64,000 nt of DNA from positions 4,135,001-4,199,000 of the forward strand of contig NZ_CP096040.1 in assembly GCF_023935105.1 (NCBI RefSeq), written 5' to 3'. A program made the position numbers and the translations under genes. This document shows, piece after piece, positions 1 through 64,000 of the stretch. Positions within the stretch are counted from its first letter, which is position 1. Each line of letters opens with the position of its first letter. The stretch comes from Caulobacter segnis. Its GTDB lineage: Bacteria; Pseudomonadota; Alphaproteobacteria; Caulobacterales; Caulobacteraceae. The notes under the pieces are model-generated. The model was not told where the DNA came from. It ran no database searches and worked only from the letters and a program-made list of their open reading frames with translations.

Positions 1-330
1 GCCATGACGGAGCGCCGCAAGCCCGAAAGGATTCGATTGAGGCTGCGGAACTTAGCGGTCCACTTTCCGAAACGCAAGCCCCGAAGGCCAAGGTTTCGTC
101 CGGCGGGCCGTGGCCCCGAAGCGAGGGGCGGCTTCTAGAGGTCGATTTCCCACCTCGCAAGCAGGGAATCTCGATTCCATCCCCAGACGGCCCATTCCCC
201 TGTGCATGAACGGCGTCACATGGACCCTTGCATAGAGGCCGCGCCTCCCTCAGAAGGCTGAGCACTCCACGAAGCGTCGCCTGGGCGTGGCGCTTATATA
301 AGGTGACCCATCCAAAGGTAGCTGGCGTCC
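1..330. other. Left-edge intergenic region without a supportable gene
   Basis: No reading frame here has plausible coding character or a good ribosome binding site. The stretch holds a small dyad, GGAATC-TC-GATTCC at 165-178, and an AT-rich TATATA at 295-300 about 30 bases before the Rrf2 gene that could be part of its promoter. The reverse complement has an ATG at 5-3, so a leftward gene could begin at the window edge, but nothing more can be seen of it. Confidence 0.5.
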
Positions 331-762
331 ATGTTGTCCCAGAAGGCGCGCTACGCTCTGCGCGCGATGATCGAACTGGCCCGCGAAGACGGTCAGGTCA
401 CCGCCGGCGAACTGGCCGAACGCGCCGACGCTCCGCGCAAGTTCCTGGAAGCCATTCTGCTGTCGCTGTCGCGCGAAGGCCTGGTGGTCAGCCGGCGAGG
501 CAAGTTCGGCGGCTATGTTCTGGGTCGTCCGGCGGAGCAGATCAGCTTCGCCGAGATCATCCGTCTGGTCGACGGCCCCCTGGCCCTGACCCCCTGCGTC
601 AGCCGCACGGCGTTCCGCCGCTGCGAGGACTGTCGCGACCTGGCGACCTGCGCCTTGCGCGAAGCCTTGCTGCGCGCGCGCGACGCCACGGCCGCGGTGC
701 TGGAAGGCTACAGCGTCGCCGACGCAGCCCAGGGCGCGGGCGCAGAGCTGATAGAGGGCTGA
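331..762 (+). CDS. Rrf2 family transcriptional regulator
   Basis: This 143-residue protein has the Rrf2 layout: an N-terminal winged helix-turn-helix (residues 1-75, starting MLSQKARYALRAMIELA) and a C-terminal helix preceded by cysteines. Four cysteines lie in the segment PCVSRTAFRRCEDCRDLATC, spaced C-x8-C-x2-C-x5-C. Rrf2 relatives such as IscR, NsrR and RirA use three cysteines here to hold an iron-sulfur cluster, so a redox, NO or iron sensing role is a reasonable inference, though the spacing is not identical to any of those. The gene stands alone, so its targets are unknown. It faces the CBS-domain gene, with a strong hairpin between the two ends. The start is supported by AAAGGTAG upstream and by the conserved N-terminus. 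Confidence 0.9.
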   Translation: MLSQKARYALRAMIELAREDGQVTAGELAERADAPRKFLEAILLSLSREGLVVSRRGKFGGYVLGRPAEQISFAEIIRLVDGPLALTPCVSRTAFRRCEDCRDLATCALREALLRARDATAAVLEGYSVADAAQGAGAELIEG

Positions 763-791
763 TCGCTCTCTCTATAGAGACGCCCCTTCAC

Positions 792-831
792 GTGATCCTC
801 GCTCAAGCAGCGAAGCGATAGCGAGGATCAC
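792..831. terminator. Hairpin between convergent genes
   Basis: A perfect 12-bp stem, GTGATCCTCGCT (792-803) with AGCGAGGATCAC (820-831), closes a 16-nt loop in the 79-bp gap between the Rrf2 and CBS genes. There is no T tract on either side, so it is terminator-like or an mRNA 3'-end stabiliser rather than a classic intrinsic terminator. By position it could serve both strands. Confidence 0.55.
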
Positions 832-841
832 ACGGCGTGCG

Positions 842-1273
842 TCAGCCCGCCGCGATATAAGCCTTGAGGCCGTCGGCCTCGGCCTGGGTCTCGCTGATCT
901 TGTACTTCACCAGGTCGCCGATCGAGACGATCCCGGCCAGGCGTTCGCCCTTCACCACCGGCAGGTGGCGGATGCGTCGGTCGGTCATGCGCTCAAGCAG
1001 GACATCGATCGACTCGTCCGGCTGGGCGAAGACGACGCTGGACGTCATGCATCCGGCGATCGGCTTGGACAGGGCCGAGGCCCCTTCCTTGGCGATGACC
1101 CGGACGATGTCGCGTTCGGAAAGAATCCCGACCACCGCCTCCTTGTCGTCGACCACCACCATGGCCCCGACACGCCTTGTATGAAGCAACGCCGCCGCGG
1201 CGCCGACGGTCTCCTGCGGGGAGGCCGTGAACACGAGATCGCCCTTGTCCTTGAGGATCTGAGAAACCAGCAC
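842..1273 (-). CDS. CBS-domain pair protein
   Basis: The 143 residues are almost entirely two tandem CBS domains (about residues 10-60 and 75-130), recognisable from the repeated pattern of a short beta-strand, VGAMVVVDDKEAVVGILSERD and then RHLPVVKGERLAGIVSIGD. CBS pairs bind adenosyl ligands (AMP, ATP, SAM) and usually regulate a partner enzyme or channel. No effector domain is fused here, so it acts in trans or as a stand-alone sensor. Single-copy proteins of this size are common in alphaproteobacteria with no assigned role. It lies just downstream of the rhomboid gene on the same strand, 54 bp apart, and may be cotranscribed. Confidence 0.88.
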   Translation of the reverse strand: MLVSQILKDKGDLVFTASPQETVGAAAALLHTRRVGAMVVVDDKEAVVGILSERDIVRVIAKEGASALSKPIAGCMTSSVVFAQPDESIDVLLERMTDRRIRHLPVVKGERLAGIVSIGDLVKYKISETQAEADGLKAYIAAG

Positions 1274-1327
1274 TGCGCTTCTCCCTTGTTCTTTAGGGAA
1301 CGAGGGTCTCGCAAAGCGGCGACTTGA

Positions 1328-1978
1328 TCAATGGGGATCGATCGTCCGCGACGACGGACCGGCCCAGCGCGCGAACGGTCTGATCAGCAGGACGCCGACG
1401 ACGAAGCCCACGAGATGCGCTTCCCAGGCCACCGCGCCGGTTCCCATGGTCAAGAGCCCGCCGGCCACGGCCATGACCAGATTGACCACCAGCCATCCCA
1501 GGCCCAGCGAGATCACGCGCGGCCCCAGGATCGGTCCGACCTGTCCCGGATAGTCCATGGTCCGGGCCGCCGCGCCCATCAGCCCGGAGATCGCGCCCGA
1601 GGCGCCGATCACCGCGCCGGCTGAGTCCGGATGGATGGCCGCGTAACCAACGCCCGACAGCGCGCCGCACGCCAGATAGAACAGCCAGAAGATCGCCCCT
1701 CCCCGGCCGTTCAGCCCCAGCAGCCGCGCCACCGGCGCGCCGAAGGCCAGGGCGAAGGCGGCGTTCATCACGGCGTGGACCCAGCCGCCATGCACGAACA
1801 TCATGGTGATCGCGCCGGTCCAGCGGCCGGCCCAGAACTCGCGCGGGATCAGGGCCAGGGACTCGATCGTCGCGTCGCCGGCCTTCAGCAGGAGGACATG
1901 CGGCACGATCACGGCCGCCGCCGCCAGCAGGGCCGGCCAGGGGGCGTTGAAGATCGGCTCGGGACGCTGGTCGGTCAT
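1328..1978 (-). CDS. Rhomboid family intramembrane serine protease
   Basis: This 216-residue membrane protein carries the rhomboid active-site signature. The catalytic serine sits in GASGAISG (about Ser127), the catalytic histidine in EAHLVGF (about His188), and the oxyanion-side HGGWVHAVMN motif is near residues 63-72. About six hydrophobic segments are visible, the usual bacterial core. Rhomboids cut transmembrane substrates inside the inner membrane. The substrate cannot be told from the sequence. The gene precedes the CBS-domain gene on the same strand. Confidence 0.92.
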   Translation of the reverse strand: MTDQRPEPIFNAPWPALLAAAAVIVPHVLLLKAGDATIESLALIPREFWAGRWTGAITMMFVHGGWVHAVMNAAFALAFGAPVARLLGLNGRGGAIFWLFYLACGALSGVGYAAIHPDSAGAVIGASGAISGLMGAAARTMDYPGQVGPILGPRVISLGLGWLVVNLVMAVAGGLLTMGTGAVAWEAHLVGFVVGVLLIRPFARWAGPSSRTIDPH

Positions 1979-2099
1979 GGCCCCTATCTAGGGTCTTTCG
2001 CGACGATTCGGACCACGGCCGCGCGCCGGGTCCCTTTTTCTTGGCGATCCGAGCTTCACGGCGCCCCGACGACGATGGGCGGGATCGTCCCGAGGGCGT

Positions 2100-2738
2100 T
2101 CAGTCCGCGCCCGCGAACAGGATCAGGTTTCCGTCCGGATCGCCGACGATGAAGGTGCGCGCCCCCCAGGGCTCCGCCCGCAACGTCTGATGAAAGCTCA
2201 CGCCGGCGTTCTGGAATTCCAGGAACAGCGGCTTGGCGTCGGCGAGCGTCAGGGTCGCGGACAGGGCGTCCGGTTCGCGCGCGCGGAAGTCCTCGGTGAA
2301 CACGGGGCTCTCGACCCGACGCAGGTTCAGTTTCGCGCCGTCGCGCGCGACCTGGGCGTAGAAGACGGGGTCGCCCGAGACGAACACGCGACGGAAACCG
2401 AGCTTCTCTTCATAGAACGCGAGCGCACGCGCCATGTCGGACACGAAGAGCTGCGGTTCGGCGGTGATGAGTGTCGCGCCTGACGCGGACGCGGTGTTTG
2501 CCATCGGCATGGATGAAAGGCCCTGTTTGAGCGCCAGCCAGCTCTCGAACCCCGATTTCCTTGCGACGAGATCCTGGGCGTCCTTCAACTTGAAGGGCGC
2601 GGCCAGGATCTCGTGATCCGACAGGTCGCGATAACGCGGCAGCAGCGACCTGATCTGGCTCGCGACCGGGAAATACCGTTCACGATGCCAGCGAAGGTGG
2701 AGCTTGGCCTGTTTCCGCAGATTTTCGAGATTCAGCAT
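2100..2738 (-). CDS. VOC (glyoxalase/bleomycin-resistance fold) family protein with helical N-terminal extension
   Basis: Residues about 85-212 form one VOC module, from the segment that begins TLITAEPQLFVSDMARALAF to WGARTFIVGDPDGNLILFAG. This is the beta-alpha-beta-beta-beta arrangement of glyoxalase I-like and antibiotic-resistance proteins. The first 75 residues are a charged helical region that looks like the short N-terminal domain of some alphaproteobacterial ankyrin or VOC proteins. Catalytic metal ligands are not clear enough to assign a reaction. It is a single gene between the rhomboid and a hybrid kinase, all on the minus strand. Confidence 0.85.
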   Translation of the reverse strand: MLNLENLRKQAKLHLRWHRERYFPVASQIRSLLPRYRDLSDHEILAAPFKLKDAQDLVARKSGFESWLALKQGLSSMPMANTASASGATLITAEPQLFVSDMARALAFYEEKLGFRRVFVSGDPVFYAQVARDGAKLNLRRVESPVFTEDFRAREPDALSATLTLADAKPLFLEFQNAGVSFHQTLRAEPWGARTFIVGDPDGNLILFAGAD

Positions 2739-2869
2739 GGGCGCGTTACGATCGAGGTGTCGTAGGCGGGCTTGGCCCTTCCGGTCTCTGACCGATGCGC
2801 CCTACAGCAACTCCTGAAGTCTATGGCCGCGCATTTCGCGGGTCAACGTCCGCGATGGGCCCCACATTC

Positions 2870-4780
2870 CTAGGCCCGCTCGGCCGGCGCGGACCGGCCG
2901 TCGAAACGGCCTTCGCTCCAGAGCGCGACCTTCAGCAGCAGTTCACGCGGGCTGATCGGCTTGCCCACGTGGTCGTCCATGCCGCTGGCGCGATAGAAGG
3001 CGATCTGGTCGGGCAGGACGTTGGCGGTCAGGGCGATGATCGGTGTCGCCGCGGCCTCGCCCGCCAGGCCTCGGATCGCGCGGGTGGCGGCCAGGCCGTC
3101 CATGCGGGGCATCCGCACATCCATCAGGACCAGGTCGTAACCGCCCGAGGCGGCCGCCTCGACGGCGGCATGACCATCGGCCACCACGTCGACCTCATGG
3201 CCCATGGCGCGGATCAGGGTTCCGATCAGCTCGCGATTGGCCTCATTGTCGTCGGCGACTAGCAGCTTCAGCGGCCGGGCGAGCGCTTGCGCCTCCTCGG
3301 CCTCGGCCTGTTCGGGGGGGACGGCCAGCGGCAGGTCCAGCACGCACCAGAAGCGCGCGCCTTGCCCGGCGATACTGTCGACGCCAATCTCTCCGCCCAT
3401 CAGCTCGACGATCTCCTTGCTGATCGCCAGGCCAAGCCCGGTCCCGCCGAACTTGCGCGAAACCTCCGGTCCCGCTTGGGCGAAACGGTCGAAGACCGTG
3501 TCCAGCATGGCCGCCGGCACGCCGACGCCGGTGTCCGACACGGCCAGTTCGAGACGCGCGAAGCCGGGCGCGGCGCCATCCCGATGCTTGACGCCGAGGG
3601 TCACCGAGCCCGTCCCCGTGAACTTGACGGCGTTGCCCAGGAAATTGACCAGCACCTGGCGCAGGCGATCTCCATCGCCCTCCAGCCATTCGGGACAGGT
3701 CGGGTCGACGCGCAGGCTCAGGTCCAGACCCTTGGCCAGGGCCTGGGCCTCGAACATGCCGGCCACCTTGTTCAACAGCGTCCGCAACGCGAACGGCCGG
3801 CGGTCCAGGTCAACGCCGCCCGCCTCCAGCTTGGCGAAGTCGAGGACGTCGTTCAGCGTCTCCAGCAGCACCGTCCCGGCGTCGTGGATGCGGCCCAGGC
3901 GTCGCTGTTGCTCGCCGTTCAGCGGCGAGGCCGCCAGCAGATCGGTGAAGCCCAGGATGCTGGTCAGCGGCGTGCGCAGCTCGTGGGACATGTTGGCCAG
4001 GAAATCCTGGCGCGCCGCCATGGCCGCCTCGGCCCGCTCGCGCGCGTCGGCCAGGGCCGACTGGGCCTCGACCTCTTCGGTGATGTCGGTCTCGTTGACC
4101 AGCACGCACAGCTCGCCGGTGACGGGATCGGGGGTGCGGCGGGCGGTCAGGCCGTGCCAGCGCTCGCCCTCGAGGGTGATCACCCGGTAGGCGCCCTCGA
4201 CCGCCTCGCCGGCCAGGGCCGAACTCCACAGCGCGCCGGCGGCGTCGCCATTGGCGAAGATATCGACGAACCGCACGGTCTCGCCTGGATAGGCGGCCAG
4301 GGACGCGGGATTGCCGAACACGCGGAAGCCATCGGCGTCATAGAGGGAGACGAGAGCACTGGTGTGTCGCAGCGCCTCGATGGCGCGTTGCTGCTCGGCC
4401 TCGGTCTCGATCCGCGCGCCTTCGAACAGCATGGCGTGACCACCGCCCGGCAGGGCGATGCGCGAAATGGCCGTCTGGACGACGACGGGCACGCCGTTCG
4501 GATAGAAGGTCCAACGCTCCTCGACAGACGCCCCGCCCTCGATGCGGCCGGCGATGTCGTCCATGCGCGTGCGCACGGCGGTCGACTGGTCGGCGAAGTC
4601 CCGCGCCAACAGCTCTTCCAGCGTCTCCGCGCCCCACAGGTCCAGCGCCGCGCGGTTCGCATAGACCTTGCGCTTGCGGGCGTCGTCGAACACCCAGATC
4701 GGCCGGCGCAATTGATCGAAACCCAGGCCCAGAAGGCCGGGAATATCAGAAGCAGCAATCTTCTCCGGGCTCGACGTCAA
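2870..4780 (-). CDS. Hybrid sensor histidine kinase with PAS input and C-terminal receiver
   Basis: The 636-residue protein reads in order: PAS-like sensing domains (about 15-125 and 130-240), a dimerisation/phosphoacceptor domain with the H-box FLANMSHELRTPLTS (about residue 265), an ATPase domain with N box (NFLGNAVKFTG) and G boxes (DTGVGVP, GTGLGL), and a receiver with acceptor Asp in LVLMDVRMPRMDG (about residue 555). There are no transmembrane segments, so it is cytoplasmic. The receiver suggests phosphorelay through a separate histidine phosphotransferase or use as a phosphate sink. No response regulator or phosphotransferase lies next to it. It is divergent from the ABC-F gene. Confidence 0.93.
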   Translation of the reverse strand: MTSSPEKIAASDIPGLLGLGFDQLRRPIWVFDDARKRKVYANRAALDLWGAETLEELLARDFADQSTAVRTRMDDIAGRIEGGASVEERWTFYPNGVPVVVQTAISRIALPGGGHAMLFEGARIETEAEQQRAIEALRHTSALVSLYDADGFRVFGNPASLAAYPGETVRFVDIFANGDAAGALWSSALAGEAVEGAYRVITLEGERWHGLTARRTPDPVTGELCVLVNETDITEEVEAQSALADARERAEAAMAARQDFLANMSHELRTPLTSILGFTDLLAASPLNGEQQRRLGRIHDAGTVLLETLNDVLDFAKLEAGGVDLDRRPFALRTLLNKVAGMFEAQALAKGLDLSLRVDPTCPEWLEGDGDRLRQVLVNFLGNAVKFTGTGSVTLGVKHRDGAAPGFARLELAVSDTGVGVPAAMLDTVFDRFAQAGPEVSRKFGGTGLGLAISKEIVELMGGEIGVDSIAGQGARFWCVLDLPLAVPPEQAEAEEAQALARPLKLLVADDNEANRELIGTLIRAMGHEVDVVADGHAAVEAAASGGYDLVLMDVRMPRMDGLAATRAIRGLAGEAAATPIIALTANVLPDQIAFYRASGMDDHVGKPISPRELLLKVALWSEGRFDGRSAPAERA

Positions 4781-4986
4781 GGCGAGTACTTGTGCTCCGT
4801 CAGGTCAAGTTTGCAGCAGGCGCGCGCTTGGCGAGCCGTTAACAAGCCAAATTGTCGCCGTCGCGGACCAACGTTCCTCGACCGGACTCTCGTCAATCTG
4901 CGCCGTGATTTTGACGTTTCCTCGGCGCGTCGCCTGCTATACGCCCCACACCTCCGCGACATTCCGCCGCCTAGCTTCGAAGACCA

Positions 4987-6825
<1,839 letters not shown>

Positions 6826-7310
6826 AGCCTTTGGCATTCAGCATCCCGTCGGCCTCTACCCCGCTTCCCACCTCCCCCGCTTTTGCCGGGCGAGAGCGGA
6901 TTTGGCGTCGCTTTAAGGCCGAATGTCGATCCGCCCCAAGCCTGCGACAGAACGCCGCATAGCGGGCTCGCGAGCCGGCTTTGGCCCTTCTTTTTGGTCG
7001 CTTAGCGGTGGATCGCGCTACGCGGGCGTCCCCTTGAATTGTGAACGTGGCCATGCATTGTCAGCGCGTCACAACGTAAGCGCGATGAGAATACAATCGC
7101 TTAGGCGTCGGTGCGCGGCGGAGGCGTCCTGCGGCGAAACGACACAGAGGCCGGTAACCCGGCAACCGGGTCGCGCGCGTACGGATTGAAGGTGACGTCG
7201 TTCCGGCGATCAAGGCGCGCGGAGCGAAGCGAGTGGCGATGTGGTCGTTCGGCGCTTCCGCGTCTGGTCGCCGCATGCGCGCGCACGGCGTATTGGGGGA
7301 CGGAAACGGT
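6826..7310. other. 485-bp intergenic region before the MASE1 kinase
   Basis: No coding region is supported. At 6866-6877 there is a CACCTCCCCCGC stretch like the arm of the repeat element near 24.3 kb, probably a decayed copy. A short perfect palindrome GGCTCGCGAGCC near 6966 is followed by CTTCTTTTTGG, which may act as a weak terminator for the ABC-F gene. The remainder shows no recognisable RNA gene. Confidence 0.45.
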
Positions 7311-9395
7311 ATGCCGCACAGGCTGGCCGCACAGGAACGGAGACGGCAGGCCGCCTTGTTGCTGGGCCTGTCCGCCGCCGTCGTCGTCAGCCTGGCCTTC
7401 AGCGAATATCTGACCCGCACCGCCCTGGGCGTCGCCGCCTTCTGGCCCGCCAACGCCCTGCTGGCCGCCGGCCTGATCACCCTGACGGGATCGCGCGGCC
7501 TGTCCCTGACCATCGTCTTCGTGGTCTTCCATCTGATCGTCGACCTGCTGGTCGGCGACAGTCCCGTGCGGGCCCTGCTCTACACGGCGGTCGACACCGG
7601 CGAGGCCTTGGCCATCTGGGGCCTGTGCCAGAGGTTCTGGCGCGGAGCCCCGCGCATCCGCACGATGCGCTCGCTGGCGCTGCTGCCGGCCGTCACCACG
7701 CCGGTCGCGGCGATCGTCGCCCTGCTGGTCGCCTGGGTCCTGCATCTGGTCGACGGCGAACCGCTGGTGCGCGGCCTGACGGACTGGTTCCTGCGCTGCG
7801 CCCTGGGCATGGCCGTCGCTTTGCCCGCGACCCTGGTGCTGATCGACGCGGAGCATCGCCGCTCGTTCCACCGCCCCTGGCCTGAACAGCTGATGCTGCT
7901 GTTCGCGGTGTTCGCCGTGACCCTGCTGTGCGCCCACCCGGCGTCGGGCGCGCCGCCGTTCCTGATCTTCCCGATCGCCCTGGCCACCGCCTATCGTCTG
8001 GGAGCCCGCGGGGCAGCCATGGCCTCGGTGATCGTGGCCGTGGTCACCCTGCCGATCGCCATGTCCGGCGCCTCGCCGCGCTTCAACGCTATCCTGGGTC
8101 CCGTCGCCCAGGCGCGGACCATCCAGGTGTTCATCACGGTGCTGTTCTATACCAGCCTGGCCGCCGGCCTGGCCCTGGCCCAGCAGGATCGCCTCAAGCG
8201 CCTGTTGCTGCGTCGCGAACAGCTGACCCGCGCCGCCCGCAGCCGCGCCCTGGCCGCCACCGAGGCCAAGACCGAGTTCCTGGCCACCATGAGCCATGAG
8301 ATCCGCACGCCGCTGAATAGCGTGCTGGGCTTCGCCCAATTGCTGGCGACCCGTCAGGACCTGCCGCCGGACGTGCGCCGTCAGGTCAATCTGATCGACA
8401 GCGCCGGCGCGGCCCTGCTGACCGTGGTCAATGACATCCTGGACTTCTCGCGAGTCGAGACCGGCCAGATCGAACTGCTGCCCCAGCCGACCTCGGCCGC
8501 GGCCCTCCTTCGCGACACCGTGGCGATCATGGCCCCCGAGGCGCGCGCCAAGGGCCTGTCGCTGGACGTGGAGATCATCGATCCGGTCGACGCCCTGCAC
8601 GACCTGGACGCCGACCGCCTGCGCCAGGTGCTGATCAACCTCCTCAACAACGCCGTGAAGTTCACCGAGGAAGGCCGCATCGACGCGCGCCTGATCGTCG
8701 AGCCCGGCGACGTCGAGGACCGCCTGCGTTTCGAAATCATCGACACCGGTGTCGGCATCGACCTGGACAAGCAGTCCCTGCTGTTCCAGCGCTTCTCGCA
8801 GGCCGACAGTTCGGTGAGCCGGCTGCACGGCGGCGCGGGGCTTGGCTTGGCTATCTGCCGGGCCCTGGTCGAGGTGATGGGCGGCAGGATCGGCGCCGAC
8901 AGCGTGCCAGGACGCGGCTCGTGCTTCTGGGTCGAGCTGTCGGCCCCCACCGCCGAGCCGATCGTCGTTCCCGAACGGCCCAAGGCTTCGGCGCCCGGCG
9001 CGGCCAAGGTGCTGATCGTCGATGACCATCCGGTCAATCTGGAGATCGGCGAAGCGCTGCTGACCCTGGTCGGGTGCGAGGTCGACGTCGCCGAGAACGG
9101 TAAGCAGGCCGTCGAGAAGGCCACCAGCGGTCGCTACGACGTGATCCTGATGGACATCCACATGCCGCAGATGGACGGACTGCAGGCGACCAGGGCGATC
9201 AAGGCCCTGCGCGGCGAGGCCGGCAAGGTCCCGATCATCGCCATGAGCGCCGACGCCCTGCCCCGCCAGGTCGAGCGCTGCTACGCCGCCGGCATGGTCG
9301 ACCATATCGCCAAGCCCATTCAGCGCGATGTGCTGTACGCCAAGGTCGAACGCTGGATGAACCACGGGCGCGGCGCCGAGACAGCCTCTCTCTAA
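7311..9395 (+). CDS. MASE1-type membrane hybrid histidine kinase
   Basis: The N-terminal ~300 residues hold about eight hydrophobic segments in the MASE1 pattern, including FWPANALLAAGLI early on. A phosphoacceptor domain with FLATMSHEIRTPLNSVLGF follows, then an HATPase with NLLNNAVKF, DTGVGID and GAGLGLA, and a receiver with acceptor Asp in VILMDIHMPQMDG. MASE1 is an integral-membrane sensory domain whose ligand is generally unknown. An in-frame ATG exists at 7233, but I prefer the ATG at 7311 (694 residues) because it follows GGGGGACGG and places the first membrane segment near the terminus. No cognate regulator is adjacent, so it is an orphan. The next gene starts 74 bp downstream. Confidence 0.92.
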   Translation: MPHRLAAQERRRQAALLLGLSAAVVVSLAFSEYLTRTALGVAAFWPANALLAAGLITLTGSRGLSLTIVFVVFHLIVDLLVGDSPVRALLYTAVDTGEALAIWGLCQRFWRGAPRIRTMRSLALLPAVTTPVAAIVALLVAWVLHLVDGEPLVRGLTDWFLRCALGMAVALPATLVLIDAEHRRSFHRPWPEQLMLLFAVFAVTLLCAHPASGAPPFLIFPIALATAYRLGARGAAMASVIVAVVTLPIAMSGASPRFNAILGPVAQARTIQVFITVLFYTSLAAGLALAQQDRLKRLLLRREQLTRAARSRALAATEAKTEFLATMSHEIRTPLNSVLGFAQLLATRQDLPPDVRRQVNLIDSAGAALLTVVNDILDFSRVETGQIELLPQPTSAAALLRDTVAIMAPEARAKGLSLDVEIIDPVDALHDLDADRLRQVLINLLNNAVKFTEEGRIDARLIVEPGDVEDRLRFEIIDTGVGIDLDKQSLLFQRFSQADSSVSRLHGGAGLGLAICRALVEVMGGRIGADSVPGRGSCFWVELSAPTAEPIVVPERPKASAPGAAKVLIVDDHPVNLEIGEALLTLVGCEVDVAENGKQAVEKATSGRYDVILMDIHMPQMDGLQATRAIKALRGEAGKVPIIAMSADALPRQVERCYAAGMVDHIAKPIQRDVLYAKVERWMNHGRGAETASL

Positions 9396-9469
9396 CCCGT
9401 CTCGGGTTCTCGCTTGGAACTCTCCTCGCTCCCCCCTAACTTGACCGCGATCAAAGGGAGCCTCTTCCG

Positions 9470-10456
9470 ATGCAGCGCCGCGCTTTTGTCGCCCTGGCCG
9501 TCACGGCCCTGCTCGCCGCCTGTTCGCCCGCGAAGAAGGAGGCCACACCCGCTGGCGTCACCAAGCTGAAGCTGGCCACCGACTGGCGGGCCGAGGCCGA
9601 ACTGGGCGGCTACTACCAGGCGCTGGCGACAGGCGAGTACAAGAAGCGTGGCCTGGACGTCACCCTGATCCAGGGCGGGCCGGCCGTGAACGTGCCCCAG
9701 TTGCTGGCCACCGGCGCGGTCGACGTTGGCGTCGGCTCCAACAGCTTCATCGTCATGAACCTGGCCAAGGAGAACGCGCCGGTCAAAGCCGTGGCGGCCT
9801 TCATGCAGAAGGACCCGCAGGTCCTGATCGCCCACCCGGATCAAGGGATCAACGGCATCGCCGACATGAGGGGCCGGCCGATCCTGCTGTCCGACGCCTC
9901 GATCACCGCCTTCTGGGTCTGGCTGAAGGCCAAGTACCAGTTCACCGACGACCAGGTGCGCAAGTACAACTACTCGTCCGCGCCGTTCCTGGCCGACAAG
10001 CGGGTGATCCAGCAGGGCTACGCGACCAGCGAGCCGTACCTCATCGAGAAGGAAGGCAAGATCAAGCCGGCGGTCTTCCTGCTGGCCGACAGCGGCTATC
10101 CGGCCTACGGCTCGATGGCCCTGGTCCCCGACAGCCTGATCGCCAAGAATCCCGCGGCCGTGCAGGCCTTCGTCCAGGCGACGGCGGCGGGCTGGAAGTC
10201 CTATCTGTACGGCGATCCCAAGCCCGGCGACGCGGCGATCCTGAAGGACAATCCCGAGATGACCCAGGACGTCCTGGACCAGGCCCGCGAAAAGATGCGG
10301 TCCTACGGCATCGTCGGCAAGGACGGCGAGATCGGCCAGATGTCCGACGCCCGTTGGGCCGAGTTCTTCAAGGTCGCCTCGGAGCAGGGCGTCTATCCCA
10401 AGGCCATGGACTTCAAGAAGGCCTACACGCTGCAGTTTCTGCCCAAGGGCCAATGA
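9470..10456 (+). CDS. ABC transporter substrate-binding lipoprotein, NMT1/ThiY-SsuA class
   Basis: This 328-residue exported protein has a lipobox, LLAAC, with the lipidated Cys at residue 18. Its first mature motif, KLATDWRAEAELGGYYQAL, is typical of the NMT1/THI5-like binding proteins that carry sulfonates, nitrate, pyrimidine or flavin precursors. Those families cannot be separated by eye. The Trp and GGYYQA pattern leans toward the pyrimidine/riboflavin precursor branch, but no TPP or FMN riboswitch precedes it. It is the first gene of a three-gene importer operon: its stop overlaps the ATPase start (ATGA at 10453). Confidence 0.9.
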   Translation: MQRRAFVALAVTALLAACSPAKKEATPAGVTKLKLATDWRAEAELGGYYQALATGEYKKRGLDVTLIQGGPAVNVPQLLATGAVDVGVGSNSFIVMNLAKENAPVKAVAAFMQKDPQVLIAHPDQGINGIADMRGRPILLSDASITAFWVWLKAKYQFTDDQVRKYNYSSAPFLADKRVIQQGYATSEPYLIEKEGKIKPAVFLLADSGYPAYGSMALVPDSLIAKNPAAVQAFVQATAAGWKSYLYGDPKPGDAAILKDNPEMTQDVLDQAREKMRSYGIVGKDGEIGQMSDARWAEFFKVASEQGVYPKAMDFKKAYTLQFLPKGQ

Positions 10457-11217
10457 GTCCCTCAAGCAAAATGGAATATGTCGCCAGCCTGTCCGGCGTC
10501 GAGGTCGACTACGCCCGGGGACGCGCCTTGGGGCCTGTCGACCTGACCCTCGCGCCCGGCGAGATCGTCGCCCTGGTCGGACCGTCGGGCTGCGGCAAGT
10601 CCACGGCTCTGCGGCTGCTGGCCGGGCTTGAAGCGCCGACGCGCGGAAGCGTGACCCGCGCCGCCGGCAAGGGCGAGACCTCGGTCGTCTTCCAGTCCCA
10701 CACCCTGGCCCCGTGGCTGGCGGCGCGCGACAACGTCGCCCTGCCGCTGGAGCTGGCCGGCGTCGGCAAGCGCGAGGCCCTCGCCTCGGCCGACGAAGCG
10801 CTGCGCAAGGTCGGCCTTGGCCAAGCCCTGACCGCCCGCCCCGCCCAGCTGTCGGGCGGCATGGCCATGCGCGCCGCCCTGGCTCGCGCCCTGGTCACCC
10901 GGCCGCTCCTGCTGTTGCTGGACGAGCCTTTCGCGGCTCTCGACGAGATCACCCGCCGCGCCCTGGCCGATGACGTCCTGGCCTTGGCCGATGAACTGCG
11001 CCCCGCCGTCGTCTTCGTGACCCACAATGTCGAGGAGGCCGTCTACATGGCCCGCCGCGTGGTGGTCATGACCCCGGGTCCCGGCCGCATCGCCGGCGAG
11101 GTCGCCATCGACGGTCCGCTGGTCCGCCCGCCGGATTTCCGCTCGACCGAAGCCTTCCGCGCCGCCGTGGAGATGGTCTCTGGCCTGCTCGCGCGGGCGA
11201 CGGAGCGGGCGGCGTGA
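10453..11217 (+). CDS. ABC transporter ATP-binding protein, nitrate/sulfonate class
   Basis: A single ABC ATPase domain with Walker A GPSGCGKST, signature LSGGMAMR and Walker B LLLLDEPFAALD fills this 254-residue protein. The start chosen is the ATG of the ATGA overlap with the binding-protein gene, which indicates translational coupling; a second ATG at 10471 is possible. It energises import by the permease encoded next. The signature motif MAMRAALARAL differs slightly from the usual QRVA sequence, as often seen in this subfamily. Confidence 0.92.
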   Translation: MSPSSKMEYVASLSGVEVDYARGRALGPVDLTLAPGEIVALVGPSGCGKSTALRLLAGLEAPTRGSVTRAAGKGETSVVFQSHTLAPWLAARDNVALPLELAGVGKREALASADEALRKVGLGQALTARPAQLSGGMAMRAALARALVTRPLLLLLDEPFAALDEITRRALADDVLALADELRPAVVFVTHNVEEAVYMARRVVVMTPGPGRIAGEVAIDGPLVRPPDFRSTEAFRAAVEMVSGLLARATERAA

Positions 11218-11972
11218 AACGCGTCCTCGCGCCCCTGATCCTGATCGCCGTCCTGCTGGGCGGCTGGGAGATGGCCTGCCGCGCCCTGGCCGTCCCCGCC
11301 TACTTGCTGCCTGCGCCGAGCGCGATCGGGTCGGCGTTCCTGGCCAACTGGCCTCTGCTGCTGGGTTCGGCCTGGGCGACGCTGTCGACGGCCCTGCTGG
11401 CCCTGGTCATCGCCAGCCTAGTCGCCTGCGCCTTGGCCCTGACCGTCAGCCTGAACAGCCTGCTGGAAGACGCCATCCGGCCGATCGCGGTAACCTTGCA
11501 GGTCACGCCCCTGGTCGCCATCGCACCGCTGGTCACCATCTGGGCCGGCATCGAGCATCCCGAACGGGCGGTGATCGGCCTGGCGGCCGTCGTCGCCTTC
11601 TTCCCGATCTTCTCGGGCGCCCTGACGGGCCTGAAGGCGGTCGATCCCGACCTCGCCCGGCTGTTCGATCTTTATGGGGCGACGCCGTGGCAGCGCCTGA
11701 TCCGCCTACGCCTGCCCTCGGCCGTCCCCGCCCTGCTGGAAGGACACAAGGTCGCGGCGGGCCTGGCCGTGATCGGCGCCGTGGTGGCCGAGTTCGTGGC
11801 CGGCTCGGGTGGAGCGCAAGGCCTGGCCTGGCGGATCCTTGAGGCCTACAATCGTTTGCAGACCGCCAAGGTGTTCGCGGCTCTCGTGACCCTGGCCGTT
11901 CTGGGCGTCGTCCTGCACGCGGCGATGGAGTGGATCGAGCGTCGCCTTCTGGACACTTGGCGCGGCCGTTAG
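11214..11972 (+). CDS. ABC transporter permease, BPD inner-membrane component
   Basis: The 252-residue protein has about six hydrophobic helices and the cytoplasmic EAA-type loop around LFDLYGATPWQRLIRLRLP, which docks on the ATPase. It resembles SsuC/TauC/ThiX-type permeases. Translation begins at a GTG that overlaps the TGA stop of the ATPase gene (GTGA), so all three subunits are made from one message. Together the three genes form a complete importer for a small organic anion or vitamin precursor whose identity the sequence does not reveal. Confidence 0.92.
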   Translation: MKRVLAPLILIAVLLGGWEMACRALAVPAYLLPAPSAIGSAFLANWPLLLGSAWATLSTALLALVIASLVACALALTVSLNSLLEDAIRPIAVTLQVTPLVAIAPLVTIWAGIEHPERAVIGLAAVVAFFPIFSGALTGLKAVDPDLARLFDLYGATPWQRLIRLRLPSAVPALLEGHKVAAGLAVIGAVVAEFVAGSGGAQGLAWRILEAYNRLQTAKVFAALVTLAVLGVVLHAAMEWIERRLLDTWRGR

Positions 11973-12126
11973 CCCAAGATTAAGCGCCGCCAGCTAGGAC
12001 AGGAGCCAGAAGATTCCGTCCGGGACCGCCCATGCGCCGCGTCGCCCTCACCGCCGCCCTTGCCCGCGCCAACGCCGCGCCGGGCGCGCGCGACGTCCGG
12101 CCGGCCAGACTCCACAGGGGCGGTTC

Positions 12127-13218
12127 GTGAGCCAATCGCGCCTGCATGACCTGATCGCGCTCGCCAACGAGCCGTCCAGCGCCAAGCGCCGCGAACTGCT
12201 GCGCGGCGTCACCGACATGCTGTTCGCCGCCGACAGCGGCAACGCCGTCGAGATGGCCCTGTTCGACCAGATCCTGAGCCAGTTGGCCGACGACATGGAA
12301 GAGGCCGTGCAGGTCGAGCTGGCCCAGCGCCTGGGCGCGGCGCCCGCCGCGCCGCGCGGCGTGTCGCGCACCCTGGCCTTTGGCTCGATCGTCGTGGCCG
12401 AGCCCATCCTGCGCGGGTCCACGGCTCTGACCGACGAAGACCTGCTGCACGTGGCCCGCACCCAGGGCCAGGACCACCTGCGCGCCATCTCGCAACGCTC
12501 CAGCGTGTCCAGCGTCGTGTCCGACGCCATCGTGGCGCGCGGCGACGACGACACCCTTGGCGTCCTGCTGCGCAACGAAGGCGCGGTGCTGTCGCGCGCC
12601 GCGCACGAGACCGTCGTCGACCGCGCCGCCGCCAACCCGGCCCTGCACGAGGCCGTCATCGACCGTCACAGCCTGCCGGTCGACCTGCTGAACGAGATGT
12701 ACTTCGTGGTTGAGGCGCGCCTGCGCGAGCGGATCATGGAGAAGAACGCCGGCGTCGATCCCGCGACCCTGGAAGCCGCCCTGGCCGCCGGCCGCAAGCG
12801 CGTGGCCACCCAGGACGGCGCCCTGCCGCCCGACCACGCCGAGGTCGAGGCCGAGTTCCGCGCCTTGCGCGCCAGATCCCAGGTCTCGCCGCAGATGCTG
12901 GCCAACATGCTGCGCGGCAAGAAGACCACCCTGTTCCTGGTGGCCCTGGCCGACATGGCCGGCGTCGACTTCCATACCGCCCGCCGCATCCTGGAGCGGC
13001 GCGAGATGGACGCCCTGTCGGTGATCTGCAAGGCGGCGGACTTCGACCGCTCGCTGTTCCTGACCTTCGCCCTGCTGATCCTCGAGCCGACCGACGACGT
13101 CATGCTGAAGGCCAAGACCTATGGCGAGCTCTACGCGGCCCTGCCGCGCGAGTCGGCCATGCGCACGATCCGCTTCTGGCGCCTGCGCCGTCAGACCGGC
13201 GACGTCGCCGCCGCCTGA
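12127..13218 (+). CDS. DUF2336 domain-containing protein
   Basis: The 363-residue, helix-rich soluble protein matches the DUF2336 family of alphaproteobacteria. It has a repeated helical core with the recurrent pattern of short alpha-hairpins (AISQRSSVSSVVSDAIVARG, RAAHETVVDRAAANP, LHEAVIDRHSLPVDLL) reminiscent of HEAT-like repeats. The biochemical function of the family is not established. The GTG start at 12127 follows CAGGGGCGG and overlaps the stop of a 32-codon reading frame (12032-12130). No neighbour suggests a pathway. Confidence 0.85.
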   Translation: MSQSRLHDLIALANEPSSAKRRELLRGVTDMLFAADSGNAVEMALFDQILSQLADDMEEAVQVELAQRLGAAPAAPRGVSRTLAFGSIVVAEPILRGSTALTDEDLLHVARTQGQDHLRAISQRSSVSSVVSDAIVARGDDDTLGVLLRNEGAVLSRAAHETVVDRAAANPALHEAVIDRHSLPVDLLNEMYFVVEARLRERIMEKNAGVDPATLEAALAAGRKRVATQDGALPPDHAEVEAEFRALRARSQVSPQMLANMLRGKKTTLFLVALADMAGVDFHTARRILERREMDALSVICKAADFDRSLFLTFALLILEPTDDVMLKAKTYGELYAALPRESAMRTIRFWRLRRQTGDVAAA

Positions 13219-13329
13219 CGCTCCACTCTCGCGGGAATAAGGCGCAAACCCGCCTCTCTCGCGCCTTGCGTGCGCCATGCCGGACGGTCAAGGTGCCGCC
13301 CTCTTAATTCCTCCTGCCCTGGATTCTCG

Positions 13330-16251
13330 ATGATCAGCGCTTCGCGCTTGGCGCTCGTCGCCGCCGCCGGCCTTTCGCTCGCCGCCTGCTCGCATCTTCC
13401 CAAGACTCCGTCCCTGCCCCTGCTAAACAAGGAAGCGTCCGCGCCGAGGATCCCGGAGCCGCCGCCGCTGGCGGGCCCGAAGATCACCGACCTGAAGCCG
13501 GGTCAGTGGGCGCAGGAGATCTCGGACATCGCGCCCGATCCGGCCTGGCGCTTCGGCGTGCTGCCCAACGGCATGCGCTATGCGATCCGCAAGAACGCCA
13601 CCCCGCCCGGCCAAGCCTCGTTGCGCCTGTGGTTCGACGCCGGCTCCCTGATGGAGACCGACGACCAGCAGGGCCTGGCCCACTTCCTGGAGCACATGGC
13701 CTTCAACGGCTCCAAGAACGTGCCCGAAGGCGAGATGATCAAGATCCTGGAACGTCACGGCCTGGCCTTCGGCGCCGACACCAACGCCCAGACCAGCTTC
13801 GACGAGACGTCTTACCAGCTGGACCTGCCCAAGACCGACGATCCCACGGTCAACGACTCGCTGATGCTGCTGCGCGAGGCCGCAGGCGAGTTGACCATCG
13901 CCCCCGAGGCGGTCGACCGCGAGCGCGGCGTGGTGCTATCGGAGGAGCGCGCCCGCGACACGCCAGGCTATCGCGTCGCCATCGCTACCTTGTCGGCCCA
14001 GATGGAAGGCCAGCTGCCGCCCAAGCGGATCCCGATCGGCAAGACCGACGTCCTGAAGACCGCCCCCGCCCAGCGCATCCGCGACTTCTACGAGGCCTAC
14101 TACCGTCCCGAGCGAGCAGTGTTGGTGGCCGTCGGCGACTTCGACGTCGACGCCATGGAAGCCAAGATCAAGGGCAAGTTCGGCGACTGGGTCGGCAAGG
14201 GCGCGAACGGCAAGAACCCGGACGTTGGCCCCGTCGCCAAGCGCGGCCCGACCGCCAAGCTGATCGTCGAGGCCGGCGCGCCGTGGTCGGTGCAGATGAC
14301 CTGGACCCGCAAGCCCGACGGCTTGGTGGAGACCAAGGCCGTCGACGAGCGCGACATGCTGGAGAACCTGGCCTTCGCCGTGGTGAACCGCCGCCTGCAG
14401 GCCATCGGCCGCTCGGCCGAGCCGCCCTTCATCGCCGGCGGCGCCTTCAAGGGCGACCAGTACGGCGCGGTGCGGGTCAGCACCTTCGCCGCGACCGCCC
14501 AGCCCACCCGCTGGCGCGAGGCCCTGGCCGCCCTGGACGCCGAGCAGCGCCGCGCCGTCCAGTACGGCGTGCGCCAGGACGAACTGGACCGTGAGATCGC
14601 CAGCATGCGCGCCGGCCTGGTCGCCGCCGCGGCCGGCGAGGCGACCCAGCGCACGCCCCAACTGGCCAACCAACTGGTCGGCACCCTCGGCGACGCCGAG
14701 GTGATCACCTCGCCCAGCCAGAACCTGGCGTTCTTCGACCAGCTGGTGAAAGGCCTGACCGCCGACAAGGTCAACGCCGTGCTGAAGACGTCCTTCGCCG
14801 GCTCGGGTCCGCTGATGGTCATCGCCGCGCCCAGCGCCATCGACGGCGGCGAGCCGGCGATCCTCAAGGCCTATGACGAACTCAAGAGCCAGCCCGTCAC
14901 TCCGCCGGCCGCGCCGGGCGTGACCGTCTGGCCGTATTCCAGCTTCGGCCCGACCGGCAAGGTCGCCGAGCAGAAGGACGTCACGGATCTGGACACCGTC
15001 TTCATCCGCTTCGAGAACGGCGTGAAGCTGACGGTCAAGCCGACCAAGTTCCGCGACGACCAGGTGCTGGTGAAGGTTCGCGCCGGCCACGGCCTGCTGG
15101 ACATGCCGTCCGACGCCCAGAGCCCGCTGTGGTCGGGCTCGGCCTTCGTCGAGGGCGGCCTCAAGCAGATCTCGTCCCAGGACATGGAGCGGGTGCTGAC
15201 CGGCAAGATCTGGAACGCCAACCTGGGTGTCGAGGACGACGCCTTCGTCCTCAGCGGCCGCACGCGCCCCGAGGACCTGTCCACCGAATTGCAGGTGCTG
15301 GCCGCTTTCGCCACCGAACCCGGCTGGCGTCCCGAGGCTTTCACCCGCATCAAGACCGCCTATGCCACGGTCCACGACCAGCTGCAGAGCACGACCGGCG
15401 GCGTCCTTAGCCGCGACCTGGGCGGGCTGATGCACAATGGCGACCAGCGCTGGACCTTCCCGTCGCGCGAGCAGATCGCCGGTGCGTCGCTGGACCAGTT
15501 GAAGGCCGCCGTCGCCAACCCGCTGGCCAAGGGCGACCTGGAGGTCGTCATCGTCGGCGACACCACGGTCGACAAGGCCATCGCCGCCGTCGCCGACACC
15601 TTCGGCGCCCTGCCCGCTCGTCCGGGCGACCCCGCCCTGCCCGGGGCCGAGAAGGCGCCCTTCCCCGCCCCGGCCGCCCAACCGGTGCTGCGCACGCACA
15701 AGGGTCGCGCCGATCAGGCGGCTCTGTTCATGGTCTGGCGCACGGACGACCTGTTCTCGAACCTGCAGCGCTCGCGCGACGTCTCGATCCTGGGACAGGT
15801 CGTACAGCTGCGGCTGATCGACGAACTGCGCGAGAAGCAAGGCGCGACCTATTCGCCGAACGCTTCGTCGACCGCCAGCGTCACCTTCAAGAACTGGGGC
15901 TATCTTGGCGTCAGCATGGAAGTGCCGCCTGAAAAGCTGGACGGCGTGGTCGCCTCGATCCGCAAGATCGCGGCCGACCTGCGCGACAAGCCGATCACCG
16001 CCGACGAACTGGAGCGGGCCAAGAAGCCGCGCATCGACCAGATCGAGAAGGCCCGCGTCACCAACGAATACTGGCTGGGCGCGCTGTCAGGCGCCCAGAC
16101 CGATCCGCGCCTGTTGGACGCCACCCGCTCGGTGCTGGCGGGCCTCGAGCGCGTGAGCCCCGCCGACGTCCAGAAGGCCGCCAGGACCTATCTGGGCGAC
16201 GATCAGTCGTGGCTGCTGCTGGTGAAACCAGAGGCTACAGCCGCCAAGTAG
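13330..16251 (+). CDS. Secreted M16 family zinc metallopeptidase lipoprotein
   Basis: This 973-residue protein begins with a lipoprotein signal ending LSLAAC (Cys20) and contains the inverted zinc motif HFLEH at residues 118-122, with the downstream Glu of the family in the ERGVVLSEE region. Two M16 halves are present, an active N-terminal one and an inactive C-terminal one that retains the M16C fold (REKQGATYSPNA near residue 838). Family members such as PqqL and pitrilysin degrade peptides in the periplasm or on the outer membrane. The ATG at 13330 is preferred over an in-frame upstream start at 13270 because it places the signal peptide at the terminus. A clear intrinsic terminator follows at 16280. 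Confidence 0.93.
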   Translation: MISASRLALVAAAGLSLAACSHLPKTPSLPLLNKEASAPRIPEPPPLAGPKITDLKPGQWAQEISDIAPDPAWRFGVLPNGMRYAIRKNATPPGQASLRLWFDAGSLMETDDQQGLAHFLEHMAFNGSKNVPEGEMIKILERHGLAFGADTNAQTSFDETSYQLDLPKTDDPTVNDSLMLLREAAGELTIAPEAVDRERGVVLSEERARDTPGYRVAIATLSAQMEGQLPPKRIPIGKTDVLKTAPAQRIRDFYEAYYRPERAVLVAVGDFDVDAMEAKIKGKFGDWVGKGANGKNPDVGPVAKRGPTAKLIVEAGAPWSVQMTWTRKPDGLVETKAVDERDMLENLAFAVVNRRLQAIGRSAEPPFIAGGAFKGDQYGAVRVSTFAATAQPTRWREALAALDAEQRRAVQYGVRQDELDREIASMRAGLVAAAAGEATQRTPQLANQLVGTLGDAEVITSPSQNLAFFDQLVKGLTADKVNAVLKTSFAGSGPLMVIAAPSAIDGGEPAILKAYDELKSQPVTPPAAPGVTVWPYSSFGPTGKVAEQKDVTDLDTVFIRFENGVKLTVKPTKFRDDQVLVKVRAGHGLLDMPSDAQSPLWSGSAFVEGGLKQISSQDMERVLTGKIWNANLGVEDDAFVLSGRTRPEDLSTELQVLAAFATEPGWRPEAFTRIKTAYATVHDQLQSTTGGVLSRDLGGLMHNGDQRWTFPSREQIAGASLDQLKAAVANPLAKGDLEVVIVGDTTVDKAIAAVADTFGALPARPGDPALPGAEKAPFPAPAAQPVLRTHKGRADQAALFMVWRTDDLFSNLQRSRDVSILGQVVQLRLIDELREKQGATYSPNASSTASVTFKNWGYLGVSMEVPPEKLDGVVASIRKIAADLRDKPITADELERAKKPRIDQIEKARVTNEYWLGALSGAQTDPRLLDATRSVLAGLERVSPADVQKAARTYLGDDQSWLLLVKPEATAAK

Positions 16252-16279
16252 AGCGCCAAAAGCAGGACGCCGAAAAGAA

Positions 16280-16306
16280 GGCCCTCCCTAACGGGAGGGC
16301 CTTTTA
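16280..16306 (+). terminator. Intrinsic terminator of the M16 peptidase gene
   Basis: A 9-bp perfect stem, GGCCCTCCC (16280-16288) with GGGAGGGCC (16293-16301), closes a TAAC loop and is followed by TTTT. It lies 28 bp after the peptidase stop codon. Confidence 0.92.
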
Positions 16307-16426
16307 AGTTTCCAGGCTCCCCCTTTCCGTGTGTCGGAATGGGACAGCCCGGCCTCTGGCCCGCTTCTCCCAGCAAGCTTCGTGCGGTCGAAGAAGCGGC
16401 CGCGAATGGCCCGCCAGGGGACGACC

Positions 16427-16972
16427 ATGTTCCATCCCAGCACGGAACGGCTGATAGACTATTGGCGAGACAAGCGGGGCGCCGCCGCCCTGCCTCGCCG
16501 CGCGGACGTCGATCCAGGTGACTTCCTGGAACTTCTGCCGCAGGTGTTCGTCCTGGGCCGAGACGCCGGCAAGATGCCGTTCCGCCTGGCCGGCGGCTTC
16601 GTCACCGACCTGCACGCCCGCGACCTGCGTGGCCACGACGCCCTGTCTCTATGGGCCCTGGCCCACAGGCTGGACCTGAAGAGCGCCCTGGACGTGGCGC
16701 GCAAGCGCCGCACGCCGGTGGTGGTCGCCGCCGACATCCGCGCTCATGGCGTGCCGTCGGTGGGCATGGAGGTGCTGTTCGCGCCGCTACAGGGCGCCTC
16801 GGGCGAGACCGACCGCTTCCTGGGCCTCTACCAGCCGACCGCCATGATCAACCGCCTGATGGGCCGGCCGGCCTATGAGCTGGGCGTTCGCGAGATCAAG
16901 CCGCTGGGCGATGGCAACGAGGACCAGCCGCGCCTGCGCCTGGCCACGCTGGACGGCCGGCGGATCGCCTAG
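16427..16972 (+). CDS. PAS_5 (former DUF1457) domain protein
   Basis: The 181-residue protein is a single PAS_5 domain: FLELLPQVFVLGRDAGKMPFR, then RLAGGFVTDLHARDLRG and the terminal strand with FLGLYQPTAM. It has no fused kinase or cyclase domain. PAS_5 proteins are a small alphaproteobacterial family; in Caulobacter a single-domain PAS protein (MopJ) of similar size influences motility, and this could be a relative, though I cannot establish orthology. The ATG at 16427 follows GGGGACGACC and is a better start than the GTG at 16331. Its end overlaps the end of the convergent aldo/keto reductase gene by 4 bp. Confidence 0.82.
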   Translation: MFHPSTERLIDYWRDKRGAAALPRRADVDPGDFLELLPQVFVLGRDAGKMPFRLAGGFVTDLHARDLRGHDALSLWALAHRLDLKSALDVARKRRTPVVVAADIRAHGVPSVGMEVLFAPLQGASGETDRFLGLYQPTAMINRLMGRPAYELGVREIKPLGDGNEDQPRLRLATLDGRRIA

Positions 16973-17913
16973 CGTCCCGCCTCGTCCAGCCGCTTCCACA
17001 CCTCGGCCGGCAATTCCAATCGCGCCGCCCCCATCAGCTCGTCCAGTTGCGCCACCGAGGTGGCGCTGGCCAGCGGCGCGGTGATAGCCGGATGGGCCAT
17101 GATCCAGGCGAGCGCCACCTGCGCCTGGGACGCGCCGACGGTCTCGGCCGCCTCGTCCAGCGCCGCCAGCACGGCCCGTCCCTTGTCGTTCCAATAGTCG
17201 CGCCGGATGGTGCTCGCCCGCGCCTTGCCCTCGAAATCGGCCTCGGTGCGGTACTTGCCGCTCAGGAAACCCGCGCCCAGGCCGTAATAGGGAATGATCC
17301 CTAGCCCCTCGGCGGCGGTCAGGTTCGCCAGCGCCCCCTCGACCTGGTCGCGATCGACCAGATTGAACTTCGGCTGGATCGTCTCGTAGCGCCGCGAGCC
17401 CTTGGCCTTCGAGGTCTCCAGGCTGGCCCTGAGCCGCTCGGGCGAGAAGTTCGACGCCCCGATCGCCCGCGCCTTGCCGGCCTTCACCAGGCGATCGAAG
17501 GCCTCCAGCGTCTCGTCGATCGGCGTCTCGGCATCGTCCTGGTGCGACTGATAGAGGTCGATGTAGTCGGTCCGCAGCCGCTTCAGCGAGCCCTCGACCG
17601 CCGCCTCGATGTTGGCGGCCGACAGGCCCGGCTGCCTGGGCCACATGGCGACCTTGGTCAGGATCAGCACCTTGTCGCGCTTGCCGCTCGCCGTTAGCCA
17701 GCGGCCAATCACGCTTTCCGACTCGCCGCCCTCGTGGCCCGGAACCCAGGCCGAATAGACGTCGGCCGTATCGATGGCGTTGAAGCCGCCGTCGACGAAG
17801 GCGTCCAGCAGGCGGTGCGAGGTCGTTTCGTCCGCCGTCCAGCCGAACACATTGCCGCCGAACACCAGCGGCGCAGTCGAGAGGCCGGAACGGCCGAGGG
17901 GGCGATGCTTCAT
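16969..17913 (-). CDS. Aldo/keto reductase
   Basis: The 314-residue protein has the aldo/keto reductase barrel with its catalytic tetrad: Asp and Tyr in AIDTADVYS, Lys in LILTKVA and His in YQSHQDD. It reduces or oxidises a carbonyl or alcohol with NADP(H). The region near YYGLGAGFLSGKYR matches the YajO/Tas-like clade. It is the second gene of a pair: the GMC oxidoreductase ends 9 bp upstream, so the two redox enzymes are almost certainly cotranscribed and may act on successive alcohol/aldehyde forms of one substrate. Confidence 0.93.
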   Translation of the reverse strand: MKHRPLGRSGLSTAPLVFGGNVFGWTADETTSHRLLDAFVDGGFNAIDTADVYSAWVPGHEGGESESVIGRWLTASGKRDKVLILTKVAMWPRQPGLSAANIEAAVEGSLKRLRTDYIDLYQSHQDDAETPIDETLEAFDRLVKAGKARAIGASNFSPERLRASLETSKAKGSRRYETIQPKFNLVDRDQVEGALANLTAAEGLGIIPYYGLGAGFLSGKYRTEADFEGKARASTIRRDYWNDKGRAVLAALDEAAETVGASQAQVALAWIMAHPAITAPLASATSVAQLDELMGAARLELPAEVWKRLDEAGR

Positions 17914-17922
17914 GCGCTTCCT

Positions 17923-19590
17923 CTATTCGGCCGCCACCGCGCGATCGTCCTCGAACACCGGGACGTCCAAGGCCGGCAGCGTCGCCTTGCCCCTTATCAG
18001 GTCGGAGGCCCGCTCGGCGATCATGATCGTGGGGGCGTTGGTGTTGCCGCCGATCAGGTTGGGCATGACCGAGGCGTCGATGACGCGCAGGCCCTGCAGG
18101 CCCTGCACCTTCAACTGGTCGTCGACCACCGCCAGCGGATCCCCCGCCACGCCCATGCGGCAGGTCCCGACCGGGTGGTAGATCGTCTCGGCGTTGGCGC
18201 GGATCCAGGCGTCCAGCTCAGCGTCGGTGCGGACATCCGCCCCCGGCGCGTATTCGGCGTCGCGATAGGGATCGAAGGCGGCCTGGGCCACGGTCTCGCG
18301 GGCGATGCGGACGCCTTCGCGGATGGCGCGGCGGTCCTCGTCCGTGGCCAGATAGTTGCCCAGGATGGTCGGATCCGCGAACGGATCGGCCGAGCGCAGT
18401 CCGACCTTGCCCCGGCTCTCCGGGCGCAGCTGACAGACGTGCAGGGTGAAGCCGTCCTTCTCGACCACGACCTTGCCGTGGTCCTGCATGATGGCCAGCA
18501 CGCCGTGGATCTGCAGGTCGGGCCGGTCGAGGTCGGGCCGCGACTTCAGGAACGCCCCACTCTCCAGGAACTGCTGCCGACCCAGCCCCTTGCCGAAGAT
18601 CATGTAATTGAGGCCCACGCCCAGCTTGTTCAGCCCCTTGTTGGCCGAGAAGGCGGTCTTGAGGTTCTTGCTGGTCCAAGAGACACAGACGTCCAGGTGG
18701 TCCTGCAGATTGGCGCCGACGCCCTTGGATTCGTGGACGACCGCGATTCCGTGGGCCTTCAGGTCCTCCGGCGCGCCGATGCCCGATAGCTGGAGAATAT
18801 GGGGCGACTGGACCGCGCCGGCGCTCAGCAGCACTTCGGCGTCGGCATAGGCGATCTTGCGCTCGCCGCCCTTGCCGACGGCGTATTCGACCCCCACCGC
18901 GCGGCGCTTCTCGACCAGGATCCGGGTGGTGCGCGCCTCGGTCACGCAGGTCAGGTTCGGACGCGCGAGCGCTTGGGACAGATAGGCCATGGCCGCGCTC
19001 CAGCGCTGGCCATCGCGGATGGTCAGGTCATAGGGTCCGAACCCCTCCTGCTGGAAGCCATTGAAGTCCTTGGTGGTCTTGTGGCCCGCCTGGCGGCCGG
19101 CCTCGACCAGGGCGCCGTAGAAGGGGCTGTCGCTTTCGCCCTTCGAAACATGCAGCGGACCCTTGTCGCCATGATAGGCGTCGCCGCCGCCGTGGTGATG
19201 TTCCGAGCGCTTGAAGTACGGCAGCACCTCGGCATAGGACCAGCCGGTCAGGCCCATCTGGCGCCACTGGTCGTAGTCGCGGGCATGGCCGCGGATGTAG
19301 ATCATGCCGTTGATGGCCGAAGAGCCGCCCAGGCCCTTGCCGCGCGGCCACCAAAGTTTGCGATTGTCGAGATGGGGTTCGGCCTCGGTCCAGAAGCCCC
19401 AGTTCTGGTCGCCCTTGTCCTTGATCAGTTGACCGACGCCCGCCGGCATCTTGACCAGCACCGAGGTGTTCTTGCCGCCGGCCTCCAGCAGCAGGACCTT
19501 GATGTTGGGGTCCTCGGTCAGGCGCGCGGCCAAGACGCAGCCGGCGGATCCCGCGCCGATGACGACGTAATCATAGCGTTCGCTGGCCAT
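17923..19590 (-). CDS. GMC family FAD-dependent oxidoreductase (choline/alcohol dehydrogenase type)
   Basis: The 555-residue flavoprotein starts with the dinucleotide motif VIGAGSAGCVLAARL. It carries both GMC signatures, the first around GGSSAINGMIYIRGHARDYD and the second around GAVQSPHILQLSGIG, plus the active-site His in YHPVGTCRMG near the C-terminus. The family oxidises primary alcohols (choline, PEG, aliphatic alcohols). No betaine aldehyde dehydrogenase or betI is nearby, so choline is not specifically supported. It precedes the aldo/keto reductase in an apparent two-gene operon. A 9-bp dyad upstream at 19690-19715 may be its operator. Confidence 0.93.
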   Translation of the reverse strand: MASERYDYVVIGAGSAGCVLAARLTEDPNIKVLLLEAGGKNTSVLVKMPAGVGQLIKDKGDQNWGFWTEAEPHLDNRKLWWPRGKGLGGSSAINGMIYIRGHARDYDQWRQMGLTGWSYAEVLPYFKRSEHHHGGGDAYHGDKGPLHVSKGESDSPFYGALVEAGRQAGHKTTKDFNGFQQEGFGPYDLTIRDGQRWSAAMAYLSQALARPNLTCVTEARTTRILVEKRRAVGVEYAVGKGGERKIAYADAEVLLSAGAVQSPHILQLSGIGAPEDLKAHGIAVVHESKGVGANLQDHLDVCVSWTSKNLKTAFSANKGLNKLGVGLNYMIFGKGLGRQQFLESGAFLKSRPDLDRPDLQIHGVLAIMQDHGKVVVEKDGFTLHVCQLRPESRGKVGLRSADPFADPTILGNYLATDEDRRAIREGVRIARETVAQAAFDPYRDAEYAPGADVRTDAELDAWIRANAETIYHPVGTCRMGVAGDPLAVVDDQLKVQGLQGLRVIDASVMPNLIGGNTNAPTIMIAERASDLIRGKATLPALDVPVFEDDRAVAAE

Positions 19591-19689
19591 GGCCCCGACG
19601 CCCTCCCTCGAAGGTTATCGTTGTTAAGGAGAACAGTGATCCGGCTTCGAGGCCCGCGCAAGCTTCGCGCGACGTCATGCCGGAAAACG

Positions 19690-19715
19690 CGAGTTGCACA
19701 TTCCAATGCAACTCG
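19690..19715. promoter_or_regulatory. Candidate operator dyad upstream of the GMC-aldo/keto reductase operon
   Basis: CGAGTTGCA (19690-19698) is perfectly mirrored by TGCAACTCG (19707-19715) around an 8-bp spacer, 100 bp upstream of the GMC start codon and next to AT-rich sequence. A 9-bp arm and 17-bp centre-to-centre spacing fit a dimeric repressor. No regulator gene is adjacent, so a distant regulator would be needed. Confidence 0.4.
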
Positions 19716-19833
19716 AAACGCGATAATACTACCTATGGACGAAACGGAATGCGGCGAGGCCGCATCGTCTCGCCGTGGACCGGACGCCTCCTCCCGGCGA
19801 GTCCTTCTCGTGCATGTGCCCCGCGCGAGGAGC

Positions 19834-19877
19834 GGGAGCGCCGCCTCGCATCCCCCCAAGCAGCAGGCGGCGCTCCC
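19834..19877 (-). terminator. Hairpin after the gamma-carbonic anhydrase gene
   Basis: GGGAGCGCCGCCT (19834-19846) pairs perfectly with AGGCGGCGCTCCC (19865-19877), a 13-bp GC-rich stem with an 18-nt loop, 19 bp after the carbonic anhydrase stop on the minus strand. There is no T tract, so it may protect the 3' end rather than terminate. Confidence 0.5.
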
Positions 19878-19896
19878 GAGAGGGGCCAGGACGACG

Positions 19897-20433
19897 TCAG
19901 GTCTCGGCGATCGCCTTCAGATCGCGGACGTAGCGCTTCCAGTTCTCGACATAGTGCAGGGCCGAGCCCTGCAGGATCATCGTGTGGTGCTCGGAAACCT
20001 CGCGCACCACCTTGCCCGGCGCGCCCATCACCATCGAATTGTCCGGGATCTCCTTGCCCTCGGTGATCAGGGCTCCGGCCCCGATCAGGCAGTTCTTCCC
20101 GATCTTGGCTCCGTTCAGGACAACCGCCCCGATGCCGATCAACGAGCCGTCACCGATTGTGCAGCCATGCAGCATCACCATGTGACCGATGGTCACGTTC
20201 GCGCCGATGGTCAGGGGAACGCCAGCATCCGTGTGAAGAACAGATCCGTCCTGCACATTACTATTCTCGCCGATCGTGATCGGATCGTTGTCTCCGCGCG
20301 CCACCGCGCCCCACCAAATACTCGCGTTCTTCTTGAGAATCACACTGCCTATCACGCTTGCCGTGGGCGCGATCCAGTATTCGCCTTGCGCCGGAAGCGT
20401 GGGCGCCACGGCGCCCAGGGAATAGACAGTCAT
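19897..20433 (-). CDS. Gamma-class carbonic anhydrase family protein
   Basis: A 178-residue left-handed beta-helix protein made of hexapeptide repeats ([35 protein letters not shown]). The three zinc histidines of the gamma-carbonic anhydrase group are visible in DGSVLHTD and IGHMVMLHG. It belongs to the PaaY/YrdA/CaiE-like branch, whose members have weak or no carbonic anhydrase activity and sometimes thioesterase activity. The ATG at 20433 is chosen over the upstream start at 20487 because [11 protein letters not shown] is the usual family N-terminus. It is divergent from the phoH leader. Confidence 0.88.
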
Positions 20434-20719
20434 CCGTATGCCTCGTTTTCTTGGGCGCGATTTTCCGGTTAACCACCCGGAAACCATGATGCCCCATTGT
20501 AGTCAGGCGATTCGAGAGGGAACATTCCCCAAGCGGGAATCATTCTTCTCTCGTTCGGGTCGGGGGCGACCTTACGCCATCGGCCCACCCGCTGACGAAG
20601 ACGAGGTGTCGCTCTTGGCGTTCAGGCGTACAGCACCGCCCTCCCCAAGCTCTCAAGGGGGAAGCTCTCCGGAGCCGCCCCGCGCACGCGACTTCGTTGT
20701 GTCAATCCAGCTCACCGAC
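20434..20719 (+). other. Structured untranslated leader or small RNA region upstream of phoH
   Basis: No coding frame is supported here. On the plus strand it can form a nested hairpin, CGAGAG (20513-20518) with CTCTCG (20548-20553) enclosing ATTCCC (20524-20529) with GGGAAT (20535-20540), followed by GGTCG/CGACC (20558-20562 and 20567-20571). The stretch ends in a strong intrinsic terminator at 20720. Because there is no plus-strand gene upstream, the terminated transcript must be either a leader of phoH or an independent small RNA. I looked for tmRNA, SRP RNA and RNase P RNA signatures and did not find them. Confidence 0.5.
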
Positions 20720-20751
20720 AAGGACGACGCCTTTTGGCCTCGTCCTTTTTT
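20720..20751 (+). terminator. Intrinsic terminator 22 bp ahead of phoH
   Basis: AAGGACGA (20720-20727) pairs with TCGTCCTT (20740-20747). Inside, GCC (20729-20731) pairs with GGC (20736-20738) around a TTTT loop after one C-C mismatch, and a run of T follows (to 20751). Its position directly before a start codon, rather than behind a gene, suggests conditional termination of the phoH message or the end of a small RNA. Confidence 0.8.
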
Positions 20752-20772
20752 CATGCCCGAATGGAGGCTTTG

Positions 20773-21564
20773 ATGACCAAGCGAGCCCTGAAGCGGATGG
20801 CGCGCGAAGGCGCGTACGAGACCGGCCACTACGGTGATGACGCCAAGGTGCGTCGCCTGCCGATCGATGTTCGCGACCGGGGAAACAGCTGGAACCCGCT
20901 GGGCCACGATGGAGCGCCAAGCAATCCGGAGCGTGATCAGAGCTACCTCAAGACGATAAAACCGAAATCGCCAGGCCAGGCCCAGTTGATGGAAGCCATC
21001 GACGAGAAGAACCTGGTCATGGCCCTGGGTCCGGCCGGCACCGGCAAGACCTACATCGCCATCTCCAAGGCCGTGGAGGCGCTGGAGGCCGGTCGCGTCA
21101 GCCGCATCGTGCTGTCGCGCCCCGCGGTCGAGGCCGGGGAATCGATCGGCTACCTGCCGGGCGACATGGAGGACAAGCTGGCGCCGTATCTGCGCCCGCT
21201 CTACGACGCCCTGACCGATCGCCTGTCGGTCAAGCGCATGCGGGCCCTGATGGCCGAAGGCGCCATCGAGATCGCCCCGGTCGGCTTCATGCGCGGCCGG
21301 ACCCTGAACAACGCCTTCGTGGTGATCGACGAGGCCCAGAACTGCACCTACATGCAGCTGAAGATGCTGCTGACCCGCCTGGGCTGGCACTCGACCATGG
21401 TCGTCACCGGCGACCCGAACCAGTCGGACCTGCTGCCGGGCATCTCGGGCCTGGCCGACGTCGCCGCCCGGTTCGAGGAGGTCGCCAACATCGCCGTCGT
21501 CCGCCTGGCCGACCGCGACATCGTCCGCCACCCGCTGGTCGCGGAGATGCTGGGCGTGCTGTAA
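20773..21564 (+). CDS. PhoH family ATPase
   Basis: The 263-residue protein is a PhoH-type P-loop ATPase with Walker A GPAGTGKT and Walker B FVVIDEAQN, the latter followed by the usual TGDPNQSD sensor. The family is linked to RNA metabolism and phosphate or stress responses; the miaB-linked paralogue is elsewhere, so this is the stand-alone version. A start at 20773 is set by GGAGG at 20763-20767; an in-frame upstream start at 20734 would lie inside the terminator stem and is unlikely. It has its own terminator downstream. Confidence 0.9.
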   Translation: MTKRALKRMAREGAYETGHYGDDAKVRRLPIDVRDRGNSWNPLGHDGAPSNPERDQSYLKTIKPKSPGQAQLMEAIDEKNLVMALGPAGTGKTYIAISKAVEALEAGRVSRIVLSRPAVEAGESIGYLPGDMEDKLAPYLRPLYDALTDRLSVKRMRALMAEGAIEIAPVGFMRGRTLNNAFVVIDEAQNCTYMQLKMLLTRLGWHSTMVVTGDPNQSDLLPGISGLADVAARFEEVANIAVVRLADRDIVRHPLVAEMLGVL

Positions 21565-21602
21565 TTTGGTAACAGCGGTTTGAACTGAAGACTTGAGTTT
21601 GG

Positions 21603-21644
21603 GGCGGTCGGATGTGCAAGGTCCGACCGCCTTAATACTTTTTT
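21603..21644 (+). terminator. Intrinsic terminator of phoH
   Basis: GGCGGTCGGA (21603-21612) pairs perfectly with TCCGACCGCC (21622-21631) around a 9-nt loop and is followed by TTAATACTTTTTT. It lies 38 bp after the phoH stop and just ahead of the OPT transporter. Confidence 0.93.
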
Positions 21645-21654
21645 GGACACGTTC

Positions 21655-23643
21655 ATGGCCGACCTATCCGCGCCGCGCACGGAATTGACCCTCAGGGGCA
21701 TCCTCCTCGGCGTCGCCATCACCCTCGTCTTCACCGCCGCCCAGGTCTATCTGGGCCTCAAGGTCGGCCTGACCTTCGCCACCTCGATCCCCGCCGCCGT
21801 CATCTCGATGGCCCTGCTGCGGGCGTTCAAGACCTCGACCATCCAGGAAAACAACATCGTCCAGACGATCGCCTCGGCGGCGGGGACGCTGTCGTCGGTG
21901 ATCTTCGTCCTGCCGGGCCTGCTGATGATTGGCTGGTGGTCGAACGTGCCGTTCTTGCCCACCTTCGGCGCCTGCGCCGTCGGCGGCATCCTGGGCGTGA
22001 TGTACACCATCCCCCTGCGCCGGGCCCTGGTGACCAACTCCAACCTGCCCTACCCCGAAGGCGTCGCCGCCGCCGAGGTGCTGAAGGTCGGCACCGGCTC
22101 GCGCGAGGGCGCTGCCGAGGGCAAGGCGGGCCTAGCCGCCGTCAGCATGGGCGCGATCGCCTCGGCCCTGTTCGGCGCCCTGGCCGCCGCCAAGCTGTTC
22201 GCCGCCGAGGTCGCGGGCTACTTCAAATTCAAGGCTGGCGCCGGCGCGTCGGGCCTGGGCGCCTCAAGCTCGCTGGCCCTGATGGGCGCGGGTCATCTGA
22301 TGGGCATCACCGTCGGCGTCGCCATGTTCGCCGGCCTGTTCATCGCCTGGGCCATTCTGGTGCCGATCCTCACGCTCGCCACTCCGATGCCGGACGCCGA
22401 CGCGGCCACCCACGCCCTGACCGTCTGGAAGACCCAGGTGCGCTTCCTGGGCGCGGGCGTCATCGGCGCGGCCGCCATCTGGACCCTGGCCAAGCTGGTC
22501 GCCCCTATCATCGCCGGCCTGAAGTCGGCGCTGGAAGCCGCCAAGGCCCGCAAGAGCGGCGGCGGCGAACTACCCCGCGTCGAGCAGGACATCCCGATCG
22601 GCATCGTCGGCATCGTCTCGCTGATCCTGATGGCCCCGGCCGGTTGGTTCCTGGCCCACTTCCTGGCCGGCGGCCCGATCGTCAGCCTGACCGCCCCGCT
22701 GGTCGCCATCGGCATCGGCTATCTGATCGTCGCCGGCCTGCTGGCCGCCGCCGTCTGCGGCTACATGGCCGGCCTGATCGGCTCGTCCAACAGCCCGGTC
22801 TCCGGCATCGCCATCCTGACCGTGCTGGGCGCCTCGCTGATGGTCGGCGTGGTCGGCCGCGGCGTGGTCGGCCCCGACGTCACCAAGGCCCTGGTCGCCT
22901 TCGCCCTCTACGCCACCACCTGCGTCCTGGCCGTGGCCGTGGTCGCCAACGACAACCTGCAGGACCTGAAGACCGGCCAGCTGGTCGACGCCACCCCGTG
23001 GAAGCAGCAGGTCGGCCTGGTGATCGGCGTCATCTCGGGCGCTGTGGTCATCCCGTTCGTGCTGGAACTGCTGAACCGTTCGAACGGCTTCGCCGGCGCG
23101 CCGAACCTGCAGGCCATCTCGGACCAGCCTCTGGCCGCGCCGCAAGCGACGCTGATCTCGACCCTGGCCAAGGGCGTGCTGGGCGGTGACCTGAACTGGA
23201 CCCTGCTGGGCGTCGGCGCCCTGATCGGCCTGGCCCTGGTCGCCGTCGACACCATCCTGCGCAAGACCAGCAACGACCGCTATAGCCTGCCGCCGCTGGG
23301 CGTGGGCTTGGCCATCTACCTGCCCAGTTCCGTCACGGCCCCGGTCGTGGTCGGCGCCGTGGCCGGCTGGTTGTTCGAGAAGATCGTCGCCAAAGACCGC
23401 GCGGCCGAGCCGGCCAAGCGCCTGGGCGTGCTGATCGCCTCGGGCTTCATCGTCGGCGAGAGCCTGTTCAACGTGGCCCTGGCCCTGCTGATCGTCACCA
23501 CCAACAAGGGCGAGCCCTTGGCCCTGCCCTTCGCGCCGCCCGAGCACGTCGGCATGATCCTGTCGCTGATCGCCGCCGCCATCGTGGTGGTCGGCCTCTA
23601 CCGCTGGGCCCGCAAGGCCGGGGCGAAGGCGCTGGAGGCGTAA
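21655..23643 (+). CDS. OPT family oligopeptide transporter
   Basis: This 662-residue integral membrane protein has about fifteen hydrophobic segments and OPT-family landmarks, such as KVGLTFATSIPAAVISMALL near the N-terminus and the conserved NNIVQTIASAAG (NxxQTxAS) stretch. OPT proteins import oligopeptides or metal chelates; the bacterial branch is poorly characterised. The ATG at 21655 is preferred to the TTG at 21643, which lies against the T tract of the phoH terminator. GST follows 6 bp after its stop, probably in the same transcript. Confidence 0.9.
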   Translation: MADLSAPRTELTLRGILLGVAITLVFTAAQVYLGLKVGLTFATSIPAAVISMALLRAFKTSTIQENNIVQTIASAAGTLSSVIFVLPGLLMIGWWSNVPFLPTFGACAVGGILGVMYTIPLRRALVTNSNLPYPEGVAAAEVLKVGTGSREGAAEGKAGLAAVSMGAIASALFGALAAAKLFAAEVAGYFKFKAGAGASGLGASSSLALMGAGHLMGITVGVAMFAGLFIAWAILVPILTLATPMPDADAATHALTVWKTQVRFLGAGVIGAAAIWTLAKLVAPIIAGLKSALEAAKARKSGGGELPRVEQDIPIGIVGIVSLILMAPAGWFLAHFLAGGPIVSLTAPLVAIGIGYLIVAGLLAAAVCGYMAGLIGSSNSPVSGIAILTVLGASLMVGVVGRGVVGPDVTKALVAFALYATTCVLAVAVVANDNLQDLKTGQLVDATPWKQQVGLVIGVISGAVVIPFVLELLNRSNGFAGAPNLQAISDQPLAAPQATLISTLAKGVLGGDLNWTLLGVGALIGLALVAVDTILRKTSNDRYSLPPLGVGLAIYLPSSVTAPVVVGAVAGWLFEKIVAKDRAAEPAKRLGVLIASGFIVGESLFNVALALLIVTTNKGEPLALPFAPPEHVGMILSLIAAAIVVVGLYRWARKAGAKALEA

Positions 23644-23649
23644 AAGGCG

Positions 23650-24297
23650 ATGTTGAAGGTCTGGGGTCGCCGCTCCGCCTTCAACGTCCAGAAGGTGTTG
23701 TGGCTGGTGGGGGAGCTTGGCCTTCCCCACCAGCACATTCCCGCCGGCGGCGATCACGGCGGCCTCGACGATCCCGACTTTCTGGCCATGAACCCGCACG
23801 GACGGGTCCCGGTCATCGACGACGACGGCGTGGTCGTCTGGGAATCCCACGCCATCCTCCGCTATCTGGCCGCGCGACATGGCGGCCCCGCCTGGTGGCC
23901 CGAAGCCGCAGCCGATCGCGCCGAGGCCGATGGCTGGATGGACTGGGCCCAGACCAGCCTGCAGCGCGATTTCCTCAGCGGCGTCTTCTGGAGCTGGTAC
24001 CGCACGCCGCCCGAGCGACGCGACAATCAAGCCATCGAGATCGCCCTCGCCGCCTGCGCTCGTCACTTTCGATTGCTCGACAGGGTGCTGACCGACCGGC
24101 CGTTCCTGGGCGGCGACGCGCTTGGCCTGGCCGACATCCCAGCTGGCGCGCACCTCTATCGCTATTTCGAACTCGAGATTGACCGACCAGCGACGCCGAA
24201 TGTCGAGGCTTGGTATGCGCGGCTGTACGAGCGCCGAGCCTATCAGGAGGCCATCATGGTTCCGTTCGGGGAGATGAAGGGCCGGTTGGCGTATTAG
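23650..24297 (+). CDS. Glutathione S-transferase family protein
   Basis: The 215-residue protein has an N-terminal thioredoxin-fold domain (1-80, with NPHGRVPVIDDDG and the gamma-Glu-binding ESHAILRYLA) and a C-terminal helical domain (95-205, with PFLGGDALGLADI). It resembles the theta/DCMDH-like bacterial GSTs. The substrate is unknown. It begins 6 bp after the OPT transporter stop; a link between a peptide/chelate importer and glutathione chemistry is possible but speculative. Downstream lies a REP-like repeat. Confidence 0.9.
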   Translation: MLKVWGRRSAFNVQKVLWLVGELGLPHQHIPAGGDHGGLDDPDFLAMNPHGRVPVIDDDGVVVWESHAILRYLAARHGGPAWWPEAAADRAEADGWMDWAQTSLQRDFLSGVFWSWYRTPPERRDNQAIEIALAACARHFRLLDRVLTDRPFLGGDALGLADIPAGAHLYRYFELEIDRPATPNVEAWYARLYERRAYQEAIMVPFGEMKGRLAY

Positions 24298-24432
24298 CGC
24301 CCCCTCCGTCTCGCCGCGTATTCGCGGCGATCCACCTCCCCCGCAGGCGGGGGAGGATGAGCGGCTTCCTCCTCACCCGTGAAACGGGGGGAGGTGGCGC
24401 GATGCGGATACGCATCGCGACGGAGGGGGCGC
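24297..24432. repeat. REP-like palindromic element between convergent genes
   Basis: The element is bounded by a perfect 14-bp inverted repeat, GCGCCCCCTCCGTC (24297-24310) and GACGGAGGGGGCGC (24419-24432). It contains nested hairpins such as CCTCCCCCGC/GCGGGGGAGG and GCGATGCGG-ATA-CGCATCGC. It exactly fills the gap between the GST and GNAT genes. Such composite palindromes are typical dispersed intergenic repeats of Caulobacter genomes. Confidence 0.75.
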
Positions 24433-24435
24433 TCC

Positions 24436-25122
24436 CTACTCCACCGCCCCCAAAATCGTAAATCGCACCTCGGCCCGCCCGCGATAGCCCAGCGACTCGT
24501 AGAGTCCGATCGCCGTGGCGTTGTCGGCGTAGCTGTGCAGGAAGGCCTTCTCGCCCCGCGCCAGGATCTTGGCCGTCACCTCGCGCAGCAGGCGGGCGGC
24601 GTAGCCCTTGCCCCGGTGATCCGGATGGACGCAGACGCCGCTGGCCTCGGTATAGCCGTCGGGCCGCATCCGCTCGCCGGCCATGGCGACCAGTTGGCCG
24701 TCCACCCGCACGCCGATGAACGCGCCCAGCTGGTGAGTGCGGGCGAAGAACGGGCCGGGCTTGGTCAGGCTGGCGAGGGCCAGCATCTCGGCCGCGTCGG
24801 CGTCATCCAGGACCAGCATGTCGAACCCGACGTCCCAGGCGGGGGCGACGGTCTCGGCGACCATCTGCAGGCACAGGGCGCTGGACAGGATCTCGGTCCC
24901 GGGCGGCGGAGGAGGCGTGAAGGTCTCGACCAAGCCCACCGTCCCCTTGTCGCTAACCAGTTCGCCCAGGGCGGCCAGGCTCTCGGGATTCTGGTCGACC
25001 GTCGCGGCGAAAAGGCCGTAGGCCGGGTCCATCCGCACGGCGCCGCCGTGGCGCAAGGCCAGATGGCCCTGGCGGCCGCCCAGGGTGGCGAAGACGGGAC
25101 GGTCGAGGATGTGGGCGCTCAT
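24436..25122 (-). CDS. GNAT family N-acetyltransferase
   Basis: The C-terminal half of this 228-residue protein is a GNAT domain with the acetyl-CoA motif VHPDHRGKGYAARL and the following LHSYADNATAIGLYESLGYR. The N-terminal ~100 residues form a degenerate second GNAT-like half, as in the FR47-like subgroup. The acceptor substrate cannot be inferred. The ATG at 25122 gives MSAHILDRPV; an upstream in-frame ATG at 25143 would overlap the TetR stop region. It follows the TetR gene by 8 bp on the same strand and may be cotranscribed. Confidence 0.88.
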   Translation of the reverse strand: MSAHILDRPVFATLGGRQGHLALRHGGAVRMDPAYGLFAATVDQNPESLAALGELVSDKGTVGLVETFTPPPPPGTEILSSALCLQMVAETVAPAWDVGFDMLVLDDADAAEMLALASLTKPGPFFARTHQLGAFIGVRVDGQLVAMAGERMRPDGYTEASGVCVHPDHRGKGYAARLLREVTAKILARGEKAFLHSYADNATAIGLYESLGYRGRAEVRFTILGAVE

Positions 25123-25130
25123 CCGCCCAT

Positions 25131-25745
25131 TCAAGCGGGGCAATAGGCCGCGATCAACGCCTTCACGGCGCCGACGGCCGCCTTGGCAGGCTTATCGTCG
25201 CCGTCGAACATCTGGCTGGAGGTGAAGATCCCCTCGATCAGCAGCATCATGGCGTCGCCCATGGCCTTGGGATCACTCGCGCCCATCTCGGCGGCCTTGG
25301 CGTGCAGGCGTTCGCGCAGCTGCTGCTTGTGCGCCTGAGAGACCTGGCGGCCGGCGTGCTGGCGATCGGGATATTCGACCACCGCGTTGGAGAGGTTGCA
25401 GCCGCGATAGTCATCGCCATCCGAACGGTCGGCCAGCCCCTGGAAATAGGCGACCATCTGGGCCTTGGGATCGTCCGGATACAGCGCCTCGGCCGCCTCG
25501 TAACGGTCCCAGAAGCCCGCCTCGACCTCGCGCAGCACGGCGGCCACGAGCTCGTCCTTGGACTTGTAGCTGCGATAGAGGCTGGGCTTGGTGACACCGG
25601 CCTTGGTGACGATCTCGTCGACGCCCACCGCGCGGATGCCCTCGCGATAGAACAGCTCCCGCGCCGTGTCGAAGATGCGCTCGGCGGCGCGCGGACCCGG
25701 GCCGTAGGGCCCCTTCAGAATGTCTTCCGGCGATCGTTCGGACAT
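25131..25745 (-). CDS. TetR/AcrR family regulator
   Basis: The 204-residue protein has a TetR DNA-binding domain (residues 20-65: ARELFYREGIRAVGVDEIV, then AGVTKPSLYRSYKSKDEL) and a helical ligand domain. A single conserved Cys in DDYRGCNLSNAVVEYP lies where several TetR proteins of this clade have a reactive cysteine. It is divergent from the MFS transporter with an 86-bp gap holding two palindromes, the classic arrangement of a repressor controlling an efflux pump and itself. Confidence 0.92.
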   Translation of the reverse strand: MSERSPEDILKGPYGPGPRAAERIFDTARELFYREGIRAVGVDEIVTKAGVTKPSLYRSYKSKDELVAAVLREVEAGFWDRYEAAEALYPDDPKAQMVAYFQGLADRSDGDDYRGCNLSNAVVEYPDRQHAGRQVSQAHKQQLRERLHAKAAEMGASDPKAMGDAMMLLIEGIFTSSQMFDGDDKPAKAAVGAVKALIAAYCPA

Positions 25746-25774
25746 TTTCAGACTTTACGCTTGACGATGTTACT

Positions 25775-25815
25775 TACCGGTACGTATGTAGCCAATCAAG
25801 ACCGTACCGATCGGT
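25775..25815. promoter_or_regulatory. Candidate TetR operators between the divergent TetR and MFS genes
   Basis: Two short palindromes lie in the 86-bp divergent promoter region: TACCGGTA (25775-25782) and ACCGATCGGT (25806-25815). They share the element CGGTACG when the second is read on the other strand, suggesting related half-sites. The position fits binding by the adjacent TetR regulator. Confidence 0.5.
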
Positions 25816-25831
25816 TACATCGCGAGGCCGC

Positions 25832-27115
25832 ATGACGACCGCCAGCCGCCAGACCAGCCGCCGCCCCTTCGGCCAGAACTACGCCTTCGTGGTGGCCGGG
25901 GCGATCTTCCTGGCCCTGCTGGCCGCCGCCGCCCTGCGCGCCGCGCCCGGGGTGCTGATGCTGCCGCTGGAGAAGGCGTTCGGCTGGGATCGGGCCTCGA
26001 TCTCGCTGGCCGCCGCCGTCGGCATCTTCCTCTACGGCCTGACCGGACCCTTCGCCGCGGCGCTGATGAACTCGTTCGGACTGCGTCGGACCGTGACCCT
26101 GGCCTTGCTGCTGATGGCGGCCTCCACGGGCCTGTCGGCCTTCATGAGCGCTTCGTGGCAGTACGTGGCCACCTGGGGCGTGCTGGCGGGCTTTGGCAGC
26201 GGCGCGGTGGCCATGGTGCTGGGGGCGACGGTGGTGAACCGCTGGTTCGTCGCCCGGCGCGGCCTGATGCTGGGCCTGCTGACCGCCTCCACCGCCACCG
26301 GCTCGCTGATCTTCCTGCCCGCCATGGCCTTCATCGCCGAGCACGGCGGCTGGAAGCCGGTCGTCATCACCATCGCGACCGTCTGCCTGGTCCTGGCGCC
26401 GCTGATGTGGCTGCTGATCCCCGAACGCCCCTCTGACGTGGGCCTGAGGCCCTTCGGCGCGCCGGACGACTACGAGCCTCCCGCCCCGATCAACGCCGGC
26501 AGCGCCTTGACCTACGCCTTCGCGGCCCTGGGTCGGGCCGCCAAGACCCGGACCTTCTGGCTGCTGTTCCTGGGCTTCTTCATCTGCGGCCTGACCACCA
26601 ACGGCCTGGTGGGCGTGCACATGATCGCCTTTTGTGGCGACCGGGGCATGCCCGAGGTCAAGGCCGCCGGCCTGCTGGCGCTGATGGGCCTGTTCGACCT
26701 GTTCGGCACGACGGCGTCGGGCTGGCTGACCGACCGCTATGACAGCCGCAAGCTGCTCTTCGTCTACTACGTGCTGCGCGGGCTCTCGCTGATCTACCTG
26801 CCCTTCTCGGACTTCTCGGTGATCAGCCTGTCGGCGTTCGCGGTGTTCTATGGGCTGGACTGGATCGCCACCGTGCCGCCGACGGTGCGCCTGGCCACCG
26901 AGGCGTTCGGGGACCGCGACGGGCCCATCGTGTTCGGCTGGATCGCGGCCGGCCACCAGCTGGGCGCGGCCACGGCGGCCATCGGGGCGGGCGTCATCCG
27001 CGCCACGCAAGGCCAGTACGTCGAGGCGTTCATCATCGCCGGGACCGCGGGTCTGGTCGCCGGCGTCGCCTCGCTGATGATCCGCCGCGCGGTCCCCAGG
27101 CCAGCGATGGCCTGA
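25832..27115 (+). CDS. MFS transporter
   Basis: The 427-residue protein has twelve hydrophobic segments and the MFS loop motif between helices 2 and 3 (ALMNSFGLRRTVTL). A second copy appears in the C-terminal half (GWLTDRYDSRKLLF). It fits the MFS_1 family; the clade that includes monocarboxylate/oxalate-like permeases is likely, but drug export is equally possible given the divergent TetR regulator. The ATG at 25832 starts just after the second palindrome of the shared promoter. Confidence 0.9.
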   Translation: MTTASRQTSRRPFGQNYAFVVAGAIFLALLAAAALRAAPGVLMLPLEKAFGWDRASISLAAAVGIFLYGLTGPFAAALMNSFGLRRTVTLALLLMAASTGLSAFMSASWQYVATWGVLAGFGSGAVAMVLGATVVNRWFVARRGLMLGLLTASTATGSLIFLPAMAFIAEHGGWKPVVITIATVCLVLAPLMWLLIPERPSDVGLRPFGAPDDYEPPAPINAGSALTYAFAALGRAAKTRTFWLLFLGFFICGLTTNGLVGVHMIAFCGDRGMPEVKAAGLLALMGLFDLFGTTASGWLTDRYDSRKLLFVYYVLRGLSLIYLPFSDFSVISLSAFAVFYGLDWIATVPPTVRLATEAFGDRDGPIVFGWIAAGHQLGAATAAIGAGVIRATQGQYVEAFIIAGTAGLVAGVASLMIRRAVPRPAMA

Positions 27116-27138
27116 GGCGCGCGACGATCAAGCGGAGC

Positions 27139-27345
27139 CTAGTCCAGGTCTTCGCCGAGGATGGCCATCTCGAACATGAACGAGCCGTCCTCGTCCTCGT
27201 CCTGGAAGACCACGCCGATGAACTCACCAGCCACCTCGACCTCGGCCGAGTCCTTCTGCTTGGGACGCGGCTTCACGGCGATGTGCGGGTTGCCGAAGGT
27301 GCGCTTCAGGTGCTTTTCGAGCTTGGCGACGGTCGTGGCGTCCAC
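27139..27345 (-). CDS. DUF3126 family small protein
   Basis: This 68-residue acidic-tailed protein matches DUF3126, a small family confined to alphaproteobacteria. It has a helical start (MDATTVAKLEKHLKRTFGN), then a beta-rich part with EVEVAGEFIGVVFQDEDEDG. Function is unknown. It is monocistronic and convergent with the MFS gene. Confidence 0.88.
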   Translation of the reverse strand: MDATTVAKLEKHLKRTFGNPHIAVKPRPKQKDSAEVEVAGEFIGVVFQDEDEDGSFMFEMAILGEDLD

Positions 27346-27396
27346 GGGGGGCCTCTTTCTCAGCTGAGCGCCCGGGAGCGCCTTGTTCGCGCGAAA

Positions 27397-28329
27397 CTAG
27401 CGTCCGGGGCGAGAGTCGCAAGCAGGTTCCGGCGGATGAGGTGTGGACGCCCCTTCTTGCAGCAGCCAGTCGCGGAAAAGGACAGCCGCTTTCGTGGCGC
27501 CGTCGCGCGGCGTCAGGGCCACGATCAGGGTCTGTCCAAGGGCAAAGCCCAGGGGCGCCACCAGCCGCCCGCTGGCTAGGTCGCGCTGCACGAAGGCCCA
27601 CGGACCGACCGCGACGCCCAGGCCGGCGGCGGCGGCTTCCAGCATGTAGAAATAATGGTCGAACTCCTGCTCGCTGACCGCCGGCGGCAAGCTTTCGGCG
27701 CCGCTGTCCTGCACCCAGTCGGACCAGCTCTGCGCATAGGTGCGGGTCAGCAGCCGCGGCAGGCCGCAGATGCGATCGAACGTCGCCGGCCCGGCCGCGG
27801 CCAGTTCCGGCGCCATCACCGGCCCGTGGAAGTGGCGCAGGAACGGCGCGGCGATCGAGTCCGAATAGTCAGGCTCGCCGGCGCGGCGCATGCGGATGGC
27901 CAGGTCGATCCCGTCGTCCTTGAAGTCGAAGGGCCCGTTGGACTCGGCCACTCGCACTGGGATGTCAGGATAGGCGGCCTGGAAGTTCGGCAGCCGCGGG
28001 ATCAGCCACTTCATGGCGAAGGTCGGCAGGCACGAGACGACCAACGGCCGAGGACCGGCCTGGACGGGACGCGGCACCGCCGCCTCGATCTGGTCGAAGG
28101 CCGGCGACAGGGCCTGGGCCAGCTTCAGGCCGGCCTCGGTCATGCGAAGGCGCGAGCGCGGCCCTTCGGTCAGGGCCACGCCCAGATGCTCCTCCAGCTG
28201 GCGGATCTGGCGGCTGACGGCGCCGTGGGTCACGCACAGCTCATCGGCGGCGAGCGTCATGCGCCCGTGCCGGCCGAACGCCTCGAAGGCGCGCAGGGCG
28301 TTGAGCGACGGCAGGTGGCGGCGGGCCAT
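27397..28329 (-). CDS. LysR family regulator, GcvA-like
   Basis: The N-terminal helix-turn-helix (residues 3-65: MARRHLPSLNALRAFEAFG, then CVTHGAVSRQIRQLEEHLG) and the type-2 periplasmic-binding effector domain (90-300) define a LysR regulator of the GcvA/beta-lactamase-regulator clade. The ATG at 28329 is preferred to 28344 because it fits the family start. LysR proteins normally control a divergent gene; here the only candidate is the 57-residue membrane ORF at 28403. Confidence 0.92.
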   Translation of the reverse strand: MARRHLPSLNALRAFEAFGRHGRMTLAADELCVTHGAVSRQIRQLEEHLGVALTEGPRSRLRMTEAGLKLAQALSPAFDQIEAAVPRPVQAGPRPLVVSCLPTFAMKWLIPRLPNFQAAYPDIPVRVAESNGPFDFKDDGIDLAIRMRRAGEPDYSDSIAAPFLRHFHGPVMAPELAAAGPATFDRICGLPRLLTRTYAQSWSDWVQDSGAESLPPAVSEQEFDHYFYMLEAAAAGLGVAVGPWAFVQRDLASGRLVAPLGFALGQTLIVALTPRDGATKAAVLFRDWLLQEGASTPHPPEPACDSRPGR

Positions 28330-28402
28330 GTGAAGAAATCTCACAGAAGGCCGACCGATAAGTCGTTATTCCGAGCGGCGCAACCGGGGGATAGTCGCGC
28401 GC

Positions 28403-28576
28403 ATGCCGCTTCCCGCTCCTCGCTCCGACGGCCAGAAGGTCACCCTGCCCCAGGTCCTGGCGCTGATGGCGATCTGGACCGCCGTCATCTACGGGCTGAC
28501 CGCCAAACGGCCGCCGGATGTCGAGCAAATCTCACTGAAGAGCAGAACCCCCGCCTGCGCCCCCAACGAAGGCTAG
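28403..28576 (+). CDS. Possible small single-pass membrane protein (57 aa)
   Basis: An ATG-started frame of 57 codons encodes a charged N-terminus, one hydrophobic segment (VLALMAIWTAVIYGLTA) and a Pro/Lys-rich tail. It begins 73 bp from the LysR start on the opposite strand, and a perfect 12-bp hairpin follows its stop by 14 bp. The upstream GGGGGATAG could serve as a ribosome binding site. I do not recognise the sequence. The divergent arrangement makes it a candidate LysR target, but with this size chance is a real alternative. Confidence 0.4.
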   Translation: MPLPAPRSDGQKVTLPQVLALMAIWTAVIYGLTAKRPPDVEQISLKSRTPACAPNEG

Positions 28577-28590
28577 GCTCCAGATAAGGT

Positions 28591-28625
28591 TTGGGCCCCG
28601 GCGGCGTCTCGCGGCCGGGGCCCAA
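28591..28625. terminator. Perfect hairpin after the small ORF
   Basis: TTGGGCCCCGGC (28591-28602) pairs with GCCGGGGCCCAA (28614-28625), 12 bp with an 11-nt loop and no T tract. It could end either the small plus-strand ORF or, reading leftward, the glutaminyl cyclase transcript that stops at 28703. Nothing else is seen in the 28577-28702 gap. Confidence 0.5.
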
Positions 28626-28702
28626 GGTCCGCCCACTAGGTCGGGGGGGCGTAGAGGGGCGGACGTGAGGTAAACGCCAGCCCCCGAACGTGGTTCCGCC
28701 AC

Positions 28703-29485
28703 CTACTTCGGCGGGAGCAATTTTATTTCGAACAGCTTGGGCCAGAGCTTGCCGGTGACGAACAACCGATCCCTGGCGGCATCGTAGGCGATGCCGTTCA
28801 GCACGTCGTCGCGCTGGCCGGTGACGCCAGCCTCCTTCAGCAGGCCCGCCAGTTCCACCCAGCCGGTGACTTCCCCCGTGGCCAGATTGATGCGGGCGAT
28901 GCGGGTGGTCTGCCAGACATTGGCCAGCAGCTCGCCCTTCACATATTCCAGCTCGTTGAGGTTTCGCACCGGCACGCCGTGGTCGGTGACCTCGATGCGG
29001 CCGGTCTCCTTCAGGGTCTCCGGATCCAGGAAGCGGATGAACGAGGTGCCGTCGCTCATGATCAGCCGCTTGTCGTCGCGGGTCAGGGCCCAGCCCTCGC
29101 CCGGATAGCTGAACTCGCCGATCTTCTCGAAGGTGTCGATGTCGTAGATGAAGCCGATCTCGTCGGTCCAGGTCAGCTCGTAGAGGCGGTTCTTCCAGTC
29201 GACGATGCCCTCGCCGAAATAGCGGCTGTCCAGCAGGCGCTCCTGCTCGGAAAAGCCTGTCTCGAGGTTCCACTTGCGGATGAACGAGCGGTCCTTCAGG
29301 CCCGTGCTCTCGAACATGAAGCCGTCGCGATAGAACAGGCCCTCGGTGAAGGCGTTGGCGTCGTGCGGATAGGCCTTCACGACCGTATATCCGCCAACGG
29401 GCGCGGTGGCGGCGCGCGAGACAGGCGCGCAGGCGGTCAGGGCGACCGCCAGCAGGGCGCCGCTCAGACGACGAAGCAGGCGCAC
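28703..29485 (-). CDS. Glutaminyl-peptide cyclotransferase, lipoprotein
   Basis: This 260-residue protein is the plant/bacterial-type glutamine cyclotransferase, a five-bladed beta-propeller that turns N-terminal Gln of peptides into pyroglutamate. Family segments seen are YPHDANAFTEGLFYRDG, ELTWTDEIGFIYD and LNELEYVKGELLANVWQT. A lipobox LTAC puts the lipidated Cys at residue 19, so it acts in the periplasm on exported proteins. Translation starts at a GTG that directly abuts the cysE stop codon, so the two are cotranscribed. Confidence 0.9.
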   Translation of the reverse strand: MRLLRRLSGALLAVALTACAPVSRAATAPVGGYTVVKAYPHDANAFTEGLFYRDGFMFESTGLKDRSFIRKWNLETGFSEQERLLDSRYFGEGIVDWKNRLYELTWTDEIGFIYDIDTFEKIGEFSYPGEGWALTRDDKRLIMSDGTSFIRFLDPETLKETGRIEVTDHGVPVRNLNELEYVKGELLANVWQTTRIARINLATGEVTGWVELAGLLKEAGVTGQRDDVLNGIAYDAARDRLFVTGKLWPKLFEIKLLPPK

Positions 29486-30316
29486 CTAGATTTCGTACGA
29501 ATAGACGGTTTCGGCCAGGGTGTGGTCCATGGTCCGGGCCGGCTCCTCGCAGGTCGGGCAGTTGACCAGGCGGGCGGGCACGCCGGCGGCCGTGCAATGG
29601 GCCGGCACCGGGCGCAGCACCACAGAGCCGGAGGCTATCTTGGCGTAGTCGCCGACCGTGATGTTGCCCAGCACCTTGGCGCCCGCGCCCAGCAGGACGC
29701 CGTTGCCGATCTTGGGATGACGATCGCCGCGATCGGCGCCGGTGCCGCCCAGGGTCACGCCGTGCAGCATCGAGACGTCGTCGCCGACCACCGCGGTCTC
29801 GCCGATGACGATGCCGGTGCCGTGGTCGATGAACACGCCCTTGCCGATGCGGGCGGCCGGATTGATGTCGACCTGGAAGACCTCGCTGGCCCGGCTCTGC
29901 AGGTAGAAGGCCAGGGTCTCGCGCCCTTGCGTCCACAGCCAGTGCGAGACGCGGTGGGTCTGCAGGGCGGCGAAGCCCTTGAAGAACAGGAACGGCTGGA
30001 CATAGCCCTTGCAGGCCGGATCGCGCTCGAACACCGCCTTGAGGTCGGCCTCGGCCGCCTCGACGATCGAGGGATCGTTCTTGAACGCGTCGGCGGCGAA
30101 CTCGCGCGCGGTCATGGCTCGCAGTTCCTGGTCGCCCAGCTTGCGCGCCAGCTGGAAGCTCAGCGCGTCGGCCAGGTTGTCGTGGCTCAGCACCACGGCG
30201 TTCAGCAGCGAAGCCAGGGCCGGCTCGGCCTTGGCGGCGTGTTCGGCCTGGTTGCGCAGCGCCACCCAGACCGGGGTCTCGGTGTCAGGCGTCACGACTT
30301 CCAAAGGCTTGGCCAT
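29486..30316 (-). CDS. cysE: Serine O-acetyltransferase
   Basis: The enzyme makes O-acetyl-L-serine, the acceptor for sulfide in cysteine synthesis. The 276 residues show the N-terminal helical SATase domain (about 15-120) followed by the left-handed beta-helix with VFIDHGTGIVIGETAVVGD, the catalytic His-Gly-Thr region, and HPKIGNGVLLGAGAKVLG. The C-terminal tail that interacts with CysK ends in Ile (YSYEI), the residue that family members insert into the CysK active site. The ATG at 30316 follows GGGAGAG; the in-frame ATG at 30385 adds 23 residues without family support. The glutaminyl cyclase gene follows directly. Confidence 0.95.
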   Translation of the reverse strand: MAKPLEVVTPDTETPVWVALRNQAEHAAKAEPALASLLNAVVLSHDNLADALSFQLARKLGDQELRAMTAREFAADAFKNDPSIVEAAEADLKAVFERDPACKGYVQPFLFFKGFAALQTHRVSHWLWTQGRETLAFYLQSRASEVFQVDINPAARIGKGVFIDHGTGIVIGETAVVGDDVSMLHGVTLGGTGADRGDRHPKIGNGVLLGAGAKVLGNITVGDYAKIASGSVVLRPVPAHCTAAGVPARLVNCPTCEEPARTMDHTLAETVYSYEI

Positions 30317-30436
30317 CGGGCTCTCCCTTCCCAGAAGGCTAGCGGATAGAGCATCCTTATACGAAATGCTCCACAAATCCCTCACGGAAGTTCGGCGTCC
30401 AAGGACGCCGCGCCAAACATGCGGACATCGCTCAGA

Positions 30437-31243
30437 TCAGGGCTGAAGCGCCGGCGTCAAGGTCTCGACGAAGAAAGAAACGATCTCGCCGGTGCGTTCC
30501 AGCGGGTTCAAGCCCTCGCCGCCGCCGGCCAGCATGGCCGAAAGCGTGCTGCTGGACTTCGTGTCAGGGCCCATCGGAACGACGTCTGAAATCACCCCGC
30601 ACTGCATCGTCCGCATCGCTCGCCCCGACGAATTGATCCGCGCGGCGGCGTAGAGGTGGGCGCAGTCCAGGTTGACGATATCGCACCCTTCCAGCCGATA
30701 GGCGTCCAGCGTGGCGTCATATTCGCGATAGATCGCATCGCCCGTGGCCACGCGCACCGGGTGCAATGGGGCCGAGCCAGGCCATGCGGCCATCGTCGCG
30801 TCGATCAGTCTCTGGTCCGCTCGCAGGATGCGCGCGCCGGTGTAATGCGGGGTCGTGCCGTCCGCCGCCAGAGTGTCCTCGGCCAGATAGAAGTCGCCCA
30901 TGCCCAGGTCGCGGGTCCCCAAGCCTCCGGCCAGGCCATAGGCCAGGATCAGCTCGATCCCGTAATAGGCCAGTTCCTCGGCCGTCGAGCTGGACACCGG
31001 TCCGCCATAGACGTGGGCAAGGGACAGGAACCGTCGCCCGCCGTGGCTCAGCAGCCGGACGCTGTCGGGCGACACGTGAATGAAGTGCTGGTCCTCGACC
31101 CGTTCCGGATTATAGCGGTCCAGGGCCGAAGGCGGCGGGCAGTAGCCGACCAGGGCCACCTTGACGTCGCCGAAGACATCGGGCGCGAACCGGCGACCGA
31201 CCAGGGATTGTGGCGTCAGGTGGGGCGTCTTGGAGATCTGCAT
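30437..31243 (-). CDS. Phosphorylase superfamily (purine nucleoside phosphorylase-like) protein
   Basis: The 268-residue protein has the PNP/UDP superfamily core: a glycine-rich phosphate-binding turn in AYGLAGGLGTRDLGMGDF, then FYLAEDTLAADGTTPHY, and a C-terminal helix with an acidic residue in the NLDCAHLYAAAR segment that resembles the substrate-binding strand. It is divergent from typical DeoD or MTAP proteins, so the nucleoside specificity is unknown. It is monocistronic between cysE and the NUDIX gene. Confidence 0.75.
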   Translation of the reverse strand: MQISKTPHLTPQSLVGRRFAPDVFGDVKVALVGYCPPPSALDRYNPERVEDQHFIHVSPDSVRLLSHGGRRFLSLAHVYGGPVSSSTAEELAYYGIELILAYGLAGGLGTRDLGMGDFYLAEDTLAADGTTPHYTGARILRADQRLIDATMAAWPGSAPLHPVRVATGDAIYREYDATLDAYRLEGCDIVNLDCAHLYAAARINSSGRAMRTMQCGVISDVVPMGPDTKSSSTLSAMLAGGGEGLNPLERTGEIVSFFVETLTPALQP

Positions 31244-31300
31244 GGCCGCGCTTCTGGCCGAAAACGCGGCCAGCAAACACGATCAGGATCAATTCCGCGC

Positions 31301-31906
31301 CTAAAGGATCAGGGCCGCCAGTTCGGCGGGCAGGTCGCCGCGCACCGCCATCAGGTGGACCCGCAGCAGCAGCGCCACGGTGATGGCGTCGGGCATGTGG
31401 CCGTCGACCGCCGCGTCCAGCGCCTCGCGGAACGGCACGCGGGCCACGGCCAGGTCCTCGGTCTCGTCCGGCGCGGTTTCGGTGGGCGACAGATCCATCG
31501 CCAGGAAGCCGGTCGCGATCTCATCGGTGACCGAATTGGACAGCTCCATGCGCAGGATCTGGCGCCAGTCGGCGGCTCGCAGCCCCACCTCCTCGGCCAG
31601 CTCACGTCTGGCGCCGTCCAGCGGATCTTCGCCATGCGGCGCGCCGCCCTCGGGCAGCTCCCAGCTGTAGTTGGCGAGGCTGAAACGGTTCTGGCCGACC
31701 AGGGTCACTGTGCCGTCGGCGTGCAAAGGCAGAACGCCGATCGCCTGGTTCTTGAAGCCGATCTTGCCGTACAGCGCCGGGCGCCCCGTTGGCGCGATCG
31801 CCTGGTATTCGGTCACGGTGATCCAGGGATTGTCGTACACGACTTGACTGGACGAGACTCCCCACGGCCTTCCGTGCGGCTTCAACCAGGCGGGCTTTTC
31901 GGACAT
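31301..31906 (-). CDS. NUDIX hydrolase, ADP-ribose pyrophosphatase-like
   Basis: The complete Nudix box G-x5-E-x7-REUxEExGU is present (GGAPHGE, then RELAEEVGL about residues 110-130) in a 201-residue protein. The preceding VTLVGQNRFSLANYSWELPEG is the loop typical of ADP-sugar and NADH-type Nudix hydrolases. It hydrolyses a nucleoside diphosphate linked to a moiety X; ADP-ribose is the likely class. The ATG at 31906 is chosen, because the longer in-frame extension upstream lies antisense to the nitroreductase gene. Confidence 0.92.
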   Translation of the reverse strand: MSEKPAWLKPHGRPWGVSSSQVVYDNPWITVTEYQAIAPTGRPALYGKIGFKNQAIGVLPLHADGTVTLVGQNRFSLANYSWELPEGGAPHGEDPLDGARRELAEEVGLRAADWRQILRMELSNSVTDEIATGFLAMDLSPTETAPDETEDLAVARVPFREALDAAVDGHMPDAITVALLLRVHLMAVRGDLPAELAALIL

Positions 31907-31979
31907 CGGGCGCTCGCGACTTGTGGCGGCCGGGGCGCGGCCATAGGTGTGCGGTCTATAACGCTTCGGAGATGACGTC

Positions 31980-32597
31980 TTGGCAGGTTCCGTTCCCCCC
32001 GCCCCCGAATTTGGCGAAACGCTGCCGGTCGAGGCGTCGCCCGAGGTTGTCGCCTTCCTGGCGCGCCGCCGCTCGGCCAGCGCCATGGCCCTGGCCGCGC
32101 CGGGTCCGGACGCGGACCAGCTGGCCGACATCCTGCGCCTGGCCGCCCGCGTGCCCGACCACGGCAAGCTGGCCCCCTGGCGGTTCGTGATCCTGCAAGG
32201 CCCGGCCAAGGACGTCTTCGCCGAGCGGATCACCCAGCTGGCCGACAGCCAGGCCAACCCGACCAAGGCCAAGGCCGCCCTGCGCAAGCTGACCCGACCG
32301 CCTGTCGCGGTGGCCGTGATCTCGCGCTTCATTCCCGGCGAGATCCCCGAGTGGGAGCAGCGCCAGAGCGCCTCGGCGGTCTGCCACCAGATGCTGCTGG
32401 CCGCCGCCGCGCTGGGCTGGGGCGCCAACTGGATTACCGACTGGTACAGCTATGACCCGCGCGCCACGACGATCCTGGGCCTGGCCGAGGGCGAGCAGGT
32501 CGCCGGCTATCTCTACCTGGGCACGACCACCGAGCAGCCGCAGGAACGCGTGCGTCCCGACGTGGCGGCGATCACCAGCGAATGGAGCCCAGCCTGA
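31980..32597 (+). CDS. Nitroreductase family protein
   Basis: This 205-residue flavoprotein matches the FMN-dependent nitroreductase fold: the FMN-phosphate site RRRSAS near residue 29, VPDHGKLAPWRFVIL about residues 57-71, and a C-terminal GEQVAGYLYLG strand. It reduces nitro groups or quinones with NAD(P)H; the true substrate is unknown. The start is a TTG at 31980 preceded by CGGAGATG, the only well-placed option. It is divergent from the NUDIX gene. Confidence 0.88.
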   Translation: MAGSVPPAPEFGETLPVEASPEVVAFLARRRSASAMALAAPGPDADQLADILRLAARVPDHGKLAPWRFVILQGPAKDVFAERITQLADSQANPTKAKAALRKLTRPPVAVAVISRFIPGEIPEWEQRQSASAVCHQMLLAAAALGWGANWITDWYSYDPRATTILGLAEGEQVAGYLYLGTTTEQPQERVRPDVAAITSEWSPA

Positions 32598-32637
32598 GGC
32601 TGGAGCGTTCGTTCTTCGACAGACGCAGGAGACCAAG

Positions 32638-32928
32638 ATGGCGCGACGCAAGGATCCCTGGACCAGCCTGGCCTTCGACACATGGGCCTTGGGACTGGAG
32701 GCCTCCAGCGTCATCGGCCTGCGCATGATGAAGCTGGCGGCCGGCGGCGCGGCCGCCCAGGCCGAGGCCCAGCTGATGGTCGGCGAAAAGGTGACGGCCG
32801 CCATGACCCTGCCGATGATGGCCATGACCGGCCAACTGGGCGCCTCGGCCCCGGCCATAGCTTCGGGATCGCTGGCGCATCTGCGCAGGAAGGTGCGGGC
32901 CAATAGGCGTCGGCTGGCGAAGAGCTAG
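32638..32928 (+). CDS. Small conserved-looking protein, phasin-like composition
   Basis: The 96-residue protein starts MARRKDPWTSLAFDTWALG after a good ribosome site (CAGGAGA), 40 bp downstream of the nitroreductase stop. It has an Ala/Gly/Met-rich amphipathic middle and a basic tail (RRKVRANRRRLAKS). This resembles the short phasin-like proteins of alphaproteobacteria, but I do not recognise it confidently. Its end overlaps the convergent LytTR gene by 4 bp. Confidence 0.7.
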   Translation: MARRKDPWTSLAFDTWALGLEASSVIGLRMMKLAAGGAAAQAEAQLMVGEKVTAAMTLPMMAMTGQLGASAPAIASGSLAHLRRKVRANRRRLAKS

Positions 32929-33683
32929 GCGCCCTCCAGGCACCCCAGCCCCAGCCGCGCCTGCACCGCCTTCACATAGGTCGGCCCCACAGGTACGGCG
33001 ACGCCGTCGCGCAGCACCAGGGCGATCAGGCCCTTGCCCAGGCGGTTGACCGCCTCGACCCGATCCGGACTGACGAAGGCGGAGCGGTGGACGCGGATCA
33101 TCTTGGCCGGATCCAGGGCCTGTTCCAGCGCGCTCATGGTGATGCGGTGGATGTGGCTGCGGGTAGCTGTATGCAGCAGGACGTAGTCCTTGGCCGCCTC
33201 GATCCAGTCGATCTCGGCGACCGCGACGCGCACATGACCCTGGCGCGTGGCGACCCAGATGCCGTCCAGATCGTTCTCGCGCACCGGCGCGGCCTCTGCC
33301 AGCTCGAAGGCCTTCCGCAGGGTGCGGCGACGGCGCGCCCGCTCGACGGCCTGGCGCAGCCGGTCGAACCGCACGGGTTTCAGCAGGTAGTCGGCGGCCT
33401 CCACCGCGAAGGCGTCGGCGGCGTAGACCTCGAAGGCGGTCACGAAGACGATCTCCGGCCGGGTCTCGGTCGCCAGCTCGGAGGCCAGGGCCAGACCGCT
33501 CAGTTCGGGCATCTGGATGTCCAGCATGACCAGGTCCGGCGCCAGTTCGGCGATCGCCTGGCCAGCCTCGCGGCCGTTCCGGGCCACGCCGACCAGCCGG
33601 GTGTCGGGGATCTGGGCGAACAAGGCCGACAGTCGTTCCAGCGCCGCAGGCTCGTCGTCGACCAGCAGGACCTTCAGCTCCAT
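32925..33683 (-). CDS. LytTR family response regulator
   Basis: The 252-residue protein has an N-terminal receiver (VLLVDDEPAALERLSALFAQ, phospho-acceptor Asp in LVMLDIQMPELSG, Lys in YLLKPVRFDRL) and a C-terminal LytTR DNA-binding domain (about 150-245, with IDWIEAAKDYVLLHT and HRSAFVSPDRV). It is transcribed after the sensor kinase gene; their stop and start codons share one base, so the two make a cotranslated pair of the LytS/AlgR type that usually controls envelope or metabolite transport genes. Confidence 0.94.
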   Translation of the reverse strand: MELKVLLVDDEPAALERLSALFAQIPDTRLVGVARNGREAGQAIAELAPDLVMLDIQMPELSGLALASELATETRPEIVFVTAFEVYAADAFAVEAADYLLKPVRFDRLRQAVERARRRRTLRKAFELAEAAPVRENDLDGIWVATRQGHVRVAVAEIDWIEAAKDYVLLHTATRSHIHRITMSALEQALDPAKMIRVHRSAFVSPDRVEAVNRLGKGLIALVLRDGVAVPVGPTYVKAVQARLGLGCLEGA

Positions 33684-34819
33684 CACGCCGCCCTCGCCCG
33701 GGTCGTGGCGTCCAGTTGCAAGGGAATACGGACCAGCACCAGGAAGCCGCGCTCGCGCGGGGCCGCCTGCAGCACGCCCCGCGCGCCGTACAGCGCTTCC
33801 AGCCGCTGACGGACATTGGTCAGACCCACGCCCATACCCTCGGCTTTCCGGCCCTCCGCTTGATGCGTCAGGACCTCGCCGTCGTCCTCGACGATCACCA
33901 CCAGATCCTCGCCGTCGCGCGAGACCTCCAGCCGGATGGTCACCGGCCGGCTGGTCGGGGCCACGCCGTGCTTGACCGCGTTCTCGATCAGCGGCTGCAG
34001 GATGAAGCTGGGCACGACCGCCACGCTCAGCGCGTCGGGGCACGAAAACTCCAGCCCCAGGCGGTCACGGAAGCGCACGCTTTCGATCTCCAGATAGGCC
34101 TGCAGGGTGGCCAGTTCGTCCTCCAGCGGGATCATCGCCTGGGGATCGGCCGCCAGGGTCAGGCGCAGGAACTCGGCCAGGCGCGCCAGCATCGACTCGG
34201 CCTCGTCGTTACGGCCGGTGATCACCGACGCGGAAACGGCGTTCAGCGTGTTGAACAGGAAGTGCGGATTGAGCTGGTAGCGCAGCGCCGCCAGACGCGC
34301 GGCGCTGGCCTGGGCCTCGGCGGCCAGGGCCTGGGCGCGGGCGTCGGCCAGCTGTCGTTCGCGCTCGCGGGTCACCCGCACGGCGATCATCATCAGATAC
34401 AGCGCGCCCAGTAGGGCGAACATCCAGGCGCCGATCATGAACTCGCTGGCGGCGCGCGCGGCCACAACCCGCCAGGTCGGATGGGCCCCATCCAGCACCG
34501 CCCGCAGGCGTCCGCCGATCAGCAGGTCCGACACGGCGAGCACCAGGCCCAGCCCCACCACGGCCGGCGCCAGGGCCGCGAAGCGCACGGGCTGGTCGGC
34601 CTCCAGCGTGCGGCGGGCGCGGATATAGATCACCCCCGAGAGCAGCGCCCCCAAGGCCATGAATAGCAAATGGCTGGCCAGGACGCCCGGCGGCGGCGCC
34701 TTGCCGCTGGCCAGGTACGGCAAGCCAAACAGCAGCGTGTCCAGCCCCCATACGCCCAGCGTAAGGGGCAGCGCCTGCCTGAAAAGGTCCGACTTCAGCC
34801 CGACGTCGACGTCTTTCAT
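33683..34819 (-). CDS. LytS-like membrane sensor histidine kinase
   Basis: This 378-residue kinase has four hydrophobic segments in its N-terminal half, a short linker helix and then the His_kinase domain with the phospho-acceptor in LRYQLNPHFLFNTLNAVSA, followed by an HATPase with PLIENAVKHG and GVGLTNVRQRLEALYG. This is the histidine kinase class paired with LytTR regulators. Its stop overlaps the next start by one base, so signal flow is to the adjacent regulator. The sensed ligand is unknown. Confidence 0.93.
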   Translation of the reverse strand: MKDVDVGLKSDLFRQALPLTLGVWGLDTLLFGLPYLASGKAPPPGVLASHLLFMALGALLSGVIYIRARRTLEADQPVRFAALAPAVVGLGLVLAVSDLLIGGRLRAVLDGAHPTWRVVAARAASEFMIGAWMFALLGALYLMMIAVRVTRERERQLADARAQALAAEAQASAARLAALRYQLNPHFLFNTLNAVSASVITGRNDEAESMLARLAEFLRLTLAADPQAMIPLEDELATLQAYLEIESVRFRDRLGLEFSCPDALSVAVVPSFILQPLIENAVKHGVAPTSRPVTIRLEVSRDGEDLVVIVEDDGEVLTHQAEGRKAEGMGVGLTNVRQRLEALYGARGVLQAAPRERGFLVLVRIPLQLDATTRARAA

Positions 34820-35141
34820 GAACGCAGTCTAGCCGAAGCGCGGCCGCGCGCAGCCCCCGCCCGACGCGCCGTCGTCCCGTTTCGTCGCTTCGCCGCCGCT
34901 TCGCGCTTGCTGGTCGCACGACCGCTGACGGCGCGAACCGGGCGGGCGATGAGAATGAAGTCCTTCCGGACGTTGGCGCGCTGCCCTCATGCGCGCCCTA
35001 CCGCTTCCAAGCCAATTTTGGAGATGGGCGTGCGGAAGGACGCTCCTCACTCGCGCGTCGCGACCCCATCTGCGACCGCAATCCTTGGCGCGGCCAAGGA
35101 AAAAGGGCGCGCCGGGGAGGCGCGCCCTTCTTTTTGGTCCA
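34820..35141. other. 322-bp intergenic region between the LytS kinase and queF
   Basis: Apart from the terminator at 35103-35129 nothing is recognisable. It must carry the promoter of the sensor-regulator pair close to 34820, but no clear -35/-10 pair is visible. Confidence 0.5.
35103..35129 (-). terminator. Intrinsic terminator of queF
   Basis: An 11-bp stem, AAGGGCGCGCC (35103-35113) with GGCGCGCCCTT (35119-35129), around a GGGGA loop. On the minus strand it is followed by TTTTTCC, 13 bp after the queF stop. The plus strand also has CTTTTT after it, so it may act in both directions. Confidence 0.88.
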
Positions 35142-35597
35142 TCAGCCTCGGCCGCGGTACGGGGCCACGCCCTGGTCGGGGACCCACAGGCCTTCCGGCG
35201 CCGGTCCGGTCTGCCAGAAGACGTCGATCGGGATGCCGCCGCGCGGATACCAGTAGCCGCCAATGCGCAGCCAGCGGGGAGCCGCGATTTCGACGATCTT
35301 GCGGGCGACCTTGACGGTGCAGTCCTCGTGGAACGAGCCGTGGTTGCGGAAGCTGGTCAGATACAGCTTCAGCGACTTGCTCTCGATCAGCCAGTCGCCC
35401 GGCGCGTAGTCGATCACCAGATGAGCGAAGTCGGGTTGCCCCGTCACGGGGCACAAGGACGTGAACTCCGGCGCGACGAAGCGGGCCAGATAGAGCACGT
35501 CGCTCTGTGGATTGGGCACGCGCTCGAGGACGGCGGCCTCGGGGGTCTCCGGGGCGTCGACGACGCGGCCCAGCTGGGTGACGTTCAGATCGGTCAT
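35142..35597 (-). CDS. queF: NADPH-dependent 7-cyano-7-deazaguanine (preQ0) reductase
   Basis: QueF reduces the nitrile of preQ0 to the amine of preQ1 in queuosine tRNA modification. The 151-residue protein is the short unimodular type. It shows the catalytic Cys in [12 protein letters not shown] (about residue 49) and the family signature ESKSLKLY (72-79), with the Glu-His-rich [11 protein letters not shown] that follows. It is a single gene with its own terminator, divergent from the SDR gene. Confidence 0.95.
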
Positions 35598-35702
35598 CGC
35601 CGCGATTTAGGCCTCCCCGCTCCGCGAGACAAGAAGGGGCCCGCGAGACAAGCCGCGCACGCCTCGCTACAACATCGCGAACAGTTGTTCGGGAGAGCGG
35701 CG

Positions 35703-36500
35703 ATGCGGGACTTCGACGGTTACACGGTGGTGGTCACGGGGGCCTCGACGGGCTTGGGCCGCGCGATCGCGGTCGAGGTGGCCCGGCGCGGCGCGGCTCT
35801 GGTGGTCGTCAACTACGCCAGCAGCGCCCAGGAAGCCGAGGAGACCGCTCGTCTCGTCGAGGCCGAGGGCGCCAAGGCCGCGCTGGTCCAGGGCGATGTC
35901 GCCATCGACGAAGACTGCAAGAAGATCGTCGCGGCCGCCGCGAGCACGGGCCGGATCGACGCCCTGTTCAACAACGCCGGCGTCACCAAGTTCGCCCCGA
36001 ACCACGCCGACCTCGACGCGGTGAACGCCGACGACTTCCTGCGGCTCTATTCGGTCAATGTGGTCGGCGCCTTCCAGATGGTCCGCGCGGCCCGCGCGCT
36101 GCTGGAGGCCGCGCCGCAGCCAGGGGCCGTGGTCAACACCGCCTCGATCGCGGGCGTTGTCGGCAATGGCTCGTCCGTGCCCTATGCCGCCTCCAAGGGC
36201 GCGATGACCACCATGACCCTGTCCCTGGCCAGGGCGCTGGGTCCGAACATCCGCGTGAACGCCATATGCCCGGGCTTCATCGACACGCCTTGGTTCAGCA
36301 AGGTGATGGACGATGAACGCACCGAGCGCCTGCGAGCCGCCTCGAAGGCCGCCACGCCGCTGAAAGTCGCCTCGACGGCCGAGGACGTCGCCGCTTCGGC
36401 GGTGTTCTTCGCCTCGCCGGCCTCGCGCCACGTCACCGGCGAGACCTTGCTGATCGACGGGGGCCTGCACTTGGGCGGGGCGAGTCTGCGGCTGCGCTAG
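35703..36500 (+). CDS. Short-chain dehydrogenase/reductase
   Basis: The 265-residue enzyme has the classical SDR set: cofactor motif TGASTGLGRAIA (about 12-23), NNAG, catalytic Ser in NTASIAG and the YAASKGA active site Tyr-x-x-x-Lys (about 160-164), with the C-terminal IDGGLHLGG. It is FabG-like, NAD(P)-dependent, with unknown substrate. The ATG at 35703 follows GAGAGCGGCG; longer in-frame extensions upstream run through the queF gene on the other strand and are not coding. Confidence 0.92.
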   Translation: MRDFDGYTVVVTGASTGLGRAIAVEVARRGAALVVVNYASSAQEAEETARLVEAEGAKAALVQGDVAIDEDCKKIVAAAASTGRIDALFNNAGVTKFAPNHADLDAVNADDFLRLYSVNVVGAFQMVRAARALLEAAPQPGAVVNTASIAGVVGNGSSVPYAASKGAMTTMTLSLARALGPNIRVNAICPGFIDTPWFSKVMDDERTERLRAASKAATPLKVASTAEDVAASAVFFASPASRHVTGETLLIDGGLHLGGASLRLR

Positions 36501-36748
36501 CCCCGCCACAGCCAAGCTGAATTCGACTTTCCGGCGCCTGTGGCCGAACTGCGTGCGTTCTGAAGCAAAATCGTCACACTACGCCCAAATCTTGGGCGGT
36601 AGGCGCCCTTCTCGCTGGCGTTCGGATTCCCTTGATTGCAACTAGAAGCGCGCCCTCGACTAATCGACCGGGGACGCAACGCGCTTGCAGGCGCCGTCGG
36701 GGCTCGGGAACCAACCCGGGAGACGACACAGAAAAGGGGATAGAATTT

Positions 36749-37441
36749 ATGAAAGCCATGAAGATCGCGCTGGCCGCCGCCGCCGCCACGGTCGCCCTGA
36801 GCGGCGCCGCGATGGCCGAGGAGCTGAAGCTCTCGTACAACGTCGGCGTCACCAGCGACTACGTGTTCCGCGGCGTGAGCCAGACCCAGGAAGATCCGGC
36901 CATCCAGGGCGGCGTCGACGCCACCTACGGCATCGGCTACGCGGGCGTCTGGGCCTCGAACGTCGACTTCGGCGCCAATGATCCGAGCGCCGAGATCGAC
37001 CTGTACGCCGGCGTCCGCCCGACCATCGGCGACACCTCGCTGGACCTGGGCGTCCTGTACTATGGCTACAGCAAGGACAAGGGCCTGACCCCGGGTTCGT
37101 ACAGCTACGTCGAGCTGAAGGCCGCCGCTTCGCGCGCCGTCGGCCCCGCCACCTTCGGCCTGGCCGTGTACTACTCGCCCGAGTTCCCGGGCAAGACCGG
37201 CGACGCCGTCTATTATGAAGTCAACGGCGCTGTGCCCGTGATGAAGAAGCTGACGCTGAGCGGCGCCCTGGGCCACCAGGAAATCGACAAGGCCGGAGAC
37301 TACGCCACCTGGAACCTGGGCCTGACCTACGCCGTCACCGACCGGCTTGGCCTGGATGTCCGCTACTCGGACACCGACGAGCATGGCTACGGCAAGATCT
37401 ACGGCAGCCGCGTCGCCGTCGGTCTGAAGGCCGCGTTCTAA
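36749..37441 (+). CDS. TorF family putative outer-membrane porin
   Basis: This 230-residue exported protein has a signal peptide (MKAMKIALAAAAATVALSGA, cleavage after AMA) and the TorF/Gcw_chp pattern: LSYNVGVTSDYVFRGVSQT near the N-terminus and beta-strands ending in aromatic residues with a terminal Phe (GLKAAF). It is predicted to be a small outer-membrane beta-barrel of unknown substrate. The ATG at 36749 follows AGGGGATAG. A good intrinsic terminator follows. Confidence 0.92.
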   Translation: MKAMKIALAAAAATVALSGAAMAEELKLSYNVGVTSDYVFRGVSQTQEDPAIQGGVDATYGIGYAGVWASNVDFGANDPSAEIDLYAGVRPTIGDTSLDLGVLYYGYSKDKGLTPGSYSYVELKAAASRAVGPATFGLAVYYSPEFPGKTGDAVYYEVNGAVPVMKKLTLSGALGHQEIDKAGDYATWNLGLTYAVTDRLGLDVRYSDTDEHGYGKIYGSRVAVGLKAAF

Positions 37442-37468
37442 GTCTTACGACTTGGGTAGACGAGATCA

Positions 37469-37501
37469 GCCGCTCCGGTTCGCCGGAGCGGCTTTTCTTT
37501 T
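37469..37501 (+). terminator. Intrinsic terminator of the TorF porin gene
   Basis: GCCGCTCCGG (37469-37478) pairs perfectly with CCGGAGCGGC (37483-37492) around a TTCG tetraloop, followed by TTTTCTTTT, 28 bp after the stop codon. Confidence 0.95.
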
Positions 37502-37506
37502 GTCTG

Positions 37507-38820
37507 TCAGGTCACCGGGGTCTTCGGCGGGCGCATGGCCAGCACGGCCACGAACACTACCGCCGTGACGGCCGCGAACAGCTGGAAGGTCGGGGCGAAG
37601 CCGCCCAGACGATCGCGCATGGCCCCGGCGATGAACGGCCCCGCCGCCGACACCGCGCCGACCAGGCAGGTCAGCGAGAAGAGCTCAAGATTGCTCTGGC
37701 GTCCGTAGTAGTTCAGCAGCAATACCGTGACGGCCAGGACGGTCAGGCCGAAGCCGACGCCCGTGCCGATGGCGTAGACCAGCATCAGCACCGGCGTGGC
37801 CGCGTGGGCCAGGGCCAGCAGGCCGACCACTAGCATCCCTTGCGCCAGGACCAGCAGCCAGCGCGGATCGACACGATCGCCCAGCGCGCCGCCAGCCAGC
37901 CGCGCCAAGGTCTGCATCAGCGATTCCAGACTCAACATCTTGGCGGCCAGCGCGCCAGCCGCGACGACCGCGACACTGGCGGCGACGCCCAGTTCGGTCA
38001 GGTGGGTCACCGAGACGCTGGCCACGGTCACCCCAACCAGCAAGTGGCTGAAATAGGCGGCGACCAGGATGTAGAACTGCGGTGTGCGCAAGGCTTGCTG
38101 GACGGTCCACTCGTGGGCCGTGCGATAGACGCGGGCGTTGGCGGGCGCCTCGCGAGCTTCCTGCTCCACCTCCAGATCGACCTCGTGGGCGGCGCGCGCC
38201 AGCCACTTCGAGCCGCCGACCATCACCGCGCAGACCAGACCCACCCCGGCGGCCAGCGCGGCCTGGACGATCCAGTAGTGCCGCCAGTCGTTCCCGCTGC
38301 CGCCCATCAGGGTCAGGGCCATCCACGGTCCCGCCGCTCCGCCCAGCGAGCCAAAGGTGAAGTAGATCCCGAAGGGGAGCGCGCGCTTGCGAAACAGCGA
38401 CGACAGCACGTGGGTGCCGGGGATCAGCGCCGCCATCTGGAAGCCGACGCCGCACGCGGCCGCGCCGGCGTAGTAGCTGAGCAGGCTCTCGGAATTGGCC
38501 AGCCCCACGAACCCGCCCGCCAGCACCGCCGCGCCCGCCAGCAGCGTGCCCCGCACGCCGATCTTGCGGATCAGGATAGCCGGCAGCCACGATGAGGCGC
38601 CGGTGAAGACGCCCAGCACCGAGAAACCCAGGAACGCCTTCTCGAAGCTCCATTTCAACTCGCCGATCATGGCCGGCAGAACCACGCCCAGCGAGCCGTA
38701 GGTCGAGGCGGTGATCAGAAACAGCAGCAGGCTGAAGGCGGCCAGCAGCACCCAGGGGCGGAAGCGGTCTTCGGAAGGCGTGATCACGATCAGAACGTCC
38801 GCTTCAGGGTGGCTCGCCAT
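37507..38820 (-). CDS. MFS transporter associated with a TonB-dependent receptor
   Basis: The 437-residue protein has twelve hydrophobic segments in the MFS pattern and a conserved GAFxFGSLGG-like bend (FTFGSLGGAAGPWMAL) in helix 4-5. It is cotranscribed with the upstream TonB receptor: its ATG at 38820 lies 31 bp inside that gene, or translation starts at a GTG at 38787 just after the receptor stop. Given the siderophore-type receptor, this is a plausible inner-membrane importer or exporter of the same ligand, but the clade cannot be fixed by eye. Confidence 0.88.
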   Translation of the reverse strand: MASHPEADVLIVITPSEDRFRPWVLLAAFSLLLFLITASTYGSLGVVLPAMIGELKWSFEKAFLGFSVLGVFTGASSWLPAILIRKIGVRGTLLAGAAVLAGGFVGLANSESLLSYYAGAAACGVGFQMAALIPGTHVLSSLFRKRALPFGIYFTFGSLGGAAGPWMALTLMGGSGNDWRHYWIVQAALAAGVGLVCAVMVGGSKWLARAAHEVDLEVEQEAREAPANARVYRTAHEWTVQQALRTPQFYILVAAYFSHLLVGVTVASVSVTHLTELGVAASVAVVAAGALAAKMLSLESLMQTLARLAGGALGDRVDPRWLLVLAQGMLVVGLLALAHAATPVLMLVYAIGTGVGFGLTVLAVTVLLLNYYGRQSNLELFSLTCLVGAVSAAGPFIAGAMRDRLGGFAPTFQLFAAVTAVVFVAVLAMRPPKTPVT

Positions 38821-41189
38821 TCCCGGCCCCTGCCGGGCAGGGCGCCGAGGTTGGCGTAGGTGTCGGCGTCGGGAGTGAAATAGAACGTGTCGAACAGGTT
38901 ATCGACATTGACCGACAGGGTGTAAGGCCCGCGCTGCACGAATGCCGAGGCGTTGACCAGGCTGTAGGCCGGATAATGCACCCCGTTCTGCACCGTGCCC
39001 GCCGTGCGGCTGACGTGGCTGACGCCGACCGTCGCCCCCGCCTGGCCCCAGTCGTAGCCCTTGCTGGTGTAGGTTCCATACAGGCTGACCACCGACTTCG
39101 GCGTCAGGGTGTAGGCGTAGTCGCCGCTCCGCCCCGGCAAGGACGCGAAGCTCCACACCACGTACGAGCCGCCATAGCCCTGCGCGCCCGTCACCCCGGC
39201 GGCGTAGGCCGGGATGTACTGGAACGACGCGTCGGGCCCCTTCACGGTCGTGCGCTGGCTGTTGCCGGCGAAGGTGAAGGACAGGCGCTCGGACGCCAGC
39301 CAGCGGACCTCCAACTCGACGCCCTTGGCGCGCGTGCCCTGCACGGCCGGCGGCGCGATGGCGCCGGCGATCTGGGTGCGGTTCTGCCGGTACGCCGCTA
39401 GCGAGCCGATCAGCGTCCCGTGCAGCAGCTGGAATTTCACGCCGGCCTCGGTCAGGTCGGAGCCCGAGAGCCACGAGCCGTCGGCCACCAGGTTTGGCGC
39501 GACGTCGCCCGCCTGACTCATCTCCAGCGCCGCGGCCTTGGCGTAGCTGATGTACGGCATCAGCCCGATCGGCAGCTTGTAGGTCAGGCTGGCGCTGTAG
39601 GTGGCCTTGTCACGGTCGCCCGTCTGAAGTCCGGCCGGAACGAAGCTGAGGATCCCCGTGTCCTGACTCTCGACGCTGTAGTGGTCCCAGCGGCCGCCCA
39701 GAACGAGGTTCAGGCGGCCGACATCGATGTCGGAGGTGACGAAGACGCCCGACTGCTTCCACTTGGAGCGGTTGTCGTTCTCCCACTGCACGCCGACCCC
39801 GCCGGGCTCGTCGTCGAACGGGCTGTCGATGGTGTCGGTGGCGGTCGCGCCGAAGCTGATGTCGCGGCGGTCCAGGGTGATCAGGCCGCTGTTGTAGCTC
39901 TCGCGCCGGCGGCCCTCGAACCAGCGGTGCGAGCCACCGACCAGGGTCCTGGCGTGCACAATCCCGACATCGGTCGGGAAGGCGTAGGTCAGGCGAACCT
40001 CGCTGACCTTGGCGTCGACGGCCGAAGGATAGCCGTAAGAGACGAACCGCTTGTTGTCCTGGCGGTCGTGGAACAGCTGCAGCTTGATCGAACGGTCGCC
40101 GCCCAGGTCCTTGGCCAGGTCGAAATAGAGGGTCTGGGTGTTGGTCTTCGAGAAGTCGGCCGGGCTGATATAGACCGTGCGCCGATCCAGCTTGGTCACG
40201 CCGACGCCGGTGTCCAGGGTGTGGACCGCGTCCGTGCTGGGAAAGCCGTAATAGGCCAGGTAGAGGGCGCTGGCGTAGGGGTACGATCCGATCTCGTTGG
40301 GCGTGAGCTTGCCGTTGCCGTCCAGGTCCCGCAGCGTCGTGTCGCGGCCCGTGACATAGGTGCGATTGTCGATCAGATCCTGGGTCAGGCGGTTCCAGCC
40401 CGGCGTCTGCACGTCGCCGTCCGAATGGAACGCCATGCCGCCGAAGGCCGTGCTCCAGCCGTTCCCCAGGTCGAAGTCGGACGAGATCTCCAGCGTCTGG
40501 TGACGCGGATAGATCCCACGATAGTAGCTGTGGCTGTCCTCGGCCTCGCCATAGACCCAGACGCCGCCCTCGGCCTTGCCCAGGCTAACGGGCGCGCCGA
40601 ACTGGCCGGTGACCAGCTTCTTGTTGTAGCTGCCGAAGGTAGCGGTGACCTCGCCCTCCGGCTGGGCCAGGAAGCGACCCTCGTCACGGGCCGACTTGGG
40701 GATGAAGTTGACCAGGCCGCCGACCTTGCCGGCGCCATAGACCGGGGTCGGCGGACCGCGCAGGATCTCGATGCGCGCCGCCCCGCCGATCGGGGTCGAA
40801 TAGGTGCCGCGGTTCTCCACCCGCTTGAAACCGCGGAAGTAGTTCTCGGCCAGGGTGCCGCGGATGTTGAGCGCGCCCGGCACCCCGTAGAAGCTGGCCG
40901 TGTGGGTCCCCGGCGAGACCTTGGTCGCCCCGTCCAGGGTCAGGACGCCGTAGCGTTCCAGGGTCAGGTCGCTGACCAGGCTGGCCGAGCGCGGGGTCTC
41001 GATCAGCGGCTTGTCGATCCCGAACACCGTGTCGCTGGGCCGTTTTTCCAGCAGACCCGCCTTGTCGCGCGCCACGATCACCACCGCGTCCACCTGATCG
41101 GCAACCTGGGTCTCGGCATGGGCGGCGAGCCCGCTCAGGGTCGAGAACGCCAGGGCGCTGGCGGAGAGCAGGACGTGTCTAAGCGGCAT
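38790..41189 (-). CDS. TonB-dependent siderophore-type receptor
   Basis: The 799-residue outer-membrane receptor has a signal peptide (MPLRHVLLSASALAFSTLSG, cleavage after AHA), a plug domain (about 50-160, with RFRG-type NIRG...NYFRG and RIEILRGPPTPVYGAGKVGG) and a 22-strand barrel ending WRATLKRTF. The plug pattern places it in the FhuE-like siderophore receptor family. It heads a two-gene unit with the MFS gene, and an FCD-type GntR gene lies 151 bp upstream on the same strand. A 14-bp motif at 41280 is shared with the GntR promoter, so regulation by that regulator is likely. Confidence 0.93.
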   Translation of the reverse strand: MPLRHVLLSASALAFSTLSGLAAHAETQVADQVDAVVIVARDKAGLLEKRPSDTVFGIDKPLIETPRSASLVSDLTLERYGVLTLDGATKVSPGTHTASFYGVPGALNIRGTLAENYFRGFKRVENRGTYSTPIGGAARIEILRGPPTPVYGAGKVGGLVNFIPKSARDEGRFLAQPEGEVTATFGSYNKKLVTGQFGAPVSLGKAEGGVWVYGEAEDSHSYYRGIYPRHQTLEISSDFDLGNGWSTAFGGMAFHSDGDVQTPGWNRLTQDLIDNRTYVTGRDTTLRDLDGNGKLTPNEIGSYPYASALYLAYYGFPSTDAVHTLDTGVGVTKLDRRTVYISPADFSKTNTQTLYFDLAKDLGGDRSIKLQLFHDRQDNKRFVSYGYPSAVDAKVSEVRLTYAFPTDVGIVHARTLVGGSHRWFEGRRRESYNSGLITLDRRDISFGATATDTIDSPFDDEPGGVGVQWENDNRSKWKQSGVFVTSDIDVGRLNLVLGGRWDHYSVESQDTGILSFVPAGLQTGDRDKATYSASLTYKLPIGLMPYISYAKAAALEMSQAGDVAPNLVADGSWLSGSDLTEAGVKFQLLHGTLIGSLAAYRQNRTQIAGAIAPPAVQGTRAKGVELEVRWLASERLSFTFAGNSQRTTVKGPDASFQYIPAYAAGVTGAQGYGGSYVVWSFASLPGRSGDYAYTLTPKSVVSLYGTYTSKGYDWGQAGATVGVSHVSRTAGTVQNGVHYPAYSLVNASAFVQRGPYTLSVNVDNLFDTFYFTPDADTYANLGALPGRGREWRATLKRTF

Positions 41190-41279
41190 CGCGATCGGAC
41201 CTTCACGCCGCCAGACAGGACTCCCCGGCGGTTCGGTCGCCGATATCTGGTGATCCCTTGATGTTCGTCAAAATGCCTT

Positions 41280-41293
41280 CTGACATTTTACAG
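41280..41293. promoter_or_regulatory. Candidate GntR site upstream of the TonB receptor
   Basis: CTGACATTTTACAG lies 91 bp before the receptor start codon. Its near copy (CTGACATTTCACCG, read on the minus strand) lies 34 bp before the GntR gene start. The two match at 12 of 14 positions; each is an imperfect palindrome (CTG...CAG), consistent with a dimeric FCD-type GntR binding both. Confidence 0.5.
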
Positions 41294-41340
41294 GAGATTG
41301 CGAAGAGGCTGTGGCGGGGAAGCCTCACCTTACGTAGGGT

Positions 41341-42072
41341 CTAGGCGGCCCCGACGTGGGGCCGTGTCTGCGCCTCGGGCTGGACGTTCAGAATGCGCAG
41401 CATGGCCTGGCGCGAGGCCTCGGCGTCGCCGCCGGCGATGACGCGGGCCACTTGGCGGTGCTCCTCGATCTCGTCCATCAACTCCTGCTCGGTGGCGCCG
41501 TTGAACGAGAACACCCAGAAACGGGCCGCCTTGTGCTGCAGAGGGATCAGGATCCGCGCCAGGGCCAGGTTGCCCGAGGCCCGCGCCACGTGGGCGTGGA
41601 AGCGCAGGTCCATGGCCACCAGGGCCGGCAGGTCGCAAGTGCGGGCGGCCTCCTCGCCATCGGCGAAGACCTCGTACATCGCCTGGGCTTCGGCCTTGCT
41701 GGCGTTTCGGGCCGCCAGGGCCGCGCAGTGCGGCTCGATCAGCACCCGCGCCTCGTAGCCTTGGCGCAGCTCGACCAGGTCCAGCGGCGAGACCAGGGTG
41801 CCCGAGCGGGCGCGGCGCACGACCAGGCCCTCCAGCGCCAGGCGGCCCAGGGCGTCGCGGACCCCGGCCAGTCCTGTCTCGTAGCGCGCGGCCAGCGACT
41901 GCTCGTCCAGCCGCGCCCCGGCCGGCAGCTCGCCCAGGATCAGATCGAGCAGAATGCGTTCGTAGACCTTGGTCTTCTGCAGGTCGGGCGCCCAGTCTTC
42001 CAGGCCCGACGAATTGGCCACGTCCAGCACCAGCATGCGGCCGGCGGTCGATTTCAGCGAAGGCGAGGCCAT
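41341..42072 (-). CDS. GntR family regulator with FCD effector domain
   Basis: The 243-residue protein has an N-terminal GntR winged helix-turn-helix (about 25-90: VYERILLDLILGELPAGARL, then GVRDALGRLALEGLVV) and a helical FCD ligand domain with metal-binding-type residues (DLRFHAHVARASGN, and HRQVARVIAGGD). FCD regulators respond to organic acids or sugar acids. It precedes the TonB receptor on the same strand. The ATG at 42072 is preferred over the longer frame reaching 42243, because that extension lies inside the palindromic repeat. Candidate self-operator at 42106. Confidence 0.92.
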   Translation of the reverse strand: MASPSLKSTAGRMLVLDVANSSGLEDWAPDLQKTKVYERILLDLILGELPAGARLDEQSLAARYETGLAGVRDALGRLALEGLVVRRARSGTLVSPLDLVELRQGYEARVLIEPHCAALAARNASKAEAQAMYEVFADGEEAARTCDLPALVAMDLRFHAHVARASGNLALARILIPLQHKAARFWVFSFNGATEQELMDEIEEHRQVARVIAGGDAEASRQAMLRILNVQPEAQTRPHVGAA

Positions 42073-42105
42073 GCGGGCTCCGAGGCGTGCGGTCGCTGAT
42101 AGGTA

Positions 42106-42119
42106 CGGTGAAATGTCAG
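42106..42119. promoter_or_regulatory. Candidate GntR self-operator
   Basis: CGGTGAAATGTCAG on the plus strand (CTGACATTTCACCG on the minus strand) lies 34 bp upstream of the GntR start. See the matching site at 41280-41293. Confidence 0.45.
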
Positions 42120-42130
42120 GAGTAGCGAGT

Positions 42131-42300
42131 CCCCCTTCTCCCCTTGCGGGAGAAGGTGTCGCTGAAAGCGACGGATGAGGGGTCGCACAAACGCAAACCG
42201 CCGCGACGGCGGATAGGCCGGTCGCGGCGGATCTCGTCTTCACCCCCTCACCCGACCGCCTTCGGCGGCCCCCCTCTCCCGCAAGGGGAGAGGGAAATCC
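42131..42300. repeat. Composite palindromic repeat between metQ and the GntR gene
   Basis: Several stem-loops lie in a row: CCTTCTCCC/GGGAGAAGG (42134-42142 with 42148-42156), GTCGC/GCGAC, CCGCCGCGAC/GTCGCGGCGG, and CCCTCTCCC/GGGAGAGGG at the end next to the metQ stop. The CTTCTCCCCTTGCGGGAGAAG unit is a common dispersed repeat of this group. On the minus strand it may also help terminate metQ. Confidence 0.75.
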
Positions 42301-43107
42301 CTAGAACGCCGGGACCACCGCGCCGGCGTACTTCTTCTCGATGAACGCCTTGACCTCCGGCGTGGTCAGGGCCGCCTCCAGCTTCTTGACGCGCGGGTCG
42401 TCCTTGTTGTCCGCCCGGCCGACCAGATAGTTCACGTACGGGCTGGTCTTGTCCTCGATGACTAGGGCGTCCTTGGCCGGGTTCAGCTTGGCGTCGAGGG
42501 CGTAGTTGGTGTTGATCACCGCCAGGTCGACCTGGTTCAGCACGCGCGGCAGGGCCGGCGCCTCCAGCTCCTTGAACTTCAGGTTCTTGGGGTTGCTGGT
42601 GATGTCCTTGACGGTCGACAGGGCGTTGCTGGGGTCCTTGAGGCCGATGACGCCGTTCTTGGCCAGCAGGATCAGCGCGCGGCCCTCGGTGCTGCCGTCG
42701 TTGGGGATGGCCACCGTGGCGCCGTTCGGCACCTCGCCGATGGTCTTCCACTTGGCCGAATAGGCGCCGATCGGCTCGACGTGGACGCCCAGCAGCGGGA
42801 TCAGGGCCGTGCCCTTCTGGCGGTTGAAGTCCTCCAGATAGGGCAGCGTCTGGAAGTAGTTCACGTCGATGCGCTTCTCGGCGACCTGGGTGTTGGGCTG
42901 GACGTAGTCGTTGAAGACCTTGATCTCCAGCTTCAGCCCCTCGGCGGCCAGCTTCGGCTTGATGAACTCCAGGACTTCGGCGTGTGGGATCGCGGTCGCG
43001 GCGATGGTCAGGGTGTCGGGCGCGCTAGCCTTGGGCTCCTTGGGACCGCAGGCGGCCAAGGTCAGGGCGGCGAGGCCGAGAACGAGAATAGCGCGGCGGG
43101 CGACCAT
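42301..43107 (-). CDS. metQ: D-/L-methionine ABC transporter substrate-binding lipoprotein
   Basis: The 268-residue protein is a MetQ/NlpA-type lipoprotein. The lipobox is LAAC (Cys20 of the mature-start numbering used), followed by IAATAIPHAEVLEFIKP and VNYFQTLPYLEDFN, both characteristic. It binds methionine in the periplasm for the MetNI permease. It is the last gene of a leftward operon metN-metI-unknown-metQ, separated from the unknown gene by a 155-bp gap that contains a hairpin. The ATG at 43107 is used; the earlier ATG at 43119 adds only four residues. Confidence 0.95.
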   Translation of the reverse strand: MVARRAILVLGLAALTLAACGPKEPKASAPDTLTIAATAIPHAEVLEFIKPKLAAEGLKLEIKVFNDYVQPNTQVAEKRIDVNYFQTLPYLEDFNRQKGTALIPLLGVHVEPIGAYSAKWKTIGEVPNGATVAIPNDGSTEGRALILLAKNGVIGLKDPSNALSTVKDITSNPKNLKFKELEAPALPRVLNQVDLAVINTNYALDAKLNPAKDALVIEDKTSPYVNYLVGRADNKDDPRVKKLEAALTTPEVKAFIEKKYAGAVVPAF

Positions 43108-43156
43108 GAACGGCTCCATAAGGCGATCGAACGGGTAGGCTTTTGCCCGGTTAGCG

Positions 43157-43184
43157 CCCCCGGAGGAAATCAGATTTCCTGGGG
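43157..43184 (-). other. Intra-operon hairpin before metQ
   Basis: AGGAAAT (43164-43170) pairs with ATTTCCT (43174-43180) around a CAG loop, with outer CCCC (43157-43160) and GGGG (43181-43184). There is no T tract. It could be a processing or RNA-stability element that sets a higher or lower metQ level than metNI. I saw no SAM-riboswitch core here. Confidence 0.5.
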
Positions 43185-43231
43185 AGAGGTCGAGAAGAGT
43201 CCGAACTTCGCCCGCGCCCCAACCCGCCCTT

Positions 43232-43249
43232 CCTAGGCCTTGCGCCTGG
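43232..43249. repeat. CCTAGGCCTTG dispersed repeat, copy 1
   Basis: The unit CCTAGGCCTTGCGCCTGG in the gap before metQ has a close copy at 61749-61767 (CCTAGGCCTTGTGCCTAGG). The same unit in two unrelated intergenic sites indicates a dispersed repeat. Confidence 0.5.
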
Positions 43250-43262
43250 AGGCGAAGAAGGC

Positions 43263-43607
43263 TTACGCGTCGTCGTTGGCCGCATCCGGAACGTCCGGCA
43301 GGCCGTGGATGATCCAGTTGGCCACGAAGTCGGGCTTCTCGCCCTCGAGGGTGGTCACGCCCGGCTCGGCAGGCTCGATGGCCGAGGTCTGGGGCGGCAG
43401 GGTGTAGGTGTCGCCGTCGTGCTCGCCCAGGAGGTCCAGCACGATGCCCTCGTCCTCGGTCGCGTCGATGACCACGCCGAAGAACTGCTGGCGCTCGCTC
43501 ACCTCGCCGTCGTCATCGAGGAAGGTCAGGTTCATCAGCAGGGTCTTGCCCAGCAGGGTCTTGGCGAAGGCGGCGTCCCAGTGGCGATCTTCGTTCTCGT
43601 CGGTCAT
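43263..43607 (-). CDS. Uncharacterised acidic protein encoded inside the methionine importer operon
   Basis: This 114-residue protein is strongly acidic and begins [20 protein letters not shown]. It continues with LLMNLTFLDDDGEVSERQQ, FFGVVIDATEDEGIVLDLLG and a beta-rich middle that looks like a small soluble domain. I do not recognise a family. Its ATG overlaps the metI stop (ATGA at 43607), so it is cotranslated with the permease, and metQ follows. That position suggests a role in methionine uptake, regulation or a linked metabolic step, but it could be a passenger of the operon. Confidence 0.85.
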   Translation of the reverse strand: MTDENEDRHWDAAFAKTLLGKTLLMNLTFLDDDGEVSERQQFFGVVIDATEDEGIVLDLLGEHDGDTYTLPPQTSAIEPAEPGVTTLEGEKPDFVANWIIHGLPDVPDAANDDA

Positions 43608-44260
43608 TTGTGAGACACCTTTCGCACCACCGTGTCGCCGATCATCTGCAGCACCTGCACCAGCACCAGCATCAGGACGACGGTGACGATCATCACGTCG
43701 GTCTGGAAGCGCTGGTAGCCGAAGCGGATGGCGAGGTCCCCGAGGCCGCCGGCCCCGACCACGCCGGCCATGGCAGTGTAGGAGACCAGGGCGATGGCGG
43801 TCACCGTCGCCGCGGCGATCAGGCCCGGCAGGGCCTCAGGCAGCAGCGCGCCCAGCACCACCTGACGCCGCTTGGCGCCCATGGCGAAGCTGGCCTCGAT
43901 CACGCCCTTGTCGACCTCGCGCAGGGCGGTCTCGACCAGGCGGGCGAAGAACGGCGCGGCGCCCGCCACCAGCGGCGGGATGGCGCCGGCCACGCCCAGC
44001 GAGGTGCCGACCAGGGCCACGGTCAGCGGGATCATCACGATCAGCAGGATCACGAACGGCACCGAGCGCAGCACGTTGACCAGCAGAGACAGCGCGCCGT
44101 TGGCCAGGCGGTTCTCGAGCATTTGGCCCTTGCCGGTCAGGAACAGGATCACGCCCAGCGGCAAGCCCAGCAGGACGGTCAGGACCATCGATCCACCCAG
44201 CATCGCCAGGGTGTCGAGCGTGGCCTGGCCGATTTCGCTCCAGTCTATGTTTTCCATCAC
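43604..44260 (-). CDS. metI: D-/L-methionine ABC transporter permease
   Basis: The 218-residue permease has five to six hydrophobic helices and the cytoplasmic EAA-type loop with [28 protein letters not shown], which contacts MetN. Length and sequence match MetI. Its start overlaps the metN stop by 4 bp and its stop overlaps the next gene, so it is cotranslated with its neighbours. Confidence 0.94.
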
Positions 44261-45267
44261 CGGCCCTCCCCTGCCCCATGGGGTGCGCCGAGATCATCGA
44301 CGCGGACGTCGGCCGCCTGGAACTGGGCGATGGCGGCGTTCACGTCGCCGCCGGTCAGGGCCAGGGTCAGCTGGCCGTAAGGCGTCTCGCGCAGGCGGTG
44401 GATGCGGCCGCCCAGGATCGAATAGTCGACGCCGGTGGCGCGGGCGACCTCGCCCAGCACCGGCTTGTAGGTCGCCTCGCCCTTGAAGGTCAGGCGCACG
44501 ACGCGGCCCTCGAAGCCCGGCGCGCTGGCCACTTCGCCATCCGCCTCGCTGACGAAGCGGCGGGCGGTGTCGCTGGCCGGATGCAGGAAGACGTCCTCCA
44601 CCGGCCCCTCCTCGACCACGCGGCCGGCCTCCAGCACGGCGACGCGGTCGCAGACGCGGCGAACCACGTCCATCTCATGGGTGATCAGCACGATGGTCAG
44701 GCCCAGCTCGCGGTTCAGGCCCGAGACGAGGTCCAGGATCTGCTCGGTCGTCTCGGGGTCGAGGGCGCTGGTGGCCTCGTCGCACAGCAGGATCTTGGGG
44801 CCGGTGGCCAGGGCGCGGGCGATGCCCACCCGCTGCTTCTGGCCGCCCGACAGCTGGGCCGGATACTTGGCCGCGTGATCGGAGAGGCCGACGCGCGCCA
44901 GCAGCTCGGCCGTGCGCGCCTTAACCTCGGAGGCGGGTCGGCCGGCCAACTTCAGCGGGAAGGCGACGTTCTGGGCGACCGTCTTGCCCGACAAGAGGTT
45001 GAAGTGCTGGAAGATCATCCCTACCCGCCGACGCAGGGCCCGCAGGCCCTCAACGCCCAGGGCCGCCACGTCGTCGCCGTCCACCACCACCCGACCGCCG
45101 GTCGGGGTTTCGAGCCCGTTGATCAGCCGGATCAGGGTCGACTTGCCCGCGCCCGAGGCGCCGATCACGCCGAACACCTCGCCGGCCTTCACCGATAGGG
45201 TGACCTCGCTCAGGGCGGCATGCGCGCCGGCGGCATAGGTCTTGGAAACGGCCTCGAAGGCGATCAC
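44257..45267 (-). CDS. metN: D-/L-methionine ABC transporter ATP-binding protein
   Basis: The 336-residue ATPase has Walker [10 protein letters not shown], signature LSGGQKQR and Walker [12 protein letters not shown], followed by a C-terminal NIL domain (about residues 265-335, [20 protein letters not shown]) that binds methionine and shuts the transporter down. It starts with GTG at 45267. It heads the operon; the 70-bp gap upstream, after the amidohydrolase stop, contains no recognisable SAM-II or other riboswitch, although methionine operons of alphaproteobacteria often have one. Confidence 0.94.
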
Positions 45268-45337
45268 GTCGAAGGTCCTGTGAAGGGGGAGCGCTGCATC
45301 TAGGCGCTCCGCGCCCGATAGTCGAGACCGGCGCGCC

Positions 45338-46627
45338 CTAAGGCTGCTTCACCACGTCGCCGCCCTTCATCACGAACACCGGCCTCTCCAGAGTCGTCAC
45401 GTCGGCCAGCGGGTCGCCCGCCACCGCGATGATGTCGCCATAGCGGCCGACGGCGACTTGGCCGACGTCCTTGGACTGGCCCAGGGCCTCGGCGGCGGTG
45501 ATCGTCGCGGTCTGGATCGCCTGCAGCGGCGTGGCCCCATAGCGGACCATGATCGCGAACTGCTTGGCGTTGTCGCCGTGCGGATAGACCCCGGCGTCGG
45601 TGCCGTAGATCATCTTCACCCCGGCTTTCAGCGCCTTCTTGAAGTTCTGGCGCTGGATCTCGCCGATGTCGCGGTCCTTGCGCAGATTGTCTTCCAGCAC
45701 GCCGTTCTTCTTGCCCTCGGCCTGGGTGTAGTCGGTGTTGTAGATGTCCATCGAGAAGTAGGTCCCGTGCTGGACCGCCAGCTTGATGCCCTCGTCGTCG
45801 ACCAGGCTGGCGTGCTCGATGGTGTCGATGCCGGCCTTGATGGCCTCGCGGATGCCCGCCGCGCCGTGGGCGTGGGCGGCGACCTTCAGCCCGGCCATGT
45901 GGGCCTCGTCGGCCACGGCGTGCATCTCGTCATAGGTCAGCTGCTGCTGGCCCGGCTCGTCACCGCGCGAGAACACCCCGCCGGTCGCGCAGATCTTGAT
46001 CACCTGCGCGCCGTACTTCTTCAGCGTCCGGACGACCTTCCGCGCCTCGTCCGGGCTGTCGATGTTGTAGGGGCCCTTCTGGTCCATCGATGGCGGGAAG
46101 AAGGTCGAGTCACAGTGGCCACCGGTCGCGCCGATCGCCCAGGTCGCCGTGACCACGCGCGGCCCGACCACATAGCCGGCGTCGATCGCCTCGCGCAGAC
46201 CCACATCGTCGAAGTCGGCCGACCCGACATTGCGGATGGTGGTGAAGCCGGCGTCCAGAGTCTTCCTGGCGTTGGCCACCTGGACCACGCTCCAGAAGCG
46301 GTCGCTGTACTGCAGGCTGTTATAGCCGCCCACCTCGGCCAGGCCGTCGATGTGGGTGTGCATGTCGATCAGGCCCGGCAGCAGGGTCGCGCCCGGCAGG
46401 TCGACGAGCTTTGCGCCGGCCGGGACCGCGTCGCCCTTCTTGCCGATGCTGGTGATGCGGCCATCGGTGACGATCACCAGCGGGTTGTCGACATATTTGC
46501 CCGTCGCCACGTCCAGCAGCCGGGCGGCGCTGACGGCCTCCACCTGCGCCGCGCTGGCCGCGCTGGTCGCCGACACACCGGCCAGCAAACCCGCGGCCAG
46601 AACCGCGGCCTTGAATCCCTCACCCAT
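45338..46627 (-). CDS. Exported metal-dependent amidohydrolase (dipeptidase/imidazolonepropionase-like)
   Basis: The 429-residue enzyme has a signal peptide ([20 protein letters not shown], cleavage after ASA). Metal-binding motifs of the amidohydrolase superfamily are the HxH in [10 protein letters not shown], a Lys in VIKICATGG, His residues in AAHAHG and IEHASLV, and an Asp in [11 protein letters not shown]. Members from Caulobacter characterised as Xaa-Arg/Lys dipeptidases have this same form (Cc2672-type), so a peptidase role is possible; imidazolonepropionase is the name transfer usually seen. The ATG at 46627 places the signal peptide first. Confidence 0.88.
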
Positions 46628-46880
46628 CGATCGTCCCCGTCCAAAGATTGAGCACGGCGACGCTAGCACGGCGCGGCTCAGCGTCGAGCGTCCGTTGGCG
46701 GGTTGGAACGGAGTCTGCGTGGCCGCTACGCAACAGGCCAAGCGCCACAACAAGCTTCGCCACACAATTGTTGAACGGTCGAGGAACCGACACAGCATAA
46801 CTTCGCTAATTCTCCAGTTTCCCCCCGAGTAACTTGACCATTAACTAAACTACTCGATCAAAATCTATGGAGAGTTAGAC
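46628..46880. promoter_or_regulatory. Divergent promoter region
   Basis: The 253-bp gap serves two divergent genes. Near the plus-strand gene it becomes AT-rich, with TTGACC at 46834-46839, 17 bp from a poor -10, and a strong ribosome site GGAGAG six bases before the ATG at 46881. Confidence 0.35.
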
Positions 46881-47402
46881 ATGCTGAATAGCAAAGCTAT
46901 TCTCGTGACGGCGGCGTTTGGCCTCGCGATTGGCGGCGCCTCGTCGGCCCTGGCCCGCAGCGACGCTCAAACCAACTCGGACAAGGCCCAGTACGAACTG
47001 GCGCAAGGCAACTACTGGCTGGCCACCAATCTGCAAAAGCGCGTGGTCGCCGAGGCCCCGACGGTGGTGAACCGCTTCAACCTGGCCACCGCCTATCAGC
47101 AGACCGGCCGCCTGAACACGGCCAAGTCCTACTACCAAGCCCTGGCTACCGAGGGCGAAGGCGTGGGCATGGAGCAAGGCTGGCGCAGCCGCAACTTCGA
47201 CGTCGGCATGACCTCGGCCGACCGCCTGCTTTATATCGACTGGCTGCAGAACGGCGCGACGCGCCGCGGCGGCGCCGTGGCCGCGACCGAAGCGGCCTCG
47301 AACGTTTCGGCCACGGTCGGCGGCGCCGGCAATGGTGACGCCGAGGTCACGGACGAACAGGCCCGCGCCCTGGATCGCCAGGCCCGCGCGGCGATCCGCT
47401 AA
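46881..47402 (+). CDS. Exported TPR-like small protein
   Basis: The 173-residue protein has a signal peptide (MLNSKAILVTAAFGLAIGG, cleavage after ALA) and one visible TPR-type repeat (YELAQGNYWLATNLQKRVV followed by VVNRFNLATAYQQTGRLNTA). An Asn/Ala-rich acidic tail follows. It resembles small periplasmic TPR proteins with no assigned role in Caulobacter. A 14-bp perfect hairpin ends the gene. Confidence 0.8.
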   Translation: MLNSKAILVTAAFGLAIGGASSALARSDAQTNSDKAQYELAQGNYWLATNLQKRVVAEAPTVVNRFNLATAYQQTGRLNTAKSYYQALATEGEGVGMEQGWRSRNFDVGMTSADRLLYIDWLQNGATRRGGAVAATEAASNVSATVGGAGNGDAEVTDEQARALDRQARAAIR

Positions 47403-47416
47403 CGAACCCTACGGTC

Positions 47417-47459
47417 CGTCCTCGACCCTGATCGCCTCACGGCCGCAGGGTCGAGGACG
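47417..47459. terminator. Hairpin between convergent genes
   Basis: CGTCCTCGACCCTG (47417-47430) pairs perfectly with CAGGGTCGAGGACG (47446-47459), a 14-bp stem with a 15-nt loop and no long T tract. It lies between the TPR gene (plus) and the tannase gene (minus) and could stop both. Confidence 0.75.
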
Positions 47460-47465
47460 ACGGCT

Positions 47466-49061
47466 TTAGCGCTCGGCGACCTGGCAGCTGAAGCTGGTCG
47501 CGACATCGGTGGAGCCCCTGCCATCCCATTGCGCCACCTTGGGATAGGCGCACAGGGGCCGGGTCCGCACCGTCTTGGCGGGCATGCCCAGCAGGTCGGC
47601 GTAGTCGTTGTCCAGCTTGGACGCGATCACCGTGTCGGGCGCCCGGCCACCCTCGACCCAGGCATCCAATGTCGCCAGCATGTCGAAGCTGTTGGGACCC
47701 GGACCGCCGAAGCAGTGCGACATGCCTGGGACCATGAACAGGCGCGAGAAGCTGTCGACCGACTTCACGCCCATCCTGGCGCGCACCGCGTCATAGTACT
47801 GGATCGTCGCCAGCGGCGTGATCGCCGCGTCGGACCAGCCGTGGAACAGGATCAGCTTGCCGCCCCGCGCCTTGAAGGCCGAGAGGTCGGGATTGTCCGA
47901 GGCCACGGTCGGTTCGATCGCCTTGGCGGCCTTGAGGTCCTTGTCGAGGTTCAGCTGGGTCAGCTGCCAGCGGGTGTTGGAATAGACAAAGTTGGCGAAG
48001 AACGAGCGCGCGAACGACGGGTGCTGGGCCTTGTCGCCGGTGATCCACAACGGCCAGGCGCCGGGCGTAGCCTCGCCGCCAGCCGGATAGCCGGGCAGGA
48101 TCGACCTGCCCCTGGCGTCACGCGGGCCCTGGTACAGCTTGCGCAGCCCCGCGACCTGAGCCGGGGTCAGGCATTCCTTGGTCTGCCCCTCCTTGCACTG
48201 AACGACGCCGGGGTCGAAGCGGCAGCGGCGCGGATCCTCGACCACGCCGTCGGCGACGCCGTCCAGCTGGTCGCACTGAGCTAGGGCCGCCTTCTGGACG
48301 ATGGCCAGGCTGGCGTCAGGGATGCGGCTTTCCGGGACCTCGTGCACGGCCTTCCACGACCAGGCGAAGCTGCCCATCAGCCGTGTCCAGGCGTTGGCCG
48401 GCGCGCCGGCCACGACGCCGTCGAAGTCGCCCGGATAGCGCTGGACCTCCATCAACGCCTCGCGGCCGCCGTCCGAGCAACCGGTAAAATAGGCGCGGCG
48501 CGGGCCCTTGCCATAGTGGGCGGCGATCAGGGCCTTGGCGAAGACGGCGGTCTCGTGGTTGGCGCGATGGCCCCAGTCGGCGATCTTCTCGGGCTGGTTC
48601 AGGGCCCAATCGGCCGAGCCGCCGGCCCCGTCCTCGGTATGGCCCATGTCGGTCCCGGCCACGGCATAGCCGGCCTTGACCGCCGGGCGCATGGCCAGGC
48701 GCGGCCCGCCGAGCGTGCCGCCGTAGCCGCCGTTGCCGGTGGCCATCAGCTTGCCGTTCCAGGCGGCCTCGGCCGGCAACCAGACCTCGACCCGGATCGA
48801 CGAGGCGGGGGTCGGCGACAGGGTGGCGTTGACCCGGCAATAGGCGGCCGCGGCGGGCAGAGGCGGTATGCCGAACACCTCGATCTCCTGCGGCGCGCCG
48901 ATCGCCATCGCCTTGACGGCGGTGATCCTGGCGCCGGCGATCTGGACCTTGGCCAGGTCGTCGCAGGGCGTGGCGGCGTGGGCCTGCCCCGCCAGGGCCA
49001 GAGCGCCCGTGAGGGCCAGGGGAGCGGCCAGATGAGCGGCCAAATGGACGGAACGCGTCAT
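47466..49061 (-). CDS. Tannase/feruloyl esterase family protein
   Basis: The 531-residue exported esterase has a signal peptide (MTRSVHLAAHLAAPLALTGA, cleavage after AHA) and the tannase nucleophile motif YFTGCSDGGREALMEV, in which Ser is flanked by a Cys. The partner Cys-His pair sits near the end in PGMSHCFGGPG, giving the disulfide-linked catalytic triad of the family. It releases gallic, ferulic or related phenolic acids from sugar or polyol esters in the periplasm or outside. It is cotranslated with the GPH symporter (4-bp overlap), which may import the freed sugar or phenolic glycoside. Confidence 0.93.
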   Translation of the reverse strand: MTRSVHLAAHLAAPLALTGALALAGQAHAATPCDDLAKVQIAGARITAVKAMAIGAPQEIEVFGIPPLPAAAAYCRVNATLSPTPASSIRVEVWLPAEAAWNGKLMATGNGGYGGTLGGPRLAMRPAVKAGYAVAGTDMGHTEDGAGGSADWALNQPEKIADWGHRANHETAVFAKALIAAHYGKGPRRAYFTGCSDGGREALMEVQRYPGDFDGVVAGAPANAWTRLMGSFAWSWKAVHEVPESRIPDASLAIVQKAALAQCDQLDGVADGVVEDPRRCRFDPGVVQCKEGQTKECLTPAQVAGLRKLYQGPRDARGRSILPGYPAGGEATPGAWPLWITGDKAQHPSFARSFFANFVYSNTRWQLTQLNLDKDLKAAKAIEPTVASDNPDLSAFKARGGKLILFHGWSDAAITPLATIQYYDAVRARMGVKSVDSFSRLFMVPGMSHCFGGPGPNSFDMLATLDAWVEGGRAPDTVIASKLDNDYADLLGMPAKTVRTRPLCAYPKVAQWDGRGSTDVATSFSCQVAER

Positions 49062-50557
49062 TGAATCACCGTTTCCTGGAGCGACAGCTTGGTGGGGGCG
49101 ACGGGCGCGTCGGCCGAGCGGGCGGCGATCTCGGCCACCATCCGTTCGTGCGAGGCGCGGGTGATGGGATAGAGGGCGATCAGCCCGGCCGAGACCAGGC
49201 CGCCGGCCAGCGGGATCCAGAACATCATCGCCTTGATGCCGGCCAAGGTCTCCGGAGTCTGGGCCGCGTTAGGCGCGTAACCGACGTGGGTCAGGGCGAT
49301 CCCCAGGAACCCAGCGCCCAGGCCCAGGGCCGCTTTCTGGCCCAGCACGACCAGGCCGAAGACCATCGACTCGGTGCGCACGCCCGTACGCCATTCGCCG
49401 TACTCGACGGTGTCGGGCAGCATGCCCCAGAAGCAGACCACGTAGGAGGCCAGGCCCATGGCCTGCAGCACCACGGCGGCGAACAGCAGCACCACGCCCT
49501 GGCCGTCGGCCAGATGCCACAGCACCAGGCCCGCCAGGCCCGGGACCGCGCCGATCAGCCAGGTCGCGCGCTTGCCCGCCAGGCGGACCACGACCGCGAA
49601 GGCCGGCACGCAGATCGCCGCCGTCAGGGCGCCGATGGCCAAGGCCACGCTGCCCAGTTTGGCGTCGCCGACCACATACTTGAAATAGTAGAGCAGGTTC
49701 TTGGAGAACATCGTGCCCGAGAAGGCGCTCAGCACCACCGCCCCCAGCACCAGCATCAGGGCGCGGTTGGCGGCCAGGCTGCGCAGCACGTCGCGCAGCG
49801 GGCGCGGCGGCGGGGCCTCGTCCTCGGCCACGTCCAGCCCGCGCGCGGCCCAGGCCACGGCCAGCAGGCAGAAGGCGGCGATAACGCCATAGACCGCGGC
49901 CAGGATCAGCCAGCCTCGGCGCGGCGCCTCGGGTGTCGAGAGGGCCTGGGCCACGGGCAGGGTCAGGGCGGCCACCGCGATGGCCGCCAGGGTCCCGAAC
50001 ACCATCCGCACACCGGCCATGTCGCCCCGCTGGGCGCTGTCGCGGGTGATGCGGGCGAACAGCGCCGCGTAGGGGATCGAGACCACCGCGTAGAGGGTGC
50101 GGAACAGCAGGTGGGCGATCGCGGCGAACACCACCGCCCCGGCGCCGGGCCAGACCGGTCCGGCGAACACCGACACGAACCCGAGCGCCAGCGGCGCTCC
50201 ACCCAAAAGCAAATAGGGCCGGTAGCGGCCCATCCGCGTGCGGGTCCGATCGACCACCACACCCAGCACCGGATCCAGCGCCGCGTCCCAGATCAGGGCC
50301 GCCATGTAGATGAAGCCGGCCGTCGCCGCCGGCAGGTCCAGCACGTCGGTATAGAAGAACAGCAGGTAGAGCCCGGCCGTCTGCCAATACAGGTTGAAGC
50401 CGAAATCGCCGATGCCGATGGCCGCCTTCCGGACAGCCGTCAGCCTGGGCGCATCGCCCCCCGCAACGCTTGGATTTCCCAACTCCGCCTCCCCGTTCGG
50501 GGCTGGACCAACCGGCGCGCCCCGTTTATTCACCACTTGTATAACGAAAATCACCAT
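49058..50557 (-). CDS. GPH-type MFS sugar symporter
   Basis: Residues show twelve membrane segments in the MelB/GPH pattern: AIGIGDFGFNLYWQTAGLYLL near the start, and the DAALDPVLGVVVDRTRTRMGR loop with the cation/sugar-site Asp residues. Such symporters import glycosides or glucuronides with H+ or Na+. The true start is uncertain (candidates at 50557 and just inside); an in-frame ATG at 50581 would overlap the divergent GH5 gene. The adjacent tannase, GH5 and GH78 genes make a plant glycoside the likely substrate. Confidence 0.88.
   Translation of the reverse strand: MVIFVIQVVNKRGAPVGPAPNGEAELGNPSVAGGDAPRLTAVRKAAIGIGDFGFNLYWQTAGLYLLFFYTDVLDLPAATAGFIYMAALIWDAALDPVLGVVVDRTRTRMGRYRPYLLLGGAPLALGFVSVFAGPVWPGAGAVVFAAIAHLLFRTLYAVVSIPYAALFARITRDSAQRGDMAGVRMVFGTLAAIAVAALTLPVAQALSTPEAPRRGWLILAAVYGVIAAFCLLAVAWAARGLDVAEDEAPPPRPLRDVLRSLAANRALMLVLGAVVLSAFSGTMFSKNLLYYFKYVVGDAKLGSVALAIGALTAAICVPAFAVVVRLAGKRATWLIGAVPGLAGLVLWHLADGQGVVLLFAAVVLQAMGLASYVVCFWGMLPDTVEYGEWRTGVRTESMVFGLVVLGQKAALGLGAGFLGIALTHVGYAPNAAQTPETLAGIKAMMFWIPLAGGLVSAGLIALYPITRASHERMVAEIAARSADAPVAPTKLSLQETVIQ
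50526..50544. promoter_or_regulatory. Degenerate copy of the TetR palindrome between symporter and GH5 genes
   Basis: TTATTCA (50526-50532) and TGTATAA (50538-50544) resemble the half-sites TTATGCA and TGCATAA found around the TetR gene at 56.5-57.3 kb, but with a 5-bp instead of 2-bp gap and one mismatch per half. The right half continues ACG as in the strong sites. It lies 31 bp before the GH5 ATG. Confidence 0.3.
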
Positions 50558-50574
50558 GCCTCCGGGGGAGTGGA

Positions 50575-52524
50575 ATGTCAAAGCCGTCGATCGATGTTCG
50601 TGGAAGCCGGTTCGTCGATGCGCACGGACGCCACGCGATCCTGCGCGGGGTCAATCTGGGCGGCGACTGCAAGGTCCCCTGGCCCGACGGCGGCACCGAT
50701 CGGCCCAGCGACTTTTCCGACCACCGCGTGGTCAGTTTCGTGGGCCGACCCTTCCCGCTGGAGGAGGCCGACGCGCATCTCGCCCGGATCGCCCGCTGGG
50801 GCTTCAACACCCTGCGCCTGCTGACCACCTGGGAGGCGGTCGAGCACGCAGGGCCGGGCCAGTACGACGAGGACTATCTCGACTATTTCGCCGCCGTCGT
50901 GGAACGCGCCCAGTCTCACGGCCTATTCGTCTTCGTCGACTTCCACCAGGATGTCTGGAGCCGGATGAGCGGCGGCGACGGCGCGCCCGGCTGGGTGTTC
51001 GAGGCCCTGGGTCTGGACTTCACCAAGTTCGACGCCGCCGACGCCGCGCACGTCATGCAGCACCGCTACGACTACGCCCGCGAGGAACGGCGCCAGGAAG
51101 ACCGCTATCCGATGATGAGCTGGGCCAGCAACTACCGGCTGGCGGCCAACGGCATTGCCTGGAGCGCCTTCTTCGCCGGCGAGATCCTGACCCCCGACTG
51201 GATCGTCGAGGGCCGCAACGTCCAACGCTTCCTGCAGGACCACTATCTGGGGGCCATGGCCGCCGTGGCCCGCCGGGTGGCGCACCTGGACAACGTCATC
51301 GGCTTCGACACCTTCAACGAGCCCGGCCTGGGCTGGGTCGGCCTGCCGATGAGCCAGCCGCGTCTGAAGGCCACGCCCGAGGATCCCTTGCCCGTCTGGC
51401 CCGGCCCAGCCTGGACGCCGCTGGACGGCCTGCGCGCCGCGCGCGGCCGCACCGTCGAGGTCGCCACCCTGGGCTGGAGCGACGAACGCGGCATGTTGCG
51501 CGTGCTGGGCCACGAGACGGCCAATACGGCGGGCGTCTCGATCTGGCGCGACGATGGCCCCGACCCCTTCGAACAAGCCGGCGCCTGGCGCTTCGATCCG
51601 GGCGGCGACCTAGTGCTGGACGAGGATTTCTTCCGCGGTCGCGACGGCCAGCCGATCGACCACGAGAACCAGTGCATGGGCCCGTTCTTCGCGCGGGTGG
51701 CCGAAACTGTCCGCGCCGTGCGGCCGGACTGGCTGCTGTTCGCCGAGCTGTGCCCCTATCTGATCGGCACCGGACGGATGTTCCCCGACGCCATGCCCGA
51801 GCGCAGCGTCAACGCCAGCCACTGGTACGACATCGACATCCTGCGCAAGAAGCGCTTCGACCCCGACCTGCCCCCCGACCCGCTGAAGGCCAAGTACTTC
51901 AACCAGATGGCCTATATCGCCTGGCTGGGGAGCAAGTTCGGCGACGACGGCGCGCCGACCCTGATCGGTGAATTCGGCATCCCCTACGACCTCAATCACG
52001 GCGAGGCGTTCGAGGCCTGGGCGCGGGGCGAACGCGGCGAAGGCGTCTGGACTGCCCACGCCCAGTCCCTTTCGCTGATGTACGACGCCCTGGACGCTCT
52101 GAAGCTGTCCTCGACCCAGTGGAACTACACCGCCAGCAACCGCAACGACCTGCGGATCGGCGACGGCTGGAACCAGGAGGACCTGTCGATCTTCTCGCCC
52201 GACCAGGTCGATGGCCCAGCGCCGAACGATCCCGACGCCGGGGCCCGCGCCCTGCTGGGCTTCTGCCGCCCCTACGCGCCGCTGACCCAGGGCGTCGTCA
52301 CGACGATGCGCTACGCCGACGAACGCTTCGAACTGGAACTGGAGGCCGATCCGACGATCGTCGCGCCGACCGAGATCTACGTCCCGGAGGCGCGCTTTCC
52401 GAACGGCGCGATCGTGCGCCTGTCTCAGGCCGCCGCCCGCTGGACCCACGATCGCGCCGCCCAGAAGGTGCTGGTCTGGGCCGCCGAGGCCGGGCCGCTG
52501 TCGGTCGTCATCGAGCCGGCCTGA
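50575..52524 (+). CDS. Glycoside hydrolase family 5 protein
   Basis: The 649-residue protein has the GH5 (beta/alpha)8 barrel: LRGVNLGGDCKVPW early, the acid/base Glu in GFDTFNEPGLGW (about residue 247) and the nucleophile Glu in TLIGEFGIPYD (about residue 466). A C-terminal beta-sandwich (about 560-649) follows. No signal peptide is seen, so it acts in the cytoplasm, unlike secreted cellulases; this fits cleavage of imported glycosides (glucoside, ceramide- or sterol-glucoside, or disaccharide glycosides). The start is supported by GGGGGAG upstream. It is divergent from the symporter gene. Confidence 0.88.
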   Translation: MSKPSIDVRGSRFVDAHGRHAILRGVNLGGDCKVPWPDGGTDRPSDFSDHRVVSFVGRPFPLEEADAHLARIARWGFNTLRLLTTWEAVEHAGPGQYDEDYLDYFAAVVERAQSHGLFVFVDFHQDVWSRMSGGDGAPGWVFEALGLDFTKFDAADAAHVMQHRYDYAREERRQEDRYPMMSWASNYRLAANGIAWSAFFAGEILTPDWIVEGRNVQRFLQDHYLGAMAAVARRVAHLDNVIGFDTFNEPGLGWVGLPMSQPRLKATPEDPLPVWPGPAWTPLDGLRAARGRTVEVATLGWSDERGMLRVLGHETANTAGVSIWRDDGPDPFEQAGAWRFDPGGDLVLDEDFFRGRDGQPIDHENQCMGPFFARVAETVRAVRPDWLLFAELCPYLIGTGRMFPDAMPERSVNASHWYDIDILRKKRFDPDLPPDPLKAKYFNQMAYIAWLGSKFGDDGAPTLIGEFGIPYDLNHGEAFEAWARGERGEGVWTAHAQSLSLMYDALDALKLSSTQWNYTASNRNDLRIGDGWNQEDLSIFSPDQVDGPAPNDPDAGARALLGFCRPYAPLTQGVVTTMRYADERFELELEADPTIVAPTEIYVPEARFPNGAIVRLSQAAARWTHDRAAQKVLVWAAEAGPLSVVIEPA

Positions 52525-52538
52525 GCGCAAGAAAAAGA

Positions 52539-52567
52539 GGCCGGAGAGCCTGCGCTCTCCGGCCTTT
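52539..52567. terminator. Bidirectional terminator between GH5 and the TonB receptor
   Basis: GGCCGGAGAGC (52539-52549) pairs with GCTCTCCGGCC (52554-52564) around CTGC. TTT follows on the plus strand and CTCTTTTTC on the minus strand, so it can end both convergent transcripts. Confidence 0.88.
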
Positions 52568-52655
52568 GGCAGCGTCGGGCGTTCGGGACAAGATCACACC
52601 CGTCGCATCGCGAAGGCCCGGCGCGGGAGAGCCGGCGCCGGACCTCGCGATCTGG

Positions 52656-54902
52656 TCAGTAGCGCAGGTTCAGGGTCACGCCGTAGCGCCGGAAGGCGTC
52701 GCCAGTCAGGACCTGGCTGTAGTCGCCCTTGCCGCCGAACGGGGTGGTGAACAGGGCGCTGGGGAAGCGTTTGTCGGTGAGGTTCTTGCCCCACACGGCC
52801 AGGCGCCAGCGGTCGTTCTCGGCGCCGATGCCGACCGTCCCGCCCAGGATGCCGTAGCTCTTGATCGCGGTGTTGGGATCGCCCGTGGCCGAGGCGTTGT
52901 AGCCGTCGCGCCAGCCGTAGTCGGCCGAGGCGTTGACCTGCAGGCCGTGGCCAATCGAGCGCTCGTAGACCGCCGCCAGGCTGGTCTTCCACTTCGACAC
53001 GCCGCTCAGCGCCTTGCCCGAGGCGTTGAAGCCGTACAGCCCCGGCGCGATCAGCACGCAGCCCGAGGGCGTCGTCACCGGGTCGCACGAGATCGGCGCG
53101 AAGGTCCCGTACTGGGCGTCGATATAGGCCGCCGAAGCGGTGACTAGCAGGCCCGGCGCCAGGACGGCCGTCAGGTCGCCCTCGATCCCCTTGGTCTTCA
53201 GCTCGCCGGCGTTGATCGTCCGGAAGGCCGGCGGGGTCAGGGTGAAGTCGACAGTCTGGGCCTGGTAGTCCTCGAACTTGGTCGAGAAGGCCGCCAGGTT
53301 CAGCATCGCCAGGCCGCCCAGCAGGGTGGTCTTGACGCCCAGCTCGTAGCTGGTCGGGATCTCGGGACCGACCGCCTGGCTGGTCGTGGCGTTGGAAACC
53401 CCCGTCTGGTTGAAGCCCGGCCCCTTGTAGCCGCGCGACACCGTCGCATAGCCCATGGTCCGCTGCGCCAGCTGGTACTGGACGCCGACCTTCCACGAAA
53501 AATTGGTGTGATTGGCGGTGTCGTCGAAGGTCACCGTCGGGTTGATCCCGAAGAAGCCCGGCCGGGTGAACTGGCGGAAGTCCAGGCTGACCTTGTCGCG
53601 GGTCAGGCGGGCGCCGCCGATCAGGGCCAGCTTGTCGGTCAGCTGGTAGCTGGCCTGGCCGAACACCGCGTAGCTCTCGGTGTCCACCAGGCTGTTGATC
53701 GTCGAGTTGATGATCGGAACAGGTGAAACGCCGAACGTGCCGGTCTGGTCGGTCACCTGGTTGGTCTTCTGGCGGTAGTAGTAGAGACCCGCCACGTACT
53801 CCAGCTTGCCGCCCGTCGGCGAGGCCAGGCGTAGCTCCTGGCTGACCTGGCGCAGGTCCTGGTTGGAGATGTTGTTGTTGAGGATATTGACCGGCAGACT
53901 GTCGGAGTCGCCGTTGCTGAAGTCGAAGTCACGCCGTCCGGCGCTGATCGAGGTCAGGGTCAGGCCGCCCGGTAGGCTCCAGTCGACCTGGGCCGAGAAG
54001 CCGTAGTTCTCGCGGTTCTTGTACTGGGCCCCGTCGATACAGAGGTCGGCGTTGTCGGGCGAGGCCTTCACCCCGCAGGCCGCCAGGGTCAGACCCATGA
54101 CGCCCGTCGGGTTCAGCTTGTACGGCGACCAGGTGATCGACTGATCCTGCTTGGCATAGTCGGCGGTGATCAGGACCTCGACCGTGTCCGAGGGCCGCCA
54201 CAGCAGCTTGGCCCGCGTTCCCCACTCGTCGTTGCCGTTGAACCGTCGGCCGTCCTTCTTGTTGGTCAGCACGCCGTCCAGCTCGTTGACGAACGCCCCG
54301 ACGCGCAGGGCGGCCTTGTCGCCCAGCGGCAGGTTCACCGTGACGTCGGACTTGTTGTAGCCGTCCTGGCCGGCGTTGATGTTGGTGATCGCCTCCAGGC
54401 GGCCGATCTTTGGCGCGTTGGTGGTGATGCTGACCAGACCCGCCGAGGCGTTCTTGCCGAACAGCATGCCTTGCGGCCCGCGCAGGATCTCGACCCGGGC
54501 CACGTCGTAGAAGCTGCCCAGCGCCATCTCGGGCCGGCCCAGCACCACGCCGTCCAGCACGGTCGACACCGTCGGCTCGATCGAGGTCGAGAAGGTCGAG
54601 GTGCCGACGCCGCGCACCGACACGCCGAATGAAGTGGCCTCGAAGCTGGGCACGACCAGTTTCAGCTGGTCGATGTTGCCGATGTTGCGCCGCTGCAGGT
54701 CGGCCTCGCCGACCACGCTGACCGCGACCGGCACCTCCTGCAGCTTCTCCTCGCGCTTCTGGGCGGTGACGACCACCTCGGTGATCATCATCGCCTCGCC
54801 AGCCTTGGTGTCCTGGGCCTTGGTCTCCTGCGCCAGGGCCTGTCCGGCCGACAGGGCGCCGATCGAGGCCCCCAGCGCCAATACCGTCTTCAACTGCTTC
54901 AT
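52656..54902 (-). CDS. TonB-dependent receptor of the glycoside locus
   Basis: The 748-residue outer-membrane receptor starts with a signal peptide (MKQLKTVLALGASIGALSAG, cleavage after ALA) preceded by an ideal AGGGAGGGG ribosome site. The plug domain (about 40-170, with MITEVVVTAQKREEKLQEVP as the TonB box/plug entry) and the barrel ending TLNLRY follow. It probably imports the plant glycoside or its breakdown product. The esterase lies 32 bp upstream in the same operon. Part of an in-frame upstream extension to 55250 overlaps that esterase and is not used. Confidence 0.94.
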   Translation of the reverse strand: MKQLKTVLALGASIGALSAGQALAQETKAQDTKAGEAMMITEVVVTAQKREEKLQEVPVAVSVVGEADLQRRNIGNIDQLKLVVPSFEATSFGVSVRGVGTSTFSTSIEPTVSTVLDGVVLGRPEMALGSFYDVARVEILRGPQGMLFGKNASAGLVSITTNAPKIGRLEAITNINAGQDGYNKSDVTVNLPLGDKAALRVGAFVNELDGVLTNKKDGRRFNGNDEWGTRAKLLWRPSDTVEVLITADYAKQDQSITWSPYKLNPTGVMGLTLAACGVKASPDNADLCIDGAQYKNRENYGFSAQVDWSLPGGLTLTSISAGRRDFDFSNGDSDSLPVNILNNNISNQDLRQVSQELRLASPTGGKLEYVAGLYYYRQKTNQVTDQTGTFGVSPVPIINSTINSLVDTESYAVFGQASYQLTDKLALIGGARLTRDKVSLDFRQFTRPGFFGINPTVTFDDTANHTNFSWKVGVQYQLAQRTMGYATVSRGYKGPGFNQTGVSNATTSQAVGPEIPTSYELGVKTTLLGGLAMLNLAAFSTKFEDYQAQTVDFTLTPPAFRTINAGELKTKGIEGDLTAVLAPGLLVTASAAYIDAQYGTFAPISCDPVTTPSGCVLIAPGLYGFNASGKALSGVSKWKTSLAAVYERSIGHGLQVNASADYGWRDGYNASATGDPNTAIKSYGILGGTVGIGAENDRWRLAVWGKNLTDKRFPSALFTTPFGGKGDYSQVLTGDAFRRYGVTLNLRY

Positions 54903-54934
54903 CGGATCCCCTCCCTTTGTTGTTGTTCGATATC

Positions 54935-56497
54935 TCAGCGCGCCTGGGCGTCCCGCAGGGCTCCCAGGGCGCGGATGCGGTCGGGCGTCGCCGCCAGGGC
55001 CGCGCCGTCGTTGGTCACGGTCATCCGCTGGTCGCTCGCCGGATCGTAGCGGGCCCAGCCCGGATCGCCGGTCCTGGCGAAGGCGGCCCAGGCGTCGGCC
55101 CAGCGCTTGGCCGCGGCCTGGTCGGCGGCGGTCGGCGCGTCCTTTAGCTTGCCCAGGGTGTCGAACGCGAAGCCCAGATCGCCGGAGTGCGGCGTTCCGC
55201 GCCAGTCCTTGCGCTTGGCCTCGAGCACATAGCCAAAGCTGTAGGTCCACACCGGCTGGCCGCCCTTGGCCGCCAGCCCGGCCAGGGCGTGGGCCGGCTC
55301 GACGAAGGTGGCGTCGCTGGGCAGGTCGTTGTTCAGCGCGCCCTTGCCTCCATAGATCGCCAGCAGCCGGTCCTCGGGCAGACCCAGCTGGGCGATGGTC
55401 TTGCCGGCGAACATGCCCTTCAGAAAGCCGGGGATGATGCCCAGCTCGTCGCTGTTGGCCCCGATCAGCAGCGGAACCTTAGCCTGGCGCCCGGCCGCGA
55501 AGCCCTCGACCGCCGAGCCCGTCACCAGGCGGCCGTCGACCACCGGGCCGGAGAAGGTCGCCTCCTCCATGTTCAGCAGGTCCAGCTTGCCCAGCAGCTT
55601 GGCGGCCGGCAGCGCGCGCAGATCGGCGGCCGTGGCGTTCTTCAGCCCGGCCTTGTCGGCGAAGGCGACGCCGATGGCCTCGGCCGAGACCTTGCCCGGC
55701 CGGTCGGCGGCCAGCAGGGGCCAGACGTCGCGGCCGCCGCCCGACTGGGCGATGGCCTGCTGGAACAGGCCGCGCGCCTGCGGGATCAGCATCAGCTGGG
55801 TCACCGAACCACCGCCGGCCGACTGGCCGAAGATCGTCACCCGGTTGGGGTCTCCGCCCAGCGCCGCGATATTGGCCTTCACCCAGGCCAACGCCGCGAT
55901 CTGGTCCATGTAGCCGTAATTGGCCTTGGGCTCGTCGGGATGCTCGGCGTCGAGGGCCGGATGGGCGAAGAAGCCGAAGCGGCCCAGGCGATAGTTGAAG
56001 GTCACCACCACGACGCCGCGCCGGGCCAGGGCCGCACCGTCGAACACCGACTGGCTGCCCGAGCCCATCACGTAGCCGCCGCCGTGGATCCAGACCATGA
56101 CCGGCGCGCGCTTGGCATCGGCGGGCGCCCAGACGTTCAGGGTCAGGCAGTCCTCGCTGACCGGCAGCTTGGTCTGGGTGTCGTCCCAGCCCACGCGGTT
56201 CTGCATGCAGTCGGGCCCGAAGACCTGGGCGTCGCGCACGCCGGTCCAGGGCTTGGCCGGTTGCGGCGGCCGCCAGCGCAGATCACCGACGGGCGCCTGC
56301 GCATAGGGCGCGCCCTTGAAGATCCGCACCCCGTCCTCGACATAGCCGCGCAGCGTCCCGCCGGTGACCGTCGCCTCGACCGGCGTCAGCGGCGCCGTCG
56401 ACGCGGCGGTCTGGCCCTGCGCGCGGCAAGCAGCCAGGCACAGGGCGGCGGCCACGACTGGCGAAAGACGTCTTGCGGTTCGGCTCAAATCGAGCAT
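54935..56497 (-). CDS. Type-B carboxylesterase lipoprotein
   Basis: The 520-residue protein has a lipobox LAAC (Cys24) and the type-B esterase elements: the oxyanion motif SEDCLTLNVWAPA, WIHGGGYVMGSGS, and the catalytic Ser in VTIFGQSAGGGSVTQL. A Glu and His of the triad are in the C-terminal half, the His in GTPHSGDLGFAF. It deacylates ester groups on glycosides on the cell surface or in the periplasm, before uptake by the receptor encoded next. The ATG at 56497 follows GGAAACGCCG and lies 44 bp after a TetR palindrome. Confidence 0.93.
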   Translation of the reverse strand: MLDLSRTARRLSPVVAAALCLAACRAQGQTAASTAPLTPVEATVTGGTLRGYVEDGVRIFKGAPYAQAPVGDLRWRPPQPAKPWTGVRDAQVFGPDCMQNRVGWDDTQTKLPVSEDCLTLNVWAPADAKRAPVMVWIHGGGYVMGSGSQSVFDGAALARRGVVVVTFNYRLGRFGFFAHPALDAEHPDEPKANYGYMDQIAALAWVKANIAALGGDPNRVTIFGQSAGGGSVTQLMLIPQARGLFQQAIAQSGGGRDVWPLLAADRPGKVSAEAIGVAFADKAGLKNATAADLRALPAAKLLGKLDLLNMEEATFSGPVVDGRLVTGSAVEGFAAGRQAKVPLLIGANSDELGIIPGFLKGMFAGKTIAQLGLPEDRLLAIYGGKGALNNDLPSDATFVEPAHALAGLAAKGGQPVWTYSFGYVLEAKRKDWRGTPHSGDLGFAFDTLGKLKDAPTAADQAAAKRWADAWAAFARTGDPGWARYDPASDQRMTVTNDGAALAATPDRIRALGALRDAQAR

Positions 56498-56540
56498 CGG
56501 CGTTTCCTTCAGGCTCTGTCGGCCCGTCCCAATGGTTACG

Positions 56541-56556
56541 TTATGCAGTTGCATAA
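56541..56556 (-). promoter_or_regulatory. TetR operator-like palindrome, left copy
   Basis: TTATGCA-GT-TGCATAA is a perfect 7-bp inverted repeat with a 2-bp spacer. It is 44 bp upstream of the esterase start. Read toward that gene, it is preceded by TTTCA and followed by CGT-A-A, exactly as the right copy at 57310-57325 is toward its gene. Confidence 0.7.
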
Positions 56557-56681
56557 TGAAATGTCGAGACTGATTCACCGATTGGTGAACCAATTTCCTT
56601 TCCGGCGCGACTGTTGCTAGTCTCACGCGCTTCGGCCCCGGCCTCTTCGACGAATCCGGCCTTTTCTAAAGGGATCCCCAT

Positions 56682-57293
56682 TTGAACCTCCGCGCGCGTC
56701 AGAAGGCCGCCACCCAGGCCAGCATCCTCCAGGCGGCCTTGGAGATCTTCTCCGAACAAGGATTCGAGGGGGCCTCGACGCGCGAGATCGCCGCCAAGGC
56801 CGGCGTCCATCACGCGCTGATCAAGTATCACTTCGACAACAAGGACGCCCTTTGGCGCTCGGCCGTGACCTTCCTGTTCCAGCGCCAGGCGCGGGAGCTG
56901 CAGCTGCCTGCTCCGGACGATCCGGCCTATCAGTCGTATCGCGACTTCGCCAAGGCGGTGATCCGCTCGGTGGTGCTGTACTCGGCTCGTCATCCTGAGC
57001 ACGCACGCCTGATGGTCCAGGAGAGCGTGCGCGACAGCGAGCGTTTCCGCTGGGCCGCCGAGGAATTCATCGTCGAGGCCCGCAAGGCCGCCGAGAGCTT
57101 CATCCTGCTGTGTCAGCGCGAGGGCATCCTGCCCAAGGTGTCGGTGGCGGCCAGCGTCTACATCTTCGTCGGCGCGGCCCAGCTGTTCTACACCCTGGCG
57201 CCCGAGGTGCGGCAGGTCTGGGGCCTGGATCCGTCCGACCCTGAGGTGATCGAGCAGCACGCCGAGGCGCTTTCGGCGATCCTGGTTCGCTGA
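56682..57293 (+). CDS. TetR family regulator of the glycoside locus
   Basis: The 203-residue protein has a TetR DNA-binding domain (residues 10-56: ILQAALEIFSEQGFEGASTR, then AAKAGVHHALIKYHFDNKDALW) and a ligand-binding helical domain. The start is a TTG at 56682 after AGGGATC, the only in-frame option before the conserved domain. Its gene lies between the two identical palindromes and is not itself preceded by a third, so the left copy may also influence it. A phenolic or sugar derivative would be the natural ligand. Confidence 0.92.
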   Translation: MNLRARQKAATQASILQAALEIFSEQGFEGASTREIAAKAGVHHALIKYHFDNKDALWRSAVTFLFQRQARELQLPAPDDPAYQSYRDFAKAVIRSVVLYSARHPEHARLMVQESVRDSERFRWAAEEFIVEARKAAESFILLCQREGILPKVSVAASVYIFVGAAQLFYTLAPEVRQVWGLDPSDPEVIEQHAEALSAILVR

Positions 57294-57309
57294 TCCCTCT
57301 CGACTTTCA

Positions 57310-57325
57310 TTATGCAGTTGCATAA
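57310..57325 (+). promoter_or_regulatory. TetR operator-like palindrome, right copy
   Basis: An identical TTATGCA-GT-TGCATAA lies 61 bp upstream of the small exported protein that begins the GH78 operon, immediately after the TetR stop. Its flanks match those of the left copy in opposite orientation. Confidence 0.7.
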
Positions 57326-57385
57326 CGTGAACGACGATAACCCACGCGGCCAGTAGCGGCGAAAGCGGCGGGAACGGGGAGTGTG

Positions 57386-57781
57386 ATGATGAAGCGTATG
57401 ATGACGCGCGTGCTGATGGCGGCCACCCTTTGCGCGGCGCCGTTGGGCATGGCCCAGGCCCAAGTCCAGGCCCAGCAGGCCGCGCCGGCCCAGCCCTACT
57501 ACACGCTGGACACCAAGATCGCCGACATCTTCGCCGATCCCAACGCCCGCGACGTCTTCGGCGCATTCTTCCGCAAGCGCGGCGAGGCGGCCGGCCAGCC
57601 CGAGGCCTCGCCCGAGGAACAGGCCAACATCGCCCAAGTGATCAAGAACTTCACCCCGCGCCAGCTGGCGACCTTCCCGCAAGCCAATCTCGACGAGGAA
57701 GGGCTGAAGACGCTGGGCGAGGCCCTGGCCAAGGTGCCGGCCCCGGCCGCGACGGCGACGCCCGCACCCGCCGCGAACTGA
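57386..57781 (+). CDS. Small exported protein preceding the GH78 rhamnosidase
   Basis: The 131-residue protein has a signal peptide (MMKRMMTRVLMAATLCAAPL, cleavage after AQA) and a mature part with AQPYYTLDTKIADIFADPNA, RDVFGAFFRKRGEAAG and a Pro/Ala-rich tail. I do not recognise it, but the compact helical middle looks like a folded domain. It starts after GGGGAG and the rhamnosidase follows 7 bp after its stop, so the two are expressed together. A role as accessory or binding protein for the rhamnosidase substrate is inference. Confidence 0.82.
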   Translation: MMKRMMTRVLMAATLCAAPLGMAQAQVQAQQAAPAQPYYTLDTKIADIFADPNARDVFGAFFRKRGEAAGQPEASPEEQANIAQVIKNFTPRQLATFPQANLDEEGLKTLGEALAKVPAPAATATPAPAAN

Positions 57782-57788
57782 TCCCGCC

Positions 57789-60700
57789 ATGACCGGTCCC
57801 ACCCGGCGTGACGCTCTTTCCGGAGCGGCGGCCCTGGCGGCGTGCCTGACGGCCGGCTCGGCCCGCGCGGCGACAGCCCTCACTGCGCCGGAACGGCTGA
57901 CCAGCGAGCACGCCGCCGGGCCGATCGGGCTGGAGGCGGCCCGTCCGCGCCTGGCCTGGACCCCGCCCGTCGCGCGGCAGAGCGCCTGGCGGGTGCAGGT
58001 CGCAGCCTCCGAGGCCGATCTGCTGGCCGGGCGCCTGACCTGGGACAGCGGCAAGGTCGCCGACGCAACGGCGGTCGAGGCCGTCTATGCCGGTCCTCCC
58101 CTGCCCGCACGCGCCCGGCGGGTCTGGCGCGTGCGGCTTTGGGACGGCGATGGCCGCCCCGGCGCCTGGAGCGCGCCGGCCGGCTTCGAGATGGGTTTGC
58201 TGGCGCCGCGGGACTGGGGCGAGGCCGCCTGGATCGGCCGCCACCTCGCGCCGCCGCGCGGCTGGGCCGATCTGACCCTGGCGGTCGACTTCACGCTGAA
58301 GGGCCGGTTCTTCGACGTCCTGTTCCGGGCCCGCCCCGAGGGCAAGACCTATGGCGAGGCCTACACCCTGCGGGTCGGCATGGTGGACGACGTCCCGTCC
58401 CTGATGTTGCAGGTCCGGCAATATCCCGGCGGCGCGAGCCCGCAGGTCAAGCTGAAGCGCCTGCAGGTCTGGCCGCTGGCGGCGGACCTGAAGGGCCAGC
58501 GTCGCAGGCTGACCATCGAGGCGCGCGGGACCGCGCTGCGCTTCAGCCTGGACGGCGTCCTGATCGGGGCGCTGGACGACGCCACGCAGGCCGAAGGCAC
58601 GATCGGCTTCCTGGCTCCCGAGGCCGAGGCCGCCGTCATCCACGCCGTGACGCTGCGGGCGCCCGATCGCCCCGGCTTCGAGAGCCGCTTCGAGGACGGC
58701 GACAATCCCCTGACCGGCGGCGACGTCGGCCAGGACGGCCTGTTCCTAGCCTCGGGCGTGCCCGGCAAGGACCTGGTCGTCCCCCTGGCCCATCCCGCGC
58801 CCCTGCTGCGCCGCGCCTTCGCGGTGAAGGGCGACATCGTTCGCGCCCGCCTCCATGTCGCCGCCGGCGGCTTCGCGACAGTCAGCCTAAACGGCGCGCC
58901 CGTCGGCCAGAGCGCCCTCGCTACGGGCTGGACAGCCTACGACAAGCGCGTGCTCTACCAGACCCACGACGTCACCGTCCTGCTGAAGGCCGGCGACAAC
59001 GTCCTGACCGCCGAGCTGGCGCGCGGCTGGTACGGGATCACCGAACCCAACGAGTGGTACTTCCACAAGGCCCCCTGGACCGCCGAGCCGGTGCTGAAGG
59101 CGCGGCTGGAAATCATCCTGGCCGATGGGTCGACCCAGGCGCTGACCACCGACGGCACCTGGCGCGCCGCCGACGGGCCCTGCCTGTGGGACTCGATCTA
59201 CGCCGGCGAACGCCGCGACGCCCGGCGCGAGCCCACGGGCTGGCGCGAGCCCGGCTTCGACGACCACGCCTGGGATGCGGCCGTCGTGGCCAAGGGTCCG
59301 GCGGGCCGCCTGGTCGCCGCCATCCACGAACCGATCGCGCCGGTCGCAAGGCATGCGGCGATCTCGGTCAAGGAAGTCCGCTCCGGCGTCTGGGTGTTCG
59401 ACTTCGGCCGCATCCGCACCGGCGTTCCCGAGCTGTCGGTCACCGGTACCGCCGGCCGCACCGTCTCGATGGTCCTGGCCGAGAAGCCGCGCAAGGACGG
59501 CGGGATCCAGGTCGCCAGCGGCCTGATCGACGCCCAGCTGATGACCTGGCGCTACACCCTGGCGGGCCGGGGCCGCGAGACCTGGCGCCCGGCCTTCGGC
59601 TATGGCGGCTTTCGCTACGTGCAGGTCACCGGCCTGGACGGGACGCCGTCCCTCGACACGATCACGGCGGTCGAGATCCACTCGAACGTCGCCAGGATCG
59701 GCCGGTTCGAGTGCGCCGACCCGTTGGTCAACACCATCCATGACGCCGCGCGCCAGGGCCTGCTGAACAATCTGCACGCGGCCCAGACCGACACGCCCAG
59801 CCTCGAGAAGAACGGCTGGACCGGCGACGCCCAGGCTTCGTCGGCCGCCGCCGCCGTGAACTTCGACGTCGTCCGCACCTGGGAGAAGTGGCTGGGCGAC
59901 TTCGTCGACGCCCAGGCGGCCAGCGGCGAGCTGCCCGAGATCGTCCCCTCGACGCCCTATTACGGGTTCGAGAACACACCGGGCTGGAACTACGTCTGGG
60001 GCCCCACCCCGGCCTGGGACGTCGCCGCCTTCGTCCTGCCCGAGGAACTGGCCCTGCGGTTCGGCGCGCGCGCCGCCGAGCCGGTCCGCGCCCTGCAAAG
60101 ACGCCTGGCCGATTACACCGCCCGGTTCCTGCAGGCGCCCGACTATCGCTACGATCACGGCCTCGGCGAATACGCCGCCGCCGGGCCGACCGGCCCGGTC
60201 GACGCGACCTCGACCGCCTATGTCTTCCACATGCTGAAGGCGACGGGCCAGGCCGCGCTGGCCGCCAAGGTCCGCGCCGCCTACAACGCCCGCTACTGGG
60301 ACGGGGCCGGTCGCCGCTATGTCGCTCCGCCCGAGGGCGGCAAGCCCGCGCCGTACTGCCAGACCATGAACGTGCTGCCCGTGGCCTTGGGCCTGGTTCC
60401 GGACGGCCAGGCGCAAGCGGTGATCGACGGCCTGGCCGCCGACATCGCCGCCAAGGGTCACAGGCTGGACGTCGGGGTCTACGCCCTGCGCTATCTGCCC
60501 CTGCTGCTCAGCGACCACGGCCACGGCGAGACGGCCTGGAAGGTCGTCACCCGCACCGACGAGCCCAGTTGGGGCTTCTGGCTGAAGAACGACATCCGCA
60601 GCATGCCCGAGGGCTGGGGCCTGGGCTCGCGGTCATGGAACCATCACTACTTCGCCTCGATCAGCAGCTGGTTCTACGAAGGCCTGGCGGGTCTTCGGCC

Positions 60701-61004
60701 AGCGGCGCCGGGCTATGCCCGCCTGCGCGTGCGGCCGGTCATGCCGAACGGTCTGGGAAGCGCCGGCGCTTCCCAGCGGACGCCGCGCGGCGAAGCCAGT
60801 TCGCGCTGGGTCCGACGGGCCGATGGCGGCGTCACGCTGACGGTCGGCGTCCCGGGGGCCTGCGAGGCGGAGATCTGGCTGCCGAACGGCGGACGCCGCC
60901 TGGCCCATCCGCCGCCGGGCGCCCTCTGGCGCGGCCCCCGCGACGGCCACGCCGTCTATCGCGTCGGCCCGGGATCCTGGACCTTCGAGATCGCGGCCTT
61001 GTGA
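57789..61004 (+). CDS. Alpha-L-rhamnosidase, glycoside hydrolase family 78
   Basis: The 1071-residue enzyme begins with a Tat-type signal (TRRDALSGAAALAACL), so it is exported folded. Visible domains follow the GH78 order: N-terminal beta domains (GLEAARPRLAWTP), the galactose-binding-like N-domain with RRAFAVKGDIVRARLHV, the (alpha/alpha)6 barrel with TDTPSLEKNGWTGDAQ, whose acidic residues are the catalytic and sugar-contacting ones, and a C-terminal beta-sandwich. It releases terminal L-rhamnose from flavonoid glycosides, saponins or pectin side chains. It is 7 bp behind the small exported protein. Confidence 0.95.
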   Translation: MTGPTRRDALSGAAALAACLTAGSARAATALTAPERLTSEHAAGPIGLEAARPRLAWTPPVARQSAWRVQVAASEADLLAGRLTWDSGKVADATAVEAVYAGPPLPARARRVWRVRLWDGDGRPGAWSAPAGFEMGLLAPRDWGEAAWIGRHLAPPRGWADLTLAVDFTLKGRFFDVLFRARPEGKTYGEAYTLRVGMVDDVPSLMLQVRQYPGGASPQVKLKRLQVWPLAADLKGQRRRLTIEARGTALRFSLDGVLIGALDDATQAEGTIGFLAPEAEAAVIHAVTLRAPDRPGFESRFEDGDNPLTGGDVGQDGLFLASGVPGKDLVVPLAHPAPLLRRAFAVKGDIVRARLHVAAGGFATVSLNGAPVGQSALATGWTAYDKRVLYQTHDVTVLLKAGDNVLTAELARGWYGITEPNEWYFHKAPWTAEPVLKARLEIILADGSTQALTTDGTWRAADGPCLWDSIYAGERRDARREPTGWREPGFDDHAWDAAVVAKGPAGRLVAAIHEPIAPVARHAAISVKEVRSGVWVFDFGRIRTGVPELSVTGTAGRTVSMVLAEKPRKDGGIQVASGLIDAQLMTWRYTLAGRGRETWRPAFGYGGFRYVQVTGLDGTPSLDTITAVEIHSNVARIGRFECADPLVNTIHDAARQGLLNNLHAAQTDTPSLEKNGWTGDAQASSAAAAVNFDVVRTWEKWLGDFVDAQAASGELPEIVPSTPYYGFENTPGWNYVWGPTPAWDVAAFVLPEELALRFGARAAEPVRALQRRLADYTARFLQAPDYRYDHGLGEYAAAGPTGPVDATSTAYVFHMLKATGQAALAAKVRAAYNARYWDGAGRRYVAPPEGGKPAPYCQTMNVLPVALGLVPDGQAQAVIDGLAADIAAKGHRLDVGVYALRYLPLLLSDHGHGETAWKVVTRTDEPSWGFWLKNDIRSMPEGWGLGSRSWNHHYFASISSWFYEGLAGLRPAAPGYARLRVRPVMPNGLGSAGASQRTPRGEASSRWVRRADGGVTLTVGVPGACEAEIWLPNGGRRLAHPPPGALWRGPRDGHAVYRVGPGSWTFEIAAL

Positions 61005-61035
61005 CCCCGCCCGGAAACGCCTACGTCAGCCGCAT

Positions 61036-61120
61036 GGGGACGTGGCGGAATCGGTAGACGCGCCGGACTTAAAATCCGTTGGAGCAATCCGTGTGGGTTC
61101 GAGTCCCACCGTCCCTACCA
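61036..61120 (+). tRNA. tRNA-Leu (anticodon UAA)
   Basis: An 85-nt cloverleaf: acceptor GGGGACG paired with CGTCCCT (one G-U), D arm, anticodon stem CGGA/TCCG with loop CTTAAAA (anticodon TAA), a long variable arm (TTGGAGCAATCCG) and T arm GTGGG-TTCGAGT-CCCAC. The 3' CCA is encoded. The large variable arm and the anticodon identify it as leucine. Confidence 0.97.
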
Positions 61121-61324
61121 TCCGAACCGACGCCGCGATCCACCCTTGACGGTAGGCGTCGCCGGACTTCCCGTCATTCGGGAATAGACATTCCGCGCAG
61201 GAATAAACGTTTCTCGGCGCATCGACTCCCGCCAGGATCACGCCGCGTCGCGCAGGGCGAACACCGTTCTCGCGCGGCGGCTCGATGAGCTACCTCCCCA
61301 CCCGCTGCGTTCGAGTATCTGACC

Positions 61325-61723
61325 ATGGCCGAAGACAAGACCCCTGATCCCGTCGACATCCACGTGGGTCGCCGCCTGCGCATGCGCCGCAAGGATCTGG
61401 GCTATTCCCAACAAGCCCTGGCCGACGCCCTGGGCCTGACCTTTCAGCAGGTGCAGAAGTACGAGGGCGGCAGCAACCGCATCAGCGCCAGCAAGCTGCA
61501 CGCCACGGCCATGTTCCTGAAGACGCCGATCGGCTTCTTCTTCGAGGGCCTGGACGATCCGGAAGGCGAGGACTCCACCGCCGCCGACCTGGCCAACGAG
61601 ATGGCCGACTTCTGGTCGCTGCCCGGCGCCCCCGACCTGGCCCGCGCGTTCACGACCATCCAGTCGACCGGCATGCGCAAGCACCTGGTCGACCTGGCGC
61701 GCGCGGTGGCGGGCGAAGAATAG
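61325..61723 (+). CDS. XRE family transcriptional regulator
   Basis: The 132-residue protein has one helix-turn-helix of the XRE/Cro type (residues 15-70, with GYSQQALADALGLTFQQVQK and YEGGSNRISASKL) and an acidic C-terminal helix that may dimerise or bind a ligand. It resembles a family of small alphaproteobacterial regulators. It is monocistronic, so its targets are not known. Confidence 0.9.
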   Translation: MAEDKTPDPVDIHVGRRLRMRRKDLGYSQQALADALGLTFQQVQKYEGGSNRISASKLHATAMFLKTPIGFFFEGLDDPEGEDSTAADLANEMADFWSLPGAPDLARAFTTIQSTGMRKHLVDLARAVAGEE

Positions 61724-61748
61724 GGTTCAGCTAAACCCGTATTGCCTC

Positions 61749-61767
61749 CCTAGGCCTTGTGCCTAGG
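61749..61767. repeat. CCTAGGCCTTG dispersed repeat, copy 2
   Basis: CCTAGGCCTTGTGCCTAGG is the counterpart of the unit at 43232-43249. A further inverted unit, CCTGGGC-ACAG-GGCCCAGG, lies at 61857-61876, so the gap between the XRE gene and the cinA-like gene is largely repeat sequence. Confidence 0.55.
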
Positions 61768-61915
61768 GCCCAGGTTTCCGCTGGCTAGACTAGACGTCGA
61801 ACGCGCCCATGCTGGCGGCTTTCACCCTGCAAGGCCCAGCCTGGCCGGCGATGGGTCCTGGGCACAGGGCCCAGGAAAGCGATGATCTGAAACGCTTCTA
61901 AAGCGGGAAGCCAAT

Positions 61916-62694
61916 CTAAACCGGATCCGCCAGCAGCTCGATATTGGCGGCCCCCGCCTCGGCCAGGGCCGAGATCAGCTCGCCGACGGCCGCGTCCAGC
62001 TCGGCGGCGTCGCGGCCGCGCAGCACCAGGTTGGCGCCGTAGACGTCCGGTGGGCTGAAGAACGGATAGCTGCCCAGCGACATGTCCGGATGGACCTTGG
62101 CCACCGCTTCCAGCGGCGCGGCGATCGTGCCCTCGCCCGTGCCCGTGACGCGGACAGTCTTGCTCAACACCACCGCGCCGGTGCGCAGGCGGGGACCGAC
62201 GTCCTCCAGCATGCCGCGCATGATCGCCGGCACGCCCGCCAGGACGAAGACGTTGTCCTTCTGGAAGCCGGGGGGCCCTGCACCGGGTTCTTCACCAGGC
62301 TGCCGCCTTCCGGCACGTGGGCCATGCGGCGGCGGGCGGCGTTCGGCTCGCCCCAGCGCTCGCGCAGCATGGCCATGATCTCGGGATGCTCCGGCGCGGT
62401 GACGCCGAAGGCCTTGGCGATCGAGTCGGCGGTGATGTCGTCGTGGGTCGGCCCGATGCCGCCGGTGGTGATGACGTAGTCGTAGCGGGTCCGCAGCGCA
62501 TTGACCGCGTCGACGATCTCTTCCTCGATGTCGGGCACCACGCGCGCTTCGCACAGGTCGACGCCGTAGGTCGCCAGGTACTTGGCGATGGCCGACAGGT
62601 TCACATCCTGGGTCCGGCCCGACAGGATCTCGTCGCCGATGATCATCACGGCGGCCGTGACGCGCTCGCCGGTCCCACTTTGGGTGGTCGTCAT
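61916..62694 (-). pseudogene. Competence/damage-inducible protein A (CinA N-domain) with frameshift
   Basis: Read from 62694, the first frame gives the molybdopterin-binding (MoCF) start [16 protein letters not shown] and [11 protein letters not shown], and runs into VKNPVQG. It then shifts frame at a run of six G (62270-62275). The remainder, [20 protein letters not shown] to ANIELLADPV, continues in another frame to the stop at 61916. Joined, they form a ~258-residue protein of normal length for the short CinA/MoaB-like family, so a single base is missing near the G run. It is either a true pseudogene or a sequencing error. Confidence 0.85.
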
Positions 62695-62745
62695 CCGCTG
62701 GATCCCTTATGTCGCTTCGGTCTTCACCTCCGACTTAGGCCCCGT

Positions 62746-63465
62746 ATGCTGCTCCCGCAACCGCTGATCCACGGCCGGCTGGTCAGCCGCTACAAGCGCT
62801 TCTTCGCCGACCTGGTGCTGGACGACGGGCGCGAGATCACCGCCCACTGCCCCAACCCCGGCGCCATGCTGGGCGTCAAGGATCCCGGCCAGGGCGCCTG
62901 GGTGTCGTGGTCGGACGATCCCAAGCGCAAGCTGCCCTGGACCCTGCAGTGCGTCGAGCAGGGCAACGCCCTCGTCGGTATCAACACCCTGCTGCCCAAC
63001 CGGCTGGTGGCCGAGGCCCTGGCCCAGGACGCGATCCCCGAACTGGCCGGCTACCAGACCATCCGGCCGGAGGTGAAGTACGCCGAGGCCAGCCGCGTCG
63101 ACTTCCTGCTGAGCCATCCCGACCGCCCGCCCTGCTGGCTGGAGGTCAAGAACTGTCACTTCAGCCGCGCCCCGGGCCTGGCCGAATTCCCCGACTGCAA
63201 GGCCGAGCGCTCGACCCGGCATCTCGGCGACCTCGCCGCCCAGGTGGCGCTCGGCCACCGCGCCGTCGTGCTGTTCGTCGTCCAGCGCGAGGACTGCGAG
63301 ACCTTCAGCGCCTGCGCCGACCTGGACCCGAAGTTCGCCGCTGGCCTGGACGCGGCGGCCCGGGCGGGGGTGGAGGTGCTCGTCTATGCCTGTGCGATGA
63401 GCACGGAGACGGTTCGGATCGATCGCCGCATCCTGTGGACCAACGCTCACCTAACAGCGATTTAA
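62746..63465 (+). CDS. sfsA: SfsA family sugar-fermentation stimulation protein
   Basis: The 239-residue protein matches SfsA over its whole length: [20 protein letters not shown] at the start, [19 protein letters not shown] in the middle and the conserved Asp/Glu/His residues of the nuclease-like core. In E. coli it binds DNA and promotes maltose use; its wider role is not settled. It starts with ATG at 62746; earlier in-frame starts lie antisense to the cinA gene. It is monocistronic. Confidence 0.92.
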
Positions 63466-63523
63466 GCTGCAATCGTCGCGCCTTCGGTTACCCATTCGCC
63501 CGGCTCGCGGATGAGGGGATCGC

Positions 63524-63910
63524 ATGAGAAGGACCGTCCTGGCGCTGACCGCACTGGCGCTGGTCTTGTCCGGCTGTGGGCGCACGGATCCCAGCAAGCC
63601 TGAGGGCGGCATGATGCTGGGCCTGCGAGCGATCTTCGCGTTCAAGGCCTGCACCGGCGAGCTGGAGGAGCGTTTCGGCCTGGTGAAGGTCGCGGGCATC
63701 ACCTCGAACGACATGAACCCCATACAGGTGGGCCCGCCCGGCAACTGGGACGTGACGTTCACCGCCGACGTCACCGAAAAGCCCACCGGGCGGGTCACCC
63801 GCTACAAGGGCGTCTGCCACGTGCGGCGCGACCGGCCGACCTCGCTGGACGCGACCTTCCTCAAGGAAATCCGCCCCGGCGAGGGCGTCGTGCGACGGAT
63901 AACCCCATAG
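63524..63910 (+). CDS. Putative lipoprotein of unknown function
   Basis: The 128-residue protein has a clear lipobox (ALVLSGC, Cys18), then a GGM-rich linker and a compact domain with two cysteines (FKACTGELEE and YKGVCHVRRD). I do not recognise the family. It follows sfsA by 58 bp and may be its neighbour in a transcript. The start is supported by GAGGGG upstream. Confidence 0.82.
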   Translation: MRRTVLALTALALVLSGCGRTDPSKPEGGMMLGLRAIFAFKACTGELEERFGLVKVAGITSNDMNPIQVGPPGNWDVTFTADVTEKPTGRVTRYKGVCHVRRDRPTSLDATFLKEIRPGEGVVRRITP

Positions 63911-64000
63911 AGAGGCGCGCCGAAAAGCGGTCAGGGGTTGAAATCCGTGCTAGGATCGCGAGATACGCCCCTTCCGCCTGAGATCGCCGCGCCGCGGCGG
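63911..64000. other. Right-edge intergenic sequence
   Basis: No gene, RNA or terminator is recognisable in the last 90 bases. Confidence 0.5.

Follow-up and report, generated by a model that had tools for sequence, protein, structure and literature searches.

In Caulobacter segnis, a RutR-like protein of the TetR family very probably acts as repressor at three promoter regions in a glycoside locus with a TonB receptor, and a glycoside or a product of it would release the repressor. The window that we analyzed is a 64,000-nucleotide stretch of DNA holding the locus. The circuit appears larger than first claimed, with three predicted operators, perhaps four, all within the locus. Its genes and sites are as follows, in the order of their positions in the window.

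47466..49061, reverse strand: tannase/feruloyl-esterase family hydrolase, overlapping the symporter stop.
49058..50482, reverse strand: GPH-family sugar symporter, probable TTG start at 50482.
50529..50544, no strand assigned: O3, putative operator, imperfect, TTCACCACTTGTATAA; a conserved island in 12/12 orthologous loci.
50575..52524, forward strand: GH5 beta-glucosidase-like enzyme, 649 aa, no export signal by eye.
52656..54902, reverse strand: TonB-dependent receptor, 748 aa, 32 bp after the esterase.
54935..56497, reverse strand: carboxylesterase (PF00135), first gene of the O1 operon.
56541..56556, no strand assigned: O1, putative operator, TTATGCAGTTGCATAA; upstream site in 12/12 orthologous loci.
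56563..56568, reverse strand: CTCGAC element upstream of O1, possible -35 region; in 20/20 O1/O2 sites of the 12 loci.
56574..56589, no strand assigned: O1b, probable auxiliary operator, TTCACCGATTGGTGAA; arms kept in the eight loci with the O1/O2 pair.
56682..57293, forward strand: TetR-family repressor, 203 aa, TTG start; nearest full-length solved relative RutR.
57310..57325, no strand assigned: O2, putative operator, TTATGCAGTTGCATAA; in 8/12 orthologous loci.
57389..57781, forward strand: small secreted protein, 130 aa, first gene of the O2 operon.
57789..61004, forward strand: GH78 alpha-L-rhamnosidase, export signal by eye.

O1 and O2 are each a perfect 7-2-7 inverted repeat (TTATGCA-GT-TGCATAA), and the original prediction was correct both in placing these 16-mers at 56541 and 57310 and in calling them identical. 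O1 lies between divergent genes: the esterase ATG is 43 bp away and the TetR start 125 bp. O2 lies 16 bp past the TetR stop and 63 bp before the ATG at 57389 of the GH78 operon. With our choice of start codons the spacings are 43 and 63 bp, against the 44 and 61 bp first given. The window contains 20 perfect 7-2-7 palindromes, and the O1/O2 sequence alone occurs twice; a repeated 7-2-7 palindrome arose in one of 60 first-order Markov simulations of the window. At up to three mismatches, the window yields O1, O2 and one three-mismatch match (0.24 expected). A whole-genome search for the palindrome, which had been proposed as a check, found no wide scatter: TTATGCANNTGCATAA occurs exactly at O1 and O2 and nowhere else in the 5,687,505-base genome. 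Allowing two mismatches adds one further place, and a reversed control pattern likewise finds one.

Read toward the gene that each site faces, the flanks are ctcgacATTTCA-site-CGTAAC at O1 and ctcgacTTTCA-site-CGTGAA at O2, matching the TTTCA and CGT-A-A that had been described before and after each copy. These flanks are themselves partly dyad-symmetric (TTNCR on both sides), and CTCGAC, found on the upstream side alone (57299-57304 before O2), is their truly oriented part. A scan for consensus sigma-70 promoters from 50300 to 57600 found none, so it is the conserved flanks that would place O1 and O2 over promoters. A -35/-10 pair around the operator could be accommodated by CTCGAC and the second arm, which is AT-rich (GCATAAC).

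We sought the TetR in 249 genomes of the family, 75 of the genus and 385 of the class, the window's own genome included. Where a genome had more candidates, the best 12 (family) or best 8 (class) were scored, and absence is meant at the E-value of the search. Orthologues occur at 12 loci with 67–100% identity (own included), nine of them in the genus and three in g3, a genus of the same family. Six homologues at 40–43% identity in genus g7 were left out of the orthologue counts. A site lies upstream of the TetR in 12/12 orthologous loci, so that by position O1 shows a trait of the TetR family, a palindrome upstream of the regulator's own gene, in every orthologue. Both O1 and O2 are found in 8/12 loci; O2 is absent from G221 and from all three g3 loci, and in G116 it has decayed (two mismatches). 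The central dinucleotide varies among the sites (AC, GA, AG, AA, GT, TC, TT, CC and CT). In 20/20 sites the first arm has TTAT and, as its sixth base, C; the second arm has TG and ATA; and CTCGAC lies upstream. A varying centre between fixed arms and flanks is the pattern of a binding site under selection, not of recent copying.

At up to one mismatch, TTATGCANNTGCATAA occurs in 32/249 family genomes. These comprise 10/10 carriers of the TetR (at least 67% identity) and 22/239 others (Fisher p 3e-10, which ignores kinship; counts across relatives are of events that are not independent). Sites, TetR and operon layout stay together in the relatives, which supports the operator pair originally proposed for this TetR. 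Because the arms and flanks are kept along with the sites and the TetR, we regard the operator reading as well supported by comparison.

A weight matrix built from the 20 O1/O2 sites and run over the window marked one more place, 50523-50550. This site, O3, lies between the divergent GH5 and GPH symporter genes, 6 kb from O1 and O2. In the alignment of the GH5-symporter intergenic region it reads TTATTCACCANNTGYATAACG in 9/9 genus loci and TTATTGTCCA or TTATTGTGCA, then NN and TGTATAACG, in 3/3 g3 loci, forming a conserved island amid otherwise divergent sequence in all 12. Its arms are unlike: TTATACA or TTATGCA is paired with TTCACCA in the genus and with TTGTCCA or TTGTGCA in g3, and only 4/7 positions are symmetric. 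O1, O2 and O3 of the window all fit TTNNNCANNTGNNNAA, which has the 7-2-7 layout. Across the 12 loci the O1–O3 sites fit it as well, apart from the O1 sites of the three g3 loci (one end base) and the O2 of G116. In the window TTNNNCANNTGNNNAA has four matches, namely O1, O2, O3 and one in coding sequence at 61443. In the 11 other orthologous loci (191 kb) it has 25, every one at O1, O2 or O3. Simulations gave 0.08 matches per 64 kb.

O1b, the fourth candidate, has two TTCACCA-like arms in nearly the 7-2-7 layout, and the distance between its centre and the O1 centre is 33 bp; its palindrome TTCACCGATTGGTGAA is overlapped by ATTGGTGAACCAAT. One base of the arms is changed in two of the eight loci with the O1/O2 pair, and O1b is absent in G221 and g3. 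Searched exactly, TTCACCNNNNGGTGAA has O1b as its sole place in the genome. O1b is probably an auxiliary operator, though we are less sure of it than of O3.

Outside the family, two loci with TetR homologues at 51–52% identity (L058 and L059) also have 7-2-7 sites immediately before TonB-receptor genes: TTAACCATTTGGTGAA and TTATCCAATAGTATAA in L058 (6405-6420 and 11118-11133) and TTCACCATCTGGTTAA in L059 (14000-14015). The arms of these sites are TTCACCA, TTAACCA or TTATCCA, the placement before a TonB-receptor gene holds in 2/2 loci, and the receptors are 31–35% identical to that of the window. L059 also has TTATCCAATTGGATAA at 5822-5837; the called start of a gene set (aldose epimerase, FGGY kinase, xylose-isomerase-like) lies there. 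The genus orthologues and the L058 and L059 homologues have the recognition-helix stretch HALIKYHF in common; g3 has NALIKYHF instead, and the stretch differs in the six homologues at about 40% identity. None of those six, all in genus g7, has a TTATGCA site, and one (L018) has CTATCCAATTGGATAG. Plasmid-borne matches to the TetR comprise 10 records, all below 60% identity and none an orthologue. The best, from Sphingobium TomTYG46 (37.8%), lies beside an annotated endo-1,4-beta-xylanase gene and near inositol genes.

The TTCACCA-type half-sites leave an unlikely, though still appreciable, chance that O3 and O1b belong to a different TetR paralogue and that this TetR targets O1 and O2 only. Three genomes of the genus that lack this TetR do have a perfect TTCACCANNTGGTGAA: G064 near a TonB-receptor-like start (L108:1501-1516), G142 beside a different TetR gene (L111:1501-1516), and G146 (C48:82431-82446). 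There it is perhaps the operator of another RutR-like TetR. However, the perfect TTCACCANNTGGTGAA is absent from the window's genome. One arm of O3 is TTATACA or TTATGCA in 9/9 genus loci, joined to the TTCACCA-like arm, which means that the O1/O2 half-site is present in O3 as well; the g3 loci have TTGTCCA or TTGTGCA as the other arm. Beside the 51–52% homologues, too, TTCACCA arms are found ahead of the TonB-receptor genes. We keep O3 among the putative operators of the window's TetR.

The TetR has an N-terminal TetR_N helix-turn-helix (PF00440, 1.8e-14), and its structure model has a pLDDT of 91.9. Among solved structures matched over the full length, RutR comes first both by fold (4x1e; Z 19.0, rmsd 2.5, 193 aligned, 23% identity) and by profile (E 5e-19, full length). 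When the TetR sequence alone is searched, TM1030 (2id6) comes out ahead of RutR, with a match to the N-terminal half. Its scores fall below the cut-offs of the RutR equivalog model TIGR03613 (52.4 against 368 bits) and the RefZ model NF037937 (69.6 against 180 bits). Among the scanned neighbours of the TetR there are no pyrimidine-degradation genes; they are esterases, a TonB receptor, GH5, GH78, a symporter, a tannase and an HTH protein. RutR, the TetR-family repressor of pyrimidine utilisation in E. coli, has the operator consensus TTGACCANNTGGTCAA, in a 7-2-7 layout. If that consensus is right, the two regulators would share the layout as well as a palindromic operator of about 16 bp. RutR differs in its half-site and in controlling rut genes instead of glycoside genes.

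In the scheme that we infer, from binding and repression to effector, substrate and pathway order, a TetR dimer would bind 7-2-7 repeats (TTNNNCANNTGNNNAA) in three intergenic regions of the locus that encodes it. O1 would cover the promoter of the esterase and TonB receptor, within the TetR's own upstream region, and O2 that of the small-protein/GH78 operon; O3 would act between the divergent GH5 and symporter-tannase genes. Bound TetR would block RNA polymerase until the glycoside or a breakdown product releases it. Uptake, periplasmic removal of rhamnose and acyl groups, import and cytoplasmic cleavage would then be switched on together. The analogy is with RutR: passages of PMC10891134 describe its binding to a palindrome of about 16 bp, and passages of PMC10891134 and PMC6245113 its release by uracil. 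On that basis, a TetR dimer on each site may block transcription until a small molecule of the pathway binds.

RutR also offers a precedent for another mode of action, since PMC6245113, in the part concerned, describes it as activating promoter P1 of carAB from a remote site. In the window, two putative operators flank the TetR gene and O1b lies close to O1, so the TetR might bind the sites but mainly activate, or loop O1 to O2 (centres 769 bp apart). We consider this improbable. O2 is missing in 4/12 loci, so an O1–O2 loop is not a conserved need, and the conserved CTCGAC puts the sites where a promoter would lie.

Under repression by the TetR, the genes of the locus would together form a pathway. 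The TonB receptor would serve outer-membrane uptake, the GH78 enzyme (export signal by eye) removal of rhamnose in the periplasm, and the two esterases (export signals by eye) removal of acyl groups. The GPH symporter would import the remaining glycoside, and the GH5 enzyme (no export signal by eye) would cleave the beta-glucoside in the cytoplasm. In the family scans the esterase sequence lacked its start codon, and the sequences of the receptor and symporter were extended upstream. The symporter ATG of several relatives is apparently lost in the window, and the TTG a few codons upstream probably serves. The small secreted protein has no Pfam or NCBIfam match; it lies between TetR and GH78 in 11/12 loci and was not found in G221. 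The intergenic region between GH5 and the symporter also contains CTGGAC (50503-50508, about 20 bp from O3), fully conserved in 12/12 loci. A strong terminator-like hairpin (52538-52565) lies between the convergent TonB-receptor and GH5 genes.

The best solved relatives of the GH5 enzyme are fungal sterylglucosidases (1e-73 and 6e-63). Both catalytic glutamates of retaining GH5 enzymes are present, and NEPG and GEFGIPYD align with the Sgl1 motifs. Fungal Sgl1 and SglA (PDB 7lpo and 8exd) are likewise GH5 enzymes with NEPG (NEPN in SglA) and GE-GIPYD-like motifs; the window's enzyme differs from them in being bacterial and in its 649 aa. The label endoglycoceramidase was rejected, with an NCBIfam score of 80 against a cut-off of 700 bits and sterylglucosidases as the best solved matches. 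The likeness to sterylglucosidases hints at rhamnosylated glycosides with bulky aglycones and, for the GH5 enzyme itself, points to a glucoside whose aglycone is bulky and hydrophobic. The substrates could also be rhamnosides of flavonoid, phenylethanoid or other acylated type. In a more ambitious version of the scheme, which we consider doubtful, the TetR would be specialised in sensing the bulky aglycone (a steroid, a triterpenoid or the like) of plant glycosides that bear rhamnose, and would govern a complete saponin-type uptake and deglycosylation locus. The half-sites TTATGCA, TTATACA and TTCACCA would then be mixed for promoter-specific strength, and related alphaproteobacterial TetRs would use the same CANNTG core with other half-sites at other TonB-receptor/sugar loci.

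Local repression of a catabolic cluster by a TetR is, as a type of system, ordinary. CUT loci such as sux of Xanthomonas and Caulobacter relatives, in the part of PMC1790865 that describes them, similarly have a TonB receptor, an inner-membrane sugar transporter, hydrolases and a local regulator. The window holds that content (TonB receptor, inner-membrane sugar transporter, degrading enzyme and regulator); here, unlike in the sux locus as described in that part, the regulator is a TetR and the enzymes are GH78, a sterylglucosidase-type GH5 and two esterases. Saponin and glycoalkaloid deglycosylation genes, in the sections of PMC10653915 that treat them, include a GH78 alpha-rhamnosidase with further glycosidases, as here. 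Those sections name GH3, GH39, GH106 and others, and TetR, GH5 and TonB have 0 occurrences in the main text. Among the open-licence papers searched, we found none on the locus or the operator. The circuit proposed here gives this uncharacterised Caulobacter glycoside locus exact operator coordinates, O3 included, and the CANNTG core in a 7-2-7 layout offers a pattern for assigning operators to RutR-like TetRs in TonB-receptor sugar loci.

The original prediction also spoke of a small regulon and offered the 16-bp palindrome as a key to further members. The regulon does appear confined to its own locus, but O3 had been missed. Searching with the exact 16-mer casts too narrow a net, since the half-site of O3 differs, and the genome searches turned up no evidence of members elsewhere. 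The pattern TTMWVCANNTGBWKAA occurs exactly at five places in the genome, namely O1, O2, O3 and two in coding sequence (G000:C1:91218 and window 61443), the latter in two HTH genes that share a similar stretch. At one mismatch it occurs at 33 places (the five included) versus 29 for a reversed-pattern control. The pattern TTNWVCANNTGBWNAA, which misses O1b, the g3 O1 sites and the O2 of G116, has 28 matches in the locus and 14 elsewhere in 12 TetR carriers, and its reversed form has 20 off-locus matches in the carriers. In 12 hand-chosen non-carriers (nine of the genus, three of g3) it has 18. Members beyond the locus were therefore rejected: genome counts are close to controls, and off-locus matches in carriers do not exceed those in non-carriers, from which we take the regulon to be one locus. 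The TetR looks like a strictly local regulator.

Natural variants of the locus show how the upstream site behaves when its surroundings change. In g3 the TetR, small-protein and GH78 genes are consecutive without a second operator, so one upstream site could serve both directions. A search of the g3 loci for an orthologue of the window's TonB receptor gave no match at 1e-8. A different TonB receptor lies downstream (by Pfam in L049, by a like start sequence in the other two), with a related site, TTATGCAANCGCTCAA, in the intergenic region before it in 3/3 loci. An AMP-ligase gene adjoins GH78 in g3 (Pfam in L049), which would fit with an esterase setting free an acid. G221 has a glucokinase gene after the TetR, and the upstream site and O3 alone remain; the best GH78 of that genome is distant (36%) and lies about 12 kb from the TetR.

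These variants bear on whether the palindromes are operators of a regulator encoded elsewhere (of LacI or MarR type, for example), with the TetR a bystander, to which we give a slim chance. The exact TTATGCAATTGCATAA adjoins LacI-family genes in G149 (L020) and G153 (L021), genomes without this TetR (Pfam identification in G149 only), so the same letters can serve another regulator elsewhere. Moreover, 12 of the 22 non-carriers with an exact or one-mismatch site belong to one genus, g15, G149 and G153 among them. However, within the window's genus a site at up to one mismatch is found in 7/7 TetR carriers versus 1/49 non-carriers. The upstream site follows the TetR even without O2 and a close GH78 orthologue, as in G221, and even with a different TonB receptor, as in g3; the 7-2-7 layout, too, fits a RutR-like TetR. 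Inverted repeats can form hairpins, but it is extremely improbable that the sites are RNA hairpins (attenuator or terminator) or a dispersed repeat, given that the genome has two exact copies only, no T run follows O1 or O2, neither is in the terminator-scan output, and both orientation and position are kept along with the TetR. In genus g15 (L066–L075), variants such as TTATGCANNTGCACAA turn up repeatedly; in L066, L070 and L074 they have the same gene pair next to them.
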